Part shown: in pieces, positions 1 to 64,000 of the stretch
Layout of the letters: each line of letters begins with the position of its first letter
How positions within the stretch are numbered: the stretch's first letter is position 1
Assembly: GCF_016907475.1 (NCBI RefSeq)
Contig: NZ_JAFBCA010000001.1
Span: forward strand, 3,968,001-4,032,000
Origin: Nocardioides cavernae
GTDB taxonomy: Bacteria; Actinomycetota; Actinomycetes; Propionibacteriales; Nocardioidaceae
DNA length: 64,000 bases
Direction: 5' to 3'
Made by a program: the position numbers and the translations under genes
Notes under the pieces: generated by a model
Database searches by the model: none
What the model was told of the DNA's origin: nothing
What the model saw: the letters and a program-made list of their open reading frames with translations, nothing else

Positions 1-518
1 ACCAGCTCCTGGTCGCCGTCGCCGTCGGCGTCGATCGGGTCGAGCACGTTGGTGGCGATCGTCGTCCCGAGCTCCGCGATGCCGTAGGCCACCTCGCCCG
101 TGCTGCTGAGCGTCGTCTCCAGCCGGTAGCGGCCGTCGAAGTCCTTGGTCGGCTCGCCCCGGAAGACGACCGTCTCGTAGCTGCCGTCGCCGTCGAGATC
201 GAGCCGCGGCTGTCGATCGGAGTCGTTGCGCTCCCAGTTCCGACCGACGTCGGACGGCACCTCGACCTTCGGTGCGTCGGGCTTCGGCGCGACGTCGTCG
301 GAGCGCGGGTTGCGGGACAGCCCCTGCAGGACCACGCCGAGCACCAGCAGCACCACCGCCGCGGTGGCGAGCAGCACCCACGGTGACTGCCAGCGCGGTC
401 GCAGCTGCACGACGGGGCTCAGCGGGGCGAGGTGTTCGGGCCGCACCTGCTCGGCGCGCGCGGCGAGCGCGGCGCGCAGCCGGTCCTCCATCTCCGACAT
501 CGTGTCCGGCGTGCTCAT
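1..518 (-). CDS. Membrane partner of ECF sigma factor (partial, 3' end outside window)
   Basis: Only the first 172 codons are visible. The ATG overlaps the TGA of the upstream sigma gene as ATGA, so the two are translationally coupled. Residues 1-45 are a charged cytosolic head with no His/Cys zinc finger, residues about 46-67 form one hydrophobic helix, and the outer part carries two Asp-rich loops, LDLDGDGSYE and IDADGDGDQE, that look like calcium-binding DxDxDG loops of EF-hand or FG-GAP repeats. By position it is the likely anti-sigma or sensor partner of the sigma factor. No known anti-sigma domain is recognisable, so this role is inferred. Confidence 0.7.
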   Translation of the reverse strand, partial: MSTPDTMSEMEDRLRAALAARAEQVRPEHLAPLSPVVQLRPRWQSPWVLLATAAVVLLVLGVVLQGLSRNPRSDDVAPKPDAPKVEVPSDVGRNWERNDSDRQPRLDLDGDGSYETVVFRGEPTKDFDGRYRLETTLSSTGEVAYGIAELGTTIATNVLDPIDADGDGDQEL

Positions 519-1060
519 CGCTCCCCCTTCCCCGAGCTCGTCGTGGACTTCATGGCCTTCTCCAACGCGACGAGCGCGCGGCTGGCGGTCGACTTGACCG
601 TGCCCTGGCTGATCGCGAGCGTCTGCGCGATCTCGGCCTCGGACAGGTTCGACCAGTAGCGCAGCACCAGGACCTCCCGCTGCCGGGGGGCGAGCTGCTG
701 CAACGCCTCGATGACCTCCCGGTGCTCCTCCGCCAGCACCGCGCTGTCCTCGGGCGAGGGTGGTGACAGGTCGTGAGGGGGCGAGTACGCGCGGGCCGTA
801 CGCCGCCTGCGCAGCGCCGAGCGAGCCGTGTTGACCACCGACACCCGGAGGTAGGCCAGCGCCTTCGACGGATCCTTCACCGCGTCCGGGCGGCGGGCGA
901 GCGCAGCGAACGCGTCCTGGACGACGTCCTCGGCCGAGGCGAAGTCGTCGACCAGCAGCACGGCCATCCTCACCAGCGAGAGCCGGTGGGCGGCGTAGAG
1001 CTCGGTGATGTCCACCGACGGCTCCATCCCGATCCCCACCCCTGCTGCCCTCGCGCTCAT
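515..1060 (-). CDS. ECF RNA polymerase sigma factor, SigE-like family
   Basis: A 181-residue ECF sigma factor. Region 2 spans about residues 20-90 (core segment SAEDVVQDAFAAL) and region 4 about residues 115-170, with the helix-turn-helix around LSEAEIAQTLAISQGTVKS. There is no C-terminal extension. It directs core RNA polymerase to a small, unknown set of promoters. The downstream gene starts inside its stop codon and encodes a one-helix membrane protein, a usual arrangement for a sigma factor held at the membrane. ATG at 1060 is taken as the start; an internal ATG at 1027 with a purine-rich stretch before it is an alternative. Confidence 0.88.
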   Translation of the reverse strand: MSARAAGVGIGMEPSVDITELYAAHRLSLVRMAVLLVDDFASAEDVVQDAFAALARRPDAVKDPSKALAYLRVSVVNTARSALRRRRTARAYSPPHDLSPPSPEDSAVLAEEHREVIEALQQLAPRQREVLVLRYWSNLSEAEIAQTLAISQGTVKSTASRALVALEKAMKSTTSSGKGER

Positions 1061-1127
1061 GTCTGGTAGACGTGTGTCAGTCCCTCAGGTTGCCCCACCG
1101 ACCCCATGATTCCCGGAAGGCCTGCCC

Positions 1128-1502
1128 ATGCCGCAGCTCGAGCCCGCCACGCTGACGTACGTGGTCACCGACGACGACACCGCCGCGGCTGTCGGCAGCG
1201 GGTCGCTGCCCGTCCTCGGTACGCCGCGACTGCTGGCGTGGCTGGAGGCCGCGACCTGCGCGTGCGTCGCGCCTGTGCTCCCGGACGGGTCGACCAGCGT
1301 CGGCACGCGGGTGCAGGTCGAGCACCTCGCGGCGAGCCCGGTCGGCGCCGAGGTCGAGGTCAGCGCGTCCAGCGCCTACGAGGACGGCCGCCTCCACCGG
1401 TTCACCGTGAGCGCCCGCGACGCAGCCAGCGGGAAGGTCCTCGCCGCCGGGGAGATCACCCGGGTCGTCGTCGACGCGGAGCGGTTCATGTCGCGGCTCT
1501 GA
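1128..1502 (+). CDS. Thioesterase, FlK-like hotdog fold
   Basis: A 124-residue protein with the size and pattern of the single-hotdog thioesterases related to fluoroacetyl-CoA thioesterase FlK. The segment GTPRLLAWLEAATC is the long central helix start, where the family keeps Thr/Ser and Glu, and VEHLAASPVGAEV holds the His expected in the active site. It probably hydrolyses a small acyl-CoA in the cytosol; the natural substrate cannot be read from sequence. The ATG has a GGAAGG ribosome site 7 nt upstream (1115-1120). The gene stands alone, divergent from the sigma factor. Confidence 0.75.
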   Translation: MPQLEPATLTYVVTDDDTAAAVGSGSLPVLGTPRLLAWLEAATCACVAPVLPDGSTSVGTRVQVEHLAASPVGAEVEVSASSAYEDGRLHRFTVSARDAASGKVLAAGEITRVVVDAERFMSRL

Positions 1503-1518
1503 CCGGCCGCACCAGCAC

Positions 1519-2079
1519 TCAGAGCTCGCGGAGCACCCGGGCCGGGGACCCGACGGCGACGACCCCGGCGGGCAGGTCGCGGGTGACGACCGACCCCGCA
1601 CCCACGACGGTGTCGGCACCGATGGTGACGCCGGGGCAGACGATGACGCCGCCACCGAGCCACACGTTGTCGCCGATCGTGATGGGCTCGGCGGCCTCCC
1701 ACTTGTCACGCCTGGGCTGGGGCTCGAGCGGGTGGGTGGCGGTCAGCAGCTGGACGTTCGGGCCGATCTGGACGTCGTCGCCGATCGTGATCGCGGCGAC
1801 GTCGAGGAAGGTCACGCCCCAGTTGACGAAGGTGCGGGCGCCGATCGTGGTCTGGTAGCCGTAGTCGCACTGGAGCGGCGGCCGGACCTCGCTGTGCTCA
1901 CCGAGGCCGCCCAGCAGCTCCTCGAGCAGCACGCGCCGACCGTTCGCGTCGTTGGGGTCCATGGTGTTGATCCGGTGCGCGAGCCCCTGGGCGCGTTGCG
2001 ACTCCTCGGCCAGGACGGGGTCATCGGAGATGTAGGGCTCCCCCGCCAGCATCCGCTCCCGCATGCTCTTCTCGCTCAT
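1519..2079 (-). CDS. Sugar O-acetyltransferase (maltose/galactoside acetyltransferase family)
   Basis: A 186-residue left-handed beta-helix acyltransferase. The N-terminal Mac domain (MRERMLAGEPYISDDPVL) is followed by hexapeptide repeats from about residue 70 (TIGARTFVNWGVTF, ITIGDDVQIGPNV, ITIGDNVWLGGGV) and the end motif VVGAGSVVTRDLPAGVV. HPLEP carries the catalytic His. It moves acetyl from acetyl-CoA to a hydroxyl of a sugar, possibly as detoxification. ATG 2079 is chosen because a TACGTT box lies 6 nt upstream, as for leaderless mRNAs, and no reading of the upstream in-frame codons looks homologous. Confidence 0.85.
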   Translation of the reverse strand: MSEKSMRERMLAGEPYISDDPVLAEESQRAQGLAHRINTMDPNDANGRRVLLEELLGGLGEHSEVRPPLQCDYGYQTTIGARTFVNWGVTFLDVAAITIGDDVQIGPNVQLLTATHPLEPQPRRDKWEAAEPITIGDNVWLGGGVIVCPGVTIGADTVVGAGSVVTRDLPAGVVAVGSPARVLREL

Positions 2080-2085
2080 CGCGCC

Positions 2086-2091
2086 AACGTA
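2086..2091 (-). promoter_or_regulatory. -10 element TACGTT for the acetyltransferase
   Basis: TACGTT on the minus strand ends 6 nt before the ATG at 2079. No ribosome site lies between them, so the mRNA probably starts at the ATG (leaderless). Confidence 0.5.
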
Positions 2092-2105
2092 CAAGGCAGG
2101 CTCGG

Positions 2106-2558
2106 TCAGGCCCACGGGTCGGTGACCTGGCGCAGCATCCTCATCGTCGCCTCCAGCTCCCGCATGCGGGACGCCCCGAGGTGCTGCTCCCACTCCCCCA
2201 GGGCCTCGGCGACGACCGCGTCCGCGGCGTCCCCCACGGCGCGGCCACGCGCCGTGAGCCGGACGCGCTTCGCCCTCCCGTCGGCCGGGTCCGGGACGCG
2301 TTCGACGTAGCCCGAGCCCTCGAGCTGGTCCACGAGGAACCCTGCCGACTGCTTCGTGATCCGGGCACGCGCCGCCAGCGTCACGGTCCGGGTGCCGTCC
2401 GGGTCGACCTGGGCCATCAGGCGGGCCTGGGTGGGGGTCACGTCGGTGGCGCCCGCGGCCACCACAGCGTCGTACGCCCGGGCCTCCAGCGACCGGGCGG
2501 CGACGTACATCAGCACGCCGACGTTGGGCTGGTCGTCCGTTGACGTCGTGGTCTGCAC
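2106..2558 (-). CDS. MarR-family transcriptional regulator
   Basis: A 150-residue winged-helix protein. The DNA-binding core runs about residues 40-110: DVTPTQARLMAQV, then the recognition region TLAARARITKQSAGFLVDQL and the wing GYVERVPDPADGRAKRVRL, typical of MarR. GTG at 2558 is chosen: it gives a usual MarR length and places the start just beside a perfect 19-bp inverted repeat, the probable operator. The divergent neighbour at 2600 encodes a mycothiol-dependent-enzyme family protein, so the regulator most likely represses both itself and that gene until a ligand or oxidant appears. Confidence 0.88.
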   Translation of the reverse strand: MQTTTSTDDQPNVGVLMYVAARSLEARAYDAVVAAGATDVTPTQARLMAQVDPDGTRTVTLAARARITKQSAGFLVDQLEGSGYVERVPDPADGRAKRVRLTARGRAVGDAADAVVAEALGEWEQHLGASRMRELEATMRMLRQVTDPWA

Positions 2559-2568
2559 GGGTCCATGA

Positions 2569-2587
2569 TAGTCAGATAATCTGACTA
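2569..2587. promoter_or_regulatory. MarR operator, perfect 9-bp inverted repeat
   Basis: TAGTCAGAT, one central A, then ATCTGACTA: two perfect 9-bp arms in the 41-bp gap between the divergent marR-type gene and the mycothiol-enzyme gene. The size, symmetry, AT-rich core and location fit a MarR dimer site covering both promoters. Confidence 0.75.
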
Positions 2588-2599
2588 CTAGGTGACACC

Positions 2600-3211
2600 A
2601 TGGACAGCGACACGATCTGGAGCCACATCGACACCGAGCGCAGCGCGCTGGCCGACGTGCTCGCCGGCCTCCCCGACGACGCGTGGAGGACGCCGTCGCT
2701 GTGCGCCGCGTGGACGGTCCGTGACGTGGCCGCCCACCTCGCCCTCTCCCACGCCGGCGCACGCGAGCTCCTCGCCGCGGCCGTCCGGTCCGGCTTCCGC
2801 TACCACGCGATGGTCCGCGACTCCGCGATCCGCAGCCCGCTCGGCCACGAGGAGATCGTCGAGCGGCTGCGCGGGTTCGTGGGCTCGAGGCGGACCGTCC
2901 CGCTGGTGTCCGAGCGCGAACCGCTGCTCGACGTCCTGGTGCACACGCAGGACATCTGCGTCCCGCTGCAGGTCGACCATCCGATGCCGACCGACGCCGC
3001 CGTCGTGGCCCTCGAGCGCGTGCTGTGGTGGTCGCGGCGCATGCCCATCGGTCCGCGCCTGAGCGACGTCCGCCTCGTGGCCACCGACGTGGCGTGGGAA
3101 GCCGGGGCGGGACGACGGGTGGAGGGGCCGGCGCAGTGGCTGCTGCTCGCTGCGGCGGGGCGCGCCGAGGCACACCACCACCTGCGCGGCGAGGTGGCCG
3201 CCCTCTCCTGA
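2600..3211 (+). CDS. Maleylpyruvate isomerase family, mycothiol-dependent enzyme (DinB-like)
   Basis: A 203-residue protein of the actinobacterial mycothiol-dependent maleylpyruvate isomerase-like family. The N-terminal four-helix DinB-like bundle shows LCAAWTVRDVAAHLALSHAG, with the metal-binding His after AA, and later LLDVLVHTQDICVPL with a second His. A third ligand is probably the Glu/His near the C-terminus (GRAEAHHHL). Such proteins use mycothiol in isomerisation or thiol transfer; the substrate here is unknown. It starts 42 bp from the divergent MarR gene across the shared operator, so its expression is probably derepressed by the MarR ligand. Confidence 0.8.
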   Translation: MDSDTIWSHIDTERSALADVLAGLPDDAWRTPSLCAAWTVRDVAAHLALSHAGARELLAAAVRSGFRYHAMVRDSAIRSPLGHEEIVERLRGFVGSRRTVPLVSEREPLLDVLVHTQDICVPLQVDHPMPTDAAVVALERVLWWSRRMPIGPRLSDVRLVATDVAWEAGAGRRVEGPAQWLLLAAAGRAEAHHHLRGEVAALS

Positions 3212-3230
3212 GGCAGGTCCGGACATGCAA

Positions 3231-3254
3231 AAGTCCCCGCCGTGGCGGGGACTT
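3231..3254 (-). terminator. Intrinsic terminator of the bL37 gene (also usable from the plus strand)
   Basis: A perfect 10-bp stem, AAGTCCCCGC pairing with GCGGGGACTT around the loop CGTG. On the minus strand it is followed by TTTTGCA, giving a short U tract. It lies 26 bp after the bL37 stop and 20 bp after the end of the plus-strand gene, so it can separate the convergent pair. Confidence 0.75.
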
Positions 3255-3280
3255 CTACGAGATGACGGCGCGGGTGCGCG

Positions 3281-3355
3281 TCAGGCGTTGGGGCGCTTGC
3301 CGTGGTTCGCGCCCTTCTTCTTGCGAGCGCGGCGCTTGCGTCCGGTCTTGCCCAT
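3281..3355 (-). CDS. 50S ribosomal protein bL37 (24 residues)
   Basis: A very small gene: MGKTGRKRRARKKKGANHGK followed by RPNA and a TGA. The ribosome site AGGAGG lies 7 nt before the ATG, and a strong hairpin terminator follows. From memory, actinobacteria carry a 24-residue, very basic large-subunit protein, bL37, ending NHGKRPN; size, charge and this C-terminus match. It sits next to rsrA-sigR. Assignment is by recalled family pattern, not by a search. Confidence 0.8.
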   Translation of the reverse strand: MGKTGRKRRARKKKGANHGKRPNA

Positions 3356-3447
3356 GGTGGTCCTCCTGGAGTCGGTGCTCGGAGCAGTGTCTCAAATCCG
3401 CCCGGAGGCGGCCAATCGGGTCGGGCACGGCCGGGTCGAGCCGAGGC

Positions 3448-3732
3448 TCAGGCGTTGCCCTCGGTGATCTGCACCCGCACCTCGCGGAGCTGCAGGCGTA
3501 CGCGGTCGCGGAGGGACTCGGGCGCGGACTCGGAGCAGGAGCGGGCGACGAGCTGCTTGACGGCCTTCTGGAGGTCGTGGCGCTCGAGGCACGGACCGCA
3601 CTCGCGCAGGTGCATCTCGACGACGGCGCAGTCGGCCTGGTCGAGCTCGTTGTCGATGAAGTAGACGATGCGCTCGATGTAGTCGACACAGTCGTCCTTG
3701 CCGTGCTCCATGTCGTGCTCGTGGCTGCTCAC
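3448..3732 (-). CDS. rsrA: Mycothiol-system anti-sigma factor RsrA (zinc, redox-sensitive)
   Basis: A 94-residue zinc-binding anti-sigma (ZAS) protein. The HxxxCxxC motif is His41-Cys45-Cys48 (HLRECGPC), with Cys15 as the fourth ligand. These correspond to Cys11, His37, Cys41 and Cys44 of Streptomyces RsrA, and Cys35 and Cys66 match its other conserved cysteines. In the family, disulfide formation expels zinc and releases SigR. Its ATG overlaps the sigR stop as ATGA, keeping the two proteins in balance. There is no membrane helix, so it acts in the cytosol. Confidence 0.93.
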
Positions 3733-4388
3733 GACTCGTTCCCCTCTCCCAGGCCGGGCACGGTGGACGCCGGCAGCAGGTCGTTGGCCCGCACGTAGTC
3801 GGCGAGCATGTCGCGGAGCTGGCGGCGTCCGCGGTGCAGGCGCGACATGACGGTGCCGATCGGGGTGTCCATGATCTCGGCGATCTCCTTGTAGGGGAAC
3901 CCCTCGACGTCGGCGAGGTAGACCGCGAGGCGGAACTCCTCGGGCAGTCGCTGCAGCGCGTCCTTGACCTCGGAGTCGGGCAGGTGCTCGAGCGCCTCCA
4001 TCTCCGCGGACCGGAGGCCGGTCGAGGAGTGCGACTCCGCGCGGGCGAGCTGCCAGTCCTCCACGTCCTCGGACATCGACTGCTGCGGCTGGCGCTGCTT
4101 CTTGCGGTAGGAGTTGATGTAGGTGTTCGTCAGGATCCGGTAGAGCCAGGCCTTGAGGTTGGTGCCGGGCTTGAACTGGTGGAAGGCGCTGTAGGCCTTC
4201 GCGAACGTCTCCTGCACGAGATCCTCGGCGTCGGCGGGATTGCGGGTCATCCGCATCGCCGCGCCGTAGAGCTGGTCCAGGTAGGGAAGCGCGTCGCGCT
4301 CGAAGCGTGCGGAGCGCTGGTCGGAGGTCTCGTCCTCGACGGCGACCTCTGCAGGTGGGGACATCTCGTCCCGGAGCGATTCAGTCAT
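3729..4388 (-). CDS. sigR: RNA polymerase sigma factor SigR (thiol-oxidative stress)
   Basis: An ECF sigma factor of the SigR/SigH group. Region 2 covers about residues 35-100 ([30 protein letters not shown]) and region 4 about residues 135-190 ([34 protein letters not shown]). It drives thioredoxin, mycothiol and proteolysis genes when RsrA is oxidised. ATG 4388 gives 219 residues and has GGGAGG just upstream. The frame stays open to ATG 4436 (235 residues), but that codon is only about 10 nt downstream of the SigR-type -10 element. A long isoform from a farther promoter, as in Streptomyces, remains possible. Confidence 0.93.
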
Positions 4389-4445
4389 CGCCTCCCACAG
4401 TACCGCCGTGGGTCGATCGAGGGTCAGTGCAGTCACACCGACCTG

Positions 4446-4472
4446 AACACCTCACCCCCGCCGGGGATTCCC
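4446..4472 (-). promoter_or_regulatory. SigR-type autoregulatory promoter of sigR-rsrA
   Basis: On the minus strand GGGAAT (4472-4467) is followed by exactly 18 nt and then GTT (4448-4446), the spacing and boxes known for SigR/SigH promoters. It lies 58 nt before the preferred sigR ATG and overlaps the last codons of the upstream hydrolase gene. It would give positive feedback on sigR-rsrA. Confidence 0.8.
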
Positions 4473-5114
4473 GACGACCTCGCGCACCATCCACTCGAGC
4501 GTCGACTCGACGACGATCCCCATCGCCTCGTCCTGGCTCACCTCGCCCCGCGCGGGCACCTTGAGGCCGTGGTCGCCGCCCGGGATCACCACCACGTCGA
4601 GCCCGTCGAGGTCGCCGGGGAACTCCTCGGGCCGCCCCATCGGGTCGCGCTCCCCCTGCACCACGAGCGTCGGCAGACCGACGGCCTGCAGCTCCGGCAT
4701 CCTGGTCGGCTCGGTCCTGCCCGGCGCGTGCAGCGGGAAGGACAGGGCCAGACATCCCGATGCGCCCAGCGTGCGCGCCGTACGGGCCGCGGAGCGGGCG
4801 CCTGCGGACCGGCCGCCCACGACGAGGGGCGTCCGCACGCGCATCACGTCGGCGGCGCACCGGAGGGCGGCGTCGAGGGTCGGCGGGGCGGTCGCGATCT
4901 TGCGGCCCGCGACCCGCCACGGCTGCTCGAACAGGACGACCGAGACGCCCTGGGCGGGCAGGGCGTCGGCCAGTGCCCACAGGTCCCGCGCGTCCACGCC
5001 CCCGCCGGCGCCGTGGCTCAGCAGCATCGTCGCGATCGGGCTCGTGGCACGACGCGTGTGCAGCCGACCCTCACCGTGGGGTGTGGCGACCGTCCGGACA
5101 GAAGCCTTCTTCAC
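4452..5114 (-). CDS. Alpha/beta hydrolase, KANL3/Tex30-like
   Basis: A 220-residue alpha/beta hydrolase of the small KANL3/Tex30-type group. Early SHGAGGGVDARDLWAL forms the oxyanion region, GGRSAGARSAART is the nucleophile elbow with Ser in GRSAG, VVQGERDPMGRPEEF supplies the Asp, and IPGGDHGLKVP the His. The substrate is unknown. Its ATG overlaps the stop of the SRAP gene (ATGA), so the two share an mRNA, and the sigR promoter lies inside its 3' end. Confidence 0.83.
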   Translation of the reverse strand: MKKASVRTVATPHGEGRLHTRRATSPIATMLLSHGAGGGVDARDLWALADALPAQGVSVVLFEQPWRVAGRKIATAPPTLDAALRCAADVMRVRTPLVVGGRSAGARSAARTARTLGASGCLALSFPLHAPGRTEPTRMPELQAVGLPTLVVQGERDPMGRPEEFPGDLDGLDVVVIPGGDHGLKVPARGEVSQDEAMGIVVESTLEWMVREVVGNPRRG

Positions 5115-5866
5115 TCGACATCCTCCAGGGGCAGCGGCTCGACGAGCTCGGGTCCGTTGTTGCGCACGTTGCTGACCAACGTCGGCACGGCGTAGGCCTC
5201 GAGGCGACCCGGGGCCGCGGGCACGAGGAGCGAGGTGTCACCGGGCGTGGTCGGGTCGAGCCACTCGTGCCAGCGCTCGCGCTCGACCATCAGCGGCATC
5301 CGGTCGTGGATGTGGCCGAGGGAGTCCTCGGCCTCCGTCGTGAGCACGGTGCAGGTCCAGCGGAACCGGGCGGGGTCGTCCTCGGCCCTCGTCGGGTCGC
5401 GCCAGATCTCGTAGAGCCCGGCCATCGCGAGCACGCCACCGTCCTTGGGGCGGATGAAGAAGGGCTGCTTGACCGGCTTGCCCTTGGCGTTGGTGCGCGA
5501 CGTCGGGTACCACTCGAAGTAGCCGTCGGCCGGCAGCAGCGCCCGCCGGGTGGCGAAGGCCTTGCGGTAGGCGGGCTTCTCCGCGACGGTCTCCATCCGG
5601 GCGTTGATCATCCGGTTGCCGATCGAGGGGTCCTTGGCCCAGGACGGCACGAGCCCCCACGTCAGGACGCGGAGCTGGCGCTGCGGGGGCTCGGACGCGT
5701 CCCCCCCGGACTCCCGCGACGGCGGGCGCTCGACGACGGCGTAGACCTCCTTGGTCGGCGCGACGTTGTAGTCGGCCGCCAGCGGCGCAGCGATCCGGGT
5801 GTCGACGACCTCGAACTCCTCGACGAGGTCGTCCGGGCTCCGGGACGAGGCATAGCGACCGCACAC
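5111..5866 (-). CDS. SOS-response-associated peptidase (SRAP, YedK/HMCES family)
   Basis: A 251-residue SRAP protein, which shields abasic sites in single-stranded DNA by forming a covalent thiazolidine link through the amino-terminal Cys. The GTG at 5866 is followed at once by TGC GGT CGC TAT, giving Met-Cys-Gly-Arg-Tyr, so Cys2 becomes the catalytic terminus; this fixes the start. Other family residues are visible: APTKEV, WGLVPSWAKD, INARMETV, RRALLPADGYFEWY with the conserved Glu, and the His of LGHIHDRMPLM. A TAGGGT box 7 nt upstream suggests a leaderless mRNA. It is translationally coupled to the hydrolase gene. Confidence 0.94.
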   Translation of the reverse strand: MCGRYASSRSPDDLVEEFEVVDTRIAAPLAADYNVAPTKEVYAVVERPPSRESGGDASEPPQRQLRVLTWGLVPSWAKDPSIGNRMINARMETVAEKPAYRKAFATRRALLPADGYFEWYPTSRTNAKGKPVKQPFFIRPKDGGVLAMAGLYEIWRDPTRAEDDPARFRWTCTVLTTEAEDSLGHIHDRMPLMVERERWHEWLDPTTPGDTSLLVPAAPGRLEAYAVPTLVSNVRNNGPELVEPLPLEDVE

Positions 5867-5873
5867 GGGACCC

Positions 5874-5879
5874 ACCCTA
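5874..5879 (-). promoter_or_regulatory. -10 element TAGGGT for the SRAP gene
   Basis: Minus-strand TAGGGT ends 7 nt before the GTG at 5866, with no ribosome site between, as in leaderless actinobacterial transcripts. Confidence 0.55.
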
Positions 5880-5903
5880 GGGGAGCCCGGCGCGGTGGTC
5901 CGC

Positions 5904-6656
5904 TCAGCCGCGGGCCAGCTCGTCGAGCAGCATGCCGGCCACGGCATCGGTGGTCGGGAGCCCCTCGATCCACACCCGCACCAAGCCGTGCGGCTCGGTC
6001 CCGTCGAGGAGGGTGCGCAGCACCCGGACCCGCCGTCCGAGGTGGTCGTCGCGCCGGGTCAGGATCCCCACCCGGTGCATGCCGAGGCGTGCGACGGTCT
6101 CGTCGCGGGCGAACGCCGTGCGCGCCAGCTCGCCCGACCGCGCCACGCGCATCGCCCGGGTGAAGTGGTCGCCGGGCTCGTCGGACGGGTCGCCGCCGGA
6201 CGGCATCTCGAAGACGACGAGGGCGTAGCCCCCGATGCCGGCGTCCGTCCCGGCGCCGCCGAGGCGGTAGAGCTCCGAGAGCCGGCTGCGCAGGTGGGCC
6301 TGGCTGGACAGCCCGGTGAGCGGGTCCTCGCAGGAGAGCTGGTTGAGGTAGCCCAGCGTGGTCTCGCTCCACGCCGTGACCAGCGCCGTCACGACGTCGT
6401 ACGACGGATCGTCGCCGGTGACCCCCTGCCACGTGGCGCGCAGCCCGGCGAGCGTCTCCTCGACGGACGCCCCGTCGCGGGCCAGCTCCTGGCCCGCGAC
6501 GGAACAGACGTCGATGACGTCCGATCCTGAGGTGAGCGCTTCTCCGACAGCCTCGAACCGGTGCGGCAACCCCGACCGCTCGACGGTGGGCTCCGGCTCG
6601 CTCACCCCAGGATCGGCAGCCGCGAGTCGTCGCCCCAGCGTGGCGAAGATCTTCAC
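5904..6656 (-). CDS. Degenerate GGDEF-domain protein
   Basis: A 250-residue protein. The signature CEDPLTGLSSQAHLRSRLSEL near residue 115-135 matches the start of GGDEF (diguanylate cyclase) domains, DPLTGLxNRxxL, but no GG(D/E)EF loop follows; around that place the sequence reads VVFEMPSGGDPSDEP. It is therefore unlikely to make cyclic di-GMP and may be a sensor or structural relic of that fold. The first 110 residues are helical and unassigned. GTG at 6656 is chosen for the GGAGGGG ribosome site about 8 nt upstream. It is convergent with nothing and lies divergent to the large sigma gene. Confidence 0.65.
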   Translation of the reverse strand: MKIFATLGRRLAAADPGVSEPEPTVERSGLPHRFEAVGEALTSGSDVIDVCSVAGQELARDGASVEETLAGLRATWQGVTGDDPSYDVVTALVTAWSETTLGYLNQLSCEDPLTGLSSQAHLRSRLSELYRLGGAGTDAGIGGYALVVFEMPSGGDPSDEPGDHFTRAMRVARSGELARTAFARDETVARLGMHRVGILTRRDDHLGRRVRVLRTLLDGTEPHGLVRVWIEGLPTTDAVAGMLLDELARG

Positions 6657-6872
6657 GGCATACCCCCCTCCGGGTCCTCCGGTCATGAGCTGGTCGTGCC
6701 CAGCCCATGCTCTGTGAATGTGACGGTGCTCATGGCGACCCATGACGCGGACCAGACCGACGTTTCCGTTTCTTCACTTTCCGGGGCCGTCGATGCCCCT
6801 GCGGGATAGAGTCGGATGGCCCGACGACCGTCGGGTGAGGTTCCCGGAAGCGTCCAACATGAGCGTCGAACC

Positions 6873-8663
6873 ATGAGCGTGACCACCAGCGTCGAGGCGC
6901 CCAGCGACGCCGAGCTGATCTCGGCGGTGCGCGGCGGGGACCTCGATGCCTACGGCACGCTCTTCGAGCGCCACGTCGACGCGGCCCGTCGGCTCGCGCG
7001 CCAGCTCGTCCCCGCGGGGGACGCCGAGGACCTCGTCTCCGAGGCGTTCGTCAAGGTGCTGGCGGTGCTCCAGCGCGGCGGCGGCCCCGACCTCGCCTTC
7101 CGCGCCTACCTGCTGACCGCGGTGCGCCGGCTCCAGGTCGACCGCTTCCGGGCCGGGAGCCGGCTGCACACGACCGACGACATGGAGGCCTTCGACCCGG
7201 GCGTGCCGTTCCGCGACACGGTTGTCGAGGGCTTCGAGAGCGCCGCAGCCGCAGCCGCCTTCGCCAGCCTCCCCGAGCGCTGGCAGCTCGTGCTGTGGCA
7301 CACCGAGGTGGAGGGCGACAAGCCCGCCGACATCGCACCGATGCTCGGGATGAGCGCCAACTCGGTCTCCGCGCTCGCCTACCGCGCCCGCGAGGGACTC
7401 CGCCAGGCCTTCCTGACCCAGCACGCCGCGGAGCTCGACGAGGACACCTGCCGGTGGACCCACGGCCAGCTCGGGGCCTACGTCCGTGGCGCCTCGTCGC
7501 GCCGCGACGCGACCAAGGTGGAGCACCACCTCGACGAGTGCCGCTCGTGCATGGCGATCTACCTCGAGCTCACCGAGGTCAACTCCAACCTCGGCGCCCT
7601 CCTCGCCCCGCTCCTCCTCGGTGGCGTCGCGACCGCCTACGTCGGCTCCACCGCCGTCTCCGCCGTGGCGCCGGTCGGCATCGGAGTGGTGCTGGGCCGC
7701 GTCCGCGACCTGCTGACGGGCAACGCCGGTGTCGCCGCGGTCGCGGGGGTGGCGGTGAGCACCGTCGTCGTCGCCGGCGGGATCGCCCTCGGGCTGCGCG
7801 GCCCCACCACACCCACCGCCGCACCGACACGTGCTGCGACGTCGGACAGCTCGACCACGAGCGCCGGCGGGGATGCCTCCTCGATCACCGGCGACCGGTC
7901 GCCGAGGAGCCTGCGGCTCCGATCCGGTCCGCCGGCGCGCGTCCTTCCGCCCGGTGACGTCGACGTCACCCCCGGCTCCGTCCCCGCCACCGACACCACC
8001 CCGGGATCCGACTCCACGCAGGGCACCGACCCGACGCTCGACAGCGACGACACGCAGGGCACCGTCCCGGGCCAGACGCCGACGTCGAACCCGACCTCGA
8101 ACCCGACGTCCAACCCGACGTCCAACCCGACGTCCAACCCGACCTCGAACCCGACCTCGAACCCGACCTCGAACCCGACCTCGAACCCGACCTCGAACCC
8201 GACGTCGAATCCGACGTCGAATCCGACGTCCAACCCGACCTCGAACCCGACCTCGAACCCGACGACCAACCCGACGACCAACCCGACGACCAACCCCACG
8301 ACCAACCCCACGACCAACCCGACCCCCACCCAGGACCCGAGCCCGACGCCGCCGGCCGCCGACGCCTCGGTGTCCGGGACGGTCGGCGGGGCACGTCCGA
8401 CGTACACCGTGGTGGTGCGGGTGGCAGGTCTCGGCGGGACGACCGCCCAGCTGCGGATCGAGGGCATCGACGCAGAGGTCGTCCGCACCGCCGACGGTCG
8501 GTGCACCGCCGTCAAGACGGTCGCCACCTGCCAGGTCTCGGGCGACACGTCCGTCACCGTCGAGGTGGTCATCCCGCAGGGCGGCGCGGTGGTGGCGACG
8601 CTGACGCCACCCGGGAGCGACGCCGACAGCGGCAACAACACCTGGCGCGCGACCCTCGGCTGA
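6873..8663 (+). CDS. ECF sigma factor fused to zinc-finger anti-sigma segment, membrane helix and TSNP-repeat surface domain
   Basis: A 596-residue protein. Region 2 lies at about residues 12-90 ([18 protein letters not shown]) and region 4 at about 130-185 ([36 protein letters not shown]). A ZAS-like finger follows at about 200-232 ([17 protein letters not shown]), then hydrophobic stretches at about 238-300, of which [20 protein letters not shown] residues form the last helix. A Ser/Thr/Pro-rich linker, 20 tandem TSNP/TTNP units, and a final beta-rich domain of about 100 residues with one Cys pair would lie outside the cell. Sigma, anti-sigma and sensor thus appear joined in one chain. ATG 6873 is preferred over in-frame 6816. 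Confidence 0.85.
8082..8321 (+). repeat. Tandem 12-bp repeat, 20 units, encoding (TSNP)15(TTNP)5
   Basis: Twenty in-frame 12-bp units, mainly ACSTCSAACCCG and later ACGACCAACCCS, make a Pro/Thr/Asn stalk of 80 residues. Units differ only at synonymous sites or by Ser-to-Thr, so the tract arose by recent tandem duplication and probably varies in length between strains. Confidence 0.95.
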
Positions 8664-8726
8664 CCACCCGGCGCTCGGCCCGGGGCCGCACCCCTGTGGA
8701 CGGAGCGCCCTCCCCCGCGCATCGTG

Positions 8727-8732
8727 TAGACA
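8727..8732 (+). promoter_or_regulatory. -10 element TAGACA for the DoxX-like gene
   Basis: TAGACA ends 7 nt before the ATG at 8740 with no ribosome site, suggesting a leaderless mRNA. Confidence 0.45.
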
Positions 8733-8739
8733 GGGACGC

Positions 8740-9270
8740 ATGACGATCACCCGGTTGCTCGCACGTCCCATGCTGGCCACGATCTTCGTCGCCGGCGGCA
8801 TCAACGCCCTCCGCAACACCGAGGTTCACGCGGCGAAGGCGAAGAAGGTGACCGACAAGGTGGTGCCGGTCGCCCGGCAGGCGGTGCCCAAGGCCCCGAT
8901 CCCCACCGACCCGGCCACACTCGTCCGGATCAACGCCGGCGCCCAGATCCTGGCCGCCGCCGCCCTGGCCACCGGACGCGCTCCGCGTCTCAGCGCGACC
9001 GTGCTGGCGGCATCCCTCGTGCCCACGACCCTCGCCGGCCACGCCTTCTGGAACGAGAACGACCCCCAGACCAAGAACGCCCAGCGCCTGCAGTTCTACA
9101 AGAACACCTCAGTGTTCGGCGGCCTGCTCCTCGCCGCGGTCGACACCGAGGGCAAGCCCGGGCTGGCCTGGCGGGCCCGTCGCGCCGCCGCCGACGTGCG
9201 CCGCGAGGCCAAGCAGGTCGCCAAGGACGCCCGCCGCGAGGCAAAGCTCGCCAAGGCCCACCTGACCTGA
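8740..9270 (+). CDS. DoxX-family membrane protein with basic C-terminal tail
   Basis: A 176-residue protein of the DoxX family. The first segment [19 protein letters not shown] is the typical opening helix, followed by an amphipathic stretch and helices around residues 70-110 ([40 protein letters not shown]) and 125-140. The last 35 residues are charged and repetitive ([30 protein letters not shown] heptads), a probable coiled coil. DoxX proteins are linked to redox homeostasis at the membrane; the exact role here is unknown. It lies just upstream of aroA but has its own promoter-like box. Confidence 0.8.
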
Positions 9271-9276
9271 CCTCGA

Positions 9277-9282
9277 TAGGGT
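9277..9282 (+). promoter_or_regulatory. -10 element TAGGGT for aroA-rsgA
   Basis: TAGGGT ends 6 nt before the GTG at 9289, consistent with a leaderless aroA-rsgA mRNA. Confidence 0.55.
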
Positions 9283-9288
9283 GCGCGG

Positions 9289-10575
9289 GTGAGTGACCTC
9301 TGGCCGGCCCCGCGCCCCACGGACCCCGTCGACCGGGTCGTCTCGCTGCCCGGCAGCAAGTCGCTCACCAACCGCGCCCTCGTGCTCGCCGCGATCGCTG
9401 ACGGCCCGAGCGTCGTACGACGTCCCCTGCGCTCGCGCGACACGCTGCTCATGGCCGCCGCCCTCACCTCGCTCGGCACGGGCATCGACGACATCGGCTC
9501 CGGGGACTGGGCGGTCGCGCCTGCCGCCTGGGACCGCGACGCCGACGTCGACTGCGGCCTCGCCGGGACGGTGATGCGCTTCGTCCCGCCGGTCGTCGGG
9601 CTGGCGGACGCCACGGTCCGCTTCGACGGAGACCCCCACATGCGGCTGCGCCCGGTCGGCCAGATGCTGACCGCGCTGGGCGCGCTCGGTGTCCGGGTCG
9701 ACGACGGCGGTCGGGGGGCACTCCCCTTCGCCGTGCGCGGCACGGGCTCCGTGCCCGGAGGCACGGTCACCATCGACGCCAGCGCCTCGTCGCAGTTCGT
9801 CTCGGCGCTGCTGCTCGCGGGCGCCCGCTACGACCAGGGCGTCGACGTACGCCACGTCGGCAAGCCGGTGCCGTCGCTCCCCCACATCGAGATGACGGTG
9901 CAGATGCTCCGCCAGCACGGGGTCGACGTCGACGACGGCGACGCCAACCGCTGGTCGGTCGCCCCCGGGCCGGTCCGCGCCGTCGACCACGACATCGAGC
10001 CCGACCTGTCCAACGCGGCCCCGTTCCTCGCCCTCGCGGCCGCCACCGGCGGCCGGGTCACCGTCACCGACTGGCCAGCCGCCACCACGCAGCCCGGCGA
10101 CGAGCTGCGCGAGATCCTCACCCTCATGGGCTGCGAGGTGAACCTGGTCGACGGTGACCTCACCGTGACCGGACCCCCGCGGCTGTCCGGGGTCGACCTC
10201 GACCTGCACGACGTGGGCGAGCTGACCCCGGCGGTCGCCGCCCTCTGCGCCCTGGCCGACTCCCCCTCCCACCTCCGGGGGGTCGCGCACATCCGCGGCC
10301 ACGAGACCGATCGCATCACCGCGCTGGCCGCCGAGCTCGGCCGGCTGGGGGCAGACGTCACCGAGCGCGAGGACGGGCTCACGATCAGGCCGGCGACCCT
10401 GCACGGCGGCACGTTCCGCACCTACTCCGACCACCGCATGGCCCACGCGGGCGTCATCCTCGGCCTCGCGGTCGACGATGTGCTGGTCGAGGACGTCGCG
10501 ACCACGGCGAAGACCTTCCCCGACTTCGCGAGCGCGTGGAGCCGGGCCGTGCACGGGCCCGGGGCGACCTCGTGA
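9289..10575 (+). CDS. aroA: 3-phosphoshikimate 1-carboxyvinyltransferase (EPSP synthase)
   Basis: A 428-residue EPSP synthase, the sixth step of the shikimate pathway, joining phosphoenolpyruvate and shikimate-3-phosphate. Visible family motifs are [16 protein letters not shown] (Lys-Ser-Arg phosphate site), [16 protein letters not shown] in place of the classical [37 protein letters not shown], and [22 protein letters not shown] near the end. The missing GNAGT form is normal in this actinobacterial branch. The stop overlaps the rsgA GTG (GTGA), so the two are coupled. The pair is conserved beside sigH/sigR in mycobacteria. Confidence 0.96.
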
Positions 10576-11576
10576 CGACCGGGCGCTACTCGGACCACGA
10601 CCACGAGCACTACGAGCGCCCTCGCCGCCGCACCCGCCCCCGCACCAAGGACCGTCCGACCTACGACGACGCCGTCGCAGGTCGCGTCGTCACCGTCGAC
10701 CGCGGCCGCTTCACCCTGCTCGTCGACGGCCATCGGGTGATGGCGATGAAGTCGCGCCCCCTGGGCCGCAAGGGCGTCGTGGTCGGCGACCACGTCCGCG
10801 TGGTCGGTGACACCAGCGGCGACGACGGGTCGCTCGCCCGGATCGTCGAGGTGGTCCCCCGCGCCACCACGCTCCGCCGCACGGCCGACGACGACGACCC
10901 GGTCGAGCGGGTGATCGTCTCCAACGCCGACCAACTGGTCGTGGTGACCGCGCTGGCCGATCCCGAGCCGCGCCCGCGCCTGATCGACCGCGCGCTCGTG
11001 GCGGCGTACGACGCCGGGATGGCGCCGCTGCTGTGCCTCACCAAGGCCGACCTGGCCGACCCCGAGGTGCTGCTGTCGACCTACCGCTCCCTCGGCGTGC
11101 CCTGGGTCGTCACCCAGCTCAAGGGCGAGGGCGCCGGCGACCTGGCCGAGCTGCGCGAGCGGCTGCGCGGGCGCACCAGCGTGTTCGTCGGCCACAGCGG
11201 CGTCGGGAAGTCCACCCTCGTCAACGCACTGGTGCCCGACGCCCACCGCGAGGTCGGGATCGTCAACGCCGTCACCGGACGCGGTCGCCACACCTCCACC
11301 AGCGCCTACCTCCTCGAGCTGCCCGACGCAGCCGGATGGATCATCGACACCCCCGGGATCCGGTCGTTCGGGCTCGCCCACGTGCAGCCGGAGAACCTCA
11401 TCGAGGCGTTCCCCGACCTCGACGAGATGACCGAGACGTGCCCCCGCGGCTGCACCCACGGCAGCGACGAGCCGGAGTGCGGGCTCGACGAGGCGATCGA
11501 GGCGGGCGAGGCCGACCCCGACCGGGTCGAGTCGTTCCGCCGACTGCTCGCGGCCCGCTCGGCCACCGACTGGTGA
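10572..11576 (+). CDS. rsgA: Ribosome small subunit-dependent GTPase A
   Basis: A 334-residue circularly permuted GTPase that acts in late 30S maturation. An OB-fold occupies about residues 35-95 ([17 protein letters not shown]), then the GTPase motifs appear in permuted order: LTKADLADP (G4), [17 protein letters not shown] (G1), [10 protein letters not shown] (G3). A zinc site follows, [16 protein letters not shown]. The N-terminus has a basic Arg-rich patch. GTG 10572 is preferred to ATG 10536 because it overlaps the aroA stop as GTGA. Confidence 0.95.
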
Positions 11577-11592
11577 TCGGGCCGGGCCGGGG

Positions 11593-12054
11593 TCAGCCCC
11601 AGACGGCCCTCGCGCCCGAGTCGCCCGCGAGGTAGGCGGTGACGAGGAGCGCGACCGCGCCGACCGCCAGCAGCACGGCGACCGGGACGCCGAAGCGCGT
11701 CTCGCGAGCACCCTTCCCGGACGCCAGCGCGGAGACGCCGCCCAGCGCCCAGGCCGCGAGCGCGGACAGCACCGCGTAGCCGAGCGCCACGTTGCGCATC
11801 AGCTCACCCGACTCCTCGTGATCCTCCACGATCGGGGCGAGCTCGGGCCGCGACTCGAGCAGCGCCTCCCCGGACTGGGTGGCCAGCACCGACGCGCCGG
11901 CTGCCACGACGGCGAGCACGACGAGCGGCCACCGCAGCAACCAGCGCCACTTCGGCACCGCCGCGTAGACCAGGCCGGTCAGGGCTGCCAGCGGCCCGAG
12001 GACGACGACTGCGTGCACGACGAGGGGGTGCAGCGGCACACCGTTGAGCTCCAT
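11593..12054 (-). CDS. DUF2231 membrane protein
   Basis: A 153-residue protein with four hydrophobic helices (about residues 12-33, 39-58, 90-110, 125-147). The N-terminus GVPLHPLVVHAVVVLGPLAAL has the conserved LHPxxVH motif of DUF2231, whose His residues might bind heme or metal; function is unknown. The ATG at 12054 is 6 nt after a minus-strand TAGCCT box. It is divergent from hisN across a 41-bp gap. Confidence 0.85.
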   Translation of the reverse strand: MELNGVPLHPLVVHAVVVLGPLAALTGLVYAAVPKWRWLLRWPLVVLAVVAAGASVLATQSGEALLESRPELAPIVEDHEESGELMRNVALGYAVLSALAAWALGGVSALASGKGARETRFGVPVAVLLAVGAVALLVTAYLAGDSGARAVWG

Positions 12055-12060
12055 GCGTGC

Positions 12061-12066
12061 AGGCTA
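12061..12066 (-). promoter_or_regulatory. -10 element TAGCCT for the DUF2231 gene
   Basis: Minus-strand TAGCCT ends 6 nt before the ATG at 12054; no ribosome site, so probably leaderless. Confidence 0.5.
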
Positions 12067-12083
12067 GGGGGCGAGGCTGGGAA

Positions 12084-12089
12084 TAGCCT
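12084..12089 (+). promoter_or_regulatory. -10 element TAGCCT for hisN
   Basis: TAGCCT ends 6 nt before the ATG at 12096. The same hexamer serves the divergent gene 18 bp away on the other strand. Confidence 0.5.
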
Positions 12090-12095
12090 GTGGAC

Positions 12096-12986
12096 ATGCC
12101 CATCACCGGCTCCACCGACTACACCGACGACCTGCGGCTGGCCCACGTCCTGGCCGACGACGCGGACTCGCTGACCCAGGCCCGCTTCAAGGCGCTCGAC
12201 CTGCACGTCATGAGCAAGCCCGACCTGACGCCGGTCACCGACGCCGACAAGGCCGTCGAGGAGGGCATCCGCCGCACACTGTCACGCGTCCGGTCCCGCG
12301 ACGCGGTCATCGGCGAGGAGCAGGGCACGACCGGGCACAGCCAGCGCCGGTGGATCGTCGACCCCATCGACGGCACCAAGAACTACGTGCGCGGGGTGCC
12401 GGTCTGGGCGACCCTCATCGCGCTCGCCATCGACGACGAGGTGGTGCTGGGCGTGGTCTCCGCACCGCAGCTGCAGCGCCGGTGGTGGGCCTCGGTGGGC
12501 AACGGCGCCTGGACGGGCCGCTCGCTGCTCAAGGCCACCAAGTGCGAGGTGAGCGACGTACGTCGTCTCGAGGACGCGTCGCTGAGCTATTCGTCCCTGT
12601 CCGGCTGGGACGAGCGCGACCGGCTCGACGACTTCGTCTCGCTGTCGCGCCGTTGCTGGCGCACCCGCGCCTACGGGGACTTCTGGTCCTACATGCTGCT
12701 CGCCGAGGGCGCCGTCGACATCGCCGCCGAGCCCGAGCTCGCGGTCTACGACATGGCCGCCCTGGACGTCATCGTGCGCGAGGCCGGCGGGCGGTTCACC
12801 TCCCTCGACGGCACCGACGGGCCGTGGGGCGGCAACGCGCTCGCGTCCAACGGTCACCTGCACGACGCCGCGCTGTCCTTCCTCGGCGCGATGGACGACG
12901 ACGGCACCGACCCCGACGTGCCGCGCCGTGGGCCGGGCTCGGTCAGCAGCCTGCGGGCCCGGCAGGCGCCGCCGGTGCTCGACTGA
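12096..12986 (+). CDS. hisN: Histidinol-phosphatase, inositol monophosphatase type
   Basis: A 296-residue member of the inositol-monophosphatase superfamily. Metal-binding residues are visible in VIGEEQG (Glu), [19 protein letters not shown] (DPIDGT), and [17 protein letters not shown] (Asp near the C-terminus). In actinobacteria this form dephosphorylates histidinol phosphate, the eighth step of histidine synthesis, and often lies near aroA-rsgA as here. ATG 12096 is used because of the TAGCCT box; GTG at 12090 is the only near alternative. The last 30 residues are Arg/Pro-rich and not conserved. Confidence 0.9.
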
Positions 12987-13069
12987 GGCGGGTCGTTCGC
13001 CCCTGTCCCTCACTGTCCGGCTTGGCTACGGTGACTTCTCACCAGTTCTGCGGGACGAGAGGCGGCACC

Positions 13070-13501
13070 ATGAAGATCAAGGACGTCATCCAGCACAAGG
13101 GCAACCAGGCGGTCGTGACCATCGGTCCGGAGGCCACCGTGCGCGAGCTGGTCGCGCTGCTCGCCGAGCACAACGTCGGCGCCCTGGTGGTGAGCGAGGA
13201 CGGCGAGCGGGTCGCCGGGATCGTGAGCGAGCGCGACGTCGTACGCCGTCTGCACCAGGACGCCACGGTGCTCGAGCACGCCGTCAGCTCCATCATGACC
13301 GCTGACGTGCGGACCTGCGCGGCCGACGACGGCCTCACCGACCTGATGCAGACCATGACCGAGCACCGCATCCGGCACGTCCCGGTGGTGGCCGACGGAC
13401 GGCTGACCGGCATCATCAGCATCGGTGACGTGGTGAAGAACCGGATCGGTGAGCTCGAGTTCGAGCGCGACCAGCTCGACCACTACGTGCACCAGACCTG
13501 A
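13070..13501 (+). CDS. Tandem CBS-domain protein
   Basis: A 143-residue protein made of two CBS motifs. CBS1 covers about residues 10-65 (TVRELVALLAEHNVGALVV, VAGIVSERDVVRRL) and CBS2 about 75-130 (DGLTDLMQTMTEHRIRHVPVV, LTGIISIGDVVKNRI). Such stand-alone pairs bind adenosine nucleotides and usually act as energy sensors; no target is visible. The start has GAGAGGCGGC upstream. It precedes the FKBP gene by 23 bp and may share its mRNA. Confidence 0.9.
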   Translation: MKIKDVIQHKGNQAVVTIGPEATVRELVALLAEHNVGALVVSEDGERVAGIVSERDVVRRLHQDATVLEHAVSSIMTADVRTCAADDGLTDLMQTMTEHRIRHVPVVADGRLTGIISIGDVVKNRIGELEFERDQLDHYVHQT

Positions 13502-13524
13502 CACACCAACGATTGGAGAGATTT

Positions 13525-13896
13525 GTGAGCGAGAAGCCCGACGTCGACCCGCACATGGGCGACGTGCCCGCCGACCTCGAGGTCACCGACCTCGTCGAGG
13601 GAGAGGGTGTCGAGGCCACCTCCGGCTCCACCGTCTCGGTGCACTACGTCGGCGTCGCCCACTCCTCGGGCGAGGAGTTCGACGCGTCCTACAACCGCGG
13701 CACGCCGCTGCAGTTCCGCCTCGGCATCGGCCAGGTCATCTCCGGCTGGGACACCGGCGTGCAGGGCATGAAGGTCGGCGGCCGCCGCCGGCTGGTCATC
13801 CCGCCGCACCTCGGGTACGGCGACCGTGGCGCCGGCGGCGTCATCAAGCCGGGCGAGACCCTGATCTTCGTGGTCGACCTGATCGAGGTCCGCTGA
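13525..13896 (+). CDS. FKBP-type peptidyl-prolyl isomerase
   Basis: A 123-residue single-domain FKBP. The fold signature runs from VSVHYVGVAHSSGEEFDASY through PLQFRLGIGQVISGWDTGVQGMKVGGRRRLVIP to YGDRGAGGVIKPGETLIFVVDLIEV, with the binding-pocket Tyr, Phe, Asp, Trp and Tyr kept. It has no signal peptide, so it acts on cytosolic proteins. GTG 13525 is chosen for the GGAGAG ribosome site a few bases upstream; TTG at 13513 is in frame but overlaps that site. Confidence 0.93.
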   Translation: MSEKPDVDPHMGDVPADLEVTDLVEGEGVEATSGSTVSVHYVGVAHSSGEEFDASYNRGTPLQFRLGIGQVISGWDTGVQGMKVGGRRRLVIPPHLGYGDRGAGGVIKPGETLIFVVDLIEVR

Positions 13897-13915
13897 CCGC
13901 CTGCTGAGGGACCAC

Positions 13916-14599
13916 CTACGCCTGGGCGTCGTGGACCAGGATCGCGACCTGCACCCGGTTCTCGACGCCCAGCTTGGTGAACAGCCGCCCCACGTGGGTC
14001 TTCACGGTCGGCACACCCATGTAGAGCTCGGCCGCGATGTCGGCGTTGCTCAGGCCGCGTGCGACCGCGTCGGCCACGTCGCGCTCACGCTCGGTGAGGG
14101 CGTCGAGGGCATCGCGCGCCGACCGCGTCCGGTCCTTCTCCTCGGCGGCCCGGTCGGTGCGGTTGACGGCGGCGATCAGCTGGGCGGTGACGCTGGGCGA
14201 CAGCATCGGCTGGCCCGACGCCACCGTGCGGATCGCCTCGACGAGCCGGGCCGGCGGGGTGTCCTTCAGCAGGAAGCCCGCCGCACCGATGCGCAGGGCG
14301 CGCAGCACCATGTCGTCGGTGTCGAAGGTCGTCAGCACGATCACCTTCAGGCCCGGGTCGGCCGCCAGCAGTTCCTCCGTGGCGCTGAGCCCGTCGCGCA
14401 CCGGCATCCGGATGTCCATCAGCACCACGTCGGCATCCGAGGTCGGAACGACGCGCAGCGCCTCCTCGCCGTCACTCGCCTCCGCGACGACGGCCAGGCC
14501 CGAGTCGCCGCCGAGCATCATGCGCAGGGCCGCCCGCACCATGGGGTCGTCGTCGACGACGACGAGCCGCACCACGCCCCCGCTGCTCGCCCCCGTCAC
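13916..14599 (-). CDS. LuxR/NarL-type response regulator
   Basis: A 227-residue response regulator. The receiver domain covers about residues 10-125: VVVDDDPMVRAAL (acid pocket), VVLMDIRMPVRDGL (phospho-Asp), IVLTTFDTDD and GFLLKD (Lys). The C-terminal LuxR HTH spans about 155-215 (LTERERDVADAVARGLSNADIAAELYMGVPTVKTHVGRLF). GTG 14599 overlaps the kinase stop as GTGA. It is the output partner of that kinase; the divergent ABC exporter is a plausible target. Confidence 0.93.
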   Translation of the reverse strand: MTGASSGGVVRLVVVDDDPMVRAALRMMLGGDSGLAVVAEASDGEEALRVVPTSDADVVLMDIRMPVRDGLSATEELLAADPGLKVIVLTTFDTDDMVLRALRIGAAGFLLKDTPPARLVEAIRTVASGQPMLSPSVTAQLIAAVNRTDRAAEEKDRTRSARDALDALTERERDVADAVARGLSNADIAAELYMGVPTVKTHVGRLFTKLGVENRVQVAILVHDAQA

Positions 14600-15759
14600 G
14601 TGTCCCACGGTATCCACGCCCGCACCGCGTAGCCGCCGCCCGGGTCGGTGCCGTGGCTGATCCGGCCGCCCGCCAGGGCCGCCCGCTCGGCCAGCCCCAG
14701 CAGACCCAGCCCGGACGCGGGGAGGGACGGCGCTGCTGCCGGACCGACCGGCGCCGCGTTGCGCACACCGATGACGAGACCGTCGGCAGCCGATCCGGCC
14801 ACGTCCACCGTGACGGCCGTGCCCGGTGCGTGCTTGCGCACGTTGGTCAGCGCCTCCTGCACGATCCGGTACGCCGTGCGGCCCGTGGCGGCCGGCACGT
14901 CGTCGTCGACGCGGTCGGACAGGCGTACGCGCATCCCGCCGGCCCGCTCCTCGGCCACCAGCGCCGCGATGTCGTCGAGGCCGGGCTGGGGTCGCTCGGG
15001 GACGACGTCCGCGGGCTGCGTCGGGTCGCGGAGCACGCCGAGCACGGCCCGGAGGTCGGAGAGGGCCCGGTGCGCGTTGTCCTCGATCGACTTCGCGGCG
15101 CTCCCCCGCTCCTCCTCGCTCAGGTCGGAGCGGTAGCCGAGGGCACCGGCGTGCATGGCCACGAGGGAGATGCGGTGGGCGAGCACGTCGTGCATCTCGC
15201 GAGCGATGCGGGTGCGCTCGGCAGCCCGGGCCTGCGCCACGCGCGCCTGCTGCTCACGCTCGGCAGTCAGCGCCCGCTCCCGGTAGGAGTCGACGAGCTG
15301 ACGCTGGGCACCCATCGCGTAGCCGGTGGCAGTCAGGATGCCCACGACGAGGCAGCCGAAGGCGATGGAGGCCCAGAGGGGCAGGGTGTCCTCGGTGAGA
15401 CCCACCCGCTCCTGCACGATCCCGGCGAGCACGTTGAGGGGCGCGACGACCGCGAGCAGCCGCCAGCGGCGGTGGGAGGCGATCGAGCCGATGATCCACG
15501 ACGCCGGTCCGGCGCTGGACGCGGAGACGAAGGAGAAGGCCACCAGCAGGCCGGCGACGAGCGCCGGCTGGCGGTGCCGCCAGCGGATGAGCACGAACGA
15601 CAGCAGCCCGAGCAGCGGGTCGCCGACCAGCCACCACAGGACGATGGGTTCGGAGGCGCGGTCCGCGGCACTGATCAGCGGGACGCCCCAGGCGACCAGG
15701 CTGATGAGGGCCGCGAGCGCGTAGCGCCAGGTCGCTGCGAGCCGACCCGTCCTCACCAT
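14596..15759 (-). CDS. Sensor histidine kinase, HisKA_3 (NarL-partner) type
   Basis: A 387-residue membrane kinase. Several hydrophobic helices fill about residues 10-160, then a dimerisation helix with AAERTRIAREMHDVLAHRIS holds the phospho-acceptor His, and the ATPase domain shows the N box (YRIVQEALTNVRKHAPG) and G box (SGLGLLGLAERAALAGG). There is no large outside sensor domain, so the signal is probably sensed in the membrane. Minus-strand TAGGGT 7 nt before the ATG suggests leaderless translation. It is coupled to the response regulator. Confidence 0.93.
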   Translation of the reverse strand: MVRTGRLAATWRYALAALISLVAWGVPLISAADRASEPIVLWWLVGDPLLGLLSFVLIRWRHRQPALVAGLLVAFSFVSASSAGPASWIIGSIASHRRWRLLAVVAPLNVLAGIVQERVGLTEDTLPLWASIAFGCLVVGILTATGYAMGAQRQLVDSYRERALTAEREQQARVAQARAAERTRIAREMHDVLAHRISLVAMHAGALGYRSDLSEEERGSAAKSIEDNAHRALSDLRAVLGVLRDPTQPADVVPERPQPGLDDIAALVAEERAGGMRVRLSDRVDDDVPAATGRTAYRIVQEALTNVRKHAPGTAVTVDVAGSAADGLVIGVRNAAPVGPAAAPSLPASGLGLLGLAERAALAGGRISHGTDPGGGYAVRAWIPWDT

Positions 15760-15766
15760 GGCACCG

Positions 15767-15772
15767 ACCCTA
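15767..15772 (-). promoter_or_regulatory. -10 element TAGGGT for the two-component system
   Basis: Minus-strand TAGGGT ends 7 nt before the kinase ATG at 15759. It lies in the 140-bp gap shared with the divergent ABC operon. Confidence 0.5.
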
Positions 15773-15899
15773 GGTGCACGGCCGGGACACCCGCGTCAGA
15801 CCAAGGTGTCGTCCCGGAGCCCGGTCCGATACCCAGGTCGGACCCCGCCGAGCCCTGCGCCCGATGTCCCGGCACCACCGGCGGCACGAGGCTGGAGCC

Positions 15900-16796
15900 A
15901 TGATCACAGTCGAGAACCTCACCAAGCGCTACGGCGGGTTCACCGCCGTCGACGACATCTCCTTCGAGGTCCGCCCGGGGAGCGTCGTCGGCTTCCTCGG
16001 ACCCAACGGGGCCGGCAAGTCGACCGCCATGCGGATGATGACCGGGCTGACGCCGCCCACCTCGGGCCGCGCGACCCTGCTGGGCCAGCCCTACCGCGAC
16101 CTGCACAACCCCGGCCGACAGGTCGGCGTCATGCTGGACGCGTCCGCGCAGCACCCCGGCCGCACCGGCCGCGAGGTGCTCCGGGTCGCCGCCATCTCGA
16201 TCGGGGTCTCCAGGACCCGCGTCGAGGAGGCGCTCGCGCTCGTCGGCCTCAATGACGAGGAGGCCGGTCGCCGCGTCCGCAACTACTCCCTCGGCATGCG
16301 CCAGCGTCTCGGCATCGCCGCGGCCCTCCTCGGCGAGCCGCAGGTCCTCGTCCTCGACGAGCCCGCCAACGGGCTCGACCCGCAGGGCATCCACTGGATG
16401 CGCGGGCTGCTGCGCCGCTTCGCCGACGGTGGCGGGACCGTGCTCCTGTCGAGCCACCTGCTGCACGAGGTGCAGATCGTCGCCGACGACCTCGTGATGA
16501 TCGGACGCGGCCGGATCGTGGCGATGGGCTCCAAGGAGGAGCTCCTCAGCCGCGGCGGCACCACGGTGTCCTCCACCGACGACGCACGGCTCGCCCAGCT
16601 GCTCCAGGCCGCCGACGTGCCCGTCACCCGCACCGGTTCGGGCCTGGTCGTCGAGGCCGAGCCCCGCGTGGTCGGCGAGATCGCCGCCCGCGAGTCCCTC
16701 GTCCTGCTCGAGCTGCGATCCGGCGGCTCGGAGGGTCTGGAGGAGATGTTCCTCGGCCTCACGGCCGCCACCTCTCGTGAAGGAGACGCAGCATGA
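15900..16796 (+). CDS. ABC transporter ATP-binding protein (exporter type)
   Basis: A 298-residue ATPase: Walker A GPNGAGKST, signature NYSLGMRQRLGIAAALLG, Walker B VLVLDEPANGLDP, and the switch His in LLSSHLLHEV. The C-terminal 80 residues resemble drug or antibiotic exporters of the DrrA/CcmA branch. ATG 15900 starts the conserved MITVENLTKRYGG; upstream in-frame codons are not conserved. It is followed by its permease with a 4-nt overlap and faces a two-component system that may control it. Confidence 0.92.
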   Translation: MITVENLTKRYGGFTAVDDISFEVRPGSVVGFLGPNGAGKSTAMRMMTGLTPPTSGRATLLGQPYRDLHNPGRQVGVMLDASAQHPGRTGREVLRVAAISIGVSRTRVEEALALVGLNDEEAGRRVRNYSLGMRQRLGIAAALLGEPQVLVLDEPANGLDPQGIHWMRGLLRRFADGGGTVLLSSHLLHEVQIVADDLVMIGRGRIVAMGSKEELLSRGGTTVSSTDDARLAQLLQAADVPVTRTGSGLVVEAEPRVVGEIAARESLVLLELRSGGSEGLEEMFLGLTAATSREGDAA

Positions 16797-17593
16797 GCAC
16801 CGACACCCAGCCCGGCACCGCACCCGCCGTCGGCGGCGGCACGGCCGGCACCGCCTCCGCCCTGCCGGGGCGTCCGGGAGTGCCGTTCTCGCGCACCCTG
16901 CAGGCCGAGGTGCGCAAGATGGTCGACACCCGCGCCGGTCGCTGGATGGTCATCGTCATGGCCGCGCTGACCGTCTTCATCCTGGCCGCGTTCGTCATCT
17001 GGGGACCTGCCGAGGACGCGACCTTCGACAACCTGCTGCAGATCGCCACGCTGCCGCTCGCGATGCTGCTGCCGGTCATCGGCATCATGGCGGCGACCGC
17101 GGAGTGGACCCAGCGCACCGGGTTGGTCACCTTCACGCTCGAACCGCGCCGCGGCCGCGTCGTGCTGGCCAAGGCGCTGGGCGCCCTCGCGCTGGGCCTG
17201 GTCGTCACGGCGGTCGCCTTCGCGGCCGCAGCGCTCGCCAACCTGGCCGGCACCGGGACGTGGGACCTCGACGCCGCGGCCGGAGCAGGTCTGGTGCTGG
17301 CGCTGCTCATCTACGTCCTGCAGGGCGTCGCGTTCGGGCTGCTGTTCCTCAACACCCCGGTCGCCATCGTCACGGTCCTGGTTCTGCCCACGGCCTGGAC
17401 CATCGCCACGCAGGTCTTCAGTTCGCTCGCCGACGTCGGCCGCTGGATCGACCTGGACTCGGTCACCCGTCCGCTGTTCGCCGGGGAGATGGCGGGCCAG
17501 GACTGGGCCCAGCTCGGCACCGGCGTCGGCGTGTGGGTGCTGCTGCCCCTGGCGGTCGGCACCTGGCGGGTGCTCACGCGTGAGGTGAAGTAG
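16793..17593 (+). CDS. ABC transporter permease (ABC-2-like)
   Basis: A 266-residue membrane protein with about six helices (for example MVIVMAALTVFILAAFVIW, LPLAMLLPVIGIMAATAEW, LGALALGLVVTAVAFAAAA, LVLALLIYVLQGVAFGLLF). The segment TAEWTQRTGLVTFTLEPRRGRV lies between helices 2 and 3, as in ABC-2 type permeases. A 35-residue soluble N-terminus precedes the first helix. Its ATG overlaps the ATPase stop as ATGA, so the two make one exporter; the substrate is unknown. Confidence 0.88.
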   Translation: MSTDTQPGTAPAVGGGTAGTASALPGRPGVPFSRTLQAEVRKMVDTRAGRWMVIVMAALTVFILAAFVIWGPAEDATFDNLLQIATLPLAMLLPVIGIMAATAEWTQRTGLVTFTLEPRRGRVVLAKALGALALGLVVTAVAFAAAALANLAGTGTWDLDAAAGAGLVLALLIYVLQGVAFGLLFLNTPVAIVTVLVLPTAWTIATQVFSSLADVGRWIDLDSVTRPLFAGEMAGQDWAQLGTGVGVWVLLPLAVGTWRVLTREVK

Positions 17594-17613
17594 CCGGGGG
17601 GCCTTCACCTCAC
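17580..17613. terminator. Hairpin between convergent genes
   Basis: GTGAGGTGAAG (17580-17590) pairs perfectly with CTTCACCTCAC (17603-17613) around a 12-nt loop. The left arm includes the last permease codons. No U tract is present, so it may act as a bidirectional or Rho-assisted stop for the permease and the S4 gene. Confidence 0.55.
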
Positions 17614-17623
17614 CCCCGTCGCC

Positions 17624-17878
17624 TCACCACGGGACGTCGATCTCGACCTCCCCGGTGGCGACACGGGCCGCCAGCCCGCCCAGCGTGACCACGTCACCGG
17701 GGACGAGCTGGCGGCCCCGTCGCGTCTCCACCTCGTCGTTGACCTGCACCGCGCCGTCCGCGATCACCGGCTTGGCCTCGGCGCCGCTCTCGACGAGGTT
17801 GGCGAGCTTGAGGAACTGGCCCAGTCGGATCGACTCGTCACGGATCGGGACGTCGACGGGCTCGCTGGTCGGTGACAT
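17624..17878 (-). CDS. S4-domain RNA-binding protein
   Basis: An 84-residue protein that is essentially one S4 domain: IRLGQFLKLANLVESGAEAKPVIADGAVQVNDEVETRRGRQLVPGDVV. It resembles YbcJ/YaaA-type small S4 proteins thought to bind structured RNA. ATG 17878 is chosen because minus-strand TACCCT lies 6 nt upstream and because the gap to the divergent gene is only 19 bp. Upstream in-frame codons run into that gene and are not conserved. Confidence 0.88.
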   Translation of the reverse strand: MSPTSEPVDVPIRDESIRLGQFLKLANLVESGAEAKPVIADGAVQVNDEVETRRGRQLVPGDVVTLGGLAARVATGEVEIDVPW

Positions 17879-17883
17879 GTCTC

Positions 17884-17890
17884 TAGGGTA
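17884..17890. promoter_or_regulatory. Shared bidirectional -10 heptamer TAGGGTA
   Basis: TAGGGT on the plus strand ends 8 nt before the GTG at 17898, and TACCCT on the minus strand ends 6 nt before the ATG at 17878. The two hexamers overlap in one heptamer inside a 19-bp gap, so both genes appear to be transcribed leaderless from the same element. Confidence 0.6.
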
Positions 17891-17897
17891 GGTCTCC

Positions 17898-19115
17898 GTG
17901 CGCATCCGAAGCCTCCTCCTCGCCGCGGCGTCGCTCTGCCTCGCGACGCCCCTGATGGCCGTCACCACGCCCGGTGATCCGGCGAGCGCCCGACCCGCCG
18001 AGCCGGCGGGCAAGGTGCCGGGCAAGACCGGGTGCCAGGCGGAGGCCGGGGTCGAGGTGTGCTTCACCTCCCCGCCCACGGTCCCCAGTGACCCGACCGT
18101 CCTCGACCGCCCGAGCCGGCTCTTCGACACGGCCGGCCCCGGCGACACGATCCGCATCGCGATGTTCCGCTGGGACATCAAGCCGCCCACCGACGCGATC
18201 CTCGCTGCCCAGCGCCGCGGTGCCACGGTGCTCCTGGTCGGTGACGACGACCTCCGCCTCAACAAGCAGGGACGACGACTGATCACCACGCTGGAGGAGC
18301 AGGACCCGGCGCGACGCAACGTCACCATCTGCGACGGCGCCTGCCTGCCGTGGCGGGCCCCCGGCCCCTATCCCGACAGCCAGGACGTGCAGCACCTGAA
18401 GTTCTACGTCACCGACATCGGCGGCGTGCAGTCGTTCATGACGTCGTCGGCCAACCTCGAGGACCGGCAGTACCGCCAGTACAACTCGTTCATCAAGATC
18501 GACGACCCGGCCCTCTACAACTTCGGCGTGGAGTACTTCTCCCGGATGGAGGCACAGAGCCTGACGGTCGGCGGCCAGCGGTGGGACGACCATCGCAAGG
18601 TGCAGAAGTTCGGGTCGGTGACCGCGGCCGTCTACCCCAACCGCAAGGACCTGCTGCTCTCGACGCTGCAGGACATCACCTGCACGCGCGGCGCCCGGGA
18701 CGTCTCGGCGATGATCGCGGTGATCCAGCGCGCCGATGTACGCGCCCAGCTGGCGCGTCTCTCCGACCGGGGCTGCCGAGTGCGGATCGTCACCTCGCGC
18801 GACACGGTGGAGAACTGGGTGCAGCGCGAGCTGCCCAGCGGTGACATCCCGGACCGCCAGGTCCGCACCGTGCTGACCCACGACAAGATGCTCGTGGCCC
18901 ACGCGAAGCTCCGCGGCAGGACGACGCACCTCGTGGTGACCGGCACCTCCAACACCACGTGCGGCGGCCTCCTCTACAACGACGAGGTGATGCTCCGCGT
19001 GGTGGACAACCGCTGGCTGCACGACCAGTACCTCGCGCACTTCGACGACGCGTACGCCCGCGCGCACCAGAGCCGGTCGCGGGTCATGCCCGTGATGAAG
19101 CCCTGTCGCCGCTGA
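17898..19115 (+). CDS. Secreted phospholipase D-like protein
   Basis: A 405-residue protein. Residues 1-30 form a signal peptide (MRIRSLLLAAASLCLATPL with Ala-rich cleavage region). Two PLD-type catalytic motifs are present: His166-Leu-Lys168 (HLKFYVTD) followed by SSANLEDRQYRQYN, and His328-Asp-Lys330-Met (HDKMLV) followed by GTSNTTC. The second HxK carries fewer flanking residues than classical HKD. It probably hydrolyses a phosphodiester outside the cell, lipid or nucleic acid. Eight Cys residues suggest disulfides. GTG start supported by the shared promoter box. Confidence 0.82.
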   Translation: MRIRSLLLAAASLCLATPLMAVTTPGDPASARPAEPAGKVPGKTGCQAEAGVEVCFTSPPTVPSDPTVLDRPSRLFDTAGPGDTIRIAMFRWDIKPPTDAILAAQRRGATVLLVGDDDLRLNKQGRRLITTLEEQDPARRNVTICDGACLPWRAPGPYPDSQDVQHLKFYVTDIGGVQSFMTSSANLEDRQYRQYNSFIKIDDPALYNFGVEYFSRMEAQSLTVGGQRWDDHRKVQKFGSVTAAVYPNRKDLLLSTLQDITCTRGARDVSAMIAVIQRADVRAQLARLSDRGCRVRIVTSRDTVENWVQRELPSGDIPDRQVRTVLTHDKMLVAHAKLRGRTTHLVVTGTSNTTCGGLLYNDEVMLRVVDNRWLHDQYLAHFDDAYARAHQSRSRVMPVMKPCRR

Positions 19116-19182
19116 CTCGAAGGTTGCTCGTACCAAGCACGGGTGAACGTCGAGCCGGGCCCACTCGTCCAGGAACTGCGGG

Positions 19183-20502
19183 TCAGTTCACCAGGACGCT
19201 GATCGCGTGGATCAGCACGCCGACCAGGCCGCCGACGATCGTGCCGTTGATCCGGATGAACTGCAGGTCGCGACCGACGTGCAGCTCGATGCGACGCGCC
19301 GCCTCCTTGCCGTCCCAGCGCTCGATCGTGGAGGTGATCACGGTCGTCACCTCGGCGCCGTAGCGCTCGACCGCGAAGACCGTGAGGTCGGCGGCCATCC
19401 GGTCGAGGCGCTCGCGCAGCGCGGCGTCGTCGCGCAGCTGCTCCGCGAACGCGCTCAGCTCGGCCAGGAGCCGCTGGCGAACGGCCCCCTCGGGGTCGCG
19501 GATCGAGCCGAGCAGCGCCGAGCGCATCGCCTTCCACAGCGAGATCGCGGTGGTCACGACCTGGGGGTGCTCCAGCAGGCGCTCCTTGAGCGCCTCGGTG
19601 CGGCGGACCGTCTCCTCGTCGTTGAGCAGGTCGTGGGCCAGCTGCCCCAGCATCGAGTCCAGCGCCTCGCGGGCCCGGTGGTGCGGGTCGTCGCGGATGT
19701 CCTCGAGCCACGCCAGGGCCTGCACGTGCAGCCGTGAGGTGACGGCGTCGTTGAGCTTGGGCGGCGCCCACCACGGCGCCCGCTCCTCCAGCACCCGGGT
19801 GAACGTCTCGGGGTTGTCGACCAGCCAGCTGTGCAGCTCGTCGACCGCGAGGTCGACCAGGCCGTGGTGGAGGTCGTCGCGCAGCACCTCCATCAGCGTC
19901 GTCCCCAGGAGCGGCGAGATGGGCTCCTCGCGGAACCGTGGCACGAGGGCGTGCGTGACGAGGTCGGCGACATGGTCGTCGCGGACCTTGCCGAGCGCGA
20001 TCACGGCCACCTCGGCCACCTCGTCGACCACCCGCCGGGCGTGGGCCGGCTCCGCCAGCCAGGCCCCGACCCGGGCGGAGATCGTCGCGGCGGCCACCCG
20101 CTCGCGGATGATGTCCTCCTGGAGGAAGTTCTCCCCCACGAACTCCTCGAGCCCCTTGCCCAGCTCGTCCTTGCGCTTGGGCACGAGCGCGGTGTGCGGG
20201 ATCGGCAGGCCCAGCGGGTGCTTGAACAGCGCCGTCACCGCGAACCAGTCGGCGATCGCGCCGACCATCGACGCCTCGGCGCCCGCGTTGACGAACCCCC
20301 AGAACCCGTCGCGCCCCAGCGTGGCGGCGTACACGCAGGCAGCGAGCAGCAGCAGTCCCACGGCCACGGTCCGCATCCGACGCAACCCGCGGCGACGGGC
20401 CTCGTCCATCCCGGGATCGGGGGTGATCAGGGAGATCGGAGGCGGGCTCGGCGGGGAGCTCGACGACGAGCGAGCGGAGGAGGTGGCGGAGGTGGCGGCC
20501 AT
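19183..20502 (-). CDS. DUF445 membrane-anchored protein
   Basis: A 439-residue DUF445 protein. One helix lies near residues 45-65 (VAVGLLLLAACVYAATLG), followed by the family signature GFVNAGAEASMVGAIADWFAVTALFKHPLGLPIPHTALVPKRKDELG. The middle is a long helical, coiled-coil-like region, and a C-terminal helix is GTIVGGLVGVLIHAISVLV. Its role is unknown. ATG 20502 has GGGGAGG 9 nt upstream; ATG 20511 would sit directly on that ribosome site. Confidence 0.87.
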   Translation of the reverse strand: MAATSATSSARSSSSSPPSPPPISLITPDPGMDEARRRGLRRMRTVAVGLLLLAACVYAATLGRDGFWGFVNAGAEASMVGAIADWFAVTALFKHPLGLPIPHTALVPKRKDELGKGLEEFVGENFLQEDIIRERVAAATISARVGAWLAEPAHARRVVDEVAEVAVIALGKVRDDHVADLVTHALVPRFREEPISPLLGTTLMEVLRDDLHHGLVDLAVDELHSWLVDNPETFTRVLEERAPWWAPPKLNDAVTSRLHVQALAWLEDIRDDPHHRAREALDSMLGQLAHDLLNDEETVRRTEALKERLLEHPQVVTTAISLWKAMRSALLGSIRDPEGAVRQRLLAELSAFAEQLRDDAALRERLDRMAADLTVFAVERYGAEVTTVITSTIERWDGKEAARRIELHVGRDLQFIRINGTIVGGLVGVLIHAISVLVN

Positions 20503-20539
20503 GCCAGCCATCCTCCCCGACCGTGCCAGAATGCCGCGC

Positions 20540-20935
20540 ATGCCTCGCACCGTGATCACCTTCGGGACGTTCGACGTCTTCCACGTCGGGCACCTGCGCG
20601 TCCTCGAGCGCGCCGCCGCGCTGGGTGACCGGCTGGTCGTGGGTGTGTCCGCGGACGCCCTCAACGAGCGCAAGAAGGGCCGCGCTCCCATCTTCAGCGA
20701 GCGCGAGCGGCTCGCGATCGTCGGCGCACTCAAGGTCGTCGACGCCGTCTTCGTCGAGGAGAGCCTGGAGCAGAAGCGCGACTACGTCGTCGAGCACGGC
20801 GCGGACGTCCTCGTGATGGGCGACGACTGGGCCGGCAAGTTCGACGAGCTCGGGGACGTCTGCGAGGTCGTCTACCTCGCCCGCACCCCGGCGATCTCCA
20901 CCACCGCGATCATCGAGCACATCGCGGATCTGTGA
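20540..20935 (+). CDS. Nucleotidyltransferase, TagD/glycerol-3-phosphate cytidylyltransferase-like
   Basis: A 131-residue cytidylyltransferase-like protein. The nucleotide-binding GTFDVFHVGHLRVLERA contains the HxGH motif, ERERLAIVGALKVVDAVF is the second family block, and the end ARTPAISTTAIIEHI matches the ISTT(K/R)I motif with the usual basic residue replaced by Ala. It would couple CTP with an alcohol phosphate such as glycerol-3-phosphate for lipid head group or wall polymer synthesis. The substrate is uncertain. Two adjacent ATGs (20531, 20540) are possible. Confidence 0.82.
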   Translation: MPRTVITFGTFDVFHVGHLRVLERAAALGDRLVVGVSADALNERKKGRAPIFSERERLAIVGALKVVDAVFVEESLEQKRDYVVEHGADVLVMGDDWAGKFDELGDVCEVVYLARTPAISTTAIIEHIADL

Positions 20936-20997
20936 CCCGGGCCCGGCAGGGTCGCCGGGTTAGGGTCGTCCCGGACATGACCGACACGAGGGGAACC

Positions 20998-22581
20998 ATG
21001 CGCAGAATCGTCACCACCGCTGTGGCCATCGCACTGGTGGGCGGGGCGCTCGGCGCCCCGGCCGTCGCTGCCGACACCGACCGTCCGGGCACGCCCGGGT
21101 CCTTCGGGGTCCTCGACCCCTCCGACCTGCTCGAGCTCACGCCCGAGCCGGCCGTGCCGGTCCTCGAGGAGCAGATCGAGCCGACGGCCACGGAGACGCT
21201 CGCGACCGCGCGCCGCGTCCTCGCCGGCAACGCCCGGCCGAGCGACCAGTCCGCGACGCTGGTGCTGCGCGACCTCTGGATGAAGCGCTCCAAGCTCACC
21301 GGCACCGAGCGGCGTCAGGCCGACGCCCTGCTGGCCCGCCCCACCGACGGCGTGACCGACGAGCAGGGCTTCGGCTACACCGTCGCCGAGGCGCCGCCGG
21401 TGTGCAACACCCGCCTGTGCGTCCACTACGTGCCGACCGGCACGGACGCCCCGCCGTCGCCCGACTGGGTCGCGCAGAACCTGGCGGTGATGGACTCGGT
21501 GTGGACCACCGTCGTCGACCAGATGGGCTACCGCGCGCCGGTGCGCGACGGGTCGCAGGGCGGCAGCCCCCTCTTCGACGTCTACCTCAAGGACCTCGGC
21601 GGTGACCTCTACGGCTTCTGCGCCGGTGAGAAGAGGGCCAAGAAGCGCACCGCCTCGGGCTACTGCGTGCTCGACAACGACTTCGCCGCCGCCCAGTTCC
21701 CCAACGGCACGCCCCTCGACAACCTGGTCGTGACCGCCGGGCACGAGTTCTTCCACGCCGTCCAGTACGCCTACGACTACGCCGAGGACCCGTGGATGAT
21801 GGAGTCCACGGCCACCTGGATGGAGGAGCGGATCGCGACCGCGGTCAACGACAACCGCCAGTACCTCCCCGTCAGCCAGATCTACGCGCCCAACATCCCG
21901 CTCGACGCCTTCAGCCGCACCAACGGCTTCCAGTACGGCAACTGGGTGTTCTGGGAGTACCTCACCGCGCGCTACGGCAACGGGCTTGTGCTCAAGACCT
22001 GGAAGCAGGCCGGCACCCTCAAGAAGGACGGCGGCAAGAACAGCCTTCCGGCGCTGCAGAAGGTGCTCAAGCGCAAGGGCGGCTTGACCAAGAACTACGC
22101 CCGGTTCGCCGCCGGCAACCTGACCCCGGCCGCCAACTTCCCCGAGGGTGCCGAGTACCCCGGCCCCAAGGTCCGCGGCGCGAAGCTGCTGAGCAAGCGC
22201 AAGCGCGCCAAGCGCTTCGGCACCAAGGTCAACCACCTGGCCTCCGCGTCCTACGTCTACGGCCCCGGCAAGGGTCTGGACGGCAAGAAGTGGAAGCTGA
22301 GCCTGCAGGTCTCCGGACCCGCCAAGCGCACCACGCCGGCCGCGGTGGTGGTCGTCCACCAGCTCGACGGCAAGCGCAAGGTCAAGACGGTCAAGCTCAA
22401 CCGCGGAGGCGACGGGCGGATCAAGGTGCCCTTCGACAACCGCAAGGTCGGCGCCGTGACGGTGACGCTGGTCAACGCCTCGACCCGCTACCAGTGCGGC
22501 CGCAAGACCCTGCTCGCCTGCGCGGGCAAGCCGCTCGACGACAAGCTGCGGTTCGCTGTCAAGGGGCGCGTCACCAAGTGA
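20998..22581 (+). CDS. Secreted zinc metalloprotease-like protein (MXAN_6640 type)
   Basis: A 527-residue secreted protein. Residues 1-26 are a signal peptide (MRRIVTTAVAIALVGGAL, cleavage after AVAA). The zinc site is His249-Glu-Phe-Phe-His253 in TAGHEFFHAVQYAYDY, with Glu in WMMESTATWMEE as a probable third ligand, the layout of MXAN_6640-type putative proteases. The last 150 residues are Lys-rich and beta-like, possibly a wall-binding domain. The ATG has GAGGGG 5 nt upstream; a TAGGGT box at 20961-20966 is its likely -10. Confidence 0.82.
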   Translation: MRRIVTTAVAIALVGGALGAPAVAADTDRPGTPGSFGVLDPSDLLELTPEPAVPVLEEQIEPTATETLATARRVLAGNARPSDQSATLVLRDLWMKRSKLTGTERRQADALLARPTDGVTDEQGFGYTVAEAPPVCNTRLCVHYVPTGTDAPPSPDWVAQNLAVMDSVWTTVVDQMGYRAPVRDGSQGGSPLFDVYLKDLGGDLYGFCAGEKRAKKRTASGYCVLDNDFAAAQFPNGTPLDNLVVTAGHEFFHAVQYAYDYAEDPWMMESTATWMEERIATAVNDNRQYLPVSQIYAPNIPLDAFSRTNGFQYGNWVFWEYLTARYGNGLVLKTWKQAGTLKKDGGKNSLPALQKVLKRKGGLTKNYARFAAGNLTPAANFPEGAEYPGPKVRGAKLLSKRKRAKRFGTKVNHLASASYVYGPGKGLDGKKWKLSLQVSGPAKRTTPAAVVVVHQLDGKRKVKTVKLNRGGDGRIKVPFDNRKVGAVTVTLVNASTRYQCGRKTLLACAGKPLDDKLRFAVKGRVTK

Positions 22582-22617
22582 CGGGCCACTCCGAGCCAGG
22601 GGCTGATCAGGAGCTCA

Positions 22618-23232
22618 TCACGAGCTGATCCGCAGCAGGGCGTGGAGCGCCGCGACGCACTCCTCGACCAGCCGCGACAACGGGACCGGGCGTTCGCCGG
22701 TCGGCACTGCCGACCAGGTGAGCGCCCGGTCCTCTGTGTAGGCCCACCACGCGCGTACGACGTCGCGGCGGGCCTCCGGCACGTCGATCGCGCTCATGAC
22801 GCGCTCCGTGCTGCCGTCGCGGACCGAGTCCATGACCTCGCTGACGCGCGGGTCGGCGACTCCGTGGCCGTGGACGAGCGCGAGGTAGAACCCGCGCCGG
22901 CGCTCGATCTGCTCGATCATCAGCCGGGTGACGGTCTCAACCTGCTCCTCCCCCGTCGCGCCCTCGTCGGGAGCGGTGGTGCGCAGCATCCGGCGCCCGG
23001 CGGCCGCGATGCAGGCCAGGTAGAAGTCGGTCTTCGTGGGGAAGTAGTGGAACAGCAGGCCGCGCGAGATGCCGGCCTCCGTGGCGATGTCGTCCATCGC
23101 CAGGTCCTGGATCGGCGTCTCGACGATCTTGGCCAGTCCGATGGCGACGAGCTGGCGCCGTCGCTCGTCCGCGCTCAGCCGGCGGCGTACGGCCGGGGCG
23201 CCCGCGGAGACGGTCTGGTCGGCGTCGGACAT
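22618..23232 (-). CDS. TetR-family transcriptional regulator
   Basis: A TetR repressor of about 204 residues. The HTH lies at about residues 18-65 (RRQLVAIGLAKIVETPIQDLAMDDIATEAGISRGLLFHYFPTKTDFY in family form). It is divergent from the acyl-CoA dehydrogenase operon, and a perfect 21-bp palindrome lies between. ATG 23232 is preferred because the earlier ATG at 23244 falls inside that palindrome. It probably represses the 23.3-27.9 kb operon and itself, with an acyl-CoA as likely inducer (inference). Confidence 0.9.
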   Translation of the reverse strand: MSDADQTVSAGAPAVRRRLSADERRRQLVAIGLAKIVETPIQDLAMDDIATEAGISRGLLFHYFPTKTDFYLACIAAAGRRMLRTTAPDEGATGEEQVETVTRLMIEQIERRRGFYLALVHGHGVADPRVSEVMDSVRDGSTERVMSAIDVPEARRDVVRAWWAYTEDRALTWSAVPTGERPVPLSRLVEECVAALHALLRISS

Positions 23233-23233
23233 G

Positions 23234-23254
23234 CTGTTGAGCATTGCTCAACAG
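23234..23254. promoter_or_regulatory. TetR operator, perfect 10-bp inverted repeat
   Basis: CTGTTGAGCA, one central T, TGCTCAACAG: two perfect 10-bp arms in the gap between the TetR gene and the acyl-CoA dehydrogenase gene. It lies 18 bp before the latter's ATG, in a position to block both promoters. Confidence 0.75.
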
Positions 23255-23272
23255 TGTGCCAAGGTCAACGTC

Positions 23273-24526
23273 ATGGACTTCTCCCTCTCCCCGCGTGCCG
23301 CCGACCTCCGCGACCGGGTGCGCGCGTTCGTCGCCGACGAGATCGAGCCGATCGAGGTCGAGGCGCACCGACGCATCACCCGGCTGCGGGAGTCCGGCGG
23401 CGACAGCTGGACCCCCGATCCGGTCATCGGCGAGCTGCAGGCCAAGGCACGCGCCCAGGGGCTGTGGAACCTCTTCCTCCCTGCCGCTCACGCCGGTCAG
23501 TACGCCGCCGACTTCGGCACCGACGGCGGCGAGGGCCTCACCAACGTCGACTACGCACCGGTCGCCGAGGCGATGGGGCGCTCGTTCCTCGCTCCCCTGG
23601 TCTTCAACTCCAACGCGCCCGACACCGGCAACATGGAGGTGCTGCTCAAGTACGGCTCCGACGAGCAGCGCGCGCAGTGGCTCGAGCCCCTGCTGCGCGG
23701 GGAGATCCGCAGCGCCTTCTGCATGACCGAGCCTGCGGTCGCGTCCTCCGACGCGACCAACATGGCCGCCACCGCGGAGGTCGACGGCGACGAGATCGTC
23801 ATCAACGGCCGCAAGTGGTGGTCCACCGGGGTCGGCAACCCCGACTGCAAGGTGCTCGTCTTCATGGGTCTCTCCGACCCCGAGGCCGACCGGCACTCGC
23901 GCCACACCATGGTCCTCGTGCCGCGCGACGCGGCGGGCGTGAAGGTCGAGCGGATGCTCACCACGATGGGCTACTACGACGAGCCGCTGGGCCACGGCGA
24001 GGTCTCCTTCGACAACGTGCGGGTGCCCGCGTCCAACGTCCTGCTCGGCCCGGGCCGCGCCTTCGAGATCGCCCAGGGGCGGCTCGGCCCCGGCCGGGTC
24101 CACCACTGCATGCGCGCCATCGGTCTCGCCGAGCGCGCCCTCGAGCTGGCGTGCGCCCGCGCGGTGTCGCGCACCGCGTTCGGCAAGCCGATCGCCAACC
24201 TCGGCGGCAACCGCGAGCGGATCGCCGACGCCCGCATCGCGATCAACCGCTCCCGGTTGCTGGTCATGCACGCCGCCTGGCTCCTCGACCAGGGGATGAG
24301 CCGCGAGGCCTACTCCGCGGTCAGCGAGATCAAGGTGGAGGTGCCCAACATGGCCCTCGACGTCATCGACATGGCGATCCAGCTGCACGGCGGCGGCGGG
24401 CTCAGCGACGACTTCCCGCTGGCGTCCGCCTGGGTCGGCGCCCGGTCGCTGCGCCTGGCCGACGGCCCCGACGAGGTGCACCGCAACGTCATCGCCAAGA
24501 TCGAGCTCGGGAAGCACGCCTCATGA
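23273..24526 (+). CDS. Acyl-CoA dehydrogenase, ACAD10/11-like
   Basis: A 417-residue flavoenzyme. Family blocks are CMTEPAVASSDATNMAATAEVDGDEIVINGRKWWSTG in order (FAD and acyl site), RVHHCMRAIGLAERALELAC, and the end block QLHGGGGLSDDFPL...LRLADGPDEVH. The N-terminal AKARAQGLWNLFLP and the ADGPDEVH end match the mammalian ACAD10/11 branch rather than classical short- or medium-chain enzymes. In that branch a kinase first phosphorylates a 4-hydroxyacyl-CoA; an APH-type kinase is encoded two genes downstream. First gene of the TetR-controlled operon. Confidence 0.9.
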   Translation: MDFSLSPRAADLRDRVRAFVADEIEPIEVEAHRRITRLRESGGDSWTPDPVIGELQAKARAQGLWNLFLPAAHAGQYAADFGTDGGEGLTNVDYAPVAEAMGRSFLAPLVFNSNAPDTGNMEVLLKYGSDEQRAQWLEPLLRGEIRSAFCMTEPAVASSDATNMAATAEVDGDEIVINGRKWWSTGVGNPDCKVLVFMGLSDPEADRHSRHTMVLVPRDAAGVKVERMLTTMGYYDEPLGHGEVSFDNVRVPASNVLLGPGRAFEIAQGRLGPGRVHHCMRAIGLAERALELACARAVSRTAFGKPIANLGGNRERIADARIAINRSRLLVMHAAWLLDQGMSREAYSAVSEIKVEVPNMALDVIDMAIQLHGGGGLSDDFPLASAWVGARSLRLADGPDEVHRNVIAKIELGKHAS

Positions 24527-24528
24527 AC

Positions 24529-24589
24529 AACACCCCACGACCTTCTTCTCCCCCGCTGCGCTCCTCCGAACAACGCCGCGGGGACCCCG
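24529..24589 (+). repeat. REP-like element A, copy 1
   Basis: A 61-bp sequence beginning 2 nt after the acyl-CoA dehydrogenase stop. It matches, with about 5 differences including two 1-nt indels, the minus strand of 47308-47370. Inside is a stem CCCCGCTGCG (24551-24560) and CGCCGCGGGG (24574-24583) with one mismatch and a 13-nt loop. Repeated sequence, internal hairpin and intercistronic site fit a REP element. Confidence 0.8.
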
Positions 24590-24600
24590 AAAGAGCCCGC

Positions 24601-25368
24601 GTGCTGGTCACCGGCGCCGCGTCCGGCCTGGGCGCCGCGCTGGTCGCAGCGTTCCGCTCGCGCGGCGACGAGGTGCTCGCCACCGACCGCGTCGACGTGT
24701 CGTCCGTCGAGGGTGGCATCGACCTCGTCCTCGACATCACCTCCGACGACGACTGGGCGACGGCGGTCGACACCGTCCGCGAGCGCTGGGGCGGTCTCGA
24801 CGTGCTCGTCAACAACGCCGGCGTCGCCGGCGGCGGCCGCGTCGACCGCTGCACGCTCGAGGAGTGGCAGTGGATCACCGACATCAACCTGTTCGGGCTG
24901 GTCCGCGGCACGAAGGCGTTCGTCCCGATGCTCAAGGAGCAGCGCGCCGGTCACCTGGTCAACGTCGCCTCGCTCGCCGGTCTCGTCCACCCGGGCGGGA
25001 TGGGCTCCTACAACGCCGTGAAGGCCGCGGTCGTGGCGTTCACCGAGACCTGCGGCCACGAGCTGGCGTCGTACGGCATCCGGGCGAGCGTGGTCTGCCC
25101 CTCCTACTTCCGCACCAACCTGATGGACTCGATGCAGGGCAGCGACGAGGCGGTGGGCCGCGTGGTCAGCGGGCTCGTCGAGCGCTCGCAGGTCACGGCC
25201 GACGACATCGCCGCGGCCGTGCTGGCCGGCATGGACGCCGGTGAGGACGTCATCGTCCCCGACGAGGCGGCGCGCCAGGCCTACTTCCTCAAGTGGGCCG
25301 ACCGACCGGCGTACGACGCCGTGATGCGCGACCAGGCGGCGAAGCTCGACGCGGGGGCCGAGGCGTGA
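24601..25368 (+). CDS. Short-chain dehydrogenase/reductase
   Basis: A 255-residue classical SDR from GTG 24601. The cofactor motif TGAASGLG is near residue 5, then NNAGVAG, the catalytic Ser in NVASLAGLVHPGG and the Tyr-Lys pair in SYNAVKAAV. The frame is open upstream to ATG 24523, which overlaps the preceding stop, but those 26 codons consist of the REP-like element A. Since the other copy of that repeat is plainly intercistronic, the shorter start, preceded by AAAGAG, is preferred. It probably oxidises or reduces a hydroxyacyl-CoA in the same pathway as its neighbours. Confidence 0.88.
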   Translation: MLVTGAASGLGAALVAAFRSRGDEVLATDRVDVSSVEGGIDLVLDITSDDDWATAVDTVRERWGGLDVLVNNAGVAGGGRVDRCTLEEWQWITDINLFGLVRGTKAFVPMLKEQRAGHLVNVASLAGLVHPGGMGSYNAVKAAVVAFTETCGHELASYGIRASVVCPSYFRTNLMDSMQGSDEAVGRVVSGLVERSQVTADDIAAAVLAGMDAGEDVIVPDEAARQAYFLKWADRPAYDAVMRDQAAKLDAGAEA

Positions 25369-26435
25369 CCGCCGTCCCGGGCGCGCGCGCGGTGCGCGAG
25401 GAGGACGCGTTCGACGTCGCACGGGTTGCGGCGTGGCTCCGCTCCCACGCCTCCACCCCCGACGGGCTCGACGGCGAGCCCGAGGTCCGGCAGTTCACCG
25501 GTGGCGCCTCCAACCTCACCTACCTGCTGCGCTACCCCTCCGGTCGCGACCTCATCGTGCGGCGCGCGCCGGCCGGCACGAAGGCGCGGGGTGCGCACGA
25601 CATGCACCGCGAGTACGTCATCCAGTCGGCGCTCGCGCCCGTCTTCGACCACGTCGCGTCAATGGTCGCCTTCTGCGACGACGCCGAGGTCATCGGCGGC
25701 GACTTCTACGCCATGGACCGCATCCCCGGCGTGATCCCCCGCAGCGAGTGGCCCGCCGACGTGCCGCTGTCGGCCGAGCAGGCGCGCGAGCTGTGCCTGC
25801 ATGCAGTCGACGTGCTGGCCGAGCTGCACGGCATCGATCCGGCGGCCGCCGGGCTCGCCGACCTCGGCAAGGGGCACGGCTACGTCCGGCGCCAGGTCGA
25901 CGGCTGGTCGACCCGCTACCGCAACGCCCGGACCGAGGACGTTCCCGCCCTCGAGTCGGTGATGGCATGGCTCGACGCGCACCAGCCCGACGACGTGGCC
26001 ACCTGCGTGATCCACAACGACTTCAAGCTCGACAACCTCGTCGTCGCCGAGGACGACGTGACCCGGGTCGTGGGGGTGCTCGACTGGGAGATGGCGACCC
26101 TCGGCGACCCGCTGATGGACCTCGCCGGCTCGATGGCCTACTGGGTGCAGGCCGACGACACCGAGGAGTTCCAGATGATGCGGCGGGTGCCGACGCACCT
26201 GCCCGGCATGCTGACCCGCGACGAGTTCGTGGCGGCGTACGCCGAGCGCACCGGCCGGTCGGTCACGCCCGAGCAGTGGCGGTTCTACGAGGTGTTCGGG
26301 CTGTTCCGGATGGCCGTGATCGCCCAGCAGATCTACTACCGGTACTTCCACAGCCAGACGACCAACGAGATGTACGCCCTCTTCGGGCCGGCCGTGCAGA
26401 TCATCGGCCGTCGGCTCGACGGGCTTGCCACGTGA
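25365..26435 (+). CDS. APH-type phosphotransferase (ACAD10/11 or LvaA kinase-like)
   Basis: A 356-residue kinase of the aminoglycoside-phosphotransferase fold. VRQFTGGASNLTYLL is the Gly-rich loop, DLIVRRAP has the ATP Lys-equivalent Arg, CVIHNDFKLDNLVV is the catalytic loop with Asp and Asn, and VLDWEMATLGDPLMDLA the metal DxD-like segment. Its pairing with an ACAD11-like dehydrogenase mirrors human ACAD10/11 and the Pseudomonas levulinate genes lvaA/lvaC, where the kinase phosphorylates 4-hydroxyacyl-CoA. GTG 25365 overlaps the SDR stop (GTGA). Confidence 0.88.
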   Translation: MTAVPGARAVREEDAFDVARVAAWLRSHASTPDGLDGEPEVRQFTGGASNLTYLLRYPSGRDLIVRRAPAGTKARGAHDMHREYVIQSALAPVFDHVASMVAFCDDAEVIGGDFYAMDRIPGVIPRSEWPADVPLSAEQARELCLHAVDVLAELHGIDPAAAGLADLGKGHGYVRRQVDGWSTRYRNARTEDVPALESVMAWLDAHQPDDVATCVIHNDFKLDNLVVAEDDVTRVVGVLDWEMATLGDPLMDLAGSMAYWVQADDTEEFQMMRRVPTHLPGMLTRDEFVAAYAERTGRSVTPEQWRFYEVFGLFRMAVIAQQIYYRYFHSQTTNEMYALFGPAVQIIGRRLDGLAT

Positions 26436-27100
26436 GTCGCATCCTGCTGGCGCGGCACGGACAGGCCTCGTTCGGCGCCGCCGACTACGACGACCTCTCC
26501 CCCACCGGCCAGGAGCAGTCGCGGGTGCTGGGCGCAGCGCTGGCGGCTCGCGGAGTCGTGCCCGACCTGCTGGTCGCCGGCGAGATGCGACGGCACGCCC
26601 AGACCGCAGCCGGAGTCCTCGCCGGCGCCGGCTGGGCGAGGGACGTCGAGGTCGACGCCGGCTGGAACGAGTTCGACCACCTGCAGGTGCTCGCCGTCCA
26701 CGACCAGCCCACGACGGCGGAGGGCGAGTCGGAGAAGGCCGCCTTCCAGCGGTGGTTCGAGGAGGCGACGCAGCGCTGGACGTCAGGCGAGCACGACGAG
26801 TCGTACGACGAGTCCTTCGCCGCCTTCACCACCCGCGTCGGCGCTGCGCTCTCGCGGCTCGCGGACGCGCTGCCCCGCAGCGGCACGGCCGTGGTGCTCA
26901 CCAGCGGCGGGCCCGTGGCCTGGGCCGCCGCGTCGCTGCTCGCCGACACCGACTGCGCCCGCACCGACCTGTGGCTCCGGCTCAACCCGGTGTCGATCAA
27001 CACCGGCACCTCGACGATCGTGCGCGGCTCCCGGGGCACCACGCTGGTCACTTTCAACGCGGCCGACCACCTCTCCCCCGACCTGATCACCTACCGCTAG
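26432..27100 (+). CDS. Histidine phosphatase family protein with altered second site
   Basis: A 222-residue phosphoglycerate-mutase-fold protein. The phospho-acceptor motif RHGQAS is intact near residue 9, and SGTAVVLTSGGPVAW stands where most members have the second catalytic His (SHGG), so that His is replaced by Gly. It may be a slow phosphatase, use another acid, or bind without turnover. GTG overlaps the kinase stop (GTGA). Lying directly after a kinase in one operon, it could remove phosphate from a stray phospho-intermediate; that is inference. Confidence 0.82.
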   Translation: MSRILLARHGQASFGAADYDDLSPTGQEQSRVLGAALAARGVVPDLLVAGEMRRHAQTAAGVLAGAGWARDVEVDAGWNEFDHLQVLAVHDQPTTAEGESEKAAFQRWFEEATQRWTSGEHDESYDESFAAFTTRVGAALSRLADALPRSGTAVVLTSGGPVAWAAASLLADTDCARTDLWLRLNPVSINTGTSTIVRGSRGTTLVTFNAADHLSPDLITYR

Positions 27101-27108
27101 GACTCCCC

Positions 27109-27852
27109 ATGTCGACGACCCTCATCACCGGCGCCAGCAGCGGGCTCGGGGCCGAGATGGCCCGCCAGCTCGCCGCGCGGGGCCACGACCTCGCCCTCTG
27201 CGCGCGTCGCACGGACCGCCTCTCCGAGCTCGCCGCCGAGATCACCACCGCCCACCCTGACCGCCGCGTCGTCGTCAAGGCGCTCGACGTCACCGACAAC
27301 GACGCCGTCTTCCGGGTGTTCGACGAGTTCCGCGACGAGCTCGGTGGCCTCGACCGCGTCGTCGTCAACGCCGGGCTCGGCAAGGGTCAGCCGCTCGGCA
27401 CCGGGCGCTTCGACGCCAACAAGCAGACCGCCGAGACCAACTTCATCGGGGCGCTCGCCCAGACCGAGGCGGCCGCCGCGATCTTCCGCGCGCAGGGCTC
27501 GGGGCACCTGGTGATGGTCTCGTCGTTCTCCGCGCTCCGCGGCATGCCGAGGAACATCACGACGTACGCCGCGACCAAGGCCGCGGTCGCCCACCTCGCC
27601 GAGGGATTCCGCGCCGACGTCCACGGCACGCCGATCAAGGTGACCGTGCTCTACCCCGGCTACATCGTCTCGGAGATGTCCGGGACGTCTGCGAGGACGC
27701 CCCTCATGGCGTCGACCGAGAAGGGCGTGCGCGCCATGGTCGAGGCCATCGAGAAGCAGAAGAAGTCGGCCGTGGTCCCCGCCTGGCCCTGGGTGCCCCT
27801 CGGGTTCGTGGTCAAGCGGGTGCCGGTCGGGCTGCTGCGCCGGATGGCCTAG
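27109..27852 (+). CDS. Short-chain dehydrogenase/reductase
   Basis: A 247-residue SDR. TGASSGLGAEMARQLAARG is the cofactor loop, the usual NNAG appears as VNAGLGKGQ, the catalytic Ser is in VSSFSALRG and the Tyr-Lys in TYAATKAAV. The C-terminus VPAWPWVPLGFVVKRVPVGLLRRM is hydrophobic and basic, suggesting membrane association, as in lipid-acting SDRs. It is the last gene of the TetR-controlled operon, 8 bp after the phosphatase gene. Substrate unknown. Confidence 0.87.
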   Translation: MSTTLITGASSGLGAEMARQLAARGHDLALCARRTDRLSELAAEITTAHPDRRVVVKALDVTDNDAVFRVFDEFRDELGGLDRVVVNAGLGKGQPLGTGRFDANKQTAETNFIGALAQTEAAAAIFRAQGSGHLVMVSSFSALRGMPRNITTYAATKAAVAHLAEGFRADVHGTPIKVTVLYPGYIVSEMSGTSARTPLMASTEKGVRAMVEAIEKQKKSAVVPAWPWVPLGFVVKRVPVGLLRRMA

Positions 27853-27889
27853 CCCCCCGTCGGGACACAGCCCCGTCACCGGCCGTGCG

Positions 27890-27895
27890 TAGGGT
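27890..27895 (+). promoter_or_regulatory. -10 element TAGGGT for the sulfatase
   Basis: TAGGGT ends 7 nt before the ATG at 27903, with no ribosome site between; probable leaderless start. Confidence 0.5.
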
Positions 27896-27902
27896 GCAGA
27901 GC

Positions 27903-29162
27903 ATGGCCGACAACGTGTTGTGGATCATCACGGACGACCAGATGCGCTCGACGCTGAGGTCGATGGACCGGACGTGGCGACGGCTCGTCCGCAAGGGCGT
28001 GCACTTCCCCCGGGGCTACAGCGCGATGCCGCTGTGCGGTCCGGCGCGCGCCTCGATCCTCACCAGTCGATACCCCCACAACCACGGGTGCAGCAGCAAC
28101 ATGACCCACCAGCCGTTCGTGGCCCAGGGACACGACCGGGACACCGTGGCGACGCGGATCCAGGCAGCCGGCTACGACACCGGCTACTTCGGCAAGTACA
28201 TGAACGGGCTCGCCCAGCAACCGTCGTACGTCGCCCCCGGCTGGGACCGTTGGGTCGCGCTGCTCGACGGCATGATCGACGACCCGCGGGTCAACGTCGA
28301 CGGCAGCATCCGGAAGGTCGCCTCCCAGCGAGCGTTCGACCGGTTCGCCGCGAAGCGGTTACGGCGCTTCATCCGCCGCCACCAGGACACCGGGCCGTGG
28401 TTCGCGGTGTTCGCGCCGACGGCCCCGCACGGCCCGTACACACCGAGCCAGGAGCACGCCGACGACTTCGACGGGGTGTCCTGGGCCCCACCGGCGTCCA
28501 ACGAGGCCGACATGAGCGACAAGCCGACGTGGTTGCAGGACCTCCCCCCGCAGGACCGTGAACGCATGCGGAAGATCTACGAGGGCAAGCTCGAGGAGCT
28601 GCAGGACGTCGACGACCAGATCGCGAGCGTGCTGGACGTCCTGAAGCGCAGCGGCCAGCTGCGGCGGACCTGGATCTTCTTCGTCTCCGACAACGGCTAC
28701 CTGCTCGGCGAGCACCGGCTGCTCCACAAGTCGCAGCCCTACGAGGAGGCGGCGGGCATCCCGTTCGCCGTCCGCGGTCCAGGCGTGGAGCCGCGCACCG
28801 TGGACGCACTGGTCTCACAGGTCGACCTGATGCCCACCACCCTCGACGTGGCCGGCCTCGACCCCGACGCGGGCCGCGACCTCGACGGCCGCTCGATGCT
28901 CGAGCCGCTCAGGTCCGGCGACTGGTCCGGCTGGCGACGACGGTTGCTGGTCGAGAACACGAACCTCGACTGGTCGATGCTCCGCGAGGGCTCGACCGCC
29001 TACATCGAGCACCACGACTCCGCGGAGTGGGAGCTCTACGACCTGGACCGCGACCCCCACCAGCTCACGAGCCTGCGCGACGCCGACGTCGTCGAGCTGG
29101 CGCGGACGACGGGGCAGCTCTTCGGCTCGCAGGGCCGAGCCCTGCGGGCGCTCGAGCAGTAG
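27903..29162 (+). CDS. Type I sulfatase
   Basis: A 419-residue sulfatase of the alkaline-phosphatase superfamily. Cys45 in LCGPARASILTSR is the CxPxR site that a formylglycine-generating enzyme would convert. Metal ligands are Asp11-Asp12 (IITDDQ) and the Asp-Asn pair in FFVSDNGYLLGEH. No signal peptide is present, so it would act in the cytosol unless exported after modification. The generating enzyme is not in this window. ATG 27903 is chosen on the TAGGGT box; ATG 27885 is in frame. Confidence 0.9.
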   Translation: MADNVLWIITDDQMRSTLRSMDRTWRRLVRKGVHFPRGYSAMPLCGPARASILTSRYPHNHGCSSNMTHQPFVAQGHDRDTVATRIQAAGYDTGYFGKYMNGLAQQPSYVAPGWDRWVALLDGMIDDPRVNVDGSIRKVASQRAFDRFAAKRLRRFIRRHQDTGPWFAVFAPTAPHGPYTPSQEHADDFDGVSWAPPASNEADMSDKPTWLQDLPPQDRERMRKIYEGKLEELQDVDDQIASVLDVLKRSGQLRRTWIFFVSDNGYLLGEHRLLHKSQPYEEAAGIPFAVRGPGVEPRTVDALVSQVDLMPTTLDVAGLDPDAGRDLDGRSMLEPLRSGDWSGWRRRLLVENTNLDWSMLREGSTAYIEHHDSAEWELYDLDRDPHQLTSLRDADVVELARTTGQLFGSQGRALRALEQ

Positions 29163-29222
29163 CCGGCTTCGTCCCGGAGTCAGCCGTAGAGGAAGGACCC
29201 TCCCCTGCGGCATGATCGGCCC

Positions 29223-29474
29223 GTGGTCGTACTCGTGCCGCGACAGATCCGGATGACCGGGATGACAGGAAGCGTGCCCTACTACGGGGGCCGCTTCACC
29301 CCGGCGCAGGCGTACGCCGCGGCGCACCCGCCGCGTCCGCCGGTCCCGCCTCCAGCCGTGCAGCCGCCGGCCCGGCCCACCCGGGACCCGGTCGAGGCGT
29401 TGCAGCACCTGCTCGACACCGGTGTGCTGACGCAGGAGGAGTTCGACGAGCTGCGGCAGCGGGTCGAGCGGTGA
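29223..29474 (+). CDS. SHOCT-domain small protein
   Basis: An 83-residue protein. The C-terminal 30 residues, DPVEALQHLLDTGVLTQEEFDELRQRV, are a SHOCT motif, a short helical oligomerisation element. The middle is Pro-rich. The following gene overlaps it by 4 nt (GTGA), an arrangement common for SHOCT/DUF6325-type pairs in actinobacteria. GTG start; its role is unknown. Confidence 0.75.
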   Translation: MVVLVPRQIRMTGMTGSVPYYGGRFTPAQAYAAAHPPRPPVPPPAVQPPARPTRDPVEALQHLLDTGVLTQEEFDELRQRVER

Positions 29475-29893
29475 CCGGGCCGGTCCAGGTCCTGGTGATC
29501 GGGTTCGAGGCGCCGTCGTTCTCGGGCGAGGTGCTGGCCGAGCTCGCCGGGCTCCGCGAGCGCGGTGTCGTGCGGTTGGTCGACGTCCTGCTTGTCGAGC
29601 GTGGCGACGACGGGACCTTCGAGGTCCTCGACCCGCCCGCTGGCAGCGATCCGGACCTGGGGCGGATCGCGGCAGAGGTCCTCGGCGGAGGTGGGGAGTC
29701 CGATGGGGACATCTCGCTCGACGAGGCCTGGTCGTTGGCAGACGCGGTCCCCCCGGGTGGTGTTGCCGCCGTGGCACTCCTCGAGCACCTCTGGGCCGAA
29801 CCTCTTGTCGCGGCGATCGGGCGAGCCGGCGGCCGTCCGCTCGGCGAGCTGTGGCTCCCGGCAGGTGAGGTGCCCGACTCGACGGTCGGCTGA
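29471..29893 (+). CDS. DUF6325-like protein
   Basis: A 140-residue protein beginning TGPVQVLVIGFEAPSFSGEV and continuing LRERGVVRLVDVLLVERGDDG, the pattern I recall for DUF6325/DUF1269-like actinobacterial proteins that accompany SHOCT genes. No membrane helix is clear. GTG overlaps the SHOCT stop. It may bind the SHOCT protein; function unknown. Confidence 0.65.
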   Translation: MTGPVQVLVIGFEAPSFSGEVLAELAGLRERGVVRLVDVLLVERGDDGTFEVLDPPAGSDPDLGRIAAEVLGGGGESDGDISLDEAWSLADAVPPGGVAAVALLEHLWAEPLVAAIGRAGGRPLGELWLPAGEVPDSTVG

Positions 29894-29905
29894 CAGGATG
29901 CCCGG

Positions 29906-30943
29906 ATGCGCGCCATGGTCGTCGATGCGGTCCGGGGACGACCCGAGGTCCGCGAGGTCGCCGATCCGACGTGTCCGGCCGGCGGCGTGGTGGTCCGCGT
30001 GATGGCCACCGGCTTGTGCCGGAGTGACTGGCACGCGTGGGCGGGACACGACGAGATCGCGTTCCCGCACGTGCCGGGTCACGAGCTGGCCGGCGTGGTC
30101 GTGGAGGTCGGCGCCGGCGTCGGCCGGTGGGCGGTCGGCGACCGCGTGACCGTCCCGTTCGTGTGCGGGTGCGGTCGCTGCGAGTGGTGCCTGGCCGGGA
30201 ACGCCCAGGTGTGCCCCGACCAGCAGCAGCCGGGCTTCACCCACTGGGGCTCCTTCGCCGAGCACGTCGCCCTGCACGCCGCTGACACCAACCTGATCGG
30301 CCTTCCCGAGTCGATCGACTTCGCGACCGCCGCCAGCCTCGGCTGCCGGTTCGCCACGGCGTACCGCGCCCTCGTCGGACGGGCACGCGTCACCGAAGGC
30401 GAGTCGGTGACCGTGCTCGGCGCCGGCGGCGTAGGACTCAGCACCGTGATGATCGCGCGCGCCCTGGGATGTCGGGTGATCGCGGTGGATCGCAACCCGC
30501 AGGCGCTCGCCCTGGCCGCCGACCTCGGCGCGGACCACGTCCTGCTCGCCGACGGCCCGGACGTCCCGGCCGCCGTGGCCGAGCTCACGGGAGGCGGGAG
30601 CCACGTCGCGGTGGACGCCGTGGGCAGCGAGCAGACCTGCGCCGACGCGATCCTCAGCCTGCGTCGCCGCGGTCGCCACGTGCAGGTGGGCCTGCTCCCG
30701 CCGGTCGACGGTCACCCGCGGGTGCCGATGGATCGGGTGATCGGCTGGGAGCTCGACCTCCTGGGCAGCCACGGGATGGCAGCGGTCGACTACCCGGACA
30801 TGCTCGCCCTCGTCGAGCAAGGCCTCCTCCGGCCCGATCAGCTGGTCCGGCGCACCATCGGGCTCGACGAGGCCGCGGCGCTCCTGCCCTCCTTCGACCG
30901 GACGACCGCGGCCGGCATGACGCTGATCGACCCCGCTCGCTGA
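29906..30943 (+). CDS. Zinc-dependent alcohol dehydrogenase
   Basis: A 345-residue medium-chain dehydrogenase. The catalytic zinc site is Cys in GLCRSDWH and the His-Glu of VPGHELAG; the structural zinc site is CGCGRCEWCLAGNAQVC. The Rossmann loop is VLGAGGVGLSTVMIA. The next acidic residue, in VIAVDRN, favours NAD over NADP. The substrate is unknown, though the length and motifs suit a simple alcohol or polyol. A weak CAGGAT box 7 nt before the ATG suggests a leaderless mRNA. Confidence 0.9.
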   Translation: MRAMVVDAVRGRPEVREVADPTCPAGGVVVRVMATGLCRSDWHAWAGHDEIAFPHVPGHELAGVVVEVGAGVGRWAVGDRVTVPFVCGCGRCEWCLAGNAQVCPDQQQPGFTHWGSFAEHVALHAADTNLIGLPESIDFATAASLGCRFATAYRALVGRARVTEGESVTVLGAGGVGLSTVMIARALGCRVIAVDRNPQALALAADLGADHVLLADGPDVPAAVAELTGGGSHVAVDAVGSEQTCADAILSLRRRGRHVQVGLLPPVDGHPRVPMDRVIGWELDLLGSHGMAAVDYPDMLALVEQGLLRPDQLVRRTIGLDEAAALLPSFDRTTAAGMTLIDPAR

Positions 30944-31005
30944 GCAGCACGTCGGTCTGACGCCGCCCATCGGCTGCGCGGATGCACGTGTCCGGGCCTC
31001 CGCTC

Positions 31006-31968
31006 CTAGCGAACTTCGCAGTCGACGCCGCCCGCGCAGTCGCGCAGGGAGTGGTCATCGATCACTGCACCCCGGGAGTCGTAGGTGACCACTCGTGCCA
31101 AGGCCCCGGGGATGCCCGCCCACACGATGCTCGACCCCGGTGCCATCGTGTGGTCGACCGTCCCCTCGACGATCGTGCCGGCCGTGTTGACGAACTCGAC
31201 TCGGGTGACCGAGTCGTCGGGCAGACCCGCCACGGCCAGGGATGGCGCGTCCTCGGACCCGGCGTCGCCGGCGAACACCTCCAGGCCCGTGCCCGGATCG
31301 AGGAAGTCGTCGGTGCCGAATCCCCACTCGTAATGCCGCTGACCGTCCTCGTTGCGGATCACCGCAGGCACGCAGTCGGCGCCCTGGAAGGACACGCAGG
31401 CAACCTCGAGCGTGCCATTGACCACCGCGATCCCCATGTCCGTGGAGCCGACCGGCTGTCCATCCTCGTCACCGGCGGCCGTCTCGATCGCGAGGACTCC
31501 GTCGTACAGCCAGCCGGGAAAGGCCGGGCGGTCGTACATCGTCACTCCTGTGTAGCTGGGGACGCCGGTGGTGAACGCCTCGCCCTGCACCTCGAACTCA
31601 TCGCCCGGGATCTCCATCCCGTCCACTGCTCCGAGCGGTTCGGGGATGGCGACCTGCCACGCGGATATCCGCTCGGCCCCCGGCACGTCACGGAGCACCC
31701 GCTCCTGGAGCTCGCTGAGGCCGGTGGGACGAGCGGCGACGTCGCGCGCAACAGTGTCGCGGTCGCTGCCGCCGCCATCGAGTCCTGGCACGAGCAAGGT
31801 TGCGGAACCGCCCACCACGATCGTTGCCACCACCGCGACGAGCGCCGCACGCGTGCGCCGGCGTCGGACTCCGCGACTCTTCGCCTCAGCCAGACGACGA
31901 GGATCCAAGCGGGCCTCAGGATCGCCCTTCAGCTCTTCTGCGAAGAGCTCCAGCGTGGTCTGGTTCAT
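31006..31968 (-). CDS. Membrane protein paired with ECF sigma factor
   Basis: A 320-residue protein. Residues 1-40 are charged and cytosolic (LFAEELKGDPEARLDPRRLAEA), one helix spans about 41-62 (AALVAVVATIVVGGSATLLV) and about 255 residues lie outside. No zinc finger is present. The sigma gene stop overlaps its ATG (ATGA), so it is the probable membrane anti-sigma or sensor partner. The outer part has two CxxxxxC pairs and no recognised domain. Confidence 0.75.
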   Translation of the reverse strand: MNQTTLELFAEELKGDPEARLDPRRLAEAKSRGVRRRRTRAALVAVVATIVVGGSATLLVPGLDGGGSDRDTVARDVAARPTGLSELQERVLRDVPGAERISAWQVAIPEPLGAVDGMEIPGDEFEVQGEAFTTGVPSYTGVTMYDRPAFPGWLYDGVLAIETAAGDEDGQPVGSTDMGIAVVNGTLEVACVSFQGADCVPAVIRNEDGQRHYEWGFGTDDFLDPGTGLEVFAGDAGSEDAPSLAVAGLPDDSVTRVEFVNTAGTIVEGTVDHTMAPGSSIVWAGIPGALARVVTYDSRGAVIDDHSLRDCAGGVDCEVR

Positions 31969-32468
31969 CGGTACATCTCCTCTTCGACGGGCGTGTCCCC
32001 GCAGACGCGCAACTTGGCGAGGGCGCGCGCCAAGGTGCTCTTCACAGTGCCGGGAGCGATGCCGAGCTCGCGCGCGACGTTCGCTTCCGACAGGTCGTAG
32101 TAGTGCCGAAGCACGACCACGCGGCGTTCCCGCTCCGTCAGCTGCGCCAGGAGCCGGACGATCTGGTCACGGTCGTCAGGCCTGGGGTCGGCCGCTCCGG
32201 GGTCGGCATGACCCAAGGCCCCGCCCCCAATCTCGAAGAACCGGCGACGTCGGATGCGGTCCACATTGAGATTGACCAGAACCCGTCGGCAGTAAGCCAG
32301 GGCATCGCCGCTCCGGACCGTGCGCCACTTGGCGTACGTGCGCTCCAACGCCGTCTGCGCGAGGTCCTCGGCGAGGTGATGGTCCCCCGTGAGCAGGTAC
32401 GCCGAGCGGTGGAGCTTCGGCCAGGCTGCGTACGCGAACTCATCGAACTCCTGCTCTCGCCCGGCCAT
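31965..32468 (-). CDS. ECF RNA polymerase sigma factor, SigE-like family
   Basis: A 167-residue ECF factor of the SigE-like actinobacterial group. Region 2 runs about residues 8-75 (FAYAAWPKLHRSAYLLTGD, HLAEDLAQTALERTYAKW) and region 4 about 105-160 (LTERERRVVVLRHYYDLSEANVARELGIAPGTVKSTLARAL). ATG 32468 removes six unneeded residues from the longer frame. It is coupled to the following membrane protein, parallel to the pair at the left edge of the window, suggesting paralogous surface-sensing units. Confidence 0.9.
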   Translation of the reverse strand: MAGREQEFDEFAYAAWPKLHRSAYLLTGDHHLAEDLAQTALERTYAKWRTVRSGDALAYCRRVLVNLNVDRIRRRRFFEIGGGALGHADPGAADPRPDDRDQIVRLLAQLTERERRVVVLRHYYDLSEANVARELGIAPGTVKSTLARALAKLRVCGDTPVEEEMYR

Positions 32469-32572
32469 CAACGCCCCGTTCCACACGTGTGATCAGTCTC
32501 GCCCGTACATACGCACCATGAACCAGATCGGTTCTGCCGTGCAGAGAACCAATCATCGCGACGAGTCTGCGG

Positions 32573-32705
32573 TCGGCGCTCCAGGTACGGCAGATCGTCC
32601 CCAACGGCAGGACCATCGCCGACCGCCGGGCCACCGCCGACGTGATCGCGGAGTCCGAGGTCGTCGGGCTGGAGGTCGGCGAACTCGAAACCACCAAGTG
32701 GCGCT
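32573..32705 (+). pseudogene. Possible coding remnant upstream of the GNAT gene
   Basis: The 300-bp gap 32469-32768 holds no complete gene. One frame reads SALQVRQIVPNGRTIADRRA and then TADVIAESEVVGLEVGELET, with high G+C at third positions as in real genes here. There is no start or ribosome site, and the protein-like composition ends near 32705. I do not recognise the parent; it may be chance or a decayed gene. Confidence 0.25.
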
Positions 32706-32768
32706 CATCAGGAGATCCGCGAACCACCAGCGGCGTGTGCGTGCGTTCGCGCGTGGAAGAGTGCCCTC

Positions 32769-33296
32769 ATGGCAGGTGGATCGGACCGAGGCCCCGAGCC
32801 CGTGCTCGAGACGGACCGGCTGTTGCTCAGGCCGTGGCGGGTGTCCGAGGCCCCCATCCAGCGTGAGATGTGGGCCGAACGAGATCCGCGAGTGCCGCCG
32901 CACCGGCGCATCGACGCGGAGGGGCTCCCTGCTGTCATGGACTTCGAAGAGGCGATCCGATCCGCCACGGGGTCATCGCTCGGGCTGCTGGCCGTCGAGC
33001 CGAAGGGTGTGGGTGCCGCCGTCGGCTACTGCGGCCTCGTGGACAGTGGACGCGGGTTGCAGGAGCCGGAGCTGGCCTTCGAGTTCCTGCGCCGGTCCTG
33101 GGGACAGGGATACGCCACCGAGGCGTCATGGGCGGTCCTGCGCTGGGCGACAACCGCTGGGTACCAGCGGCTCTGGGCCACCGTCTGGGACTGGAACATC
33201 GCCTCTCGTCGAGTGCTGGCGAAGGTCGGATTCGAAGAGGCCGAGCGGCAGGAGACGCCCCACGGGACCAACTGCGTCACCACGCGGCGGCTCTGA
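32769..33296 (+). CDS. GNAT N-acetyltransferase, RimJ-like
   Basis: A 175-residue GNAT enzyme. ETDRLLLRPWRVSEA opens the fold as in RimJ-type proteins, and the acetyl-CoA pyrophosphate loop is LRRSWGQGYATEASWAVL, with GQGYATEA in place of (R/Q)GxGxA. The final NIASRRVLAKVGF block is also conserved. It would acetylate an amine of a protein or small molecule; the substrate is unknown. The upstream region lacks a clear ribosome site. Confidence 0.85.
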   Translation: MAGGSDRGPEPVLETDRLLLRPWRVSEAPIQREMWAERDPRVPPHRRIDAEGLPAVMDFEEAIRSATGSSLGLLAVEPKGVGAAVGYCGLVDSGRGLQEPELAFEFLRRSWGQGYATEASWAVLRWATTAGYQRLWATVWDWNIASRRVLAKVGFEEAERQETPHGTNCVTTRRL

Positions 33297-33344
33297 GCCG
33301 TTGTTGACCTCGGATCCGACCGGTCGAGCGGGTCAGGACCTCGT

Positions 33345-35711
33345 CTACTGACGCGACAGCGCCACGCGCAGGCGTTCCGTGGGATCGATGAAGTGGTCGT
33401 GGTCGTCCGTGCCGAGGTCGAGCTGGACCCAGTGCAGCTTGCCGGTGAACCGGGAGTCGCGGGCGCTGTAGTCGGCAGTGACTGTGGTGCCGGACTCGTA
33501 GCCGATGTCGGTGGTCTCGTCTGCGGAGAAGATCATCGGCTGGGTCCGGTCGACGCGGCCCGTCCCCACGTCGTCGCCGTCACAGAAGAGGGTGACGTCA
33601 CCGCCCTTCGCCAGCCCGCCGCCGTCGTAGTCGAACTCCATGCGCAGCTGGTGGCGGCCCTCCGGAACGGGCACGTCGGCTCGCGTGGTGAACGACTGGA
33701 TGCCGAGAACGTTGTACACGAACGTCAGTCGGGCGTCGTGGACGTAGACCGCCCAGCCGCCGAACCGACCCCCTTGGGCGATGATCACGCCGTTCGCCCC
33801 GCTCGGTGGGACGTCGACCTCCGCGGTGATCGAGAACGACTTGTTCTTGATGCTGACCACGCTGTTCTCGGACAGCCGGCCCATGCCGGGGAAGAACAGC
33901 TGTGAGCGCCCCCGGATCAGGGTCGGCCGCCCAGCCATCGTCGGTTCGAGTCGTTCCGCGGTGCGGTCGTCCATGGGCAGCACGTTGTACTTGGTGGCCT
34001 CGATGAGCCACAACCGCTGCAGCTGTCGGAGCTTGTCGGGGTGCTCGTCCGCCAGGTCACGCGCCTGGCTGAAGTCGGTGCTGCCGTCGTAGAGCTCCCA
34101 CACGTCATCGTCGAACGCTGGGAGCGGGCGGCCGTCCATGACCCACGGGGTGCGGTGCTTGGTGACCGCGCTCCAGCCCTGGTGGTAGATGCCGCGGTTG
34201 GCGAACATCTCGAAGTACTGCAGGTCGTGCCGTTCAACGGCGTCGGCGTCGCTGAAGGTGTAGAGCATGCTCGTGCCCTCCATGGGCGACTGCTGGACGC
34301 CGTTGACCATGGTCGGCTCGGGCAGACCGGCGGCCTCCAGGATGGTGGGCGCCAGGTCGATGACGTGGGTGAACTGCGACCGAAGACCTCCGGGGTCCTC
34401 GATCCCGTTCGGCCAGTGGACGATGGTGCCGTTGCGGGTGCCGCCCCAGTGCGACGCCACCTGCTTGGTCCACTGCAGCGGGGCGTTCATCGCCCACGCC
34501 CATCCCACGGAGTAGTGGTTGTAGGAGCTGGGCGAGCCGAACTCGTCCATCTTGCTCACCATGAACTCCGGCGTCTCGAGCGCGGCCATGCCGTTGAAGT
34601 TGGCCATCTCGTTGAACGCGCCGTTGGCGGTGCCCTCGGCGGACGCCCCGTTGTCGCCGATGATGTAGTAGATGATCGTGTCCTCGATGACCTCGAGGTC
34701 GATCAGGGCCTCGATCAACCGTCCGACGTGGTGGTCGGTGTGCTCGAGGAAGCCGGCGTAGACCTCCATCTGGCGCGCCAGCACCGGTTTCAGCTCGTCG
34801 GGCATGTCGTCCCAGGCGGGGATCTCGTCGTGCCGCGCGGTCAGCTCCGCGTCCGCGGGGATCACGCCGAGCTCCTTCTGGCGGGCGAAGGTCCGCTCGC
34901 GTTGCACGTCCCATCCGTCGTCGAACTGACCGGCGTACTTCTCGATCCACTCGCTGGGCACGTGGTGGGGCGCATGGGTCGCGCCCGGCGCGAAGTAGAC
35001 GAAGAACGGCTTCTCCGGCATCAAGGCCTTCTGCTGGCGCATCCAGCTCACGGCCCGGTCCGCCAGGTCCTCGGTCAGGTGGTAGCCCTCCTCCTCGGTC
35101 GCCGGCGGCTCGACCGGCGTGGTGCCGTCGTAGAGCGCGGGCTCCCACTGGTTGTTCTCCCCGCCGATGAACCCGTAGAACGCCTCGAACCCGCCGCCGC
35201 CGGACGGCCACGCGTCGAAGGGTCCCATCGGGGAGGTCTGCCACACCGGCACCTCGTGGCACTTGCCGAACTGGGCGGTGGAGTACCCGTTCAGCTTCAG
35301 GGTCATCGCCAGCGGCGCCTTGGTGTTCGGGCGTACGGAGCTGTTCCCCGGTGCGGAGGTGGCCGTCTCGGTGATGCTTCCCATGCCGACCGAGTGATGG
35401 TTGCGACCGGTCAACAACGCCTGGCGAGTCGGTGCGCACAGTGCCGTGGTGTGGAACCGGTTGTAGCGCAAGCCACCTTCGGCCAGCTGGTCCGCCGTGG
35501 GGGTGAGGCACGGGCCGCCGAACGTGCTGCTGGCGCCGAAGCCCACGTCGTCGAGCAGGACCACCAGGACGTTGGGCGCACCGGCGGGGGGCGTCAGCGG
35601 CTCGATGGGCGGGTACCGGGTGTCCGGGTCCTTGGCGTCGTACGTCGTCAGTCCGTGGGCGGGACGGTCCGGGATCGGGAGCATCGTGCGTGCGTGGCTA
35701 TCAGGGGTCAT
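33345..35711 (-). CDS. Large arylsulfatase with C-terminal lectin-like domain
   Basis: A 788-residue type I sulfatase. Cys92 in LCAPTRQALLTGRNHHSVG is the CxPxR formylglycine site; Asp54-Asp55 (VVLLDDVGFG) and IGDNGAS give the metal ligands, and GKCHEVP carries the Lys equivalent. The catalytic domain covers about residues 45-550. A C-terminal beta-sandwich of about 200 residues (from SVVSIKNKSFSITAEV) resembles concanavalin-like domains. No signal peptide is seen. AAGGAAG precedes the ATG at 35711. A formylglycine-generating enzyme must be elsewhere. Confidence 0.92.
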   Translation of the reverse strand: MTPDSHARTMLPIPDRPAHGLTTYDAKDPDTRYPPIEPLTPPAGAPNVLVVLLDDVGFGASSTFGGPCLTPTADQLAEGGLRYNRFHTTALCAPTRQALLTGRNHHSVGMGSITETATSAPGNSSVRPNTKAPLAMTLKLNGYSTAQFGKCHEVPVWQTSPMGPFDAWPSGGGGFEAFYGFIGGENNQWEPALYDGTTPVEPPATEEEGYHLTEDLADRAVSWMRQQKALMPEKPFFVYFAPGATHAPHHVPSEWIEKYAGQFDDGWDVQRERTFARQKELGVIPADAELTARHDEIPAWDDMPDELKPVLARQMEVYAGFLEHTDHHVGRLIEALIDLEVIEDTIIYYIIGDNGASAEGTANGAFNEMANFNGMAALETPEFMVSKMDEFGSPSSYNHYSVGWAWAMNAPLQWTKQVASHWGGTRNGTIVHWPNGIEDPGGLRSQFTHVIDLAPTILEAAGLPEPTMVNGVQQSPMEGTSMLYTFSDADAVERHDLQYFEMFANRGIYHQGWSAVTKHRTPWVMDGRPLPAFDDDVWELYDGSTDFSQARDLADEHPDKLRQLQRLWLIEATKYNVLPMDDRTAERLEPTMAGRPTLIRGRSQLFFPGMGRLSENSVVSIKNKSFSITAEVDVPPSGANGVIIAQGGRFGGWAVYVHDARLTFVYNVLGIQSFTTRADVPVPEGRHQLRMEFDYDGGGLAKGGDVTLFCDGDDVGTGRVDRTQPMIFSADETTDIGYESGTTVTADYSARDSRFTGKLHWVQLDLGTDDHDHFIDPTERLRVALSRQ

Positions 35712-35889
35712 GGCTTCCTTCCACAGGGCGCGCCCGAGCCGACGGCCTCGGAACCTACGCCGCAGCGACCGCGGGAGGCCTCCCCCGGCACGGGTGAGCG
35801 CCCCACGTTGGTGATGACCCGGCTCCGCTGCCGTCCTATGGTCGGAGGATGAGGCGGACGTGCTGCCTTGGCCCACACCCGGTGACGCC

Positions 35890-37005
35890 ATGAAGGTCGT
35901 CGTGGCCGCGCTGCCCGCGTTCGGCCACGTCTATCCGCTGGTGCCCCTCGCCCTCGCCCTCGAGCGTGCGGGGGCGACGGTGGTCTTCGCCACCGGCGAG
36001 GAGCTCGGACGTCGGCTGCCCTTCCGGACCGTCGTCGGAGCCGAGAAGTCGTGGGCCTTCGCCGACGCCATCTCCGAGCTTGCCCGGCGCATGGAGGGTA
36101 CTGGGGTGAGGTCGGACCGAAGCCTCGGCCGGACGCTCTTCGTCGAGCTCTGCGCGCCGCACGTCACGGACGTCATGACCGCGGTGCTCCAGCGTGAGCG
36201 ACCGGACCTCGTCGTCTTCGAGCAGACCAACGTCGGTGCAGCCATCGCCGCCCACAGGACCGGTATCCGGGCCGTCTGCCAGGCCATCGTCGGATGGGGC
36301 CGGCAGTGGTCGGAGAACTACGAGGCCGTGGCGGCGCTGGTCGAGGCACCCTCTCCCGACGCCCTGGCCGAGGCCCTCATCGACCCGCACCCACCCTTCC
36401 TCGCCGACCTCGAGGCCACCCCACCCTTTCCCACGGTCGCGATGCGACCGACGCCCTGGTCCCCGGAGGGTCACCTCCCGCCGTGGCTGCTCGAGCCGCG
36501 GCGCGCCCCGCGGGTGTACGTCACCATGGGGACGGTCTTCGGCAACCTGGAGCTGCTCCGCACGATGGCGCTCGAGGTCGCCGCCACCGGCTGTGAGGCG
36601 CTCGTGGCGACGGGCCCGGGGACACGCCCCGGCGACCTGGGCGACGTGCCGGCGACGGTGCACGTCGAGCAGGAGGTCCCCCAGGTTCAGCTCCTGCCGC
36701 ACGTGGACGTAGTCGTCCACCACGGCGGGACCGGCACGATCATCGGAGCGCTCGGCCAGGGGCTGCCGCAGGTCGTCGTCCCGCAAGGGGCCGACCAGTT
36801 CTGGAACGCCGACCACATCACCGCCGAAGGCGCCGGACGCACCATCCCACCGGGTGCACCGCCGGGCTCTGTCGGCGTCGCCGTCGCCGCCCTGGCGGAG
36901 GACGAGGCGCCAGAGCGGGCCGCGGCACGCCGCCTGGGGGACGTCATCAGCCAGATGCCCAGCCCCGACTCCGTGGCGGAGCTGCTCATCGACGGCGCCG
37001 CGTAG
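35890..37005 (+). CDS. Glycosyltransferase, UGT/MGT (GT1) family
   Basis: A 371-residue GT-B enzyme. The acceptor half begins MKVVVAALPAFGHVYPLVPL, with the conserved His in GHVYP, and the donor half holds VYVTMGTVFGN and HVDVVVHHGGTGTIIGALGQGLPQVVVPQGADQFWNA, the bacterial form of the sugar-binding signature. It would move a hexose from a nucleotide donor to a lipophilic acceptor such as a macrolide or other aglycone; the substrate is unknown. It is divergent from the sulfatase. Confidence 0.9.
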   Translation: MKVVVAALPAFGHVYPLVPLALALERAGATVVFATGEELGRRLPFRTVVGAEKSWAFADAISELARRMEGTGVRSDRSLGRTLFVELCAPHVTDVMTAVLQRERPDLVVFEQTNVGAAIAAHRTGIRAVCQAIVGWGRQWSENYEAVAALVEAPSPDALAEALIDPHPPFLADLEATPPFPTVAMRPTPWSPEGHLPPWLLEPRRAPRVYVTMGTVFGNLELLRTMALEVAATGCEALVATGPGTRPGDLGDVPATVHVEQEVPQVQLLPHVDVVVHHGGTGTIIGALGQGLPQVVVPQGADQFWNADHITAEGAGRTIPPGAPPGSVGVAVAALAEDEAPERAAARRLGDVISQMPSPDSVAELLIDGAA

Positions 37006-37073
37006 ACGACAGAGGGCCGGCCTCACCTGTGCTGGGTGAGCCTGCGCCGGACCGGTTCGCCGAGGATCGCGAC

Positions 37074-38018
37074 GTGACTGCGACCCACGTGAACGTCGAC
37101 AACTTCGCCCGGGCGGAGACCCACCGGATGATGGCCGACCTGCAGCGCGATGCCGGCGGCGTCAACAGGTTCGCGCACAACCGTGCACCCGCGGCGGTCG
37201 ACAAGCAGACCGTCATCCGGATGAACCGCGACACGCTCTACAGCTTCGCGGTGGTCGACGTCGCCGCCGGGGCGACGCTCACCGTGCCGGACGCCGGGGA
37301 CCGCTACCTGTCGGTGATGGCGGTCAACGAGGACCACCACATCAACCGGGTCTTCCACGACCCCGGCACGTACGAGCTCACGGCCGAGGACCTGGGCAGC
37401 ACCTACGTGGTGCTCGCTGCCCGTACGTTGGTCGACCCGCAGGACCCGGACGACCTGGCAGCGGTCGCCTCCCTGCAGGACCGGCTCCTCCTCGACGTCG
37501 CAACCGACCGGGCCTTCACCCCGCCGGACTACGACACCGCGAGCCTGGACCGCACCCGCCAGGCCCTCCTGGGCCTGGCCGCCGACATGACGTCCTTCGA
37601 GTCGAGCTTCGGGCGGTCGCAGGACGTCGACCCGGTGCACCACGTGATCGGCTCTGCCGCCGGCTGGGGCGGTCTGCCCGACGCCGAGGCCACGTACGTC
37701 GGGGTCTCGCCCGGCCTGCCCGTCGACGAGTACGAGCTCACCGTCGGTACCGACGTGCCGGTCGACGGGTTCTGGTCGATCTCGGTCTACAACGCCGAGG
37801 GCTACTTCGAGCCCAACGAGCGCGACGCCTACAGCGTCAACAGCATCACCGCCGCTCGCAACGACGACGGCAGCGTCACGGTCCGCTTCGGCGGCGACGG
37901 CGACCCGGCACGCAACTCGCTGCCGATCACCGACGGCTGGAACTACCTGGTGCGCCTGTACCGCCCGCGCCCCGAGATCCTCAGCGGAGCGTGGACCTTC
38001 CCCACCCTCGCCACCTGA
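37074..38018 (+). CDS. DUF1254/DUF1214 domain protein
   Basis: A 314-residue protein. The first half has the DUF1254 pattern (VDKQTVIRMNRDTLYSFAVV, DRYLSVMAVNEDH), and the last 100 residues the DUF1214 pattern (FWSISVYNAEGYFEPNERDAYSVNS, DGWNYLVRLYRPRPEILSG). Function is unknown; no signal peptide is evident. GTG 37074 follows GAGGA by 9 nt; GTG 37029 is in frame but its extra residues are not conserved. Confidence 0.82.
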   Translation: MTATHVNVDNFARAETHRMMADLQRDAGGVNRFAHNRAPAAVDKQTVIRMNRDTLYSFAVVDVAAGATLTVPDAGDRYLSVMAVNEDHHINRVFHDPGTYELTAEDLGSTYVVLAARTLVDPQDPDDLAAVASLQDRLLLDVATDRAFTPPDYDTASLDRTRQALLGLAADMTSFESSFGRSQDVDPVHHVIGSAAGWGGLPDAEATYVGVSPGLPVDEYELTVGTDVPVDGFWSISVYNAEGYFEPNERDAYSVNSITAARNDDGSVTVRFGGDGDPARNSLPITDGWNYLVRLYRPRPEILSGAWTFPTLAT

Positions 38019-38052
38019 CGAGGAGGGGCAGCGAGCGCGGCCCGGGCCCGAC

Positions 38053-38514
38053 TCACAGCCAGCGGCGCACCCGGCGGGTGTAGGCGTCGTACTCCTCGCC
38101 GAAGCGCTCGCGGAGAAACCGCTCCTCCGGGCGGACGGCGCCCCACCAGACCAGGAGCCAGGAGACCGGCAGCGCCACGACGGCCCAGAGGCTCGGCACG
38201 AGGAGGGCGATGGCGAGGTGCAGCGCCAGCAGGCCGACGTACAGCGGGTTGCGGGAGAGCCGGTAGGGCCCCTCCTCGATGAGCGACATCGTCGCCCCGC
38301 CGGGCAGCAGCCCCGTCTCGTGGCGGGCGAAGAGCCACAGCGACCAGCCGTTCCAGACGGCGAAGGCCGCCAGCAGCGCCCAGCCCAGCGGCACCCGCCA
38401 GCCGCCGAGCTCGACGGGGTCCCCCCACGTCGCCGTGGCGAGGAGCCCGGCAAGGAGGGGTACGCCGATCGCGACCGGCGGCCAGAGCCGGAAGGAGACG
38501 GTGTCGTCGCTCAG
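38053..38514 (-). CDS. Isoprenylcysteine carboxyl methyltransferase-like membrane protein, probable CTG start
   Basis: A membrane protein of the ICMT/phosphatidylethanolamine N-methyltransferase-like family: EGPYRLSRNPLYVGLLALHLAIALL and RPEERFLRERFGEEYDAYTRRVRRWL are the family core. The only canonical start, GTG 38394, gives 113 residues and loses a first helix (LWPPVAIGVPLLAGLLATA) that is normal in the family. Extending in frame there is no ATG, GTG or TTG, but a CTG at 38514-38512 overlaps the TGA of the upstream gene, with GGAGG 10 nt before it. A coupled CTG start giving 153 residues is therefore proposed. Confidence 0.72.
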   Translation of the reverse strand: MSDDTVSFRLWPPVAIGVPLLAGLLATATWGDPVELGGWRVPLGWALLAAFAVWNGWSLWLFARHETGLLPGGATMSLIEEGPYRLSRNPLYVGLLALHLAIALLVPSLWAVVALPVSWLLVWWGAVRPEERFLRERFGEEYDAYTRRVRRWL

Positions 38515-38981
38515 TAGTCGTCGTCCTCCGGCGGCTCGGGCTCGCGGGTGATGTGCATGGCCGCCTCCTCGGCGGAGGCGCCGGCGCCGTCGATGCCGAC
38601 GTCGTGGGCGAGCTCCTGCTTGTCGACGTCCTCCCCCATCCCGGAGTCGGGCGCGACCAGTCGGCCGGTCCGCTCGTCGGCCTCGTCGAGGCCGAGCTGC
38701 TCGTCGAGGGCGTTCTCGTCCTCGCGGTCGTCGTCGCGGTCGTCCTCGGCGTAGGGGTCGACGTCGGGCTCCTCCTCGGCGAGCTTCTCGTCGAGGGACT
38801 CCCCCTGCCGGCGCTCGGCCTCGGTCGGGTAGTCCTCGTAGCCCTTCGGCGCCCGGTCGGGCGGCGAGTAGCCCCGGTCGAGCACGTCCTCGAGGTCGCC
38901 GTCGTCCAGCGTGTCACCCGGCTGGAGCTGGTCCTCGTCGTCGATGGACATGTCGAGATAGGTCTCGCGTTCCTCGCTCAT
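38511..38981 (-). CDS. DUF5709 acidic protein
   Basis: A 156-residue, extremely acidic protein (long Asp/Glu runs, for example EEEPDVDPYAEDDRDDD). The opening LQPGDTLDDGDLEDVLDRGYSPPDRAPKG and the later GRLVAPDSGMGEDVDKQELAHDVGIDGAGASAEEAAMHI are the pattern of DUF5709, widespread in actinobacteria. It is probably disordered, and function is unknown. ATG 38981 is chosen; a TAGGCC box lies 7 nt upstream, suggesting a leaderless mRNA. It is coupled to the downstream methyltransferase-like gene. Confidence 0.85.
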   Translation of the reverse strand: MSEERETYLDMSIDDEDQLQPGDTLDDGDLEDVLDRGYSPPDRAPKGYEDYPTEAERRQGESLDEKLAEEEPDVDPYAEDDRDDDREDENALDEQLGLDEADERTGRLVAPDSGMGEDVDKQELAHDVGIDGAGASAEEAAMHITREPEPPEDDDY

Positions 38982-39032
38982 GCCTACAGGCCTACCGGAG
39001 CAGACCGGCCCGGACAAGGGCCGAGCGTCCTG

Positions 39033-41147
39033 TCAGCCGAGCTCGCGCTCCAGCGCGTCGGTGAGCAGGGCGACCAGGGCCTCGGTCTGGATGTTGGCCG
39101 AGGACCCGACTGCCTCGTCGGAGCCGTCGAGCGCGCGGGCGGCCAGGCCGGCCTTGGAGTCGATCAGCTCGGCGATGCGGGTGTCGATGGTCTGCGCGGC
39201 GATGATGCGCCACGCGGTCACCGGGTCGCTCTGGCCGATGCGGTGCACGCGATCGATCGCCTGGGTCTGCTCGGCGTCGGTCCACGACAGCTCCGAGAGC
39301 ACGACGTTGGACGCGACCTGCAGGTTGACGCCGACGCCGGCGGCGGCCAGCGAGCAGACGATGACCTGGACCTCGGGGTCGTTGACGAACGACTCGATGG
39401 CCCGCTCGCGGGCGCGCGGGGTCTGGTCGCCGCGGATCGAGGTGTGCTTGAGGCCGCGGCGGGTGAAGGTCTCCTCCGCGATGTCCATGACGTCGACGTG
39501 GCGGGCGAAGAACACCACCTTGCCGACGTTGCGCGCGAGCTGGGCGGCGTAGTCGGCGGAGAGGCCGGCCTTGGCGCGCCCGATCCGGCGGAACATCGAG
39601 AAGACGTTCTCGCCGCCCGTGCCCTGGTCCATCTCCTCGCGCTCCCACGTCGCGACGCGGCGGACGAGCTCGTGGTCGATCCCGTCGACGACGGAGCCCG
39701 TACGACGGGTCTCCAGCGCGGCCCGGTAGCGCTGGACCAGTCGCCGGGCGAGGTCCTCCTCGGCCGCCCGGATCGAGCGGGTGTCCTCGTCGTCGAGCTC
39801 GACCGGGATGTCGGCGATGCGGCGGGCCGGGATGTCCTCGGCGACGTCGACCTTGCGACGCCGCACGATGCCCATGTCGATGACGGCCTTGCGCGCCGCG
39901 GGGTAGAACGCGTGGTCCGCGGGAGTCAGGTCGGTCTCCTCCAGCGACTCCATCAGCCGCGCCAGCGGCTTGGTGTCGTCGACCCAGCCGAGGAACTGCC
40001 AGATCGCGCGGAAGTCCTCGATGTCGTTGATCAGCGGGGTGCCGGTCAGCGCCATCAGCAGCGGGCGGGCGGTCCGGGCGCGGAGCCGCTCGGAGAGCTC
40101 GAGCACGTGACGCGAGCGCTGTGACGTCTTGTTCTTGATGAAGTGGGCCTCGTCGACCACCATGCTGCGGAAGCCGAACGAGCCCAGCCAGCCGGCGTGC
40201 CGGTCCAGGATCTCGTAGTTGACGATGATGACGTCGGCGAAGGCGTCGACCTGGCCGCCGTCACCGTGGATCACGGTGGCGCGGCGGCGGGGCGTCCAGC
40301 GCTCGGTCTCGCGGGCCCAGTTGGTCTTGACGACGTTGGGGCACACCACGAGCAGCGGGTAGGCGTCGGCGGCCTGCGCGGCGAGCAGCGCCTGCGCGGT
40401 CTTGCCGAGGCCGGGCTCGTCGGCCAGGAGGAAGGTGCGGTGCCCCTCAGCCGCGGCGGCGATCATGCGCGCCTGGTGCGGCATCAGCTCGAGCTTGCCG
40501 GGGGCGTTGAGCGAGGTGGCCTCCGGCAGGTCCATGCACGAGGAGGAGCCGCCGAGCTCGAAGGAGCGGAACAGGGGGCCGAGCAGCTCCCACGACGACA
40601 GCCGGCCGTGGACGCTGCGGCGCTCGCGGCCGATGCCGAAGTCGGGCACGAGGAAGGGGTTGGCCAGCTGGTGCTGGAGGACCGACTGCGGCACGACGCG
40701 GCGCTCACCGAGCCCCGGGCCGGCCTCGTCGTCGGGCTTCGGCTCCTCGGGCGCGACCTCGACGCCCGCCTTGCGCAGCATCTCCAGGCGCAGGTCGCGG
40801 GCGGAGTCGGTGACGACGGACTCCTCGGAGAGCAGGCCGAACAGCGAGGGGTCGCGGGTCGCGGTCTTGGCGAGGATCGTCGCGATGCCGTCGAGGCGCT
40901 TGAGCTCGTCGGCCTTCTGGGCGTCGGTGAGCTCTGCCGAGGCGCGGACGTCGGTGCGGTGCTCGCGCACCAGCAGCGCGACCACCTGGAAGCGCACCCG
41001 CTGTCCGGGGGCGAGCGGGCCACGCTGGACGGCCGACTCGAGCTCGCGGACGGCGCGCGCCAGGACGGGCACGATGCCCTCGTTGTCCTTGTGGCGGGCG
41101 TGCGCAGGGGTGCGGCGGCTGCCGCGTTGACGCTGGCGCTGGGCCAA
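39033..41147 (-). CDS. SNF2-family DEAD/H helicase, TTG start
   Basis: A 704-residue SNF2 ATPase. Helicase motifs: LADEPGLGKTAQAL (I), VVDEAHFIKN (II, DEAH), MALTGTPLIND (III), and the C-terminal half KVVFFARHVDVMDI, VIVCSLAAAGVGVNLQVAS (V) and QAIDRVHRIGQSDPV (VI). Residues 1-260 are a family-specific region with no finger. It probably remodels DNA-protein complexes in repair. TTG 41147 is chosen since GGGAGG lies 6 nt before it and no ATG or GTG precedes the conserved part. Confidence 0.9.
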   Translation of the reverse strand: MAQRQRQRGSRRTPAHARHKDNEGIVPVLARAVRELESAVQRGPLAPGQRVRFQVVALLVREHRTDVRASAELTDAQKADELKRLDGIATILAKTATRDPSLFGLLSEESVVTDSARDLRLEMLRKAGVEVAPEEPKPDDEAGPGLGERRVVPQSVLQHQLANPFLVPDFGIGRERRSVHGRLSSWELLGPLFRSFELGGSSSCMDLPEATSLNAPGKLELMPHQARMIAAAAEGHRTFLLADEPGLGKTAQALLAAQAADAYPLLVVCPNVVKTNWARETERWTPRRRATVIHGDGGQVDAFADVIIVNYEILDRHAGWLGSFGFRSMVVDEAHFIKNKTSQRSRHVLELSERLRARTARPLLMALTGTPLINDIEDFRAIWQFLGWVDDTKPLARLMESLEETDLTPADHAFYPAARKAVIDMGIVRRRKVDVAEDIPARRIADIPVELDDEDTRSIRAAEEDLARRLVQRYRAALETRRTGSVVDGIDHELVRRVATWEREEMDQGTGGENVFSMFRRIGRAKAGLSADYAAQLARNVGKVVFFARHVDVMDIAEETFTRRGLKHTSIRGDQTPRARERAIESFVNDPEVQVIVCSLAAAGVGVNLQVASNVVLSELSWTDAEQTQAIDRVHRIGQSDPVTAWRIIAAQTIDTRIAELIDSKAGLAARALDGSDEAVGSSANIQTEALVALLTDALERELG

Positions 41148-41346
41148 GGTGGTCCTCCCGGACTGGGGTACGCGTCGTGGACCAGGCGAGCCCGTGTCGG
41201 CTCTGCCTGCACGCACGGCGTGGAGGTGTGGAGCGGGCGCCAGGTGCGCGGTGTCCGGCGGATCGGGGGTGATCACAGCGGCACGGCGTCTGGAACGCTG
41301 CCTCCACTGTAGCCCCCGACGGCCCGTTGCCGGTAAATATCCCCGG

Positions 41347-42654
41347 TCAGCGCGCCGCGCGGTGGTCGACGATCCGCCGCATCTTGCCGACCGAGCGCTC
41401 GATCGAGGCCACGTCGACGACGTCGACCCCGACACTGACGCCGATGGACGCCTTGATCCGGTGCGCCAGCTCGGTCTGCGCGGCGGCGGCCTCCGCGTCG
41501 GTCGTGGCGTCGCGTCGCTCGACGCGGACCGTCAGCGTGTCGAGGTTGCCGCTGCGGTCGAGGTGGCACTGGAAGTGCGGGGACAGGGTCGGGATGCCGA
41601 GCACGATCTCCTCGATCTGCGTCGGGAAGAGGTTGACCCCGCGCAGGATGATCATGTCGTCGGTGCGACCGGTGATCTTCTCCATCCGGCGCATGCTGCG
41701 CGCGGTGCCGGGCAGCAGCCGGGTCAGGTCGCGGGTGCGGTAGCGGATCACCGGCATCGCCTGCTTGGTGAGGGTGGTGAAGACCAGCTCGCCCTCCTCG
41801 CCGTCGGGCAGCACCTCGCCGGTCACCGGGTCGATGACCTCGGGGTAGAAGTGGTCCTCCCACACGTGCAGGCCGTCCTTGGTCTCGACACACTCGCTCG
41901 CCACGCCGGGGCCGATCACCTCGGACAGGCCGTAGATGTCGACCGCGTGCATGTCGGTGCGCTCCTCCATCTCGCGGCGCATGTCGTTGGTCCACGGCTC
42001 GGCGCCGAAGATGCCGACCTTCAGCGACGTCGAGCGTGGGTCGACGCCTTGCGCCTCGAGCTCGTCGAGGATCGAGAGCATGTAGGACGGCGTCACCATG
42101 ATGATCTCGGGCTCGAAGTCCAAGATCAGCTGCACCTGGCGCTGCGTCATGCCGCCCGAGACGGGCACGACCGTGCACCCGAGCCGCTCGGCCCCGGCGT
42201 GCGCGCCCAGACCGCCGGTGAAGAGCCCGTAGCCGTAGGCGTTGTGCAGCACCATCCCGCGCCGCCCGCCCGCCGCCCGGATCGACCTCGCCACGACGTC
42301 GGCCCACATGTCGAGGTCGTCGCGCGTGTAGCCGACGACGGTCGGCTTGCCGGTCGTCCCGCTGGAGGCGTGCAGGCGTACGACGTCCTCGCGCGGGACG
42401 GCGAACATGCCGAAGGGGTAGTTGTCGCGCAGCGTCGCCTTGCTGGTGAACGGCAGCCTCGCCAGGTCCTCCAGCGACCGTACGTCGTCGGGTGCCACGC
42501 CGGCCTCGTCGAAGGCGCGGCGGTAGTGCGCGACGTGGTCGTAGGCGTGCCGCACGGACCGCTGGAGCCGTTCGAGCTGCAGCGCGCGCAGCTCCTCGAC
42601 CGGGGCGGTCTCGATCGGGTCCAGGTCGCCGGGCTGGGGAGTCAGGTCGATCAC
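41347..42654 (-). CDS. paaK: Phenylacetate-CoA ligase
   Basis: A 435-residue adenylate-forming ligase that activates phenylacetate with ATP and CoA, the entry step of the paa pathway. Motifs: LHASSGTTGKPTVVGYTRDDL (P-loop), IFGAEPW, DIYGLSEVIGPGVASEC, YRTRDLTRLLPG and RTDDMIILRGVNLFPTQIEE before the C-terminal lid. GTG 42654 follows GGAGG by 8 nt and gives the usual length; ATG 42699 would leave 2 bp to the divergent regulator. It is transcribed separately from the main paa operon. Confidence 0.95.
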   Translation of the reverse strand: MIDLTPQPGDLDPIETAPVEELRALQLERLQRSVRHAYDHVAHYRRAFDEAGVAPDDVRSLEDLARLPFTSKATLRDNYPFGMFAVPREDVVRLHASSGTTGKPTVVGYTRDDLDMWADVVARSIRAAGGRRGMVLHNAYGYGLFTGGLGAHAGAERLGCTVVPVSGGMTQRQVQLILDFEPEIIMVTPSYMLSILDELEAQGVDPRSTSLKVGIFGAEPWTNDMRREMEERTDMHAVDIYGLSEVIGPGVASECVETKDGLHVWEDHFYPEVIDPVTGEVLPDGEEGELVFTTLTKQAMPVIRYRTRDLTRLLPGTARSMRRMEKITGRTDDMIILRGVNLFPTQIEEIVLGIPTLSPHFQCHLDRSGNLDTLTVRVERRDATTDAEAAAAQTELAHRIKASIGVSVGVDVVDVASIERSVGKMRRIVDHRAAR

Positions 42655-42701
42655 GGTGTGGTCCTCCGGTCGCGCGTGGTGGGTCGTGAGAACGTTCATC
42701 C

Positions 42702-43298
42702 ATGTCAGAGCCCGTACGACGGGGCCGGCCCGGCCACGACCAGCAGACGGTCCTGCGCGTCGCGATCGAGCTCTTCAACCGGCAAGGCTACGACGCCGCG
42801 AGCATGGGCGACCTGGCTCGCGAGCTCGGGCTGACGAAGTCGGCGATCTACCACCACGTGCCGAGCAAGGAGCACCTGCTCGAGCGGGCGCTGGACGAGG
42901 CGCTCGACGAGCTCACGGCCGCTCTCGACACCGTGCACGCCGACCTGTCCCACACGCCCGAGGAGCGGCTGCGCGCCGCCGTGCGCAGCAGCGTCGTCGT
43001 GCTGGCCGAGCACCTGCCCGCCGTCACCCTGCTGCTGCGGGTGCGGGGCAACACCCCCGCGGAGCAGAACGCGCTCGCCCGTCGGCGCGACATCGACCAC
43101 CGGCTGGCCGAGATGGTGCGGGAGGCCGCCGACACCGGCGCCATCCGCGCCGACATCGACCCGCTGCTCGCCAGCCGGTTGCTGTTCGGGATGGTCAACT
43201 CGATGACGGAGTGGCTCCGCGACGGCAGCGACGTCGACGCGCTGGCCGACACCATCACCACGCTCGCCTTCGACGGCCTGGTGCGACACCGAGCCTGA
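42702..43298 (+). CDS. TetR-family regulator, probable PaaR
   Basis: A 198-residue TetR protein with HTH at about residues 15-62 (LFNRQGYDAASMGDLARELGLTKSAIYHHVPSKEHLL). It sits between paaK and the paa operon and faces paaK, so it is probably the phenylacetyl-CoA-responsive repressor of these genes. A GACCGATCGGTC site 6 kb away between paaA and paaZ resembles the PaaR half-sites I recall from Corynebacterium. No copy of that site is seen in the paaK gap. Confidence 0.85.
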   Translation: MSEPVRRGRPGHDQQTVLRVAIELFNRQGYDAASMGDLARELGLTKSAIYHHVPSKEHLLERALDEALDELTAALDTVHADLSHTPEERLRAAVRSSVVVLAEHLPAVTLLLRVRGNTPAEQNALARRRDIDHRLAEMVREAADTGAIRADIDPLLASRLLFGMVNSMTEWLRDGSDVDALADTITTLAFDGLVRHRA

Positions 43299-43310
43299 CG
43301 GCCCGTCGGC

Positions 43311-44219
43311 TCAGGGCTCGAGGCAGGCGGGGGTCGAGTCGCCCGGCCCGTCGGGGTCGAGCGTGCTCCCGGCCGCGTCGCGCAGCACGACGCGGTCGAC
43401 GGTCGGCAGCTGCTTGAGGGTCGGCAGCACCTCGCCGGCGATGCTCACGGTGGCGCCGCCGCTGCGGCAGCGGCCCGTGAGCCGCAGGTCGGCCGTGCCG
43501 CCCGCGACCGTGAGGTCGTCGTACCCGGTGGCGCCGGAGCGCAACAGGCGCAGGCCGCGCGCCCGCTCCCCCGCCAGCGGACCGGCGAAGAGGCGGTCCA
43601 TCAGCCCGGTGGCGGGTGCGCCGGGAACCACCGGGCGGCGGACGGCGACGAAGAACGGCTCCTGGTTGTCGACGAACCGGTCCCGGTCGAGGAACCACAC
43701 CTTGCGCTGCACGGTGGCGAATCCGGCGCCGACCTCGACGACCACCCGCGGCGGCGCCTGCAGCGTCGTGACCCGGACGGGCGTGCGCTTCGCCAGGCCC
43801 AGGCCGTACGTCGTCACGGCCTCGAAGTCGCCCGCCCGCACGGCGGTCATCACGTTGGGCAGGGCGTACGCGACGCGGCGCGGCGCCGCGGTCGGCGAGC
43901 CGTCGTCTGTGTGCGCCTGGGCGCGTTCGAAGCGCACCCGGAGCAGGGCCTGACCGGCGACGCGGACGCGGCGACCGGAGCCGTCGGCGAACAGCCGGTC
44001 GACGTAGCCGACCTGACGGTTCGCGGGCAGGCCGCCCCTGAACTCGAAGACGACGCGGTCGACCCCGTCCCGGTGGGCCGCCCGCACGGCGACGAGCACC
44101 GGCGTCGTGGGCGCGGACGACGCTCGCCCGGCGCCGGAGGACGCCGGCCCCGGCGCCAGGACGAGCGGCACGGCGAGCACGAGTGCCACCAGCGAGGACA
44201 GCAACCACCAGACCTTCAT
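43311..44219 (-). CDS. Secreted or anchored protein with AMIN-like and GerMN domains
   Basis: A 302-residue protein. An N-terminal helix (VWWLLSSLVALVLAVPLVLA) is a signal peptide or anchor. The middle (DRVVFEFRGGLPANRQVGYV, RRVAYALPN, VVVEVGAGF) is AMIN-like, and the C-terminal half (FFVAVRRPV, LMDRLFAGPLAGERARGLRLL, VLPTLKQLPTVDRVVL) fits the GerMN fold. Such proteins act at the cell wall. It follows paaI on the same strand but has its own TACCGT box and GGAGG site, so it is probably not part of the paa operon. Confidence 0.75.
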   Translation of the reverse strand: MKVWWLLSSLVALVLAVPLVLAPGPASSGAGRASSAPTTPVLVAVRAAHRDGVDRVVFEFRGGLPANRQVGYVDRLFADGSGRRVRVAGQALLRVRFERAQAHTDDGSPTAAPRRVAYALPNVMTAVRAGDFEAVTTYGLGLAKRTPVRVTTLQAPPRVVVEVGAGFATVQRKVWFLDRDRFVDNQEPFFVAVRRPVVPGAPATGLMDRLFAGPLAGERARGLRLLRSGATGYDDLTVAGGTADLRLTGRCRSGGATVSIAGEVLPTLKQLPTVDRVVLRDAAGSTLDPDGPGDSTPACLEP

Positions 44220-44298
44220 GACCGACCTCCAGGCACGCGGACCCGTCCCACGGTAGGGCTCATCGACGAGCGCGGGAAGTGCCCTCCGGACGGTCCGG

Positions 44299-44721
44299 TC
44301 AGGTGCGCGGAGCCAGCGAGCGGCTGCGGCCGCGGAACTCGGCCACCACGGTGCCCTCGACCCGCACGGTGACGTCGTACAGGCCGCTGCGGCCGCGCAG
44401 GGCCACCTCGCGCGCGTGGGCGTCGAGCACCTGACCGCGCCGCGCGGGCTCGAGGAAGTCGACCTCGAAGCCGGCCGCGACGGTCACGGGGCCGCGGGAG
44501 TTGCAGGCGAGCGCGAACGCCGAGTCGGCGAGGCTCGCGATCAGGCCGCCGTGGCACAGGTCGTGGCCGTTGACCATGTCGGGTCGCACGACCATCGACA
44601 CCCGCGCCTCCCCCGGGCCGATCTCGACGAGCCGCATCCCGAGCGCGGCGCTGGCGGCGTCGGCGGCCCACATCGCGCGGGCCTGCTCGAACGTCGCGTC
44701 GGGCGGTGCGGCGTCAGGCAT
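44299..44721 (-). CDS. paaI: Hydroxyphenylacetyl-CoA thioesterase PaaI
   Basis: A 140-residue hotdog thioesterase. The active segment GHDLCHGGLIASLADSAFALACNS has the HGG turn and the catalytic Asp on the central helix. PaaI hydrolyses ring-hydroxylated or dead-end phenylacetyl-CoA species, saving CoA. Its ATG overlaps the paaE stop by 8 nt; ATG 44745 is in frame but lies well inside paaE. Last gene of the paaABCDEI run. Confidence 0.92.
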   Translation of the reverse strand: MPDAAPPDATFEQARAMWAADAASAALGMRLVEIGPGEARVSMVVRPDMVNGHDLCHGGLIASLADSAFALACNSRGPVTVAAGFEVDFLEPARRGQVLDAHAREVALRGRSGLYDVTVRVEGTVVAEFRGRSRSLAPRT

Positions 44722-45781
44722 CGAAGTCGACGGTGACGGCGTCACTGACCGGGAAGGTCTGGCAGGTCAGCACGAACTGCTGCTCGACCTCCTCGGGCTC
44801 GAGGGCGTAGTTGCGCACCATCTCCACCTCGCCGTCGACGACCTTGGCCCGGCAGGTGCCGCAGACGCCGCCCTTGCAGGCGAACGGCAGGTCGCTGCGC
44901 ACCGCCTGGGCCGAGTCGAGCACGGTCGCGTCGCGCGGCATCGGCGTGGTCGTCGTACGCCCGTCGAGCACGACCGTCACGTCGCTGGTCACGCCCTCGA
45001 CCACCCGGTCGGCGTGACGAAGCTCCGGCGGCGGCTCGTCGACGTAGAACAGCTCGAAGTGCACCTTCTCCTTCGGCACGCCGAGCTCGGCGAGGACGGT
45101 ACGGGCGTCCTCGATGAGGCCGTGCGGCCCGCAGAGCCAGACGTGGTCGATCGAGGCGAGGTGCACCTTCAGCGGCAGCAGGCGCCGGAGCCGGTCGGCG
45201 TCGAGGCGGCCGGAGAACAGCTCGACGTCGCGGGGCTCGCGGGACAGCACGTGGACGAGGTCGAAACGGGGCCCGTGGAGGTTCTTCAGGTCGCTGAGCT
45301 CCTCGGCGAACATCACCGAGGTCGTCTCGCGGTTGCCGTAGAGCAGCGTGACGGTGCTGGCCGGGTTGGCGAGCACGGAGGCCGCGATCGAGACCATCGG
45401 CGTGATGCCGGAGCCGGCGGCGATGCAGAGGTGGCGGCCCGGGCTCGCCGGGTCGGCGCGGAAGCTGCCGGTGGGTGGGGCGACCTCGACGGGCTCCCCC
45501 GGACCGACCTCGCGGATGAGCCACGACGAGAACATCCCGCCGGGGATCTCGCGGACGCCGATCCGCGGCGCCCCGCCGGCGGGCGCACAGATGGAGTAGG
45601 AGCGGCGGTGCTCAACGCCGTCGACGACGCGGCGCAGCGTCAGCGACTCCCCCGGCTCGAAGGCGTACAGCTCACGCAGGTCGTCGGGCACGTCGAAGGT
45701 GACGGCGGCGGAGTCGTCGGTCAGGGGCTCGACGTCGCGCACCGTCAGCCGGTGGAAGGTCGGGCTGGGACTGGGAGCCAT
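44714..45781 (-). CDS. paaE: Phenylacetyl-CoA epoxidase reductase subunit PaaE
   Basis: A 355-residue flavodoxin-reductase/ferredoxin fusion that passes electrons from NADPH to the PaaA diiron site. The FAD segment RSYSICAPAGG and the NAD(P) segment AGSGITPMVSIAASVL are followed by CGPHGLIEDA and a C-terminal plant-type 2Fe-2S domain with CKGGVCGTCRAK and a final Cys in LTCQTFP. It lies 4 bp after paaD and overlaps paaI. Confidence 0.95.
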   Translation of the reverse strand: MAPSPSPTFHRLTVRDVEPLTDDSAAVTFDVPDDLRELYAFEPGESLTLRRVVDGVEHRRSYSICAPAGGAPRIGVREIPGGMFSSWLIREVGPGEPVEVAPPTGSFRADPASPGRHLCIAAGSGITPMVSIAASVLANPASTVTLLYGNRETTSVMFAEELSDLKNLHGPRFDLVHVLSREPRDVELFSGRLDADRLRRLLPLKVHLASIDHVWLCGPHGLIEDARTVLAELGVPKEKVHFELFYVDEPPPELRHADRVVEGVTSDVTVVLDGRTTTTPMPRDATVLDSAQAVRSDLPFACKGGVCGTCRAKVVDGEVEMVRNYALEPEEVEQQFVLTCQTFPVSDAVTVDFDA

Positions 45782-45785
45782 GCGA

Positions 45786-46343
45786 TCAGATCTCCTTCAC
45801 GTGGTCGAAGGGCTCGCGACAGTCGACACAGCGGTACTGCGCCTTGCAGGCCGTCGAGCCGAACTCCGAGACCAGCTCGGTGGCGGGCGAGTCGCACTGC
45901 GGGCAGCGGACCTGGCGCGCGGTCGGCAGGAGGGTCAACGGGATCGGTCCGGTCGTCGAGGGCGCCGGTCCGGGAGGAGAGATGCCGGCTGCGGCGAGCG
46001 CGGCGCGGCCCTGCGGGGTGATCCAGTCGGTCGTCCAGGCGGGGTCGAGGCTCACGCGCACCTCGACGCGGTCGAAGCCCGCCCCCTGCAGCTCGCGCAC
46101 CAGGTCGTCGCGCATCGTCGCCATCGCCGGGCAGCCGGAGTAGGTGGGCGTGATGTCGACGACCACGTGGGAGGCGCCGACCACGTCGACGTCGCGCAGC
46201 ACCCCGAGGTCGACCAGGGTGAGCATGGGCAGCTCGGGGTCGGTGACCCGCTCAGCGACCGTCCGGGCTCGATGCAGCTGCCGTCTCGGTGATCGAGTAG
46301 CGCGAGAGGAACGAGTGGGCGTATCGAGATTCACTCCACTCAC
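45786..46343 (-). CDS. paaD: PaaD, iron-sulfur/diiron maturation protein, with REP-derived N-terminus
   Basis: A 185-residue PaaD. The DUF59 domain begins VAERVTDPELPMLTLVDLGVLRDV, includes ITPTYSGCPAMATMRDDL with the key Cys, and ends with a zinc ribbon CPQCDSPATELVSEFGS, CKAQYRCVDCREPFDH. It supports epoxidase assembly. GTG 46343 overlaps the paaC stop as GTGA. Residues about 5-25 (LDTPTRSSRATRSPRR) are encoded by a REP-like repeat; no start codon lies between that repeat and the conserved domain, so the cell must translate through it. Confidence 0.9.
   Translation of the reverse strand: MSGVNLDTPTRSSRATRSPRRQLHRARTVAERVTDPELPMLTLVDLGVLRDVDVVGASHVVVDITPTYSGCPAMATMRDDLVRELQGAGFDRVEVRVSLDPAWTTDWITPQGRAALAAAGISPPGPAPSTTGPIPLTLLPTARQVRCPQCDSPATELVSEFGSTACKAQYRCVDCREPFDHVKEI
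46281..46331 (-). repeat. REP-like element B inside the 5' end of paaD
   Basis: On the minus strand ATCTCGATACGCCCACTCG leads to CTACTCGATCACCGAGACGG. The ends TCTCG/CGAGA and the inner ATCGAG/CTCGAT segments are inversely repeated. I recall closely similar GGTGGTCGAGTAGCG...CGTATCGAGACC repeats scattered through actinobacterial genomes. Only one copy is in this window, so its repeat nature rests on memory. Confidence 0.65.
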
Positions 46344-47278
46344 CACTGACCCATCGGGTGCGAGCGGGCCACGGACTGCATCTCGGCGAGCAGCCGCCCG
46401 AGCGCCTCGCCGTGCATCCCGTCGCGGCCGGTGCGGCCCAGCACCCCGGCACGGCGGGGCGCCTCGGGCCGCGGCACGTCAGCCGCCTCGAGCACCTGGT
46501 CGAGCACGCCCTCGGCGGCCTCGCGGACAGCGGAGGGGTCGATGCCGACGCCCGCCCCTGCGGCGGCCGCCTCGACGGGGTGGGTGTCGAACAGCTCGGG
46601 CCACAGCGGCCAGAGCGCGTCGAGCGCGGCGAGCAGTCGTCGGCGGGACTCGTCGGTGCCCTGGGCGAGGGTGACGAACCACCGCGCCGAGTAGTCGCGG
46701 TGGTAGGCCAGCTCCTTGACGCCCTTGGTCGCGACGGCGGCGAGCACGTGGTCGCGGCTGGCGCGGAGGCGCTCGAAGGTCGCGAGCCGCCAGACCGAGA
46801 ACAGCAGCACCCGCACGACCGCGTCGGCGAAGTCGCCGTTGACGAGCTCGGTGAGGCGGACGTTGCGGAACTGGTGGGCCTCACGGAAGTACGCGATCGC
46901 GTCCTCCGGCGGCGCCGGCGAGCCCTCGGGCAGCACCGGCACGACCGACTCGTCCGCCTTCGCGGCGCGGGCGAGCAGCAGGCGTGCCTGGCCGAGCAGG
47001 TCGAGCGCGATGTTGGACAGCGCGATGTCGTCCTCGAGGTCGGGCGCGTTGCTCGTCCACTCCGAGATCCGGTGCGACATCACGAGCGCGTCGTCGCCCA
47101 GCATCAGGGCGTACGCCGCCAGGGTCGGCGCGTCGACGCCCTCCGGGATCGTCGTGTCGACGCCCGCGAGCGGGTCCTCGAAGTCGGTGCCGAAGGCCCA
47201 GTGGGCGTCGTTGACGAGCAGGCCGGAGTAGGCGCTGTCGTGCTCGTCCTCTGCAGAGGTGTGTACGTGGTCAGCCAT
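46340..47278 (-). CDS. paaC: Phenylacetyl-CoA epoxidase structural subunit PaaC
   Basis: A 312-residue ferritin-like subunit, the noncatalytic partner of PaaA in the PaaABCE epoxidase. Family segments include LMLGDDALVMSHRISEWTSNAPDLEDDIALSNIALDLLGQARLLL and FREAHQFRNVRLTELVNGDFADAVVRVLLF. The diiron ligands of PaaA are only partly kept, as usual for PaaC. It is separated from paaB by 91 bp that consist largely of REP-like element A, and paaD overlaps its stop. Confidence 0.94.
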   Translation of the reverse strand: MADHVHTSAEDEHDSAYSGLLVNDAHWAFGTDFEDPLAGVDTTIPEGVDAPTLAAYALMLGDDALVMSHRISEWTSNAPDLEDDIALSNIALDLLGQARLLLARAAKADESVVPVLPEGSPAPPEDAIAYFREAHQFRNVRLTELVNGDFADAVVRVLLFSVWRLATFERLRASRDHVLAAVATKGVKELAYHRDYSARWFVTLAQGTDESRRRLLAALDALWPLWPELFDTHPVEAAAAGAGVGIDPSAVREAAEGVLDQVLEAADVPRPEAPRRAGVLGRTGRDGMHGEALGRLLAEMQSVARSHPMGQW

Positions 47279-47307
47279 CAGCTGTGTCCGCCGATCTTCG
47301 GTGGGAA

Positions 47308-47370
47308 CGGGGTCCCCGCGGCGTTGTTCTGGAGGAGCGCAGCGGGGGAAGAAGAACGTCGTGGGGTGTT
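47308..47370 (-). repeat. REP-like element A, copy 2, between paaB and paaC
   Basis: A 63-bp sequence that starts on the last base of the paaB stop codon and matches 24529-24589 with two 1-nt insertions and about three substitutions. It has the same hairpin, CCCCGCTGCG with CGCCGCGGGG and a 14-nt loop. Orientation relative to transcription is the same as in copy 1. Confidence 0.8.
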
Positions 47371-47732
47371 CACATATGAGGGACGTTGTCGGGGATGTCG
47401 TAGAAGGTCGGGTGGCGGTAGACCTTGTCGCCGCTCGGGGCGAACATCGGGTCCTTCTCGTCGGGGCTCGAGGCGGTGATCGCGTCGGCCCGCACCACCC
47501 AGATGCTCACACCCTCGTTGCGACGCGTGTAGACGTCGCGTGCGTGGAGCAGGGCCATCCGGTCGTCGGCGGCGTGGAGCGACCCGACGTGGACGTGGTT
47601 GAGCCCGCGCTTGCCGCGGACGAAGACCTCGTAGAGCGGCCACTCCGGCTCGGGCGGCGTGACGCCCTGCCCCGTCGGCACGTCCTTCAGGGGTACGGCG
47701 CCGTGGCCGCCCTCGGCGGAGAGCTCGCTCAT
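47370..47732 (-). CDS. paaB: Phenylacetyl-CoA epoxidase subunit PaaB
   Basis: A 120-residue PaaB, needed for activity and assembly of the epoxidase. The family core is [50 protein letters not shown] followed by [13 protein letters not shown]. The first 28 residues are an extra, poorly conserved leader. Its ATG overlaps the paaA stop (ATGA); the REP-like element A follows its own stop. Confidence 0.94.
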
Positions 47733-48682
47733 GCGGTCACCTCCCGCTGGCGGGCGGCGTACGCGGTCGCGGCCTCGCGCACCCATGCGCCCTCCTCGTG
47801 GGCGCGGCGGCGGTGGGCCATCCGCTGGGCGTTGCAGGGACCGTTGCCCTTCACGCCCTCCATGAACTCGTCCCAGTCGGGCTGGCCGAAGTCGTGGTGG
47901 CCGCGCTCCTCGTTCCAGCGCAGCTCCGGGTCGGGGAGGGTGACGCCGAGCGCATCGGCCTGCGGCACGGACATGTCGACGAACTTCTGCCGCAGCTCGT
48001 CGTTGGTGTGGCGCTTGATGCCCCACGCCATCGACTGGGCGGTGTTGGGCGACGCGTCGTCGGGCGGGCCGAACATCATCAGCGCCGGCCACCAGAACCG
48101 GTCGACCGACTCCTGCACCATCGCGCGCTGCTCCTCGGTGCCGCGCATCATCGTGGCGAGCAGCTCGTAACCCTGACGCTGGTGGAAGGACTCCTCCTTG
48201 CAGACGCGGATCATCGCGCGGCCGTAGGGCCCGTAGGAGGTGCGGCAGAGCGGCACCTGGTTGCAGATGGCGGCGCCGTCGACGAGCCAGCCGATCGTGC
48301 CGACGTCGGCGTACGACAGCGTCGGGTAGTTGAAGATCGAGGAGTACTTCTGCTTGCCCGCGATCAGCAGCTCGGTGAGCTCGAGGCGGGAGACGCCGAG
48401 GGTCTCGGCCGCCGAGTAGAGGTAGAGCCCGTGACCGGCCTCGTCCTGAACCTTGGCGAGCAGGATGGCCTTGCGCCGCAGGCTGGGCGCGCGGCCGATC
48501 CAGTTGCCCTCGGGCTGCATCCCGATGATCTCGCTGTGGGCGTGCTGGGCGATCTGGCGCACGAGGGTCTTGCGATAGCCCTCCGGCATCCAGTCGCGCG
48601 GCTCGATCCGCTCGTTGCGCGCGACCGTGGCCTCGAACCCGGCCTCGAGGTCACGCTCGGTGGGGGTCTCGGTGAGTGTCAT
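47729..48682 (-). CDS. paaA: Phenylacetyl-CoA epoxidase catalytic subunit PaaA
   Basis: A 317-residue diiron monooxygenase subunit that makes the ring 1,2-epoxide of phenylacetyl-CoA. Helical ferritin-like core with metal-ligand segments [32 protein letters not shown] and [15 protein letters not shown] (E-x-x-H patterns). ATG 48682 follows GGAGGA; earlier in-frame codons are not conserved. First gene of the paaABCDEI operon, divergent from paaZ with a palindromic operator between them. Confidence 0.95.
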
Positions 48683-48729
48683 CCGTCCTCCGGCACAGGG
48701 GCGACGTGGGGTTTCCGACCGCATTTACT

Positions 48730-48741
48730 GACCGATCGGTC
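48730..48741. promoter_or_regulatory. PaaR-like operator, GACCGATCGGTC
   Basis: A perfect 12-bp palindrome in the 143-bp gap between paaA and paaZ. With flanks it reads ACTGACCG-AT-CGGTCTGC, close to the ACTnACCG/CGGTnAGT half-sites I recall for corynebacterial PaaR. TATTAG at 48745-48750 may be the paaZ -10. Confidence 0.6.
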
Positions 48742-48825
48742 TGCTATTAGTGTGTCACCAGTCACTCCGGCGCGCAAACACCGGCTGCCCTGACGAACCG
48801 CACCCCGATCCCGAGGGAGACCCCC

Positions 48826-50856
48826 GTGACCCGACTGCTCGAGAGCTATGCCGCCGGACGGTGGTACGCCGCCTCCACGGAGGGCCACCCGCTCCTGGAC
48901 GCTGCCACCGGCGAGGAGGTCGCGCGGATCTCCAGCGCCGGCCTCGACCTCGGCGCGATGGCCCACCACGCGCGCACGGTGGGTGGGCCGGCGATCGGCG
49001 AGCTGACCTTCCACGAGCGCGCGCTGCTCCTCAAGGAGCTGGCCACGCACCTGACCGGGCTCAAGGACGAGTTCTACGAGCTCTCGCTGGCCACCGGCGC
49101 GACCCGACGCGACTCGATGATCGACATCGACGGCGGCTTCGGCACCGTGTTCAGCTACTCCTCCAAGGGGCGCCGCGAGCTGCCCAACGCCCACGTGGTG
49201 TGCGACGGCGACCTCGAGCAGCTCGGCCGCACCGGCGTCTTCCTCGGCCAGCACGTCTACACCTCGCGCCCCGGCGTCGCCGTGCAGATCAACGCCTTCA
49301 ACTTCCCCGTCTGGGGGATGCTCGAGAAGCTCGCGCCGGCCTTCATCGCCGGCCTCCCGACGATCGTGAAGCCCGCCAGCCAGACGGCCTACCTGACCGA
49401 GCTCGTGGTGCGCCGCATCGTCGAGGCGGGGATCCTGCCCGAGGGCTCGCTCCAGCTGCTCTCCGGATCGGCCGGCGACCTGCTCGACCACCTCGGCGTC
49501 CAGGACTCGGTGGCCTTCACCGGCTCCGCGCACACCGCCGGGATCCTGCGCCAGCACCCCTCGGTGCTCCACGGCGGCGTCCAGCTCCAGGTCGAGGCCG
49601 ACTCGCTCAACTGCTCGGTGCTCGGGCCCGACGTCACGTCGAGCGACCCGGAGTGGGACCTGTTCGTCAAGGGCGTCGTCACCGAGATGACCGCCAAGGC
49701 GGGACAGAAGTGCACGGCCATCCGTCGGGTCATCGTGCCGTCGGCCGTGGCCGACGAGATGACCGACGCGGTCGCAGCGAAGCTCGCGACGATCACGGTC
49801 GGCGACCCCGGCGACGAGTCCGTGCGGATGGGCCCGCTCGCCTCGCTCGGGCAGCGCGAGGAGGTCCGCAAGGCCGTCGAGGCCCTTCGATCCTCGGCCG
49901 ACGTCGTCCTCGGCGACCCGGCCGCGACCACCGGGTTCGCCGGCGACGGCGAGCGCGGCGCCTTCATGTCACCGGTGCTGCTCCGGGCCCGCGCCGGTGC
50001 GGTCGAGCCGCACGACGTCGAGCCCTTCGGTCCGGTGTCGACCGTGATGGCGTACGACAGCCTCGACGAGGCGGTCACGCTCGCCGCGCGCGGCAAGGGC
50101 TCGCTGGTCGGCTCGGTCGTCACCCACGACCCGGACGTCGCCCGCACCCTGGTGCTCGGCCTCGCGCCGTGGCACGGCCGGATCCTCGTGCTCGACCGCG
50201 ACGACGCACCCGAGTCGACGGGCCACGGCTCTCCCCTGCCGATGCTCGTGCACGGCGGCCCCGGTCGCGCCGGCGGCGGCGAGGAGCTCGGCGGCGTCCG
50301 CGGCGTGCTCCACCACATGCAGCGCTCCGCGATCCAGGCCTCCCCCGACATGCTCACCGCGATCACCGGCCGGTGGACGCGCGGCTCGCAGCGCAACGAG
50401 ACGCCCGAGCACCCCTTCCGCCACTCGCTCGCCACGCTGGAGGTCGGCGACACGATCGCCTCCGCGTCGCGGGTGATCTCGCGCGAGGACATCGACCACT
50501 TCTCCGACTTCACCGGCGACACGTTCTACGCCCACACCGACCCCGAGGCGGCGGCGCAGAACCCGCTCTTCGGCGGGATCGTCGCCCACGGCTACCTCAT
50601 CGTGTCGATGGCAGCCGGTCTGTTCGTCGACCCCGCCCCGGGCCCGGTGCTCGCCAACTTCGGCGTCGACAACCTCCGCTTCCTGACCCCGGTGAAGGCC
50701 GGCGACTCGATCCGGGTGACGCTGACCGTCAAGCAGATCACCCCGCGCTCCTCGGCCGACTACGGCGAGGTCCGCTGGGACGCGTTGGTCACCAACCAGG
50801 ACGACGAGCCCGTCGCGACGTACGACGTGCTGACACTGGTCGCCAAGGAGGCCTGA
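48826..50856 (+). CDS. paaZ: Bifunctional oxepin-CoA hydrolase / 3-oxo-5,6-dehydrosuberyl-CoA semialdehyde dehydrogenase
   Basis: A 676-residue fusion. The aldehyde dehydrogenase half (about residues 1-520) shows AFNFPVWGMLEKLAPAF, FTGSAHTA, EADSLN with the general-base Glu and AGQKCTAIRRVIVP with the catalytic Cys. The C-terminal MaoC-like hydratase (about 535-676) shows SREDIDHFSDFTGDTFYAHTDPE and GIVAHGYLIVSMAAG. It opens oxepin-CoA and oxidises the aldehyde before it can cyclise. GTG start after CCGAGGGAGA. Divergent from paaA. Confidence 0.96.
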   Translation: MTRLLESYAAGRWYAASTEGHPLLDAATGEEVARISSAGLDLGAMAHHARTVGGPAIGELTFHERALLLKELATHLTGLKDEFYELSLATGATRRDSMIDIDGGFGTVFSYSSKGRRELPNAHVVCDGDLEQLGRTGVFLGQHVYTSRPGVAVQINAFNFPVWGMLEKLAPAFIAGLPTIVKPASQTAYLTELVVRRIVEAGILPEGSLQLLSGSAGDLLDHLGVQDSVAFTGSAHTAGILRQHPSVLHGGVQLQVEADSLNCSVLGPDVTSSDPEWDLFVKGVVTEMTAKAGQKCTAIRRVIVPSAVADEMTDAVAAKLATITVGDPGDESVRMGPLASLGQREEVRKAVEALRSSADVVLGDPAATTGFAGDGERGAFMSPVLLRARAGAVEPHDVEPFGPVSTVMAYDSLDEAVTLAARGKGSLVGSVVTHDPDVARTLVLGLAPWHGRILVLDRDDAPESTGHGSPLPMLVHGGPGRAGGGEELGGVRGVLHHMQRSAIQASPDMLTAITGRWTRGSQRNETPEHPFRHSLATLEVGDTIASASRVISREDIDHFSDFTGDTFYAHTDPEAAAQNPLFGGIVAHGYLIVSMAAGLFVDPAPGPVLANFGVDNLRFLTPVKAGDSIRVTLTVKQITPRSSADYGEVRWDALVTNQDDEPVATYDVLTLVAKEA

Positions 50857-50887
50857 CCGCTCTCACTGCGCCGCACCGGGCGGTGCG

Positions 50888-51016
50888 CCACCCACATTCC
50901 GCAGCCGCGGGATGTGGGTGGGCCACCGCCCGCGGGCGCGGCGCCGCGCGACACGCGGCCAGCGGTGTCCAGACCACCTTCCGGCGGGCCGGAATGTCGC
51001 TGGGCCACCGCTCGGG
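50888..51016. repeat. Cluster of three inverted repeats after paaZ
   Basis: CCACCCACATTCC (50888-50900) pairs with GGGATGTGGGTGG (50909-50921); GCGCGGCGCCGCGC is a perfect 14-bp palindrome at 50936-50949; TTCCGGC and GCCGGAA frame a third hairpin at 50979-50994. The sequence TGGGCCACCGCYCG occurs after the first and third, suggesting a duplicated unit. No U tract follows. Confidence 0.6.
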
Positions 51017-51023
51017 CGCTCGC

Positions 51024-51029
51024 TAGCGT
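51024..51029 (+). promoter_or_regulatory. -10 element TAGCGT
   Basis: Ends 6 nt before the ATG at 51036, no ribosome site; probable leaderless mRNA. Confidence 0.45.
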
Positions 51030-51035
51030 GCCGCC

Positions 51036-51335
51036 ATGACCAGAGCCACCCAGCGCGTCATCGGGATCGTCGTCCTCCTCGTCCTCGGCATCCTCAGCCT
51101 GCCCGCGGCGGCGTCCGTCCTCGACGGCCAGGGCACGGAGAACTGGATCGTCCCGGTGCAGCTCGTCGCGATGGCGGCGATCGGCGCCGCGGTCACCATC
51201 GCGCTCCCCGGGCTGGCCCGCGAGGGCGCGACCACCGGGCGCCGGGCGATGACCGGTGCCTGGTGGGGCCTGCTGGCCGCGGCCGTGGGGGTGGTCGTCT
51301 TCTGGCTGCTGCTCAGCGGCTTCGGTGGTGCGTGA
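51036..51335 (+). CDS. Small three-helix membrane protein, unknown function
   Basis: A 99-residue protein with three hydrophobic helices: GIVVLLVLGILSLPAAASVL, VPVQLVAMAAIGAAVTIAL and GLLAAAVGVVVFWLLLSGF. Between helices 1 and 2 lies DGQGTENWIVP; a basic loop follows helix 2. No family is recognised. The TAGCGT box supports the ATG and independent expression. Confidence 0.7.
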   Translation: MTRATQRVIGIVVLLVLGILSLPAAASVLDGQGTENWIVPVQLVAMAAIGAAVTIALPGLAREGATTGRRAMTGAWWGLLAAAVGVVVFWLLLSGFGGA

Positions 51336-51354
51336 GGGCCCGGCGCCCTCCCGG

Positions 51355-51360
51355 TAGGTT
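51355..51360 (+). promoter_or_regulatory. -10 element TAGGTT
   Basis: Ends 6 nt before the ATG at 51367; probable leaderless mRNA. Confidence 0.45.
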
Positions 51361-51366
51361 GCGGTC

Positions 51367-51585
51367 ATGGCACAGAAGAAGTCCTGGGGCGACATGACGC
51401 CCACGCAGAAGAAGATCGTCGCGGTGGCCGGGATCGTCGAGGTCGCCGTCACCGCGTGGTGCGCCAGGGACCTCAAGCAGCGCCCCGCCGAGCTCGTGCG
51501 CGGACCCAAGCTGCTGTGGGTGCCGGCCCTCTCGGTGCAGCCGGTCGGCCCACTCGCCTACCTACTGGTGGGCCGCAAGCGCTGA
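51367..51585 (+). CDS. PLDc_N-like small membrane protein
   Basis: A 72-residue protein. A basic head (MAQKKSWGDMTPTQKK) is followed by a helix IVAVAGIVEVAVTAWCARDL and a second, KLLWVPALSVQPVGPLAYLLVGRKR, whose pattern W-P...PVGPLAYLLVGR matches the second half of PLDc_N modules. The function of such short proteins is unknown. TAGGTT supports the start. Confidence 0.72.
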   Translation: MAQKKSWGDMTPTQKKIVAVAGIVEVAVTAWCARDLKQRPAELVRGPKLLWVPALSVQPVGPLAYLLVGRKR

Positions 51586-51678
51586 CGCATCGGTGACCCT
51601 CGGCCCCCACCTCCGGGACCTCGTGCCCTGACGTACGCCGGTCGCGCGTCGCAGGCTGGTGTCGAGGAGGCGAGCGAC

Positions 51679-52323
51679 ATGAGGCGCACGATCGTCGCGG
51701 CTGTGGTCGCGGCTGCCCTGGTGGGCGCGGGAGCGGGCGCCGCGGTGACGGCGCACGACGACGACGGCTGGCCGCAGCCGATGATGTCCGAGGGCCGCCT
51801 CGTCGGGCACCTGGGCGGCCAGCAAGGCGGGCTCGGTGGCCACATGGCCGGCTTCGCGACCGGGCACCACCTGTCCGCTGCGAGCGAGCAGGAGTACCTC
51901 GCCGAGATGGTGGCCCACCACCAGGAGGCGATCGACGCGGCGCGCGAGCTGCGTCGGTCCGACCGCGCGACCATGCGCCGCTTTGGCGAGAGGATCGTCG
52001 AGGCGCAGTCGGCCCAGGTCGCGCAGATGGAGTCCTGGCTGGCGGAGTGGTATCCCGGCGACTCCACGGACGTGGACTACGAGCCGATGATGCGCGACCT
52101 CACCGGGCTCACCGGTGATCGCCTCGACCGGACGTTCCTGGAGGACATGGTCGGGCACCACATGGCGGCGGTGATGATGTCGCAGCACGGGCTGGCGTCA
52201 CCGCTGTTCGACCACGACGAGGTCGCCGTCCTGGCCGTGGACATCCGCAACGACCAGCACGCCGAGATCCTCCGGATGCGCGCCTGGTTGCGCGACTGGT
52301 TCGGCGTCCGCTCGATGCGCTGA
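51679..52323 (+). CDS. DUF305 protein, exported
   Basis: A 214-residue protein. Residues 1-25 form a signal peptide or anchor (IVAAVVAAALVGAGAGAAV). Two ferritin-like DUF305 helical repeats follow: EYLAEMVAHHQEAIDAARELRR and FLEDMVGHHMAAVMMSQHGLA, each with a conserved His-His pair, and DIRNDQHAEILRMRAWL near the end. Members of this family are linked to metal (often copper) handling outside the membrane; that role is by family only. It is single-gene. Confidence 0.85.
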   Translation: MRRTIVAAVVAAALVGAGAGAAVTAHDDDGWPQPMMSEGRLVGHLGGQQGGLGGHMAGFATGHHLSAASEQEYLAEMVAHHQEAIDAARELRRSDRATMRRFGERIVEAQSAQVAQMESWLAEWYPGDSTDVDYEPMMRDLTGLTGDRLDRTFLEDMVGHHMAAVMMSQHGLASPLFDHDEVAVLAVDIRNDQHAEILRMRAWLRDWFGVRSMR

Positions 52324-52368
52324 CCGGCACTGGTCTGGATCACGAGGCAGGGGGCCGTCGCGGGACCC

Positions 52369-52374
52369 TACGCT
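52369..52374 (+). promoter_or_regulatory. -10 element TACGCT
   Basis: Ends 5 nt before the ATG at 52380; probable leaderless mRNA. Confidence 0.4.
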
Positions 52375-52379
52375 GATCC

Positions 52380-52694
52380 ATGGACCGACCTCGCCTGAGG
52401 TTCTGGCTGACGCTGGGACTGGGCCTGCTGTACGTCGCGGCGGGCATCGCGGAGTCCGTCCGTGCCGTGACGTCCGGCGACGGAGGGCTGTGGTTCTGGT
52501 TCGGCACCCTGGTCGGCGGGGGTGCGCTGGTGCTCTCCGGCATGGTCGCGTCCTCCCGTCACCCCAACGTCGGGCGCACCCTCATCTGCGTGGGCAGCAT
52601 GATGGGCGTCCTCGCGACGGGGTGGACCCTGGTGGTCCCGCTGATCGCGGTGGCGGTCGTGGTGCTCAACATCCAGAAGCCGACGACGGACTGA
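52380..52694 (+). CDS. Small membrane protein, unknown function
   Basis: A 104-residue protein with three or four hydrophobic segments: FWLTLGLGLLYVAAGIAESV, GLWFWFGTLVGGGALVLSGM and VGSMMGVLATGWTLVVPLIAVAVVVLNI. A basic RHPNVGRTL loop sits between the second and third. No family is recognised. It is convergent with the next gene and expressed alone. Confidence 0.68.
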   Translation: MDRPRLRFWLTLGLGLLYVAAGIAESVRAVTSGDGGLWFWFGTLVGGGALVLSGMVASSRHPNVGRTLICVGSMMGVLATGWTLVVPLIAVAVVVLNIQKPTTD

Positions 52695-52703
52695 GCCCGC
52701 CGG

Positions 52704-53360
52704 TCACCCGCTGTAGGGGACCTCGCTGCGCCAGTCGGCGTCATCCGTCGCGACCGCGTCCCAGATCGCATCGGCGACCCGGTCGGGGGTGAACGCGCCC
52801 TCGCGCGCGAGCGCCCCGCGCACGGTGACCGAGACGGCGCGGATCCCGTCGTCGGACAGGGTCTTGTCGATGCTGTGGACGAGGTTGCGCACCCCGGCTT
52901 TCTGCACCCCCAGCGACGCCGCGCGCTCCGACGGATCGTCCGCCGCCATGCTGCCGGTGACGCTGATCCGCCCGCCGGCGGACATGAAGGGGCGCGCCGC
53001 CTGGACGGTGGTCAGGAGGGCGCCCACCCCGAGCGCGACGTCCTCGACGAGCTCGGCGACCGTGAGGGACAGGGGGTCCTTCTCGCGGAAGGCGCTGGGG
53101 TTGAAGTGCAGGACGTCGATGCGCCCGGTGTGCTCACCGAAGCGGCGTACGGCATCACGCGCCGCCTGCTCGTCGGTGACGTCGACACACGCATGGCCGA
53201 CGGTGGCGCCGCGAGCGCCGAGGTCCGCGGCGAGCTGGTCGAGCACCTGCTGGTCCTGGCCGAGGAGCGCCACGTCGTAGCCCTCGTCAGCGAAGCGGCG
53301 CGCGACCGACGCGCTCACGCCCGGCCCGGCACCCACCACCACCACTACTGGTCTGCTCAT
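52704..53360 (-). CDS. Short-chain dehydrogenase-like protein with altered active site
   Basis: A 218-residue SDR-fold protein. VVVVVGAGPGVSASVARRFADEG is the cofactor loop in GxGxGxx form and VDVTDEQ the adenine site. After ISVTGSMAADDPSERAASLGVQKAG the usual YxxxK is not clear: Lys is present, but the Tyr place reads SLGVQK. It may use another residue or be nonclassical. A TAGACA box 6 nt before the ATG fits a leaderless mRNA. Confidence 0.8.
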   Translation of the reverse strand: MSRPVVVVVGAGPGVSASVARRFADEGYDVALLGQDQQVLDQLAADLGARGATVGHACVDVTDEQAARDAVRRFGEHTGRIDVLHFNPSAFREKDPLSLTVAELVEDVALGVGALLTTVQAARPFMSAGGRISVTGSMAADDPSERAASLGVQKAGVRNLVHSIDKTLSDDGIRAVSVTVRGALAREGAFTPDRVADAIWDAVATDDADWRSEVPYSG

Positions 53361-53366
53361 GGGTCG

Positions 53367-53372
53367 TGTCTA
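53367..53372 (-). promoter_or_regulatory. -10 element TAGACA
   Basis: Minus-strand box ending 6 nt before the SDR ATG at 53360. Confidence 0.4.
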
Positions 53373-53399
53373 CCGCACCTTCGGATGCCCCGGGAGACC

Positions 53400-53972
53400 T
53401 CAGGAGGACGGGCGCGGGATCACCGTCAGGACCCGCTCGGTGTGCAGGCGGAACTCCTGCATGAAGTCGGTGAGGATCTGGGCGAGCCCGTCGTCCGACA
53501 CCTCGCCGTCGTCGGCGATGGCACCGGGCTTCAGGTGGATGTAGGCCTCGGGTGCCGTCATCTGCCGGGCATTGCAGAAGCTCAGCACTCCGCGGAGGCT
53601 CTGCTGCGCCACGGCCGTGCCGATCGAACCGATCGACGCGCCGATCACGGCCGCGGGCATGTGGTCGAACGAGTTCTGGCCCCACGGCCGCGACGCCCAG
53701 TCGATGGCGTTCTTGAGAGCACCGGGGATCGAGCGGTTGTACTCCGGCGTCACGAAGAGCACGCCGTCGCACGCCGCAAGCGCGTCCTTGAGCGCCTGGG
53801 CCTCGGGCGGGTAGGCGGCGTCGTGGTCGGGGCTGTAGAGCGGGAGATCCCGGATCGGGATCTCGGTGAACTTCATGTCGCGCGGTGCGAGCGCGACGAG
53901 CGCCTTGCTCAGCGTGCGGTTGATCGAGGTCGACGACAGGCTGCCGACGAAGTAGCCGATCTGGTAGGTCAT
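53400..53972 (-). CDS. NADPH-dependent FMN reductase
   Basis: A 190-residue flavodoxin-fold reductase of the NADPH:FMN (SsuE/ChrR-like) group. The phosphate loop GSLSSTSINRTLSKALVAL and the family motif FVTPEYNRSIPGALKNAIDWASRPWG are complete; AAVIGASIGSIGTAVAQQSLR continues the fold. It would reduce free FMN or quinone-like compounds and protect against oxidative stress. GAGGGG before the ATG at 53972 marks a normal ribosome site. Confidence 0.93.
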   Translation of the reverse strand: MTYQIGYFVGSLSSTSINRTLSKALVALAPRDMKFTEIPIRDLPLYSPDHDAAYPPEAQALKDALAACDGVLFVTPEYNRSIPGALKNAIDWASRPWGQNSFDHMPAAVIGASIGSIGTAVAQQSLRGVLSFCNARQMTAPEAYIHLKPGAIADDGEVSDDGLAQILTDFMQEFRLHTERVLTVIPRPSS

Positions 53973-53983
53973 GTCGATTCCCC

Positions 53984-54193
53984 TCAACGAGAAGATCGGT
54001 TGTCCTGCTCCGGAGGGTTGTGCCGCGGTGCGGCGTTGGGGCCCTGTGTGCCCTCCTGGGTCGTTCCGGACTCTCCGTCCGGCTGGGCGGCGACGGAGTC
54101 TCCGGGACTGATGGGCGTGGGCTCGTCGCCCTCGGGAGCCAGCTCCGAGACCTGGCCGTCCTGCTCCTCCGGCGCGTCGTGGTCGTGCGTCAT
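53984..54193 (-). CDS. Small acidic protein, unknown function
   Basis: A 69-residue, Pro/Asp/Glu/Gln-rich protein (THDHDAPEEQDGQVSELAPE) with no hydrophobic core, probably disordered. AGGAGG lies 6 nt before the ATG at 54193, which supports translation. It ends 11 bp before the FMN reductase start, so they may share an mRNA. No family recognised. Confidence 0.55.
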   Translation of the reverse strand: MTHDHDAPEEQDGQVSELAPEGDEPTPISPGDSVAAQPDGESGTTQEGTQGPNAAPRHNPPEQDNRSSR

Positions 54194-54291
54194 GCGGACC
54201 TCCTGGTGGAGTCGGGAAAGCCTCCACGCAATCACCGTACGCTCGCTCGCGGCTCACCTGAGCGGGTGGTGGCCGGGGTCAGGGCGCTGGC

Positions 54292-54297
54292 TACCGT
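54292..54297 (+). promoter_or_regulatory. -10 element TACCGT
   Basis: Ends 6 nt before the ATG at 54304; probable leaderless mRNA. Confidence 0.5.
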
Positions 54298-54303
54298 CGA
54301 GCG

Positions 54304-55290
54304 ATGACCCGCTTCGGATACACCCTGATGACCGAGCAGAGCGGCCCGCGCGAGCTGGTGTCGTACGCCGTCGCCGCCGAGCGGGCCGGCTTCGACTTCG
54401 AGGTGATGAGCGACCACTTCTCGCCGTGGCTCACCGAGCAGGGGCACGCGCCGTACGCCTGGACGACCCTCGGTGCGGTCGCGCAGGCCACCGAGCGCGT
54501 GGGCCTGATGACGTACGTGACGTGCCCGACACTGCGCTACCACCCCGCAGTCGTCGCCCAGAAGGCCGCGACGCTGCAGATCCTCGCCGAGGGACGGTTC
54601 ACCCTCGGCCTCGGCAGCGGCGAGAACCTCAACGAGCACGTCGTGGGCGAGGGTTGGCCGGCGATCGCCGAGCGGCAGGACATGCTCGCCGAGGCGATCG
54701 AGGTCATCCGATCCCTGCACACCGGTGAGCTCGTTGACCACCGCGGCGACTTCTTCCAGGTCGACTCCGCCCGCATCTGGGACCTTCCCGAGGAGGGCGT
54801 CGACATCGGCGTCGCCGTCGCCGGCGCCCGGGCGATCGAGCGGTTCGCGCCGTTGGCCGACCACCTCGTCGCCGTCGAGCCCAGGGCCGACATCGTCGAG
54901 ACCTGGAACGGCGTCGACGGCGCCCCGCGCATCGGCGGTGACGCTCGTGCGGTGGGCCAGATCCCGATCTGCTGGGACCCCGACGAGGACGCCGCGGTCG
55001 CGCGGGCCCACGAGCAGTTCCGCTGGTTCGGCGGCGGCTGGTCGGTCAACGCCGACCTGCCCACCCCGGCCGGCTTCTCCGGCGCGACGACGTACGTCCG
55101 ACCCGAGGACGTCGCGGAGTCCATCCCGTGCGGACCCGATCTCGACAAGGTCGTCGAGGCGGTCTCGGCCTACTGGGAGGCCGGGTTCACCGACGTCGCC
55201 CTCGTGCAGGTCGGCGACGAGGGCCAGGACCGGTTCATCAGCGAGGCGGCCGGCCCGCTGCTCGAGAAGCTGCGGGCGGCCGCCCCGTGA
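54304..55290 (+). CDS. F420-dependent LLM-class oxidoreductase (TIGR03557-like)
   Basis: A 328-residue luciferase-fold enzyme: RFGYTLMTEQSGPRELVSYA, MSDHFSPWLTEQGHAPYAWTTLGAVAQATERVGLMTYVTCP and LGLGSGENLNEHVVGEGWP are the typical blocks of the TIGR03557 group near F420-dependent glucose-6-phosphate dehydrogenase. F420, not FMN, is the likely cofactor. The substrate is unknown. The ATG is supported by TACCGT. Confidence 0.9.
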   Translation: MTRFGYTLMTEQSGPRELVSYAVAAERAGFDFEVMSDHFSPWLTEQGHAPYAWTTLGAVAQATERVGLMTYVTCPTLRYHPAVVAQKAATLQILAEGRFTLGLGSGENLNEHVVGEGWPAIAERQDMLAEAIEVIRSLHTGELVDHRGDFFQVDSARIWDLPEEGVDIGVAVAGARAIERFAPLADHLVAVEPRADIVETWNGVDGAPRIGGDARAVGQIPICWDPDEDAAVARAHEQFRWFGGGWSVNADLPTPAGFSGATTYVRPEDVAESIPCGPDLDKVVEAVSAYWEAGFTDVALVQVGDEGQDRFISEAAGPLLEKLRAAAP

Positions 55291-55293
55291 GGT

Positions 55294-56880
55294 TCAGCTG
55301 AGCTCGTCGCCGTACTGCTGGGCAAGGCTGTTCATGAACAACAGCTCGGGGTCGCGCTCGGACTTCAACGCGAAGAACGAGTCGATCTGCGGGTACCCGC
55401 GTTCGAGGTCGGCCCGCGAGTAGTGCTGCTGGTAGGGCAGGTAGAACGTGCCACCGTGCGCGAGCGCGGGCGCGACGAGCCGCCGAGTCAGGTCGGCCAT
55501 GTCGGCGTGACCGGCCGAGGAGACCTCCTGGCTCAGGTAGAGCACGACCGAGAGCCGGTGGTCGGGTGCGTAGCTCAGCAATGTCTCGGACCTCTCGACC
55601 GACCGGATCGAGGCACTCAGCAGCTGGGCGTCGTGGGCGCGCAGCTCGACGCGGGCATCGGCGAGGAACCCGGCCAGCTCCTCAGGCGGGAGGAAGTACT
55701 CATGAAGCACGTCGGTGTACTGGGCGAGGTCGTTGTCCAGCAGCATCAGGCCGTTGTAGAGGCTCTGGTTGCGCGAGACCAGGCAGGCCTCGGCCGCGCG
55801 GAGGGCAGCGTTGCGCGAGGTCTCGCACCGACGCAGGTGCGGCAGCAGGTGCCGCTGCGCGGACCACTTGACCCGCTGGCCGATCCTCCCGGTCCGCGCG
55901 ACGTTGAGCACGAGACGAGCCACCCGCGAGTCTTGGTCTGCGTGCAGTGGCGGAACGGTCACGGCGGGGCCGTCGACGCGGCGGTAGCTGTACAGGATCA
56001 CCTCGTCGAGGAAGCTTCCGGGTGACGTGGACAGGTGGCCGTACATCATCCGGACGTCGTCGTCCGGAACCAGCTCCTCCTCGAAGACACGGGCGACGTC
56101 GGCGGTGGGGACCAGCCGTTGCTCGAAGCGGTAGACCTCGTCCGGCACGGTCTCCAGCTCGACCTCGACGATCACGCCGAAGAGCCCGTAGCCACCGATG
56201 GCGGCTCGGAACAGCTGCGGGTCCGCGTCGCGGCTGACCCGGTGCGCGATGCCGTCCGCGGTGACGATGAGCAACGACCTGACTGTCGGGGCGAGGCTGC
56301 CGGTGCGGAAGTCGGCGCCGTGCGCGTTGACCGACACTGTGCCGCCCACGCTGAGGATGTCGATCCCCGGCATCGCGGCGACCGACAGACCTTCGTCGTG
56401 GAGTGCCTCGAGCACGTGCTTCCACGGAGCGCCGGCGCCCACGCGGACCGTGCCGCGGTCGGCGTCGACCGCCGTCGACGACATGCCGGTCATGTCCAGG
56501 ACGAGGCCGCCGGGGTAGGACGCCTGTCCGCCCATGCTGTGCCGGGTGCCGCCGACGGCGACCTTGAGGCCGTGGTCGCGGGCGTACGACAGAGCCTCCT
56601 GCACCTCGGTGACCGACGTGGGCCGTACGACGCCGTGCACCGGGACGGCATTCACGCAGCTCGCGTCGTTGACCGTCCCCCCGCGCTGCACGAGCCCGGC
56701 GAACGGGGCGTCGATGCGGTGCGCGACCTCGGGTGAGGCGGGCCGCACCTGGACGAGGCAGTCCCTGCTGCCGTCACCGACGGTGGACCAGTGGTCGATC
56801 GTCTGCAGGCAGAGCACGAGCAGGACGAGCAGCACCGCCCGCGCGTACCAGACCCGAACCGTCGGTCGTCGTGTCCTCAT
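55294..56880 (-). CDS. Membrane-anchored FAD-binding oxidase (aldonolactone oxidase-like)
   Basis: A 528-residue PCMH-type flavoprotein. After one N-terminal helix (VLLVLLVLCLQTIDHW), residues about 80-260 bind FAD: SYARDHGLKVAVGGTRHSMGGQASYPGGLVLDMTGMS and GIDILSVGGTVSVNAHGADF. There is no RSGGH-type covalent His, but the segment VGGTRHSMGG has a His in its place. The C-terminal part ends PQIDSFFALKSERDPELLFMN, like sugar-lactone oxidases (ALO domain). It would face outward. ATG 56880 preferred. Confidence 0.85.
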   Translation of the reverse strand: MRTRRPTVRVWYARAVLLVLLVLCLQTIDHWSTVGDGSRDCLVQVRPASPEVAHRIDAPFAGLVQRGGTVNDASCVNAVPVHGVVRPTSVTEVQEALSYARDHGLKVAVGGTRHSMGGQASYPGGLVLDMTGMSSTAVDADRGTVRVGAGAPWKHVLEALHDEGLSVAAMPGIDILSVGGTVSVNAHGADFRTGSLAPTVRSLLIVTADGIAHRVSRDADPQLFRAAIGGYGLFGVIVEVELETVPDEVYRFEQRLVPTADVARVFEEELVPDDDVRMMYGHLSTSPGSFLDEVILYSYRRVDGPAVTVPPLHADQDSRVARLVLNVARTGRIGQRVKWSAQRHLLPHLRRCETSRNAALRAAEACLVSRNQSLYNGLMLLDNDLAQYTDVLHEYFLPPEELAGFLADARVELRAHDAQLLSASIRSVERSETLLSYAPDHRLSVVLYLSQEVSSAGHADMADLTRRLVAPALAHGGTFYLPYQQHYSRADLERGYPQIDSFFALKSERDPELLFMNSLAQQYGDELS

Positions 56881-56913
56881 GCCCCGAGGGGACACCCTGG
56901 GATCCCCCGACCG

Positions 56914-56937
56914 CATGAGGTCGGGGGCTCAGGCCGA
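56914..56937 (-). terminator. Hairpin terminator after the NAD(P)-binding gene
   Basis: CCCCCGACC and GGTCGGGGG, a perfect 9-bp stem with a 6-nt loop, 14 bp after the minus-strand gene at 56951 and before the oxidase gene. No U tract, as in many high-GC actinobacteria. Confidence 0.55.
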
Positions 56938-56950
56938 TGGCCCGTCAGAG

Positions 56951-57601
56951 TCAGCTGATCGCGGTGAACCGGCTCCGGCGGTGCGCCGGCGTCTCGATCT
57001 CGTCGAGGATCGCCAGCGCGAGGTCGTCGGCCGAGATCGTCGACGCGCCGTCGGCGTCGCGCAGCAGCACGTCGCCGCCGAGGACGTACGCACCCTTCGA
57101 CTCCGTGCCGAGCCACGAGCCGAAGTCGGCAGGCGGGCTGACGTAGAACCAGTCGAGCGACTCCGGGCTGTCCTGGCAGAGCGCGAACGTGTCGAGACCG
57201 GTCTGCACCTCGGGCTTCACCTCGTCGGGAATATGGTCCTTGGTGACGTCCCACAGGCGCGGTCCGCCCTCCTCGGCGAGCAGGGAGGACGCGCCGCCGA
57301 CGTAGCCGAGGCGCGTCGGGGTGCCGGCCAGGCGTGCGATGAGCTCCTCGACGACGCCCTCGACCTTGCCGGCCATGTCGCCGCGGGGTGACAGCGCGAC
57401 GAGCACGACGTCGCTGCCGGCGGTGGTGCCCTCGAGGACGTCGGCGTCGAGCACGGAGCCTTCGACGTAGTCCGCTCCGGCGACCGGCGAGGACGGTGCC
57501 GTACGACTCACTGCCGTCACGTCGTGCCCGCGCTTGCGCGCCTCCGCGACGACCGCCGCGCCTACATATCCGTTGCCGCCGAGGACGGTGATGCGTGCCA
57601 T
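56951..57601 (-). CDS. NAD(P)-binding protein, YwnB/BVR-B-like atypical SDR
   Basis: A 216-residue Rossmann protein: ITVLGGNGYVGAAVVAEARKRGHDVTAVSR has the GGNGxxG loop and an Arg typical for NADPH; DYVEGSVLDAD and VALSPRGDMAG follow. The C-terminus (YVLGGDVLLRDADGASTISADDLALAILDE) matches the flavin-reductase/YwnB-like group. Substrate unknown. Start at ATG 57601, 32 bp after the LLM gene, so possibly co-transcribed. Confidence 0.85.
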   Translation of the reverse strand: MARITVLGGNGYVGAAVVAEARKRGHDVTAVSRTAPSSPVAGADYVEGSVLDADVLEGTTAGSDVVLVALSPRGDMAGKVEGVVEELIARLAGTPTRLGYVGGASSLLAEEGGPRLWDVTKDHIPDEVKPEVQTGLDTFALCQDSPESLDWFYVSPPADFGSWLGTESKGAYVLGGDVLLRDADGASTISADDLALAILDEIETPAHRRSRFTAIS

Positions 57602-57633
57602 GAGCTCAGTTCCTTCGTGTGATGGGTGGGGGG

Positions 57634-58656
57634 TCAGCGCCAGCCGAGGGCGGGCGCCACGTCGGTGAGCACGGTCTCGAGGATGTGGGCGTTGTAGTCC
57701 ACGCCGAGCTGGTTGGGCACGGTGAGGAGCAGGGTGTCGGCCGTGGCGACGGCCTCGTCCTCCGCGAGCTCCTTGACCAGCACGTCGGGCTCGGCGGCGT
57801 ACGTCTTGCCGAAGACCGCGCGCAGGTTGGCCTCGATCTGGCCGAACTGGTCGGAGCTCGTGCCCTCGTGCCCGAAGTACATCCGGTCGAGGTCGGTGGT
57901 GATCGGCATGATCGAGCGGCTCACCGACACGCGGGGCTCGGCCTCGTGGCCGGCCTCGCGCCACGCCTCGCGGAAGACCTCGATCTGCTTGCGCTGCTGG
58001 ACGTGGAACGGCTCGCCCGTCTCGTCGGCCTTGAGCGTCGAGCTCATCAGGTGCATGCCCTTCTCGGCTGCCCAGCGGGCGGTGGCGTCGGAGGCGGCAC
58101 CCCACCAGATGCGGTCGCGCAGGCCCTCAGAGTGCGGCTCGATGCGCAGCAGGCCCGGCGGGTTGGGGAACATCGGGCGCGGGTTGGGCTGGGCGAAGCC
58201 CTCGCCCTCCAGCACCTGCAGGAGCACCTCGGTGTGGCGCCGGGCCATGTCGGCCTGGTCCTCGCCCTCGGCCGGTGCGTAGCCGAAGTAACGCCAGCCC
58301 TCGATCACCTGCTCCGGTGATCCCCGGCTGATGCCGAGCTGCAGCCGGCCGCCGGCGATGAGGTCGGCCGACCCCGCGTCCTCGGCCATGTAGAGCGGGT
58401 TCTCGTAGCGCATGTCGATCACGCCGGTGCCGATCTCGATCCGGCTGGTGCGCGCGCCGACGGCTGCGAGCAGCGGGAACGGCGAGGCGAGCTGCCGGGC
58501 GAAGTGGTGCACCCGGAAGTACGCACCGTCGGCACCGAGCTCCTCGGCAGCGACCGCGAGGTCGATGGACTGCAGGAGCGTGTCGGACGCCGTCCGGACC
58601 GCGGACTGCGGCGAGTCGGTCCAGTGGCCGAAGTTCAGGAACCCGATCTTCTTCAT
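57634..58656 (-). CDS. LLM-class flavin-dependent oxidoreductase
   Basis: A 340-residue bacterial-luciferase-like monooxygenase: FRVHHFARQLASPFPLLAAVGARTSRIEIGTGVIDMRYENP and GRLQLGISRGSPEQVIEGWRYFGY are family blocks. It probably uses FMNH2; the substrate is unknown. ATG 58656 opens the conserved MKKIGFLNFGHW. It ends upstream of the NAD(P)-binding gene, which could supply reduced flavin or act on the product (inference). Confidence 0.88.
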   Translation of the reverse strand: MKKIGFLNFGHWTDSPQSAVRTASDTLLQSIDLAVAAEELGADGAYFRVHHFARQLASPFPLLAAVGARTSRIEIGTGVIDMRYENPLYMAEDAGSADLIAGGRLQLGISRGSPEQVIEGWRYFGYAPAEGEDQADMARRHTEVLLQVLEGEGFAQPNPRPMFPNPPGLLRIEPHSEGLRDRIWWGAASDATARWAAEKGMHLMSSTLKADETGEPFHVQQRKQIEVFREAWREAGHEAEPRVSVSRSIMPITTDLDRMYFGHEGTSSDQFGQIEANLRAVFGKTYAAEPDVLVKELAEDEAVATADTLLLTVPNQLGVDYNAHILETVLTDVAPALGWR

Positions 58657-58670
58657 GACTGGTTCAACGC

Positions 58671-59609
58671 TCAACCATCGTCGTTGTTCCCGTAGACGTG
58701 GCCGACGCTCGGCGGGCGCCCCGGCGCGGCCAGGGAGAGGACGGCCCGCACGATCTCGGGCCGCTCCTCGAGGTGGTCCTCGAGGCGTTGCAGCTCCTCG
58801 GCGGCCGCGCTCTCCACGTCGTCGCCGACGAGGTCGACCGACCCGACGAGGAAGAGCCGCTCCGGGCCGACGTACTCCAGGTGCAGCGTGTTGACCGTCT
58901 GCACCTCCGGTCGCTCGCGCAGCCAGCCCAGCACGGTGTCGTAGATGCGCGGGTCGGCGACCTGGCCGACAAGGAAGGCCATGTTGCGACGCAGGAGGTA
59001 GACCGCCACCCAGCCGAGCAGCAGGCCGACGAGGATCGACCCGATCGCGTCCCACACGGGGTCGCCGGTGGCCTGGTGCAGCGCGAGGCCGGTGACGGCG
59101 ATGACGATGCCGAGGAGCGCAGCGGCGTCCTCGAAGAAGACCGCGCGCAGCGTCGGGTCGGACGTCTGGTCCAGGAAGCGCGCCCGGCTGACGTCGGCCG
59201 ACAGGGCCCCGCGTCGCACCTCGCGTCGCGCCTGCAGGAAGGAGATGCCCTCGAGCACGAACGCGGCGCCCATGACGACGTACGCCCAGAAGTAGTCGGC
59301 CTCCTCCTCCGCTGCGCCCAGGGACTGGACGCCGTGGATGACCGACACCGCCGCGCCGACGGCGAACAGGCCGAAGGCCGCGATCATCGACCACACGTAG
59401 GCCTCGCGGCCGTAGCCGAGCGGATGGGCCTCGTCGGCCGGCTTCTCGGACCTCCGCTCCGCGACCACGAGGAACACCTCGTTACCCGCGTCGGCCCAGG
59501 AGTGAGCCGCCTCGGCGACCATCGACGCCGAGCCGGTGACGGCGGCGACGATGCTCTTGAGGATCGCCAGGATCGTGTTGGCGGTCAGCGCCACGATGAC
59601 GGTGAGCAT
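58671..59609 (-). CDS. Cation diffusion facilitator (metal efflux)
   Basis: A 312-residue CDF transporter. Helix 2 has SMVAEAAHSWADAGNEVFL, with His and Asp of the HxxxD metal site, and helix 5 has FFEDAAALLGIVIAV with the ExxD-like pair, a variant seen in the FieF/MamM-like and YdbO groups. About six helices are present and a C-terminal cytosolic domain (RPEVQTVNTLHLEYVGPERLFL). It exports Zn, Fe or a related divalent ion by proton exchange. ATG 59609 preferred over 59654. Confidence 0.9.
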   Translation of the reverse strand: MLTVIVALTANTILAILKSIVAAVTGSASMVAEAAHSWADAGNEVFLVVAERRSEKPADEAHPLGYGREAYVWSMIAAFGLFAVGAAVSVIHGVQSLGAAEEEADYFWAYVVMGAAFVLEGISFLQARREVRRGALSADVSRARFLDQTSDPTLRAVFFEDAAALLGIVIAVTGLALHQATGDPVWDAIGSILVGLLLGWVAVYLLRRNMAFLVGQVADPRIYDTVLGWLRERPEVQTVNTLHLEYVGPERLFLVGSVDLVGDDVESAAAEELQRLEDHLEERPEIVRAVLSLAAPGRPPSVGHVYGNNDDG

Positions 59610-59652
59610 GGGATCAGACTGCCCGATCCGGGCGCCTTGACGTCGACGCACC

Positions 59653-59670
59653 ATTGATATCCAATATATT
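59653..59670. promoter_or_regulatory. AT-rich GntR operator/promoter ATTG-N5-CAAT
   Basis: ATTG, five bases, CAAT (59653-59665) is an inverted repeat in an AT-rich island, followed by AATATATT. It ends 2 bp before the GntR ATG, and no ribosome site is present, suggesting both autorepression and a leaderless mRNA. Confidence 0.55.
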
Positions 59671-59672
59671 GC

Positions 59673-60362
59673 ATGCCGGTCCCCGTCTCCCCCGCTCCGC
59701 TACGCCCGACCCTGCTCCGCGACTCGGTGCACGACCGGCTGCGCGACGCGATCGTCGACGGCACCCTCGCGCCGGGCGAGGTGGTGCGCGACACCGAGCT
59801 CGCCACCTGGCTCGGGGTGAGTCGTACGCCGGTGCGCGAGGCGCTGCTGCGGCTCGGCGAGACCGGACTCGTGCGGTCCGCGCCCGGCCGATCGACCGTC
59901 GTCGCCGAGATCGACCTGGCCGAGGTGCGTGAGGCCCATGCGGTCGTCGTCGCCATGCACCGACTCGCCGTGACGGAGGCGGTCGACCGACTCACCGACG
60001 ACGACGTGGAGCGGATGCGGGCCGCCAACCACCGCTTCGCCGCGGCGATCGAGGCCCACGACACCGACGCGGCGCTGGCAGCCGACGACGACTTCCACCG
60101 GGTCGCGGTCGAGGTCTCGGGCAACCGGGCCCTCGCCACGGTGCTCGACCAGCTCGGCCCCGTCGTACGCCGCCTCGAGCGCCGCCGCTTCGCCTCCCAC
60201 GCCGGGGAGCAGTCGGTGGCGCTGCACGAACGCCTCGTCGAGGCGTGCGCCGGCCGCGACGCGCAGGCCGCCGCCGACGTCGCCTTCCGCACCTGGCAGA
60301 ACCTCGCCGACCTCATCCCCGACCAGCCCGACCCCCAGCCCGACCTCCAGGAGACCCCGTGA
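59673..60362 (+). CDS. GntR/FCD transcriptional regulator of acdS (AcdR-like)
   Basis: A 229-residue FadR-subfamily GntR protein. The winged helix covers about residues 14-75 ([44 protein letters not shown]) and the all-helical FCD ligand domain about 85-215, with metal-site residues in [17 protein letters not shown] and the later His of [11 protein letters not shown]. Its stop overlaps the start of the ACC deaminase gene, so it most likely controls that gene in response to ACC or a related ligand. Confidence 0.88.
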
Positions 60363-61387
60363 TCCTCGACCAGTTCCCCCGCCACCCGCTGACCTTCGGC
60401 CCCTCGCCCGTGCACGAGCTGAAGCGGCTGACCCAGCACCTGGGAGGTGCGACGGTCTGGGCCAAGCGCGAGGACGTCAACAGCGGTCTCGCCTTCGGCG
60501 GCAACAAGGTCCGCAAGCTGGAGTACATCGTCCCCGACGTGCTGGCCAGCGGCGCCGACACGCTCGTCTCCATCGGCGGCTTCCAGTCCAACCACACCCG
60601 TCAGGTCGCCGCTGTCGCCGCCCACCTCGGCCTGAAGTGCCGGCTCGTGCAGGAGAAGTGGGTGCCGTGGGACGACCCGACCAACACCCAGGTCGGCAAC
60701 ATCCTGCTCAGCCGGATGATGGGCGCCGACTCCCGCCTCGACCCGCACGGCTTCGACATCGGCATCCGGGACTCGTGGAAGGAGGCGATCCGCGAGGTCG
60801 AGGAGGCCGGCGGCACGCCGTACGCCATCCCGGCGGGCGCCAGCGAGCACCGGCTCGGTGGCCTCGGGTTCGCCAGCTGGGCCTTCGAGGTGGCCGAGCA
60901 GGAGAAGGCGCTCGGCATCACCTTCGACACGATCGTGGTCTGCACGGTCACCGGCTCGACCCACGCCGGGATGATCGCCGGCTTCGCGGCGCTCGAGGAC
61001 CTCACCGGCGTACGCCGCCGCGTGCTCGGCATCGACGCCAGCGCGACGCTCGAGAAGACCCGCGACCAGGTGGCGCGCATCGCCCGGCACACCGCGGAGC
61101 TGATCGAGCTCGGTCGCGACCTGCGCGACGACGAGATCACGGTGCTCGACGGCTGGGCCGGCGAGCTCTACGGCCTGCCGGTCGACTCGACCATGGAGGC
61201 GATGGCGCTCGGCGCGCAGCTCGAGGCGATGATCACCGACCCGGTCTACGAGGGGAAGTCGCTCGCCGGCCTCATCGACCTCGTCGCCGAGGGCGAGATC
61301 CCGCGCGACTCGCACGTGCTCTACGCGCACCTCGGCGGGCAGCCGGCGATCAACGCCTACCACTCGCTCTGGCCCGCGCAGGGCTGA
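60359..61387 (+). CDS. acdS: 1-aminocyclopropane-1-carboxylate deaminase
   Basis: A 342-residue PLP enzyme that splits the plant ethylene precursor ACC into 2-oxobutanoate and ammonia. Lys50 in [11 protein letters not shown] binds PLP; Ser in [10 protein letters not shown] is the nucleophile region. Tyr297-Glu298 (DPVYEGKS) and Leu325 (YAHLGGQPA) match Tyr294, Glu295 and Leu322 of Pseudomonas ACC deaminase; D-cysteine desulfhydrases carry Ser and Thr at the last two. So a true ACC deaminase is likely. GTG overlaps the regulator stop (GTGA). It may let the bacterium use or lower plant ethylene. Confidence 0.93.
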
Positions 61388-61392
61388 CGACC

Positions 61393-61507
61393 CCCGGACA
61401 CGTGTCCGGGAAGCTGCCCCTTGATGGGCGTTCCGGGGGACGCCCCGGACACGTGCGGCGGACCTGGCCCTTGAAGGACCCGTTCAGGGGCCACATCCGC
61501 CGCACGT
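61393..61507. repeat. Two tandem long hairpins with CACGTG cores after acdS
   Basis: Unit 1: CACGTGTCCGGG (61399-61410) pairs with CCCGGACACGTG (61444-61455). Unit 2: ACGTGCGGCGGA (61451-61462) pairs with TCCGCCGCACGT (61496-61507), and inside it TGGCCCTTGAA pairs with TTCAGGGGCCA with one mismatch. CACGTG occurs at 61399, 61450 and 61503. Unit 1 opens with an 18-bp perfect palindrome (61393-61410). The loops share CCCTTGA and GTTC-GGGG blocks, so the units are related. Confidence 0.75.
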
Positions 61508-61525
61508 GCGCCGTCTCGCGCCCGC

Positions 61526-61531
61526 TACCGT
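61526..61531 (+). promoter_or_regulatory. -10 element TACCGT
   Basis: Ends 6 nt before the GTG at 61538; probable leaderless mRNA. Confidence 0.5.
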
Positions 61532-61537
61532 CACCGG

Positions 61538-62422
61538 GTGCCGGATCCCGACGTCGACATCGCCGCCGCCCTCGCCTGGGCGGGCTCCGCGCTCGGGTCG
61601 CCTGTCACGTCGTACGACGCCCTCGCCGGCGGCCTGACGTCGACGATGCTCGCCCTCCGTCATGACGACGGCGCCGAGTCCGTGCTGAGGCTGATGACGG
61701 TCGAGCCGTGGCGCACGCACGGCGCCGAGCTGGCGACCCGCGAGCGGGAGGCGCAGCTGGCGATGGCGGGGACGCCGGTCCCGGCCCCGACCAGCATCGC
61801 GCTCGACGCGGACGGGAACGTCGCGGGCGCCGCGGCGCACCTGATGTCCCGGCTCCCCGGCGCTCCGCTCGAGGAGGACGAGACGCTGGGCGAGCACCGG
61901 CTGCAGGCGATGGCCGACCTGCTGGTGACGATCCACGACCAGCGTCCGGCCGAGCCGTTCCGCCCCTTCCAGTCCTGGGCGTGGGAGGAGAAGTGGGTGG
62001 TGCCGGCCTGGTCGCAGCACCCGGGCTCGTGGCGGCGCGCCTTCGAGGTGCTGGCACGCCCGGCACCGGCGTACGAGCCGACGTTCCTGCACCGCGACTT
62101 CGGCCACCGCAACCTGCTGTGGTCGGGCGACGCGATCACCGGGGTGGTCGACTGGGTGGAGACCTCGACCGGGCCGGCGTGGCTCGACGCGGCCCATGCG
62201 GCGTCCAACCTCGCCCTGGCACACGGCACCGGCCCGGCGCAGGACTTCCTGCGCCGCTACGCCGCAGCGAGCGGCACCGACGCCGATGTCCACTGGCTCG
62301 TCATGGACGCCGTGGGCTACCTGCCGCCGCCCGGGAAGCGCCCGCTCTTCGGCCGCGCCGACCTCCTCGGCCGGCTCGACGACTGGCTCGACCTGGTCGT
62401 GCGCGACCCGCTCCTCAGCTGA
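61538..62422 (+). CDS. APH-family phosphotransferase
   Basis: A 294-residue kinase-fold protein. ALAGGLTSTMLAL is the nucleotide loop, PTFLHRDFGHRNLLWSGDAITGVVDWVETSTGPAWLD holds the catalytic HxDxxxxN and metal Asp. Residues 1-75 form the small lobe. The substrate is unknown (aminoglycoside, homoserine or other hydroxyl or amine). It is single-gene, convergent with the racemase gene by an 8-nt overlap. Confidence 0.87.
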   Translation: MPDPDVDIAAALAWAGSALGSPVTSYDALAGGLTSTMLALRHDDGAESVLRLMTVEPWRTHGAELATREREAQLAMAGTPVPAPTSIALDADGNVAGAAAHLMSRLPGAPLEEDETLGEHRLQAMADLLVTIHDQRPAEPFRPFQSWAWEEKWVVPAWSQHPGSWRRAFEVLARPAPAYEPTFLHRDFGHRNLLWSGDAITGVVDWVETSTGPAWLDAAHAASNLALAHGTGPAQDFLRRYAAASGTDADVHWLVMDAVGYLPPPGKRPLFGRADLLGRLDDWLDLVVRDPLLS

Positions 62423-63125
62423 GGGCGAAGTCCACCGCCGCCAGCGCGTGCAGGCGGGTGGTGGCGAAGACGGGCACGTCGACGTCGTCGGGACTCAGCA
62501 GCAGCTCGATCTCGGTGCAGCCGAGCACGACCCCCTCGGCGCCGTCGGCGACCAGCCGCTCAACCACGTCGACGTACGCCGCCCGCGACTCGTCGCGCAC
62601 GACGCCGTGGACGAGCTCGCCGTAGATCACCTCGTGCACGAGCTCGCGGTCCTCGCCGGGCGGGACGAGCGCCTCGAGGCCGTGGGTGGCGAGCCGGTCA
62701 CGCAGGAAGGCCTGCTCCATCGTGAACCTCGTGCCGAGCAGCGCGACCCGCGAGAGTCCGGCGCCGCGGATGGCCGCGGCGGTGACATCGGCGATGTGGA
62801 TCAGCGGCACGCCCGTCGCGGCCTCGATCGCGTCAGCGACCTTGTGCATCGTGTTGGTGCAGAGCACCACGCACTCCGCGCCCGCCACCTCCAGCGCGGC
62901 GGCCTCGGCGGCGAGCAGGCGGCCGGCGGCGTCCCACTCACCCGCGGCCTGCATGGCCTCGACCTCGGCGAAGTCGACGGAGGACATCAGCACCCGCGCC
63001 GAGTGGTAGCCGCCCAGACGCTCGCGCACCGCCTCGTTGAGGATCTCGTAGTAGAGCGCGGAGCTCTCCCAGCTCATCCCCCCGAGCAGGCCGATCTTGC
63101 GCATCGTCGGTGCAGCAGCGTCCAT
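62415..63125 (-). CDS. Aspartate/glutamate racemase family protein
   Basis: A 236-residue cofactor-independent racemase. The first catalytic Cys lies in VVLCTNTMHKVAD, the second in GVVLGCTEIELLL, and IGLLGGMSWESSALYYEILN is the conserved start. It interconverts L- and D-aspartate or a similar acid. ATG 63125 has GGGGG before it; TTG 63137 lies 7 nt after a minus-strand TAGACC box and is a leaderless alternative. Confidence 0.9.
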   Translation of the reverse strand: MDAAAPTMRKIGLLGGMSWESSALYYEILNEAVRERLGGYHSARVLMSSVDFAEVEAMQAAGEWDAAGRLLAAEAAALEVAGAECVVLCTNTMHKVADAIEAATGVPLIHIADVTAAAIRGAGLSRVALLGTRFTMEQAFLRDRLATHGLEALVPPGEDRELVHEVIYGELVHGVVRDESRAAYVDVVERLVADGAEGVVLGCTEIELLLSPDDVDVPVFATTRLHALAAVDFALS

Positions 63126-63144
63126 GCCCCCATTCAACCCGCTG

Positions 63145-63154
63145 GGTCTACCGT
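63145..63154. promoter_or_regulatory. Overlapping divergent -10 elements TAGACC / TACCGT
   Basis: Plus-strand TACCGT (63149-63154) ends 6 nt before the GNAT ATG. Minus-strand TAGACC (63150-63145) lies before the racemase gene. The two share one TA step. Confidence 0.5.
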
Positions 63155-63160
63155 GACGGC

Positions 63161-63763
63161 ATGGTCAGCACGCCCCTGGTGAGCTCCGGCGGGCTCGTCG
63201 TCCACCCGGCGACGCACGCCCGCTTCGACGACGTGCGCACCATGGTCGGCCCGAAGAACCCGACGTCCAACGTGTGCTGGTGCCTGAGCCACCGCATCCC
63301 GGCGAAGGACAACCGCGAGCTGGCCGGCCCCGACCGCGGGGCGTACGTCGAGGCGCTGACGCGCAAGCGCACCAAGCCGGGCGTGCTCGCCTACGACGGC
63401 GACGAGGTCGTCGGCTGGGCGGCCGTCGCGCCGCGCGCGGAGCTGCCCTTCGCCCGATCCACGAAGATCCCGCACGTCGACGACCAGCCCGCCTGGTCGG
63501 TGTGGTGCATCCGGGTCCGCCCCGGGCACCGGGGCCGCGGCATCTCCCACGTGCTCCTCGACGGCGCGGTGGCCTACGCCGCGCAGCGTGGCGCACCGGT
63601 GGTCGAGGGCTATCCGGTGCACAACGAGGGTCGGAAGGTCGACCTGACGATGGCCTACGTCGGCACCCGCAAGCTGTTCGAGGACGCCGGCTTCGAGATG
63701 GCCGCGACCACCGAGGCCACGTCGGCGGGGTTCCCGCGCGTGGTCATGCGCCGGGGGGTCTGA
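63161..63763 (+). CDS. GNAT N-acetyltransferase
   Basis: A 200-residue GNAT protein. VWCIRVRPGHRGRGISHVLLDGAVAYAAQRGAPVVEGYP holds the acetyl-CoA loop (R-x-x-x-G-x-G-x-S). The N-terminal part contains NVCWCLSHRIPAKDNRE, with a Cys-Trp-Cys motif typical of one actinobacterial GNAT subgroup; its role is unknown. ATG 63161 is fixed by the TACCGT box. Divergent from the racemase. Confidence 0.87.
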   Translation: MVSTPLVSSGGLVVHPATHARFDDVRTMVGPKNPTSNVCWCLSHRIPAKDNRELAGPDRGAYVEALTRKRTKPGVLAYDGDEVVGWAAVAPRAELPFARSTKIPHVDDQPAWSVWCIRVRPGHRGRGISHVLLDGAVAYAAQRGAPVVEGYPVHNEGRKVDLTMAYVGTRKLFEDAGFEMAATTEATSAGFPRVVMRRGV

Positions 63764-63839
63764 CCGCCGTGCGCCACGACTCGCCGCCGCTCCCCCGACT
63801 CGGTCCGGGAGCGCATCGCTGCTACCGTTTGTCCAGTAA

Positions 63840-63850
63840 CTCAGTGCACT
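63840..63850. promoter_or_regulatory. Candidate operator with AGTGCACT palindrome
   Basis: CTCAGTGCACT before the flavoprotein gene contains the 8-bp palindrome AGTGCACT in an AT-richer stretch, TAACTCAGTGCACTAA. It could be an operator, but no regulator gene is adjacent in the window. Confidence 0.25.
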
Positions 63851-63866
63851 AAAGGAGGAGTACGTC

Positions 63867-64000
63867 GTGGAGACGAACGAGGGTGACTGTCGGGTCGTCG
63901 TGGTGGGAGCCGGTGCCGGCGGCACGCTGGTGGCCACCCACCTGGTGACGGCGCTCTCCTCGCGCTTCCGCGTCGAGCTGGTCGACCCCGCACCGAGCAC
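63867..64000 (+). CDS. FAD/NAD(P)-binding protein (partial, continues past the window)
   Basis: Only the first 44 codons are visible: after a short acidic head, CRVVVVGAGAGGTLVATHLV is a dinucleotide-binding GxGxxG loop, and VELVDPAP the acidic end of strand 2. It is probably the opening of a flavoprotein of the HI0933/FAD-NAD(P)-binding type. GTG 63867 follows a strong AAAGGAGGAG ribosome site, one of the best in the window. Confidence 0.7.
   Translation, partial: METNEGDCRVVVVGAGAGGTLVATHLVTALSSRFRVELVDPAPS

Follow-up and report, generated by a model that had tools for sequence, protein, structure and literature searches.

Several groups of actinobacterial ECF sigma factors, namely ECF48, ECF52 and ECF53, are described as carrying a fused zinc anti-sigma domain and one to two membrane helices (PMC8999054), and some members of ECF52 and ECF53 bear predicted glycosyl hydrolase or carbohydrate-binding domains (PMC10766802). 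In SCO4117 (ECF52), a sigma factor, a zinc finger, a membrane region, a proline-rich region and a carbohydrate-binding module are combined, and proteolytic release has been proposed; truncation data exist for ECF52 (PMC5826349; PMC8999054). The published promoter motif of SCO4117 is CSGYN-17bp-SRHA (PMC5826349). An anti-sigma domain is also fused behind the sigma factor in IutY of Pseudomonas putida (ECF243), which is activated by Prc and RseP and belongs to Gram-negative iron-starvation surface signaling; the passages on IutY in PMC8999054 mention no stalk, and the likeness is one of description. RslA and SigL of Mycobacterium tuberculosis (3hug), in contrast, are two separate proteins.

The present analysis concerns a window of 64,000 nucleotides, that is, the whole stretch of Nocardioides cavernae DNA that was analyzed, in which one gene at 6873..8663 (+) encodes a protein of 596 aa consisting of an ECF sigma factor, an anti-sigma domain, a hydrophobic segment, a stalk and an outer domain. 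The protein shares with SCO4117 a sigma factor, a zf-HC2 domain, a predicted membrane region, a proline-rich stretch and a terminal domain in one chain; with ECF48 and ECF53, likened by description, the fused zinc anti-sigma domain and, by prediction, the plan of one to two helices (PMC8999054); and with RslA/SigL the zinc anti-sigma domain, as judged by profile, and the fold of sigma region 4. An earlier note on this DNA had stated that ECF groups with fused anti-sigma regions are known in actinobacteria, which agrees with the descriptions of ECF48, ECF52 and ECF53; it had also singled out the stalk with its outer domain as the striking feature, a claim that does not hold, as this arrangement is already published for SCO4117 and ECF52 (PMC5826349; PMC8999054). 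The window protein is therefore a variant of an architecture already known from Streptomyces, and what is new is its Ig-like outer domain, its partner gene and its promoter signature. No Pfam match to a carbohydrate-binding module, such as the NPCBM domain of SCO4117, was found in the window protein, and for this reason it was not filed as ECF52.

The outer domain is Ig-like, whereas that of SCO4117 is an NPCBM domain. L092, a Streptomyces protein built in the same way but distinct from SCO4117, shares 44% identity with the window protein over 285 head residues. Among the 77 rows of a quick tree, the Nocardioidaceae proteins form their own clade (SH-aLRT 97), separate from the two Streptomyces NPCBM proteins, SCO4117 itself being outside this comparison. 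The GNRACG-N15 motif described below is unlike CSGYN-17bp-SRHA and is absent from the 350 bases before L092 and L098, and the partner gene was not found in the 10-kb stretches around the two Streptomyces NPCBM genes (L215 and L216).

Our main reading, to which we give a probability of about 0.6, is that the protein is a membrane-tethered ECF sigma factor that would be self-inhibited until proteolysis frees its sigma head. The architecture, its conservation, the anti-sigma homology, the outer fold, the promoter signature and the co-occurrence of genes are results of computation.

Reading Frame and Sigma Domains

The open frame, which opens at 6816 or 6873 and closes at 8663, is uninterrupted over 6873-8663. 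Orthologs support the start at 6873: an ATG is found at the same place in 24 of the 27 read, and 19 of these 24 have a GGAAG-like site ahead of it. A frameshift between the sigma and membrane parts, one of two findings that the earlier note had named as speaking against its reading, was found neither in the window nor in the long relatives L010-L041; as the frame is intact and the long relatives share the architecture, a frameshift or pseudogene was rejected. Three database relatives (P0010, P0016 and P0025) lose the frame between the hydrophobic segment and the stalk, which may reflect errors or real variants.

At 6849-6895, a 14-bp tandem duplication creates a five-codon mini-frame (ATG...TGA), the stop of which overlaps the ATG of the sigma gene. 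The duplicated ATGAGCGT is present in the window and in L010, L011, L012, L014 and L015 and absent from the other 21 of the 27 sequences inspected; translational coupling of the mini-frame with the sigma gene is possible.

Sigma-70 region 2 lies at 6960..7163 (+; residues 30-97; Pfam Sigma70_r2, 3e-10) and region 4 at 7251..7394 (+; residues 127-174; Pfam Sigma70_r4_2, 1e-4). The latter match reaches 22.0 bits, below its Pfam cut-off of 25.7 bits, and region 4 was nevertheless accepted as real because residues 114-186 of the AlphaFold2 model of the head align with region 4 of SigL. The Pfam matches and this alignment bear out the presence of both regions as first noticed, and with sigma regions 2 and 4 only, the protein has the composition of an ECF (group 4) sigma factor. 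The block-mean pLDDT of the model is 74-96 over residues 11-90 and 121-240, which cover the sigma and zinc parts.

Anti-Sigma Domain and Predicted Membrane Segment

The zinc anti-sigma domain at 7440..7655 (+; residues 190-261) was delimited by a zf-HC2 match, a family profile and the helices of the model. Pfam zf-HC2 matches residues 193-226 (1e-7), and the H-x3-C-x2-C motif consists of H219, C223 and C226, with C193 as a fourth candidate ligand; the four residues show no variation across 48 aligned rows, in agreement with the HxxxCxxC zinc-finger segment of the earlier note. The 48-row family profile matches RslA (3hug_B), ChrR (2q1z_B) and RsrA (5frf_A) with E values of 0.0005-0.007, and RslA was matched again in a second profile search with the family profile. 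The model places helices at residues 191-204, 210-222, 224-238 and 240-261, the mean pLDDT being 60 at residues 241-250 and below 50 from residue 251. The domain thus combines the H-x3-C-x2-C motif, the helical structure and the homology to known anti-sigma domains of a class I ZAS domain, its fourth helix being of low confidence.

In class I anti-sigma domains, sigma region 4 is bound by helix 1, part of a bundle of helices 1-3, and sigma region 2 by helix 4, which follows a flexible linker (PMC7406223). Because the helix modeled at 240-261 corresponds to this layout, the hydrophobic stretch 240-258, which is conserved, is taken as a putative anti-sigma helix 4 rather than the membrane helix for which it could pass. 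With a pTM of 0.40, the head model does not reveal how the zinc domain packs on the sigma regions.

The hydropathy profile shows two hydrophobic stretches, at about 240-258 and at 286-308, the latter scoring best with a borderline hydrophobicity. The probable single membrane helix is placed at 7728..7796 (+; residues 286-308), with a GRVRD-like segment ahead of it. Since the pLDDT is below 50 at all but one of residues 251-326, it is the hydropathy that points to the membrane helix; the hydrophobic helices noticed earlier thus stand as two hydrophobic stretches, and the model neither confirms nor refutes that one of them spans the membrane. Positive charges number 1.95 per 15 residues before the helix and 1.42 per 20 after it, which is a slight excess.

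If both stretches crossed the membrane, the stalk and the outer domain would be cytosolic. This topology is very unlikely, even if both stretches are hydrophobic and groups of the ECF48/52/53 type are reported with one to two helices (PMC8999054), because 240-261 coincides with the fourth anti-sigma helix and contains a near-invariant Pro, the intervening GRVRD-like segment would come to lie outside, and the Cys pair and adhesin-like fold of the outer domain argue for the opposite side. A single helix at 286-308, with the stalk and the outer domain outside, is the topology adopted here.

Stalk and Outer Domain

The Thr/Pro/Ser/Asn-rich stalk occupies 7800..8363 (+; 188 residues, with borders set by eye) and matches the Pfam PT repeat at 0.003, below the cut-off. 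Within it, 8082..8321 (+; residues 404-483) holds 20 in-frame 12-bp units, 15 TSNP followed by 5 TTNP, and the earlier count of 20 TSNP/TTNP units is exact; TRF reports 20.4 copies of 12 bp with a score of 308. As the 12-bp unit preserves the frame, the gain or loss of units alone is unable to turn the gene off, and repeat slippage as a frame switch was ruled out. RsgI undergoes self-cleavage at Asn-Pro. Such cleavage is unlikely in this stalk, as the NP step is not conserved across the stalks of relatives (TPTP, TDSP and TSSP).

The repeat unit varies among species, with TSNP, TGNP, TQDP, TPTP and TDSP observed. The distance from the helix to the outer Cys pair has a mean of 252 residues, a standard deviation of 59 and a range of 169-433 in 37 of 39 proteins, L042, which is cut by its contig, and L045, which has no outer Cys at all, being omitted; the length of the stalk is therefore only loosely conserved. 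Thr, Pro and Ser together make up 50-68% of the stalk region in L010, L018, L027, L035 and L036, and 25-38% in all five proteins read from the more distant L037-L045. Selection on the stalk may act on length and disorder rather than on sequence.

The outer beta-sandwich at 8364..8660 (+) carries the Cys pair C544/C553, as expected from the final beta-rich domain with one Cys pair described earlier. Its fold is Ig-like and adhesin-like, with DUF11/CARDB as the candidate type. C544 and C553 are invariant in the 29 aligned rows, from which L036, L038-L041, L043 and L045 were left out, and because a Cys pair suits the oxidizing outside, it was counted in favor of a surface location. Different outer domains are found on the same chassis, namely NPCBM in two Streptomyces proteins, a ricin lectin in L071, Big_6 in L056 and L067, Big_9/cadherin in L038 and, with matches under the Pfam cut-off, DUF11 in L046 and L048. 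The Ig-like outer domain could still bind glycan. L038, L041 and L043 end in a second Pro-rich stretch with the common terminus LTWKGFLxAIGL.

Proposed Release of the Sigma Head

In the resting state, the anti-sigma domain would clamp the sigma regions of its own chain, and the protein would be held by the single membrane helix, with a disordered stalk spanning the wall and an Ig-like (CARDB/DUF11-type) tip on the predicted outer side. A surface change, whether a ligand or wall stress acting on the outer domain or the loss of this domain, would be the trigger for site-1 cleavage, followed by site-2 cleavage by a protease of the RseP/Rip1 type. The anti-sigma part would then be removed, and the free head would start transcription at GNRACG-N15-CATGACGCG promoters, that of its own gene first. 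The earlier note had proposed a search for a site-2-type protease motif near the helix. A site-2 protease of the RseP/M50 type is encoded in the genome, at G000:C1:2331121 (116 bits, below the TIGR00054 cut-off of 147.55); its presence is unspecific, since M50 matches were obtained in all 14 control genomes.

The earlier note fairly framed the alternatives as a sigma head that is cut free or one that acts while tethered. In the latter case, a pull on the outer domain would open the anti-sigma clamp without cleavage. The confidence of the model falls after residue 240, so that no rigid joint between head and membrane is indicated, and the long stalk would be able to transmit force, both of which are weak points in favor of tethered action. 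However, IutY, which is presented in PMC8999054 as the only experimentally characterized fused case, requires proteolysis, and a membrane-bound holoenzyme would have to reach its promoters. We consider tethered action unlikely and retain release by proteolysis as the preferred reading.

Distribution and Divergent Partner Gene

In a search against 5.8 billion proteins, 8000 candidates were scored, 3268 of them at E <= 0.001, and the best 120 of these 3268 were listed. With one genome scanned per species, 102 relatives were obtained, from which 80 loci were retained. Of the loci L010-L045, 36 in number, 34 belong to Nocardioides. Across the 59 genomes of this genus, 44 encode a protein related to the head (E <= 1e-50), and in 34 of these 44 it is a close ortholog, defined by at least 65% identity, the remainder being at most 49% identical; this cut was chosen after the values had been seen (jump from 65 to 49%). 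The one-chain architecture, described in the earlier note as a complete relay in one polypeptide, is thus real and conserved, with a close ortholog in 34 of the 59 genomes, and the 25 genomes without one include 10 that carry a diverged fused ECF.

Short forms of less than 300 aa without the membrane part make up 18 of the 80 fetched relatives, so that the tether is dispensable in some relatives; L042, L049 and L059 extend past the end of their contig or record. Among L069-L089 are short Streptomyces relatives without the membrane part, several of which keep the zinc-finger motif, and the Pseudonocardiaceae relatives L070, L074, L076 and L086 are cut down to about 190 aa. Paralogs of the fused ECF number four in G019, two in G061 and two in G054 (E <= 1e-50), and three in G005.

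The usual neighbors in L010-L045 are a sigR-like sigma gene, a hydrolase, an SRAP protein, the divergent partner, the fused sigma gene, a DoxX protein, aroA and rsgA, an order found in most loci with a long enough contig, DoxX and others being absent from some; SRAP and DoxX are Pfam matches, and the remaining names were given by eye. The divergent partner gene lies at 5904..6656 (-) and encodes a degenerate GGDEF-like protein of 250 aa; the feature list of the earlier note covered the fused sigma protein without this gene and without a promoter. The partner is present in 33 of the 34 close-ortholog genomes (absent from G010) and in 2 of the 25 others, and in these two, G019 and G061, a more diverged fused ECF is located no more than about 3 kb away. 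It is the divergent neighbor in all 35 loci L010-L044 and in L046, L047 and L049, and outside the genus it occurs near a fused ECF in L046, L047, L049, L090 and L091. It was not found at L045, L048 and L219, nor in the stretches fetched for L050-L089. Such a near-obligate partner suggests an input that is invisible in the architecture alone.

Where named, database entries for the partner are mostly hypothetical proteins, with few exceptions. The GGDEF signature is GG(D/E)EF. The partner gives PDB profile matches to GGDEF at 0.003, and Pfam GGDEF matches 4 of 19 members (best 9e-5); the window copy shows neither the signature in the alignment nor a Pfam match, and a relation to the GGDEF family is weakly suggested. 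No GGDEF partner for fused ECFs was found in the literature searched, the coverage of which is incomplete, and absence from print is not claimed.

It is possible, if doubtful, that the partner protein and not the outer domain gives the signal, which would be compatible with cleavage. A degenerate GGDEF-like cytosolic protein, possibly together with a nucleotide, would then bind either the sigma domain or the zinc domain, leaving the outer domain only the role of a wall anchor. The co-occurrence with close orthologs, the diverged fused ECFs near both exceptions, the constant divergent position and the GGDEF-type matches point in this direction, as does one motif copy that lies between both genes in G006 and is oriented towards the partner (counted among the 39 matches given below). 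However, gene linkage is no demonstration of contact, the window copy lacks the signature and the Pfam match, and the partner is missing from G010 and was not found near the Streptomyces NPCBM genes, L045 and L048. The alternatives discussed here are partly compatible with each other and with release by proteolysis. A more speculative and rather improbable proposal is a dual-input switch, formed by the fused sigma factor and its degenerate GGDEF-like partner, in which the outer domain and a sensor in the cytosol, perhaps linked to cyclic dinucleotides, would jointly govern a single membrane-tethered sigma factor that has a private promoter with a 15-base spacer and a small envelope regulon.

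Promoter Signature and Candidate Regulon

The candidate promoter GTGACG-N15-CATGACGCG at 6720..6749 (+) reads towards the sigma gene, 123 bases 5' of its ATG. In the aligned upstream regions of the window and L010-L047, the ATGACG box is present in 38 of 39, being missing from L045, and G..ACG-N15-.ATGACG in 32 of 39. The exact pattern GNRACG-N15-CATGACGCG, derived from the sites before the fused sigma gene itself, gave 65 matches, spread over 35 of the 59 Nocardioides genomes, and the reversed control gave 3; 22 of the 65 precede the fused sigma gene (66-399 bases from the matched stretch). The 43 other matches are divided into 39 in the 34 close-ortholog genomes and 4 in the 25 without (binomial P = 2e-6, kinship ignored), and a non-self site occurs in 23 of 34 genomes with a close ortholog against 4 of 25 without (Fisher P = 1.5e-4, kinship ignored).

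For spacers of 11 to 19 bases, the counts among the matches listed are 11, 1, 2, 7, 56, 4, 8, 8 and 5 in ortholog genomes (102 in total) and 8, 2, 7, 4, 4, 4, 6, 8 and 5 in other genomes (48 in total). The spacer of 15 alone is enriched, solely in close-ortholog genomes (56 of 102 against 4 of 48 among the matches listed); this peak serves as an internal control, in which sites before the gene and orthologous sites are counted repeatedly and kinship is ignored. The pattern is probably an autoregulatory promoter with a small regulon, and we infer that the fused sigma factor reads it. In 12 of the 34 ortholog genomes, the gene is not preceded by an exact site in this orientation, and a near match was seen in 4 of the 7 such loci read. 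No sigma-70 type promoter or terminator was found in 6600-8800, and the window gave no Rfam match at the gathering threshold and no tRNA. For ECFs with a fused anti-sigma domain, such a promoter signature would provide a direct reporter for targets and thereby a test of release by cleavage.

By hand counts, a relaxed pattern gave 64 matches against 4 for the control in 25 genomes of the genus, and no enrichment beyond it (17 against 20 in 14 genomes of the same order). The motif was not found in up to 350 bases upstream of 13 of 14 loci of other fused ECFs, taken from Streptomyces, Actinomadura, Actinokineospora, Kocuria, Microbacterium, a MAG and G061. Upstream of L083, a GGAAC-type alternative pattern is the sole match, and in L090, L049 and L217 the partner gene is present and the promoter motif absent.

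Of the 43 non-self sites, 41 were read, and after filtering, 19 of the 41 had no candidate gene downstream. The genes that recur downstream encode a membrane acyltransferase of family TIGR02206 (in 4 genomes), a small membrane protein of the PGPGW/TIGR02611 type (in 3), a glyoxalase-like protein (in 3) and a lipoprotein-like protein (in 2, with the start 290-417 bases away); a family search confirmed one TIGR02206 and two TIGR02611 copies, the latter below the cut-off, and the other names were given by eye. A relaxed or strict site was found at 5 of the 30 PGPGW loci read (L152-L181, the best-scoring of the 59 genomes), which by hand count amounts to 5 of the 16 close-ortholog genomes and 0 of the 14 others; the window's genome and G022 carry in addition a relaxed site, and G028 and G059 a strict one. 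The PGPGW genes were therefore rejected as a genus-wide target and would be targets in no more than some members of the genus.

In the window's genome, the relaxed pattern gave four sites (control 0), one before the fused sigma gene, one before the PGPGW gene and two directed at the 3' ends of adjacent genes. In the last two promoter-like sites, G000:C1:2028279-2028308 (-) and 493814-493843 (-), the adjacent gene is clpX and a PAS/ANTAR-type gene, respectively (names given by eye); these sites raise the question of whether an antisense or small RNA starts there. The site on the clpX side was observed again in G012 and G024, and G022 carries the identical 30 bases twice.
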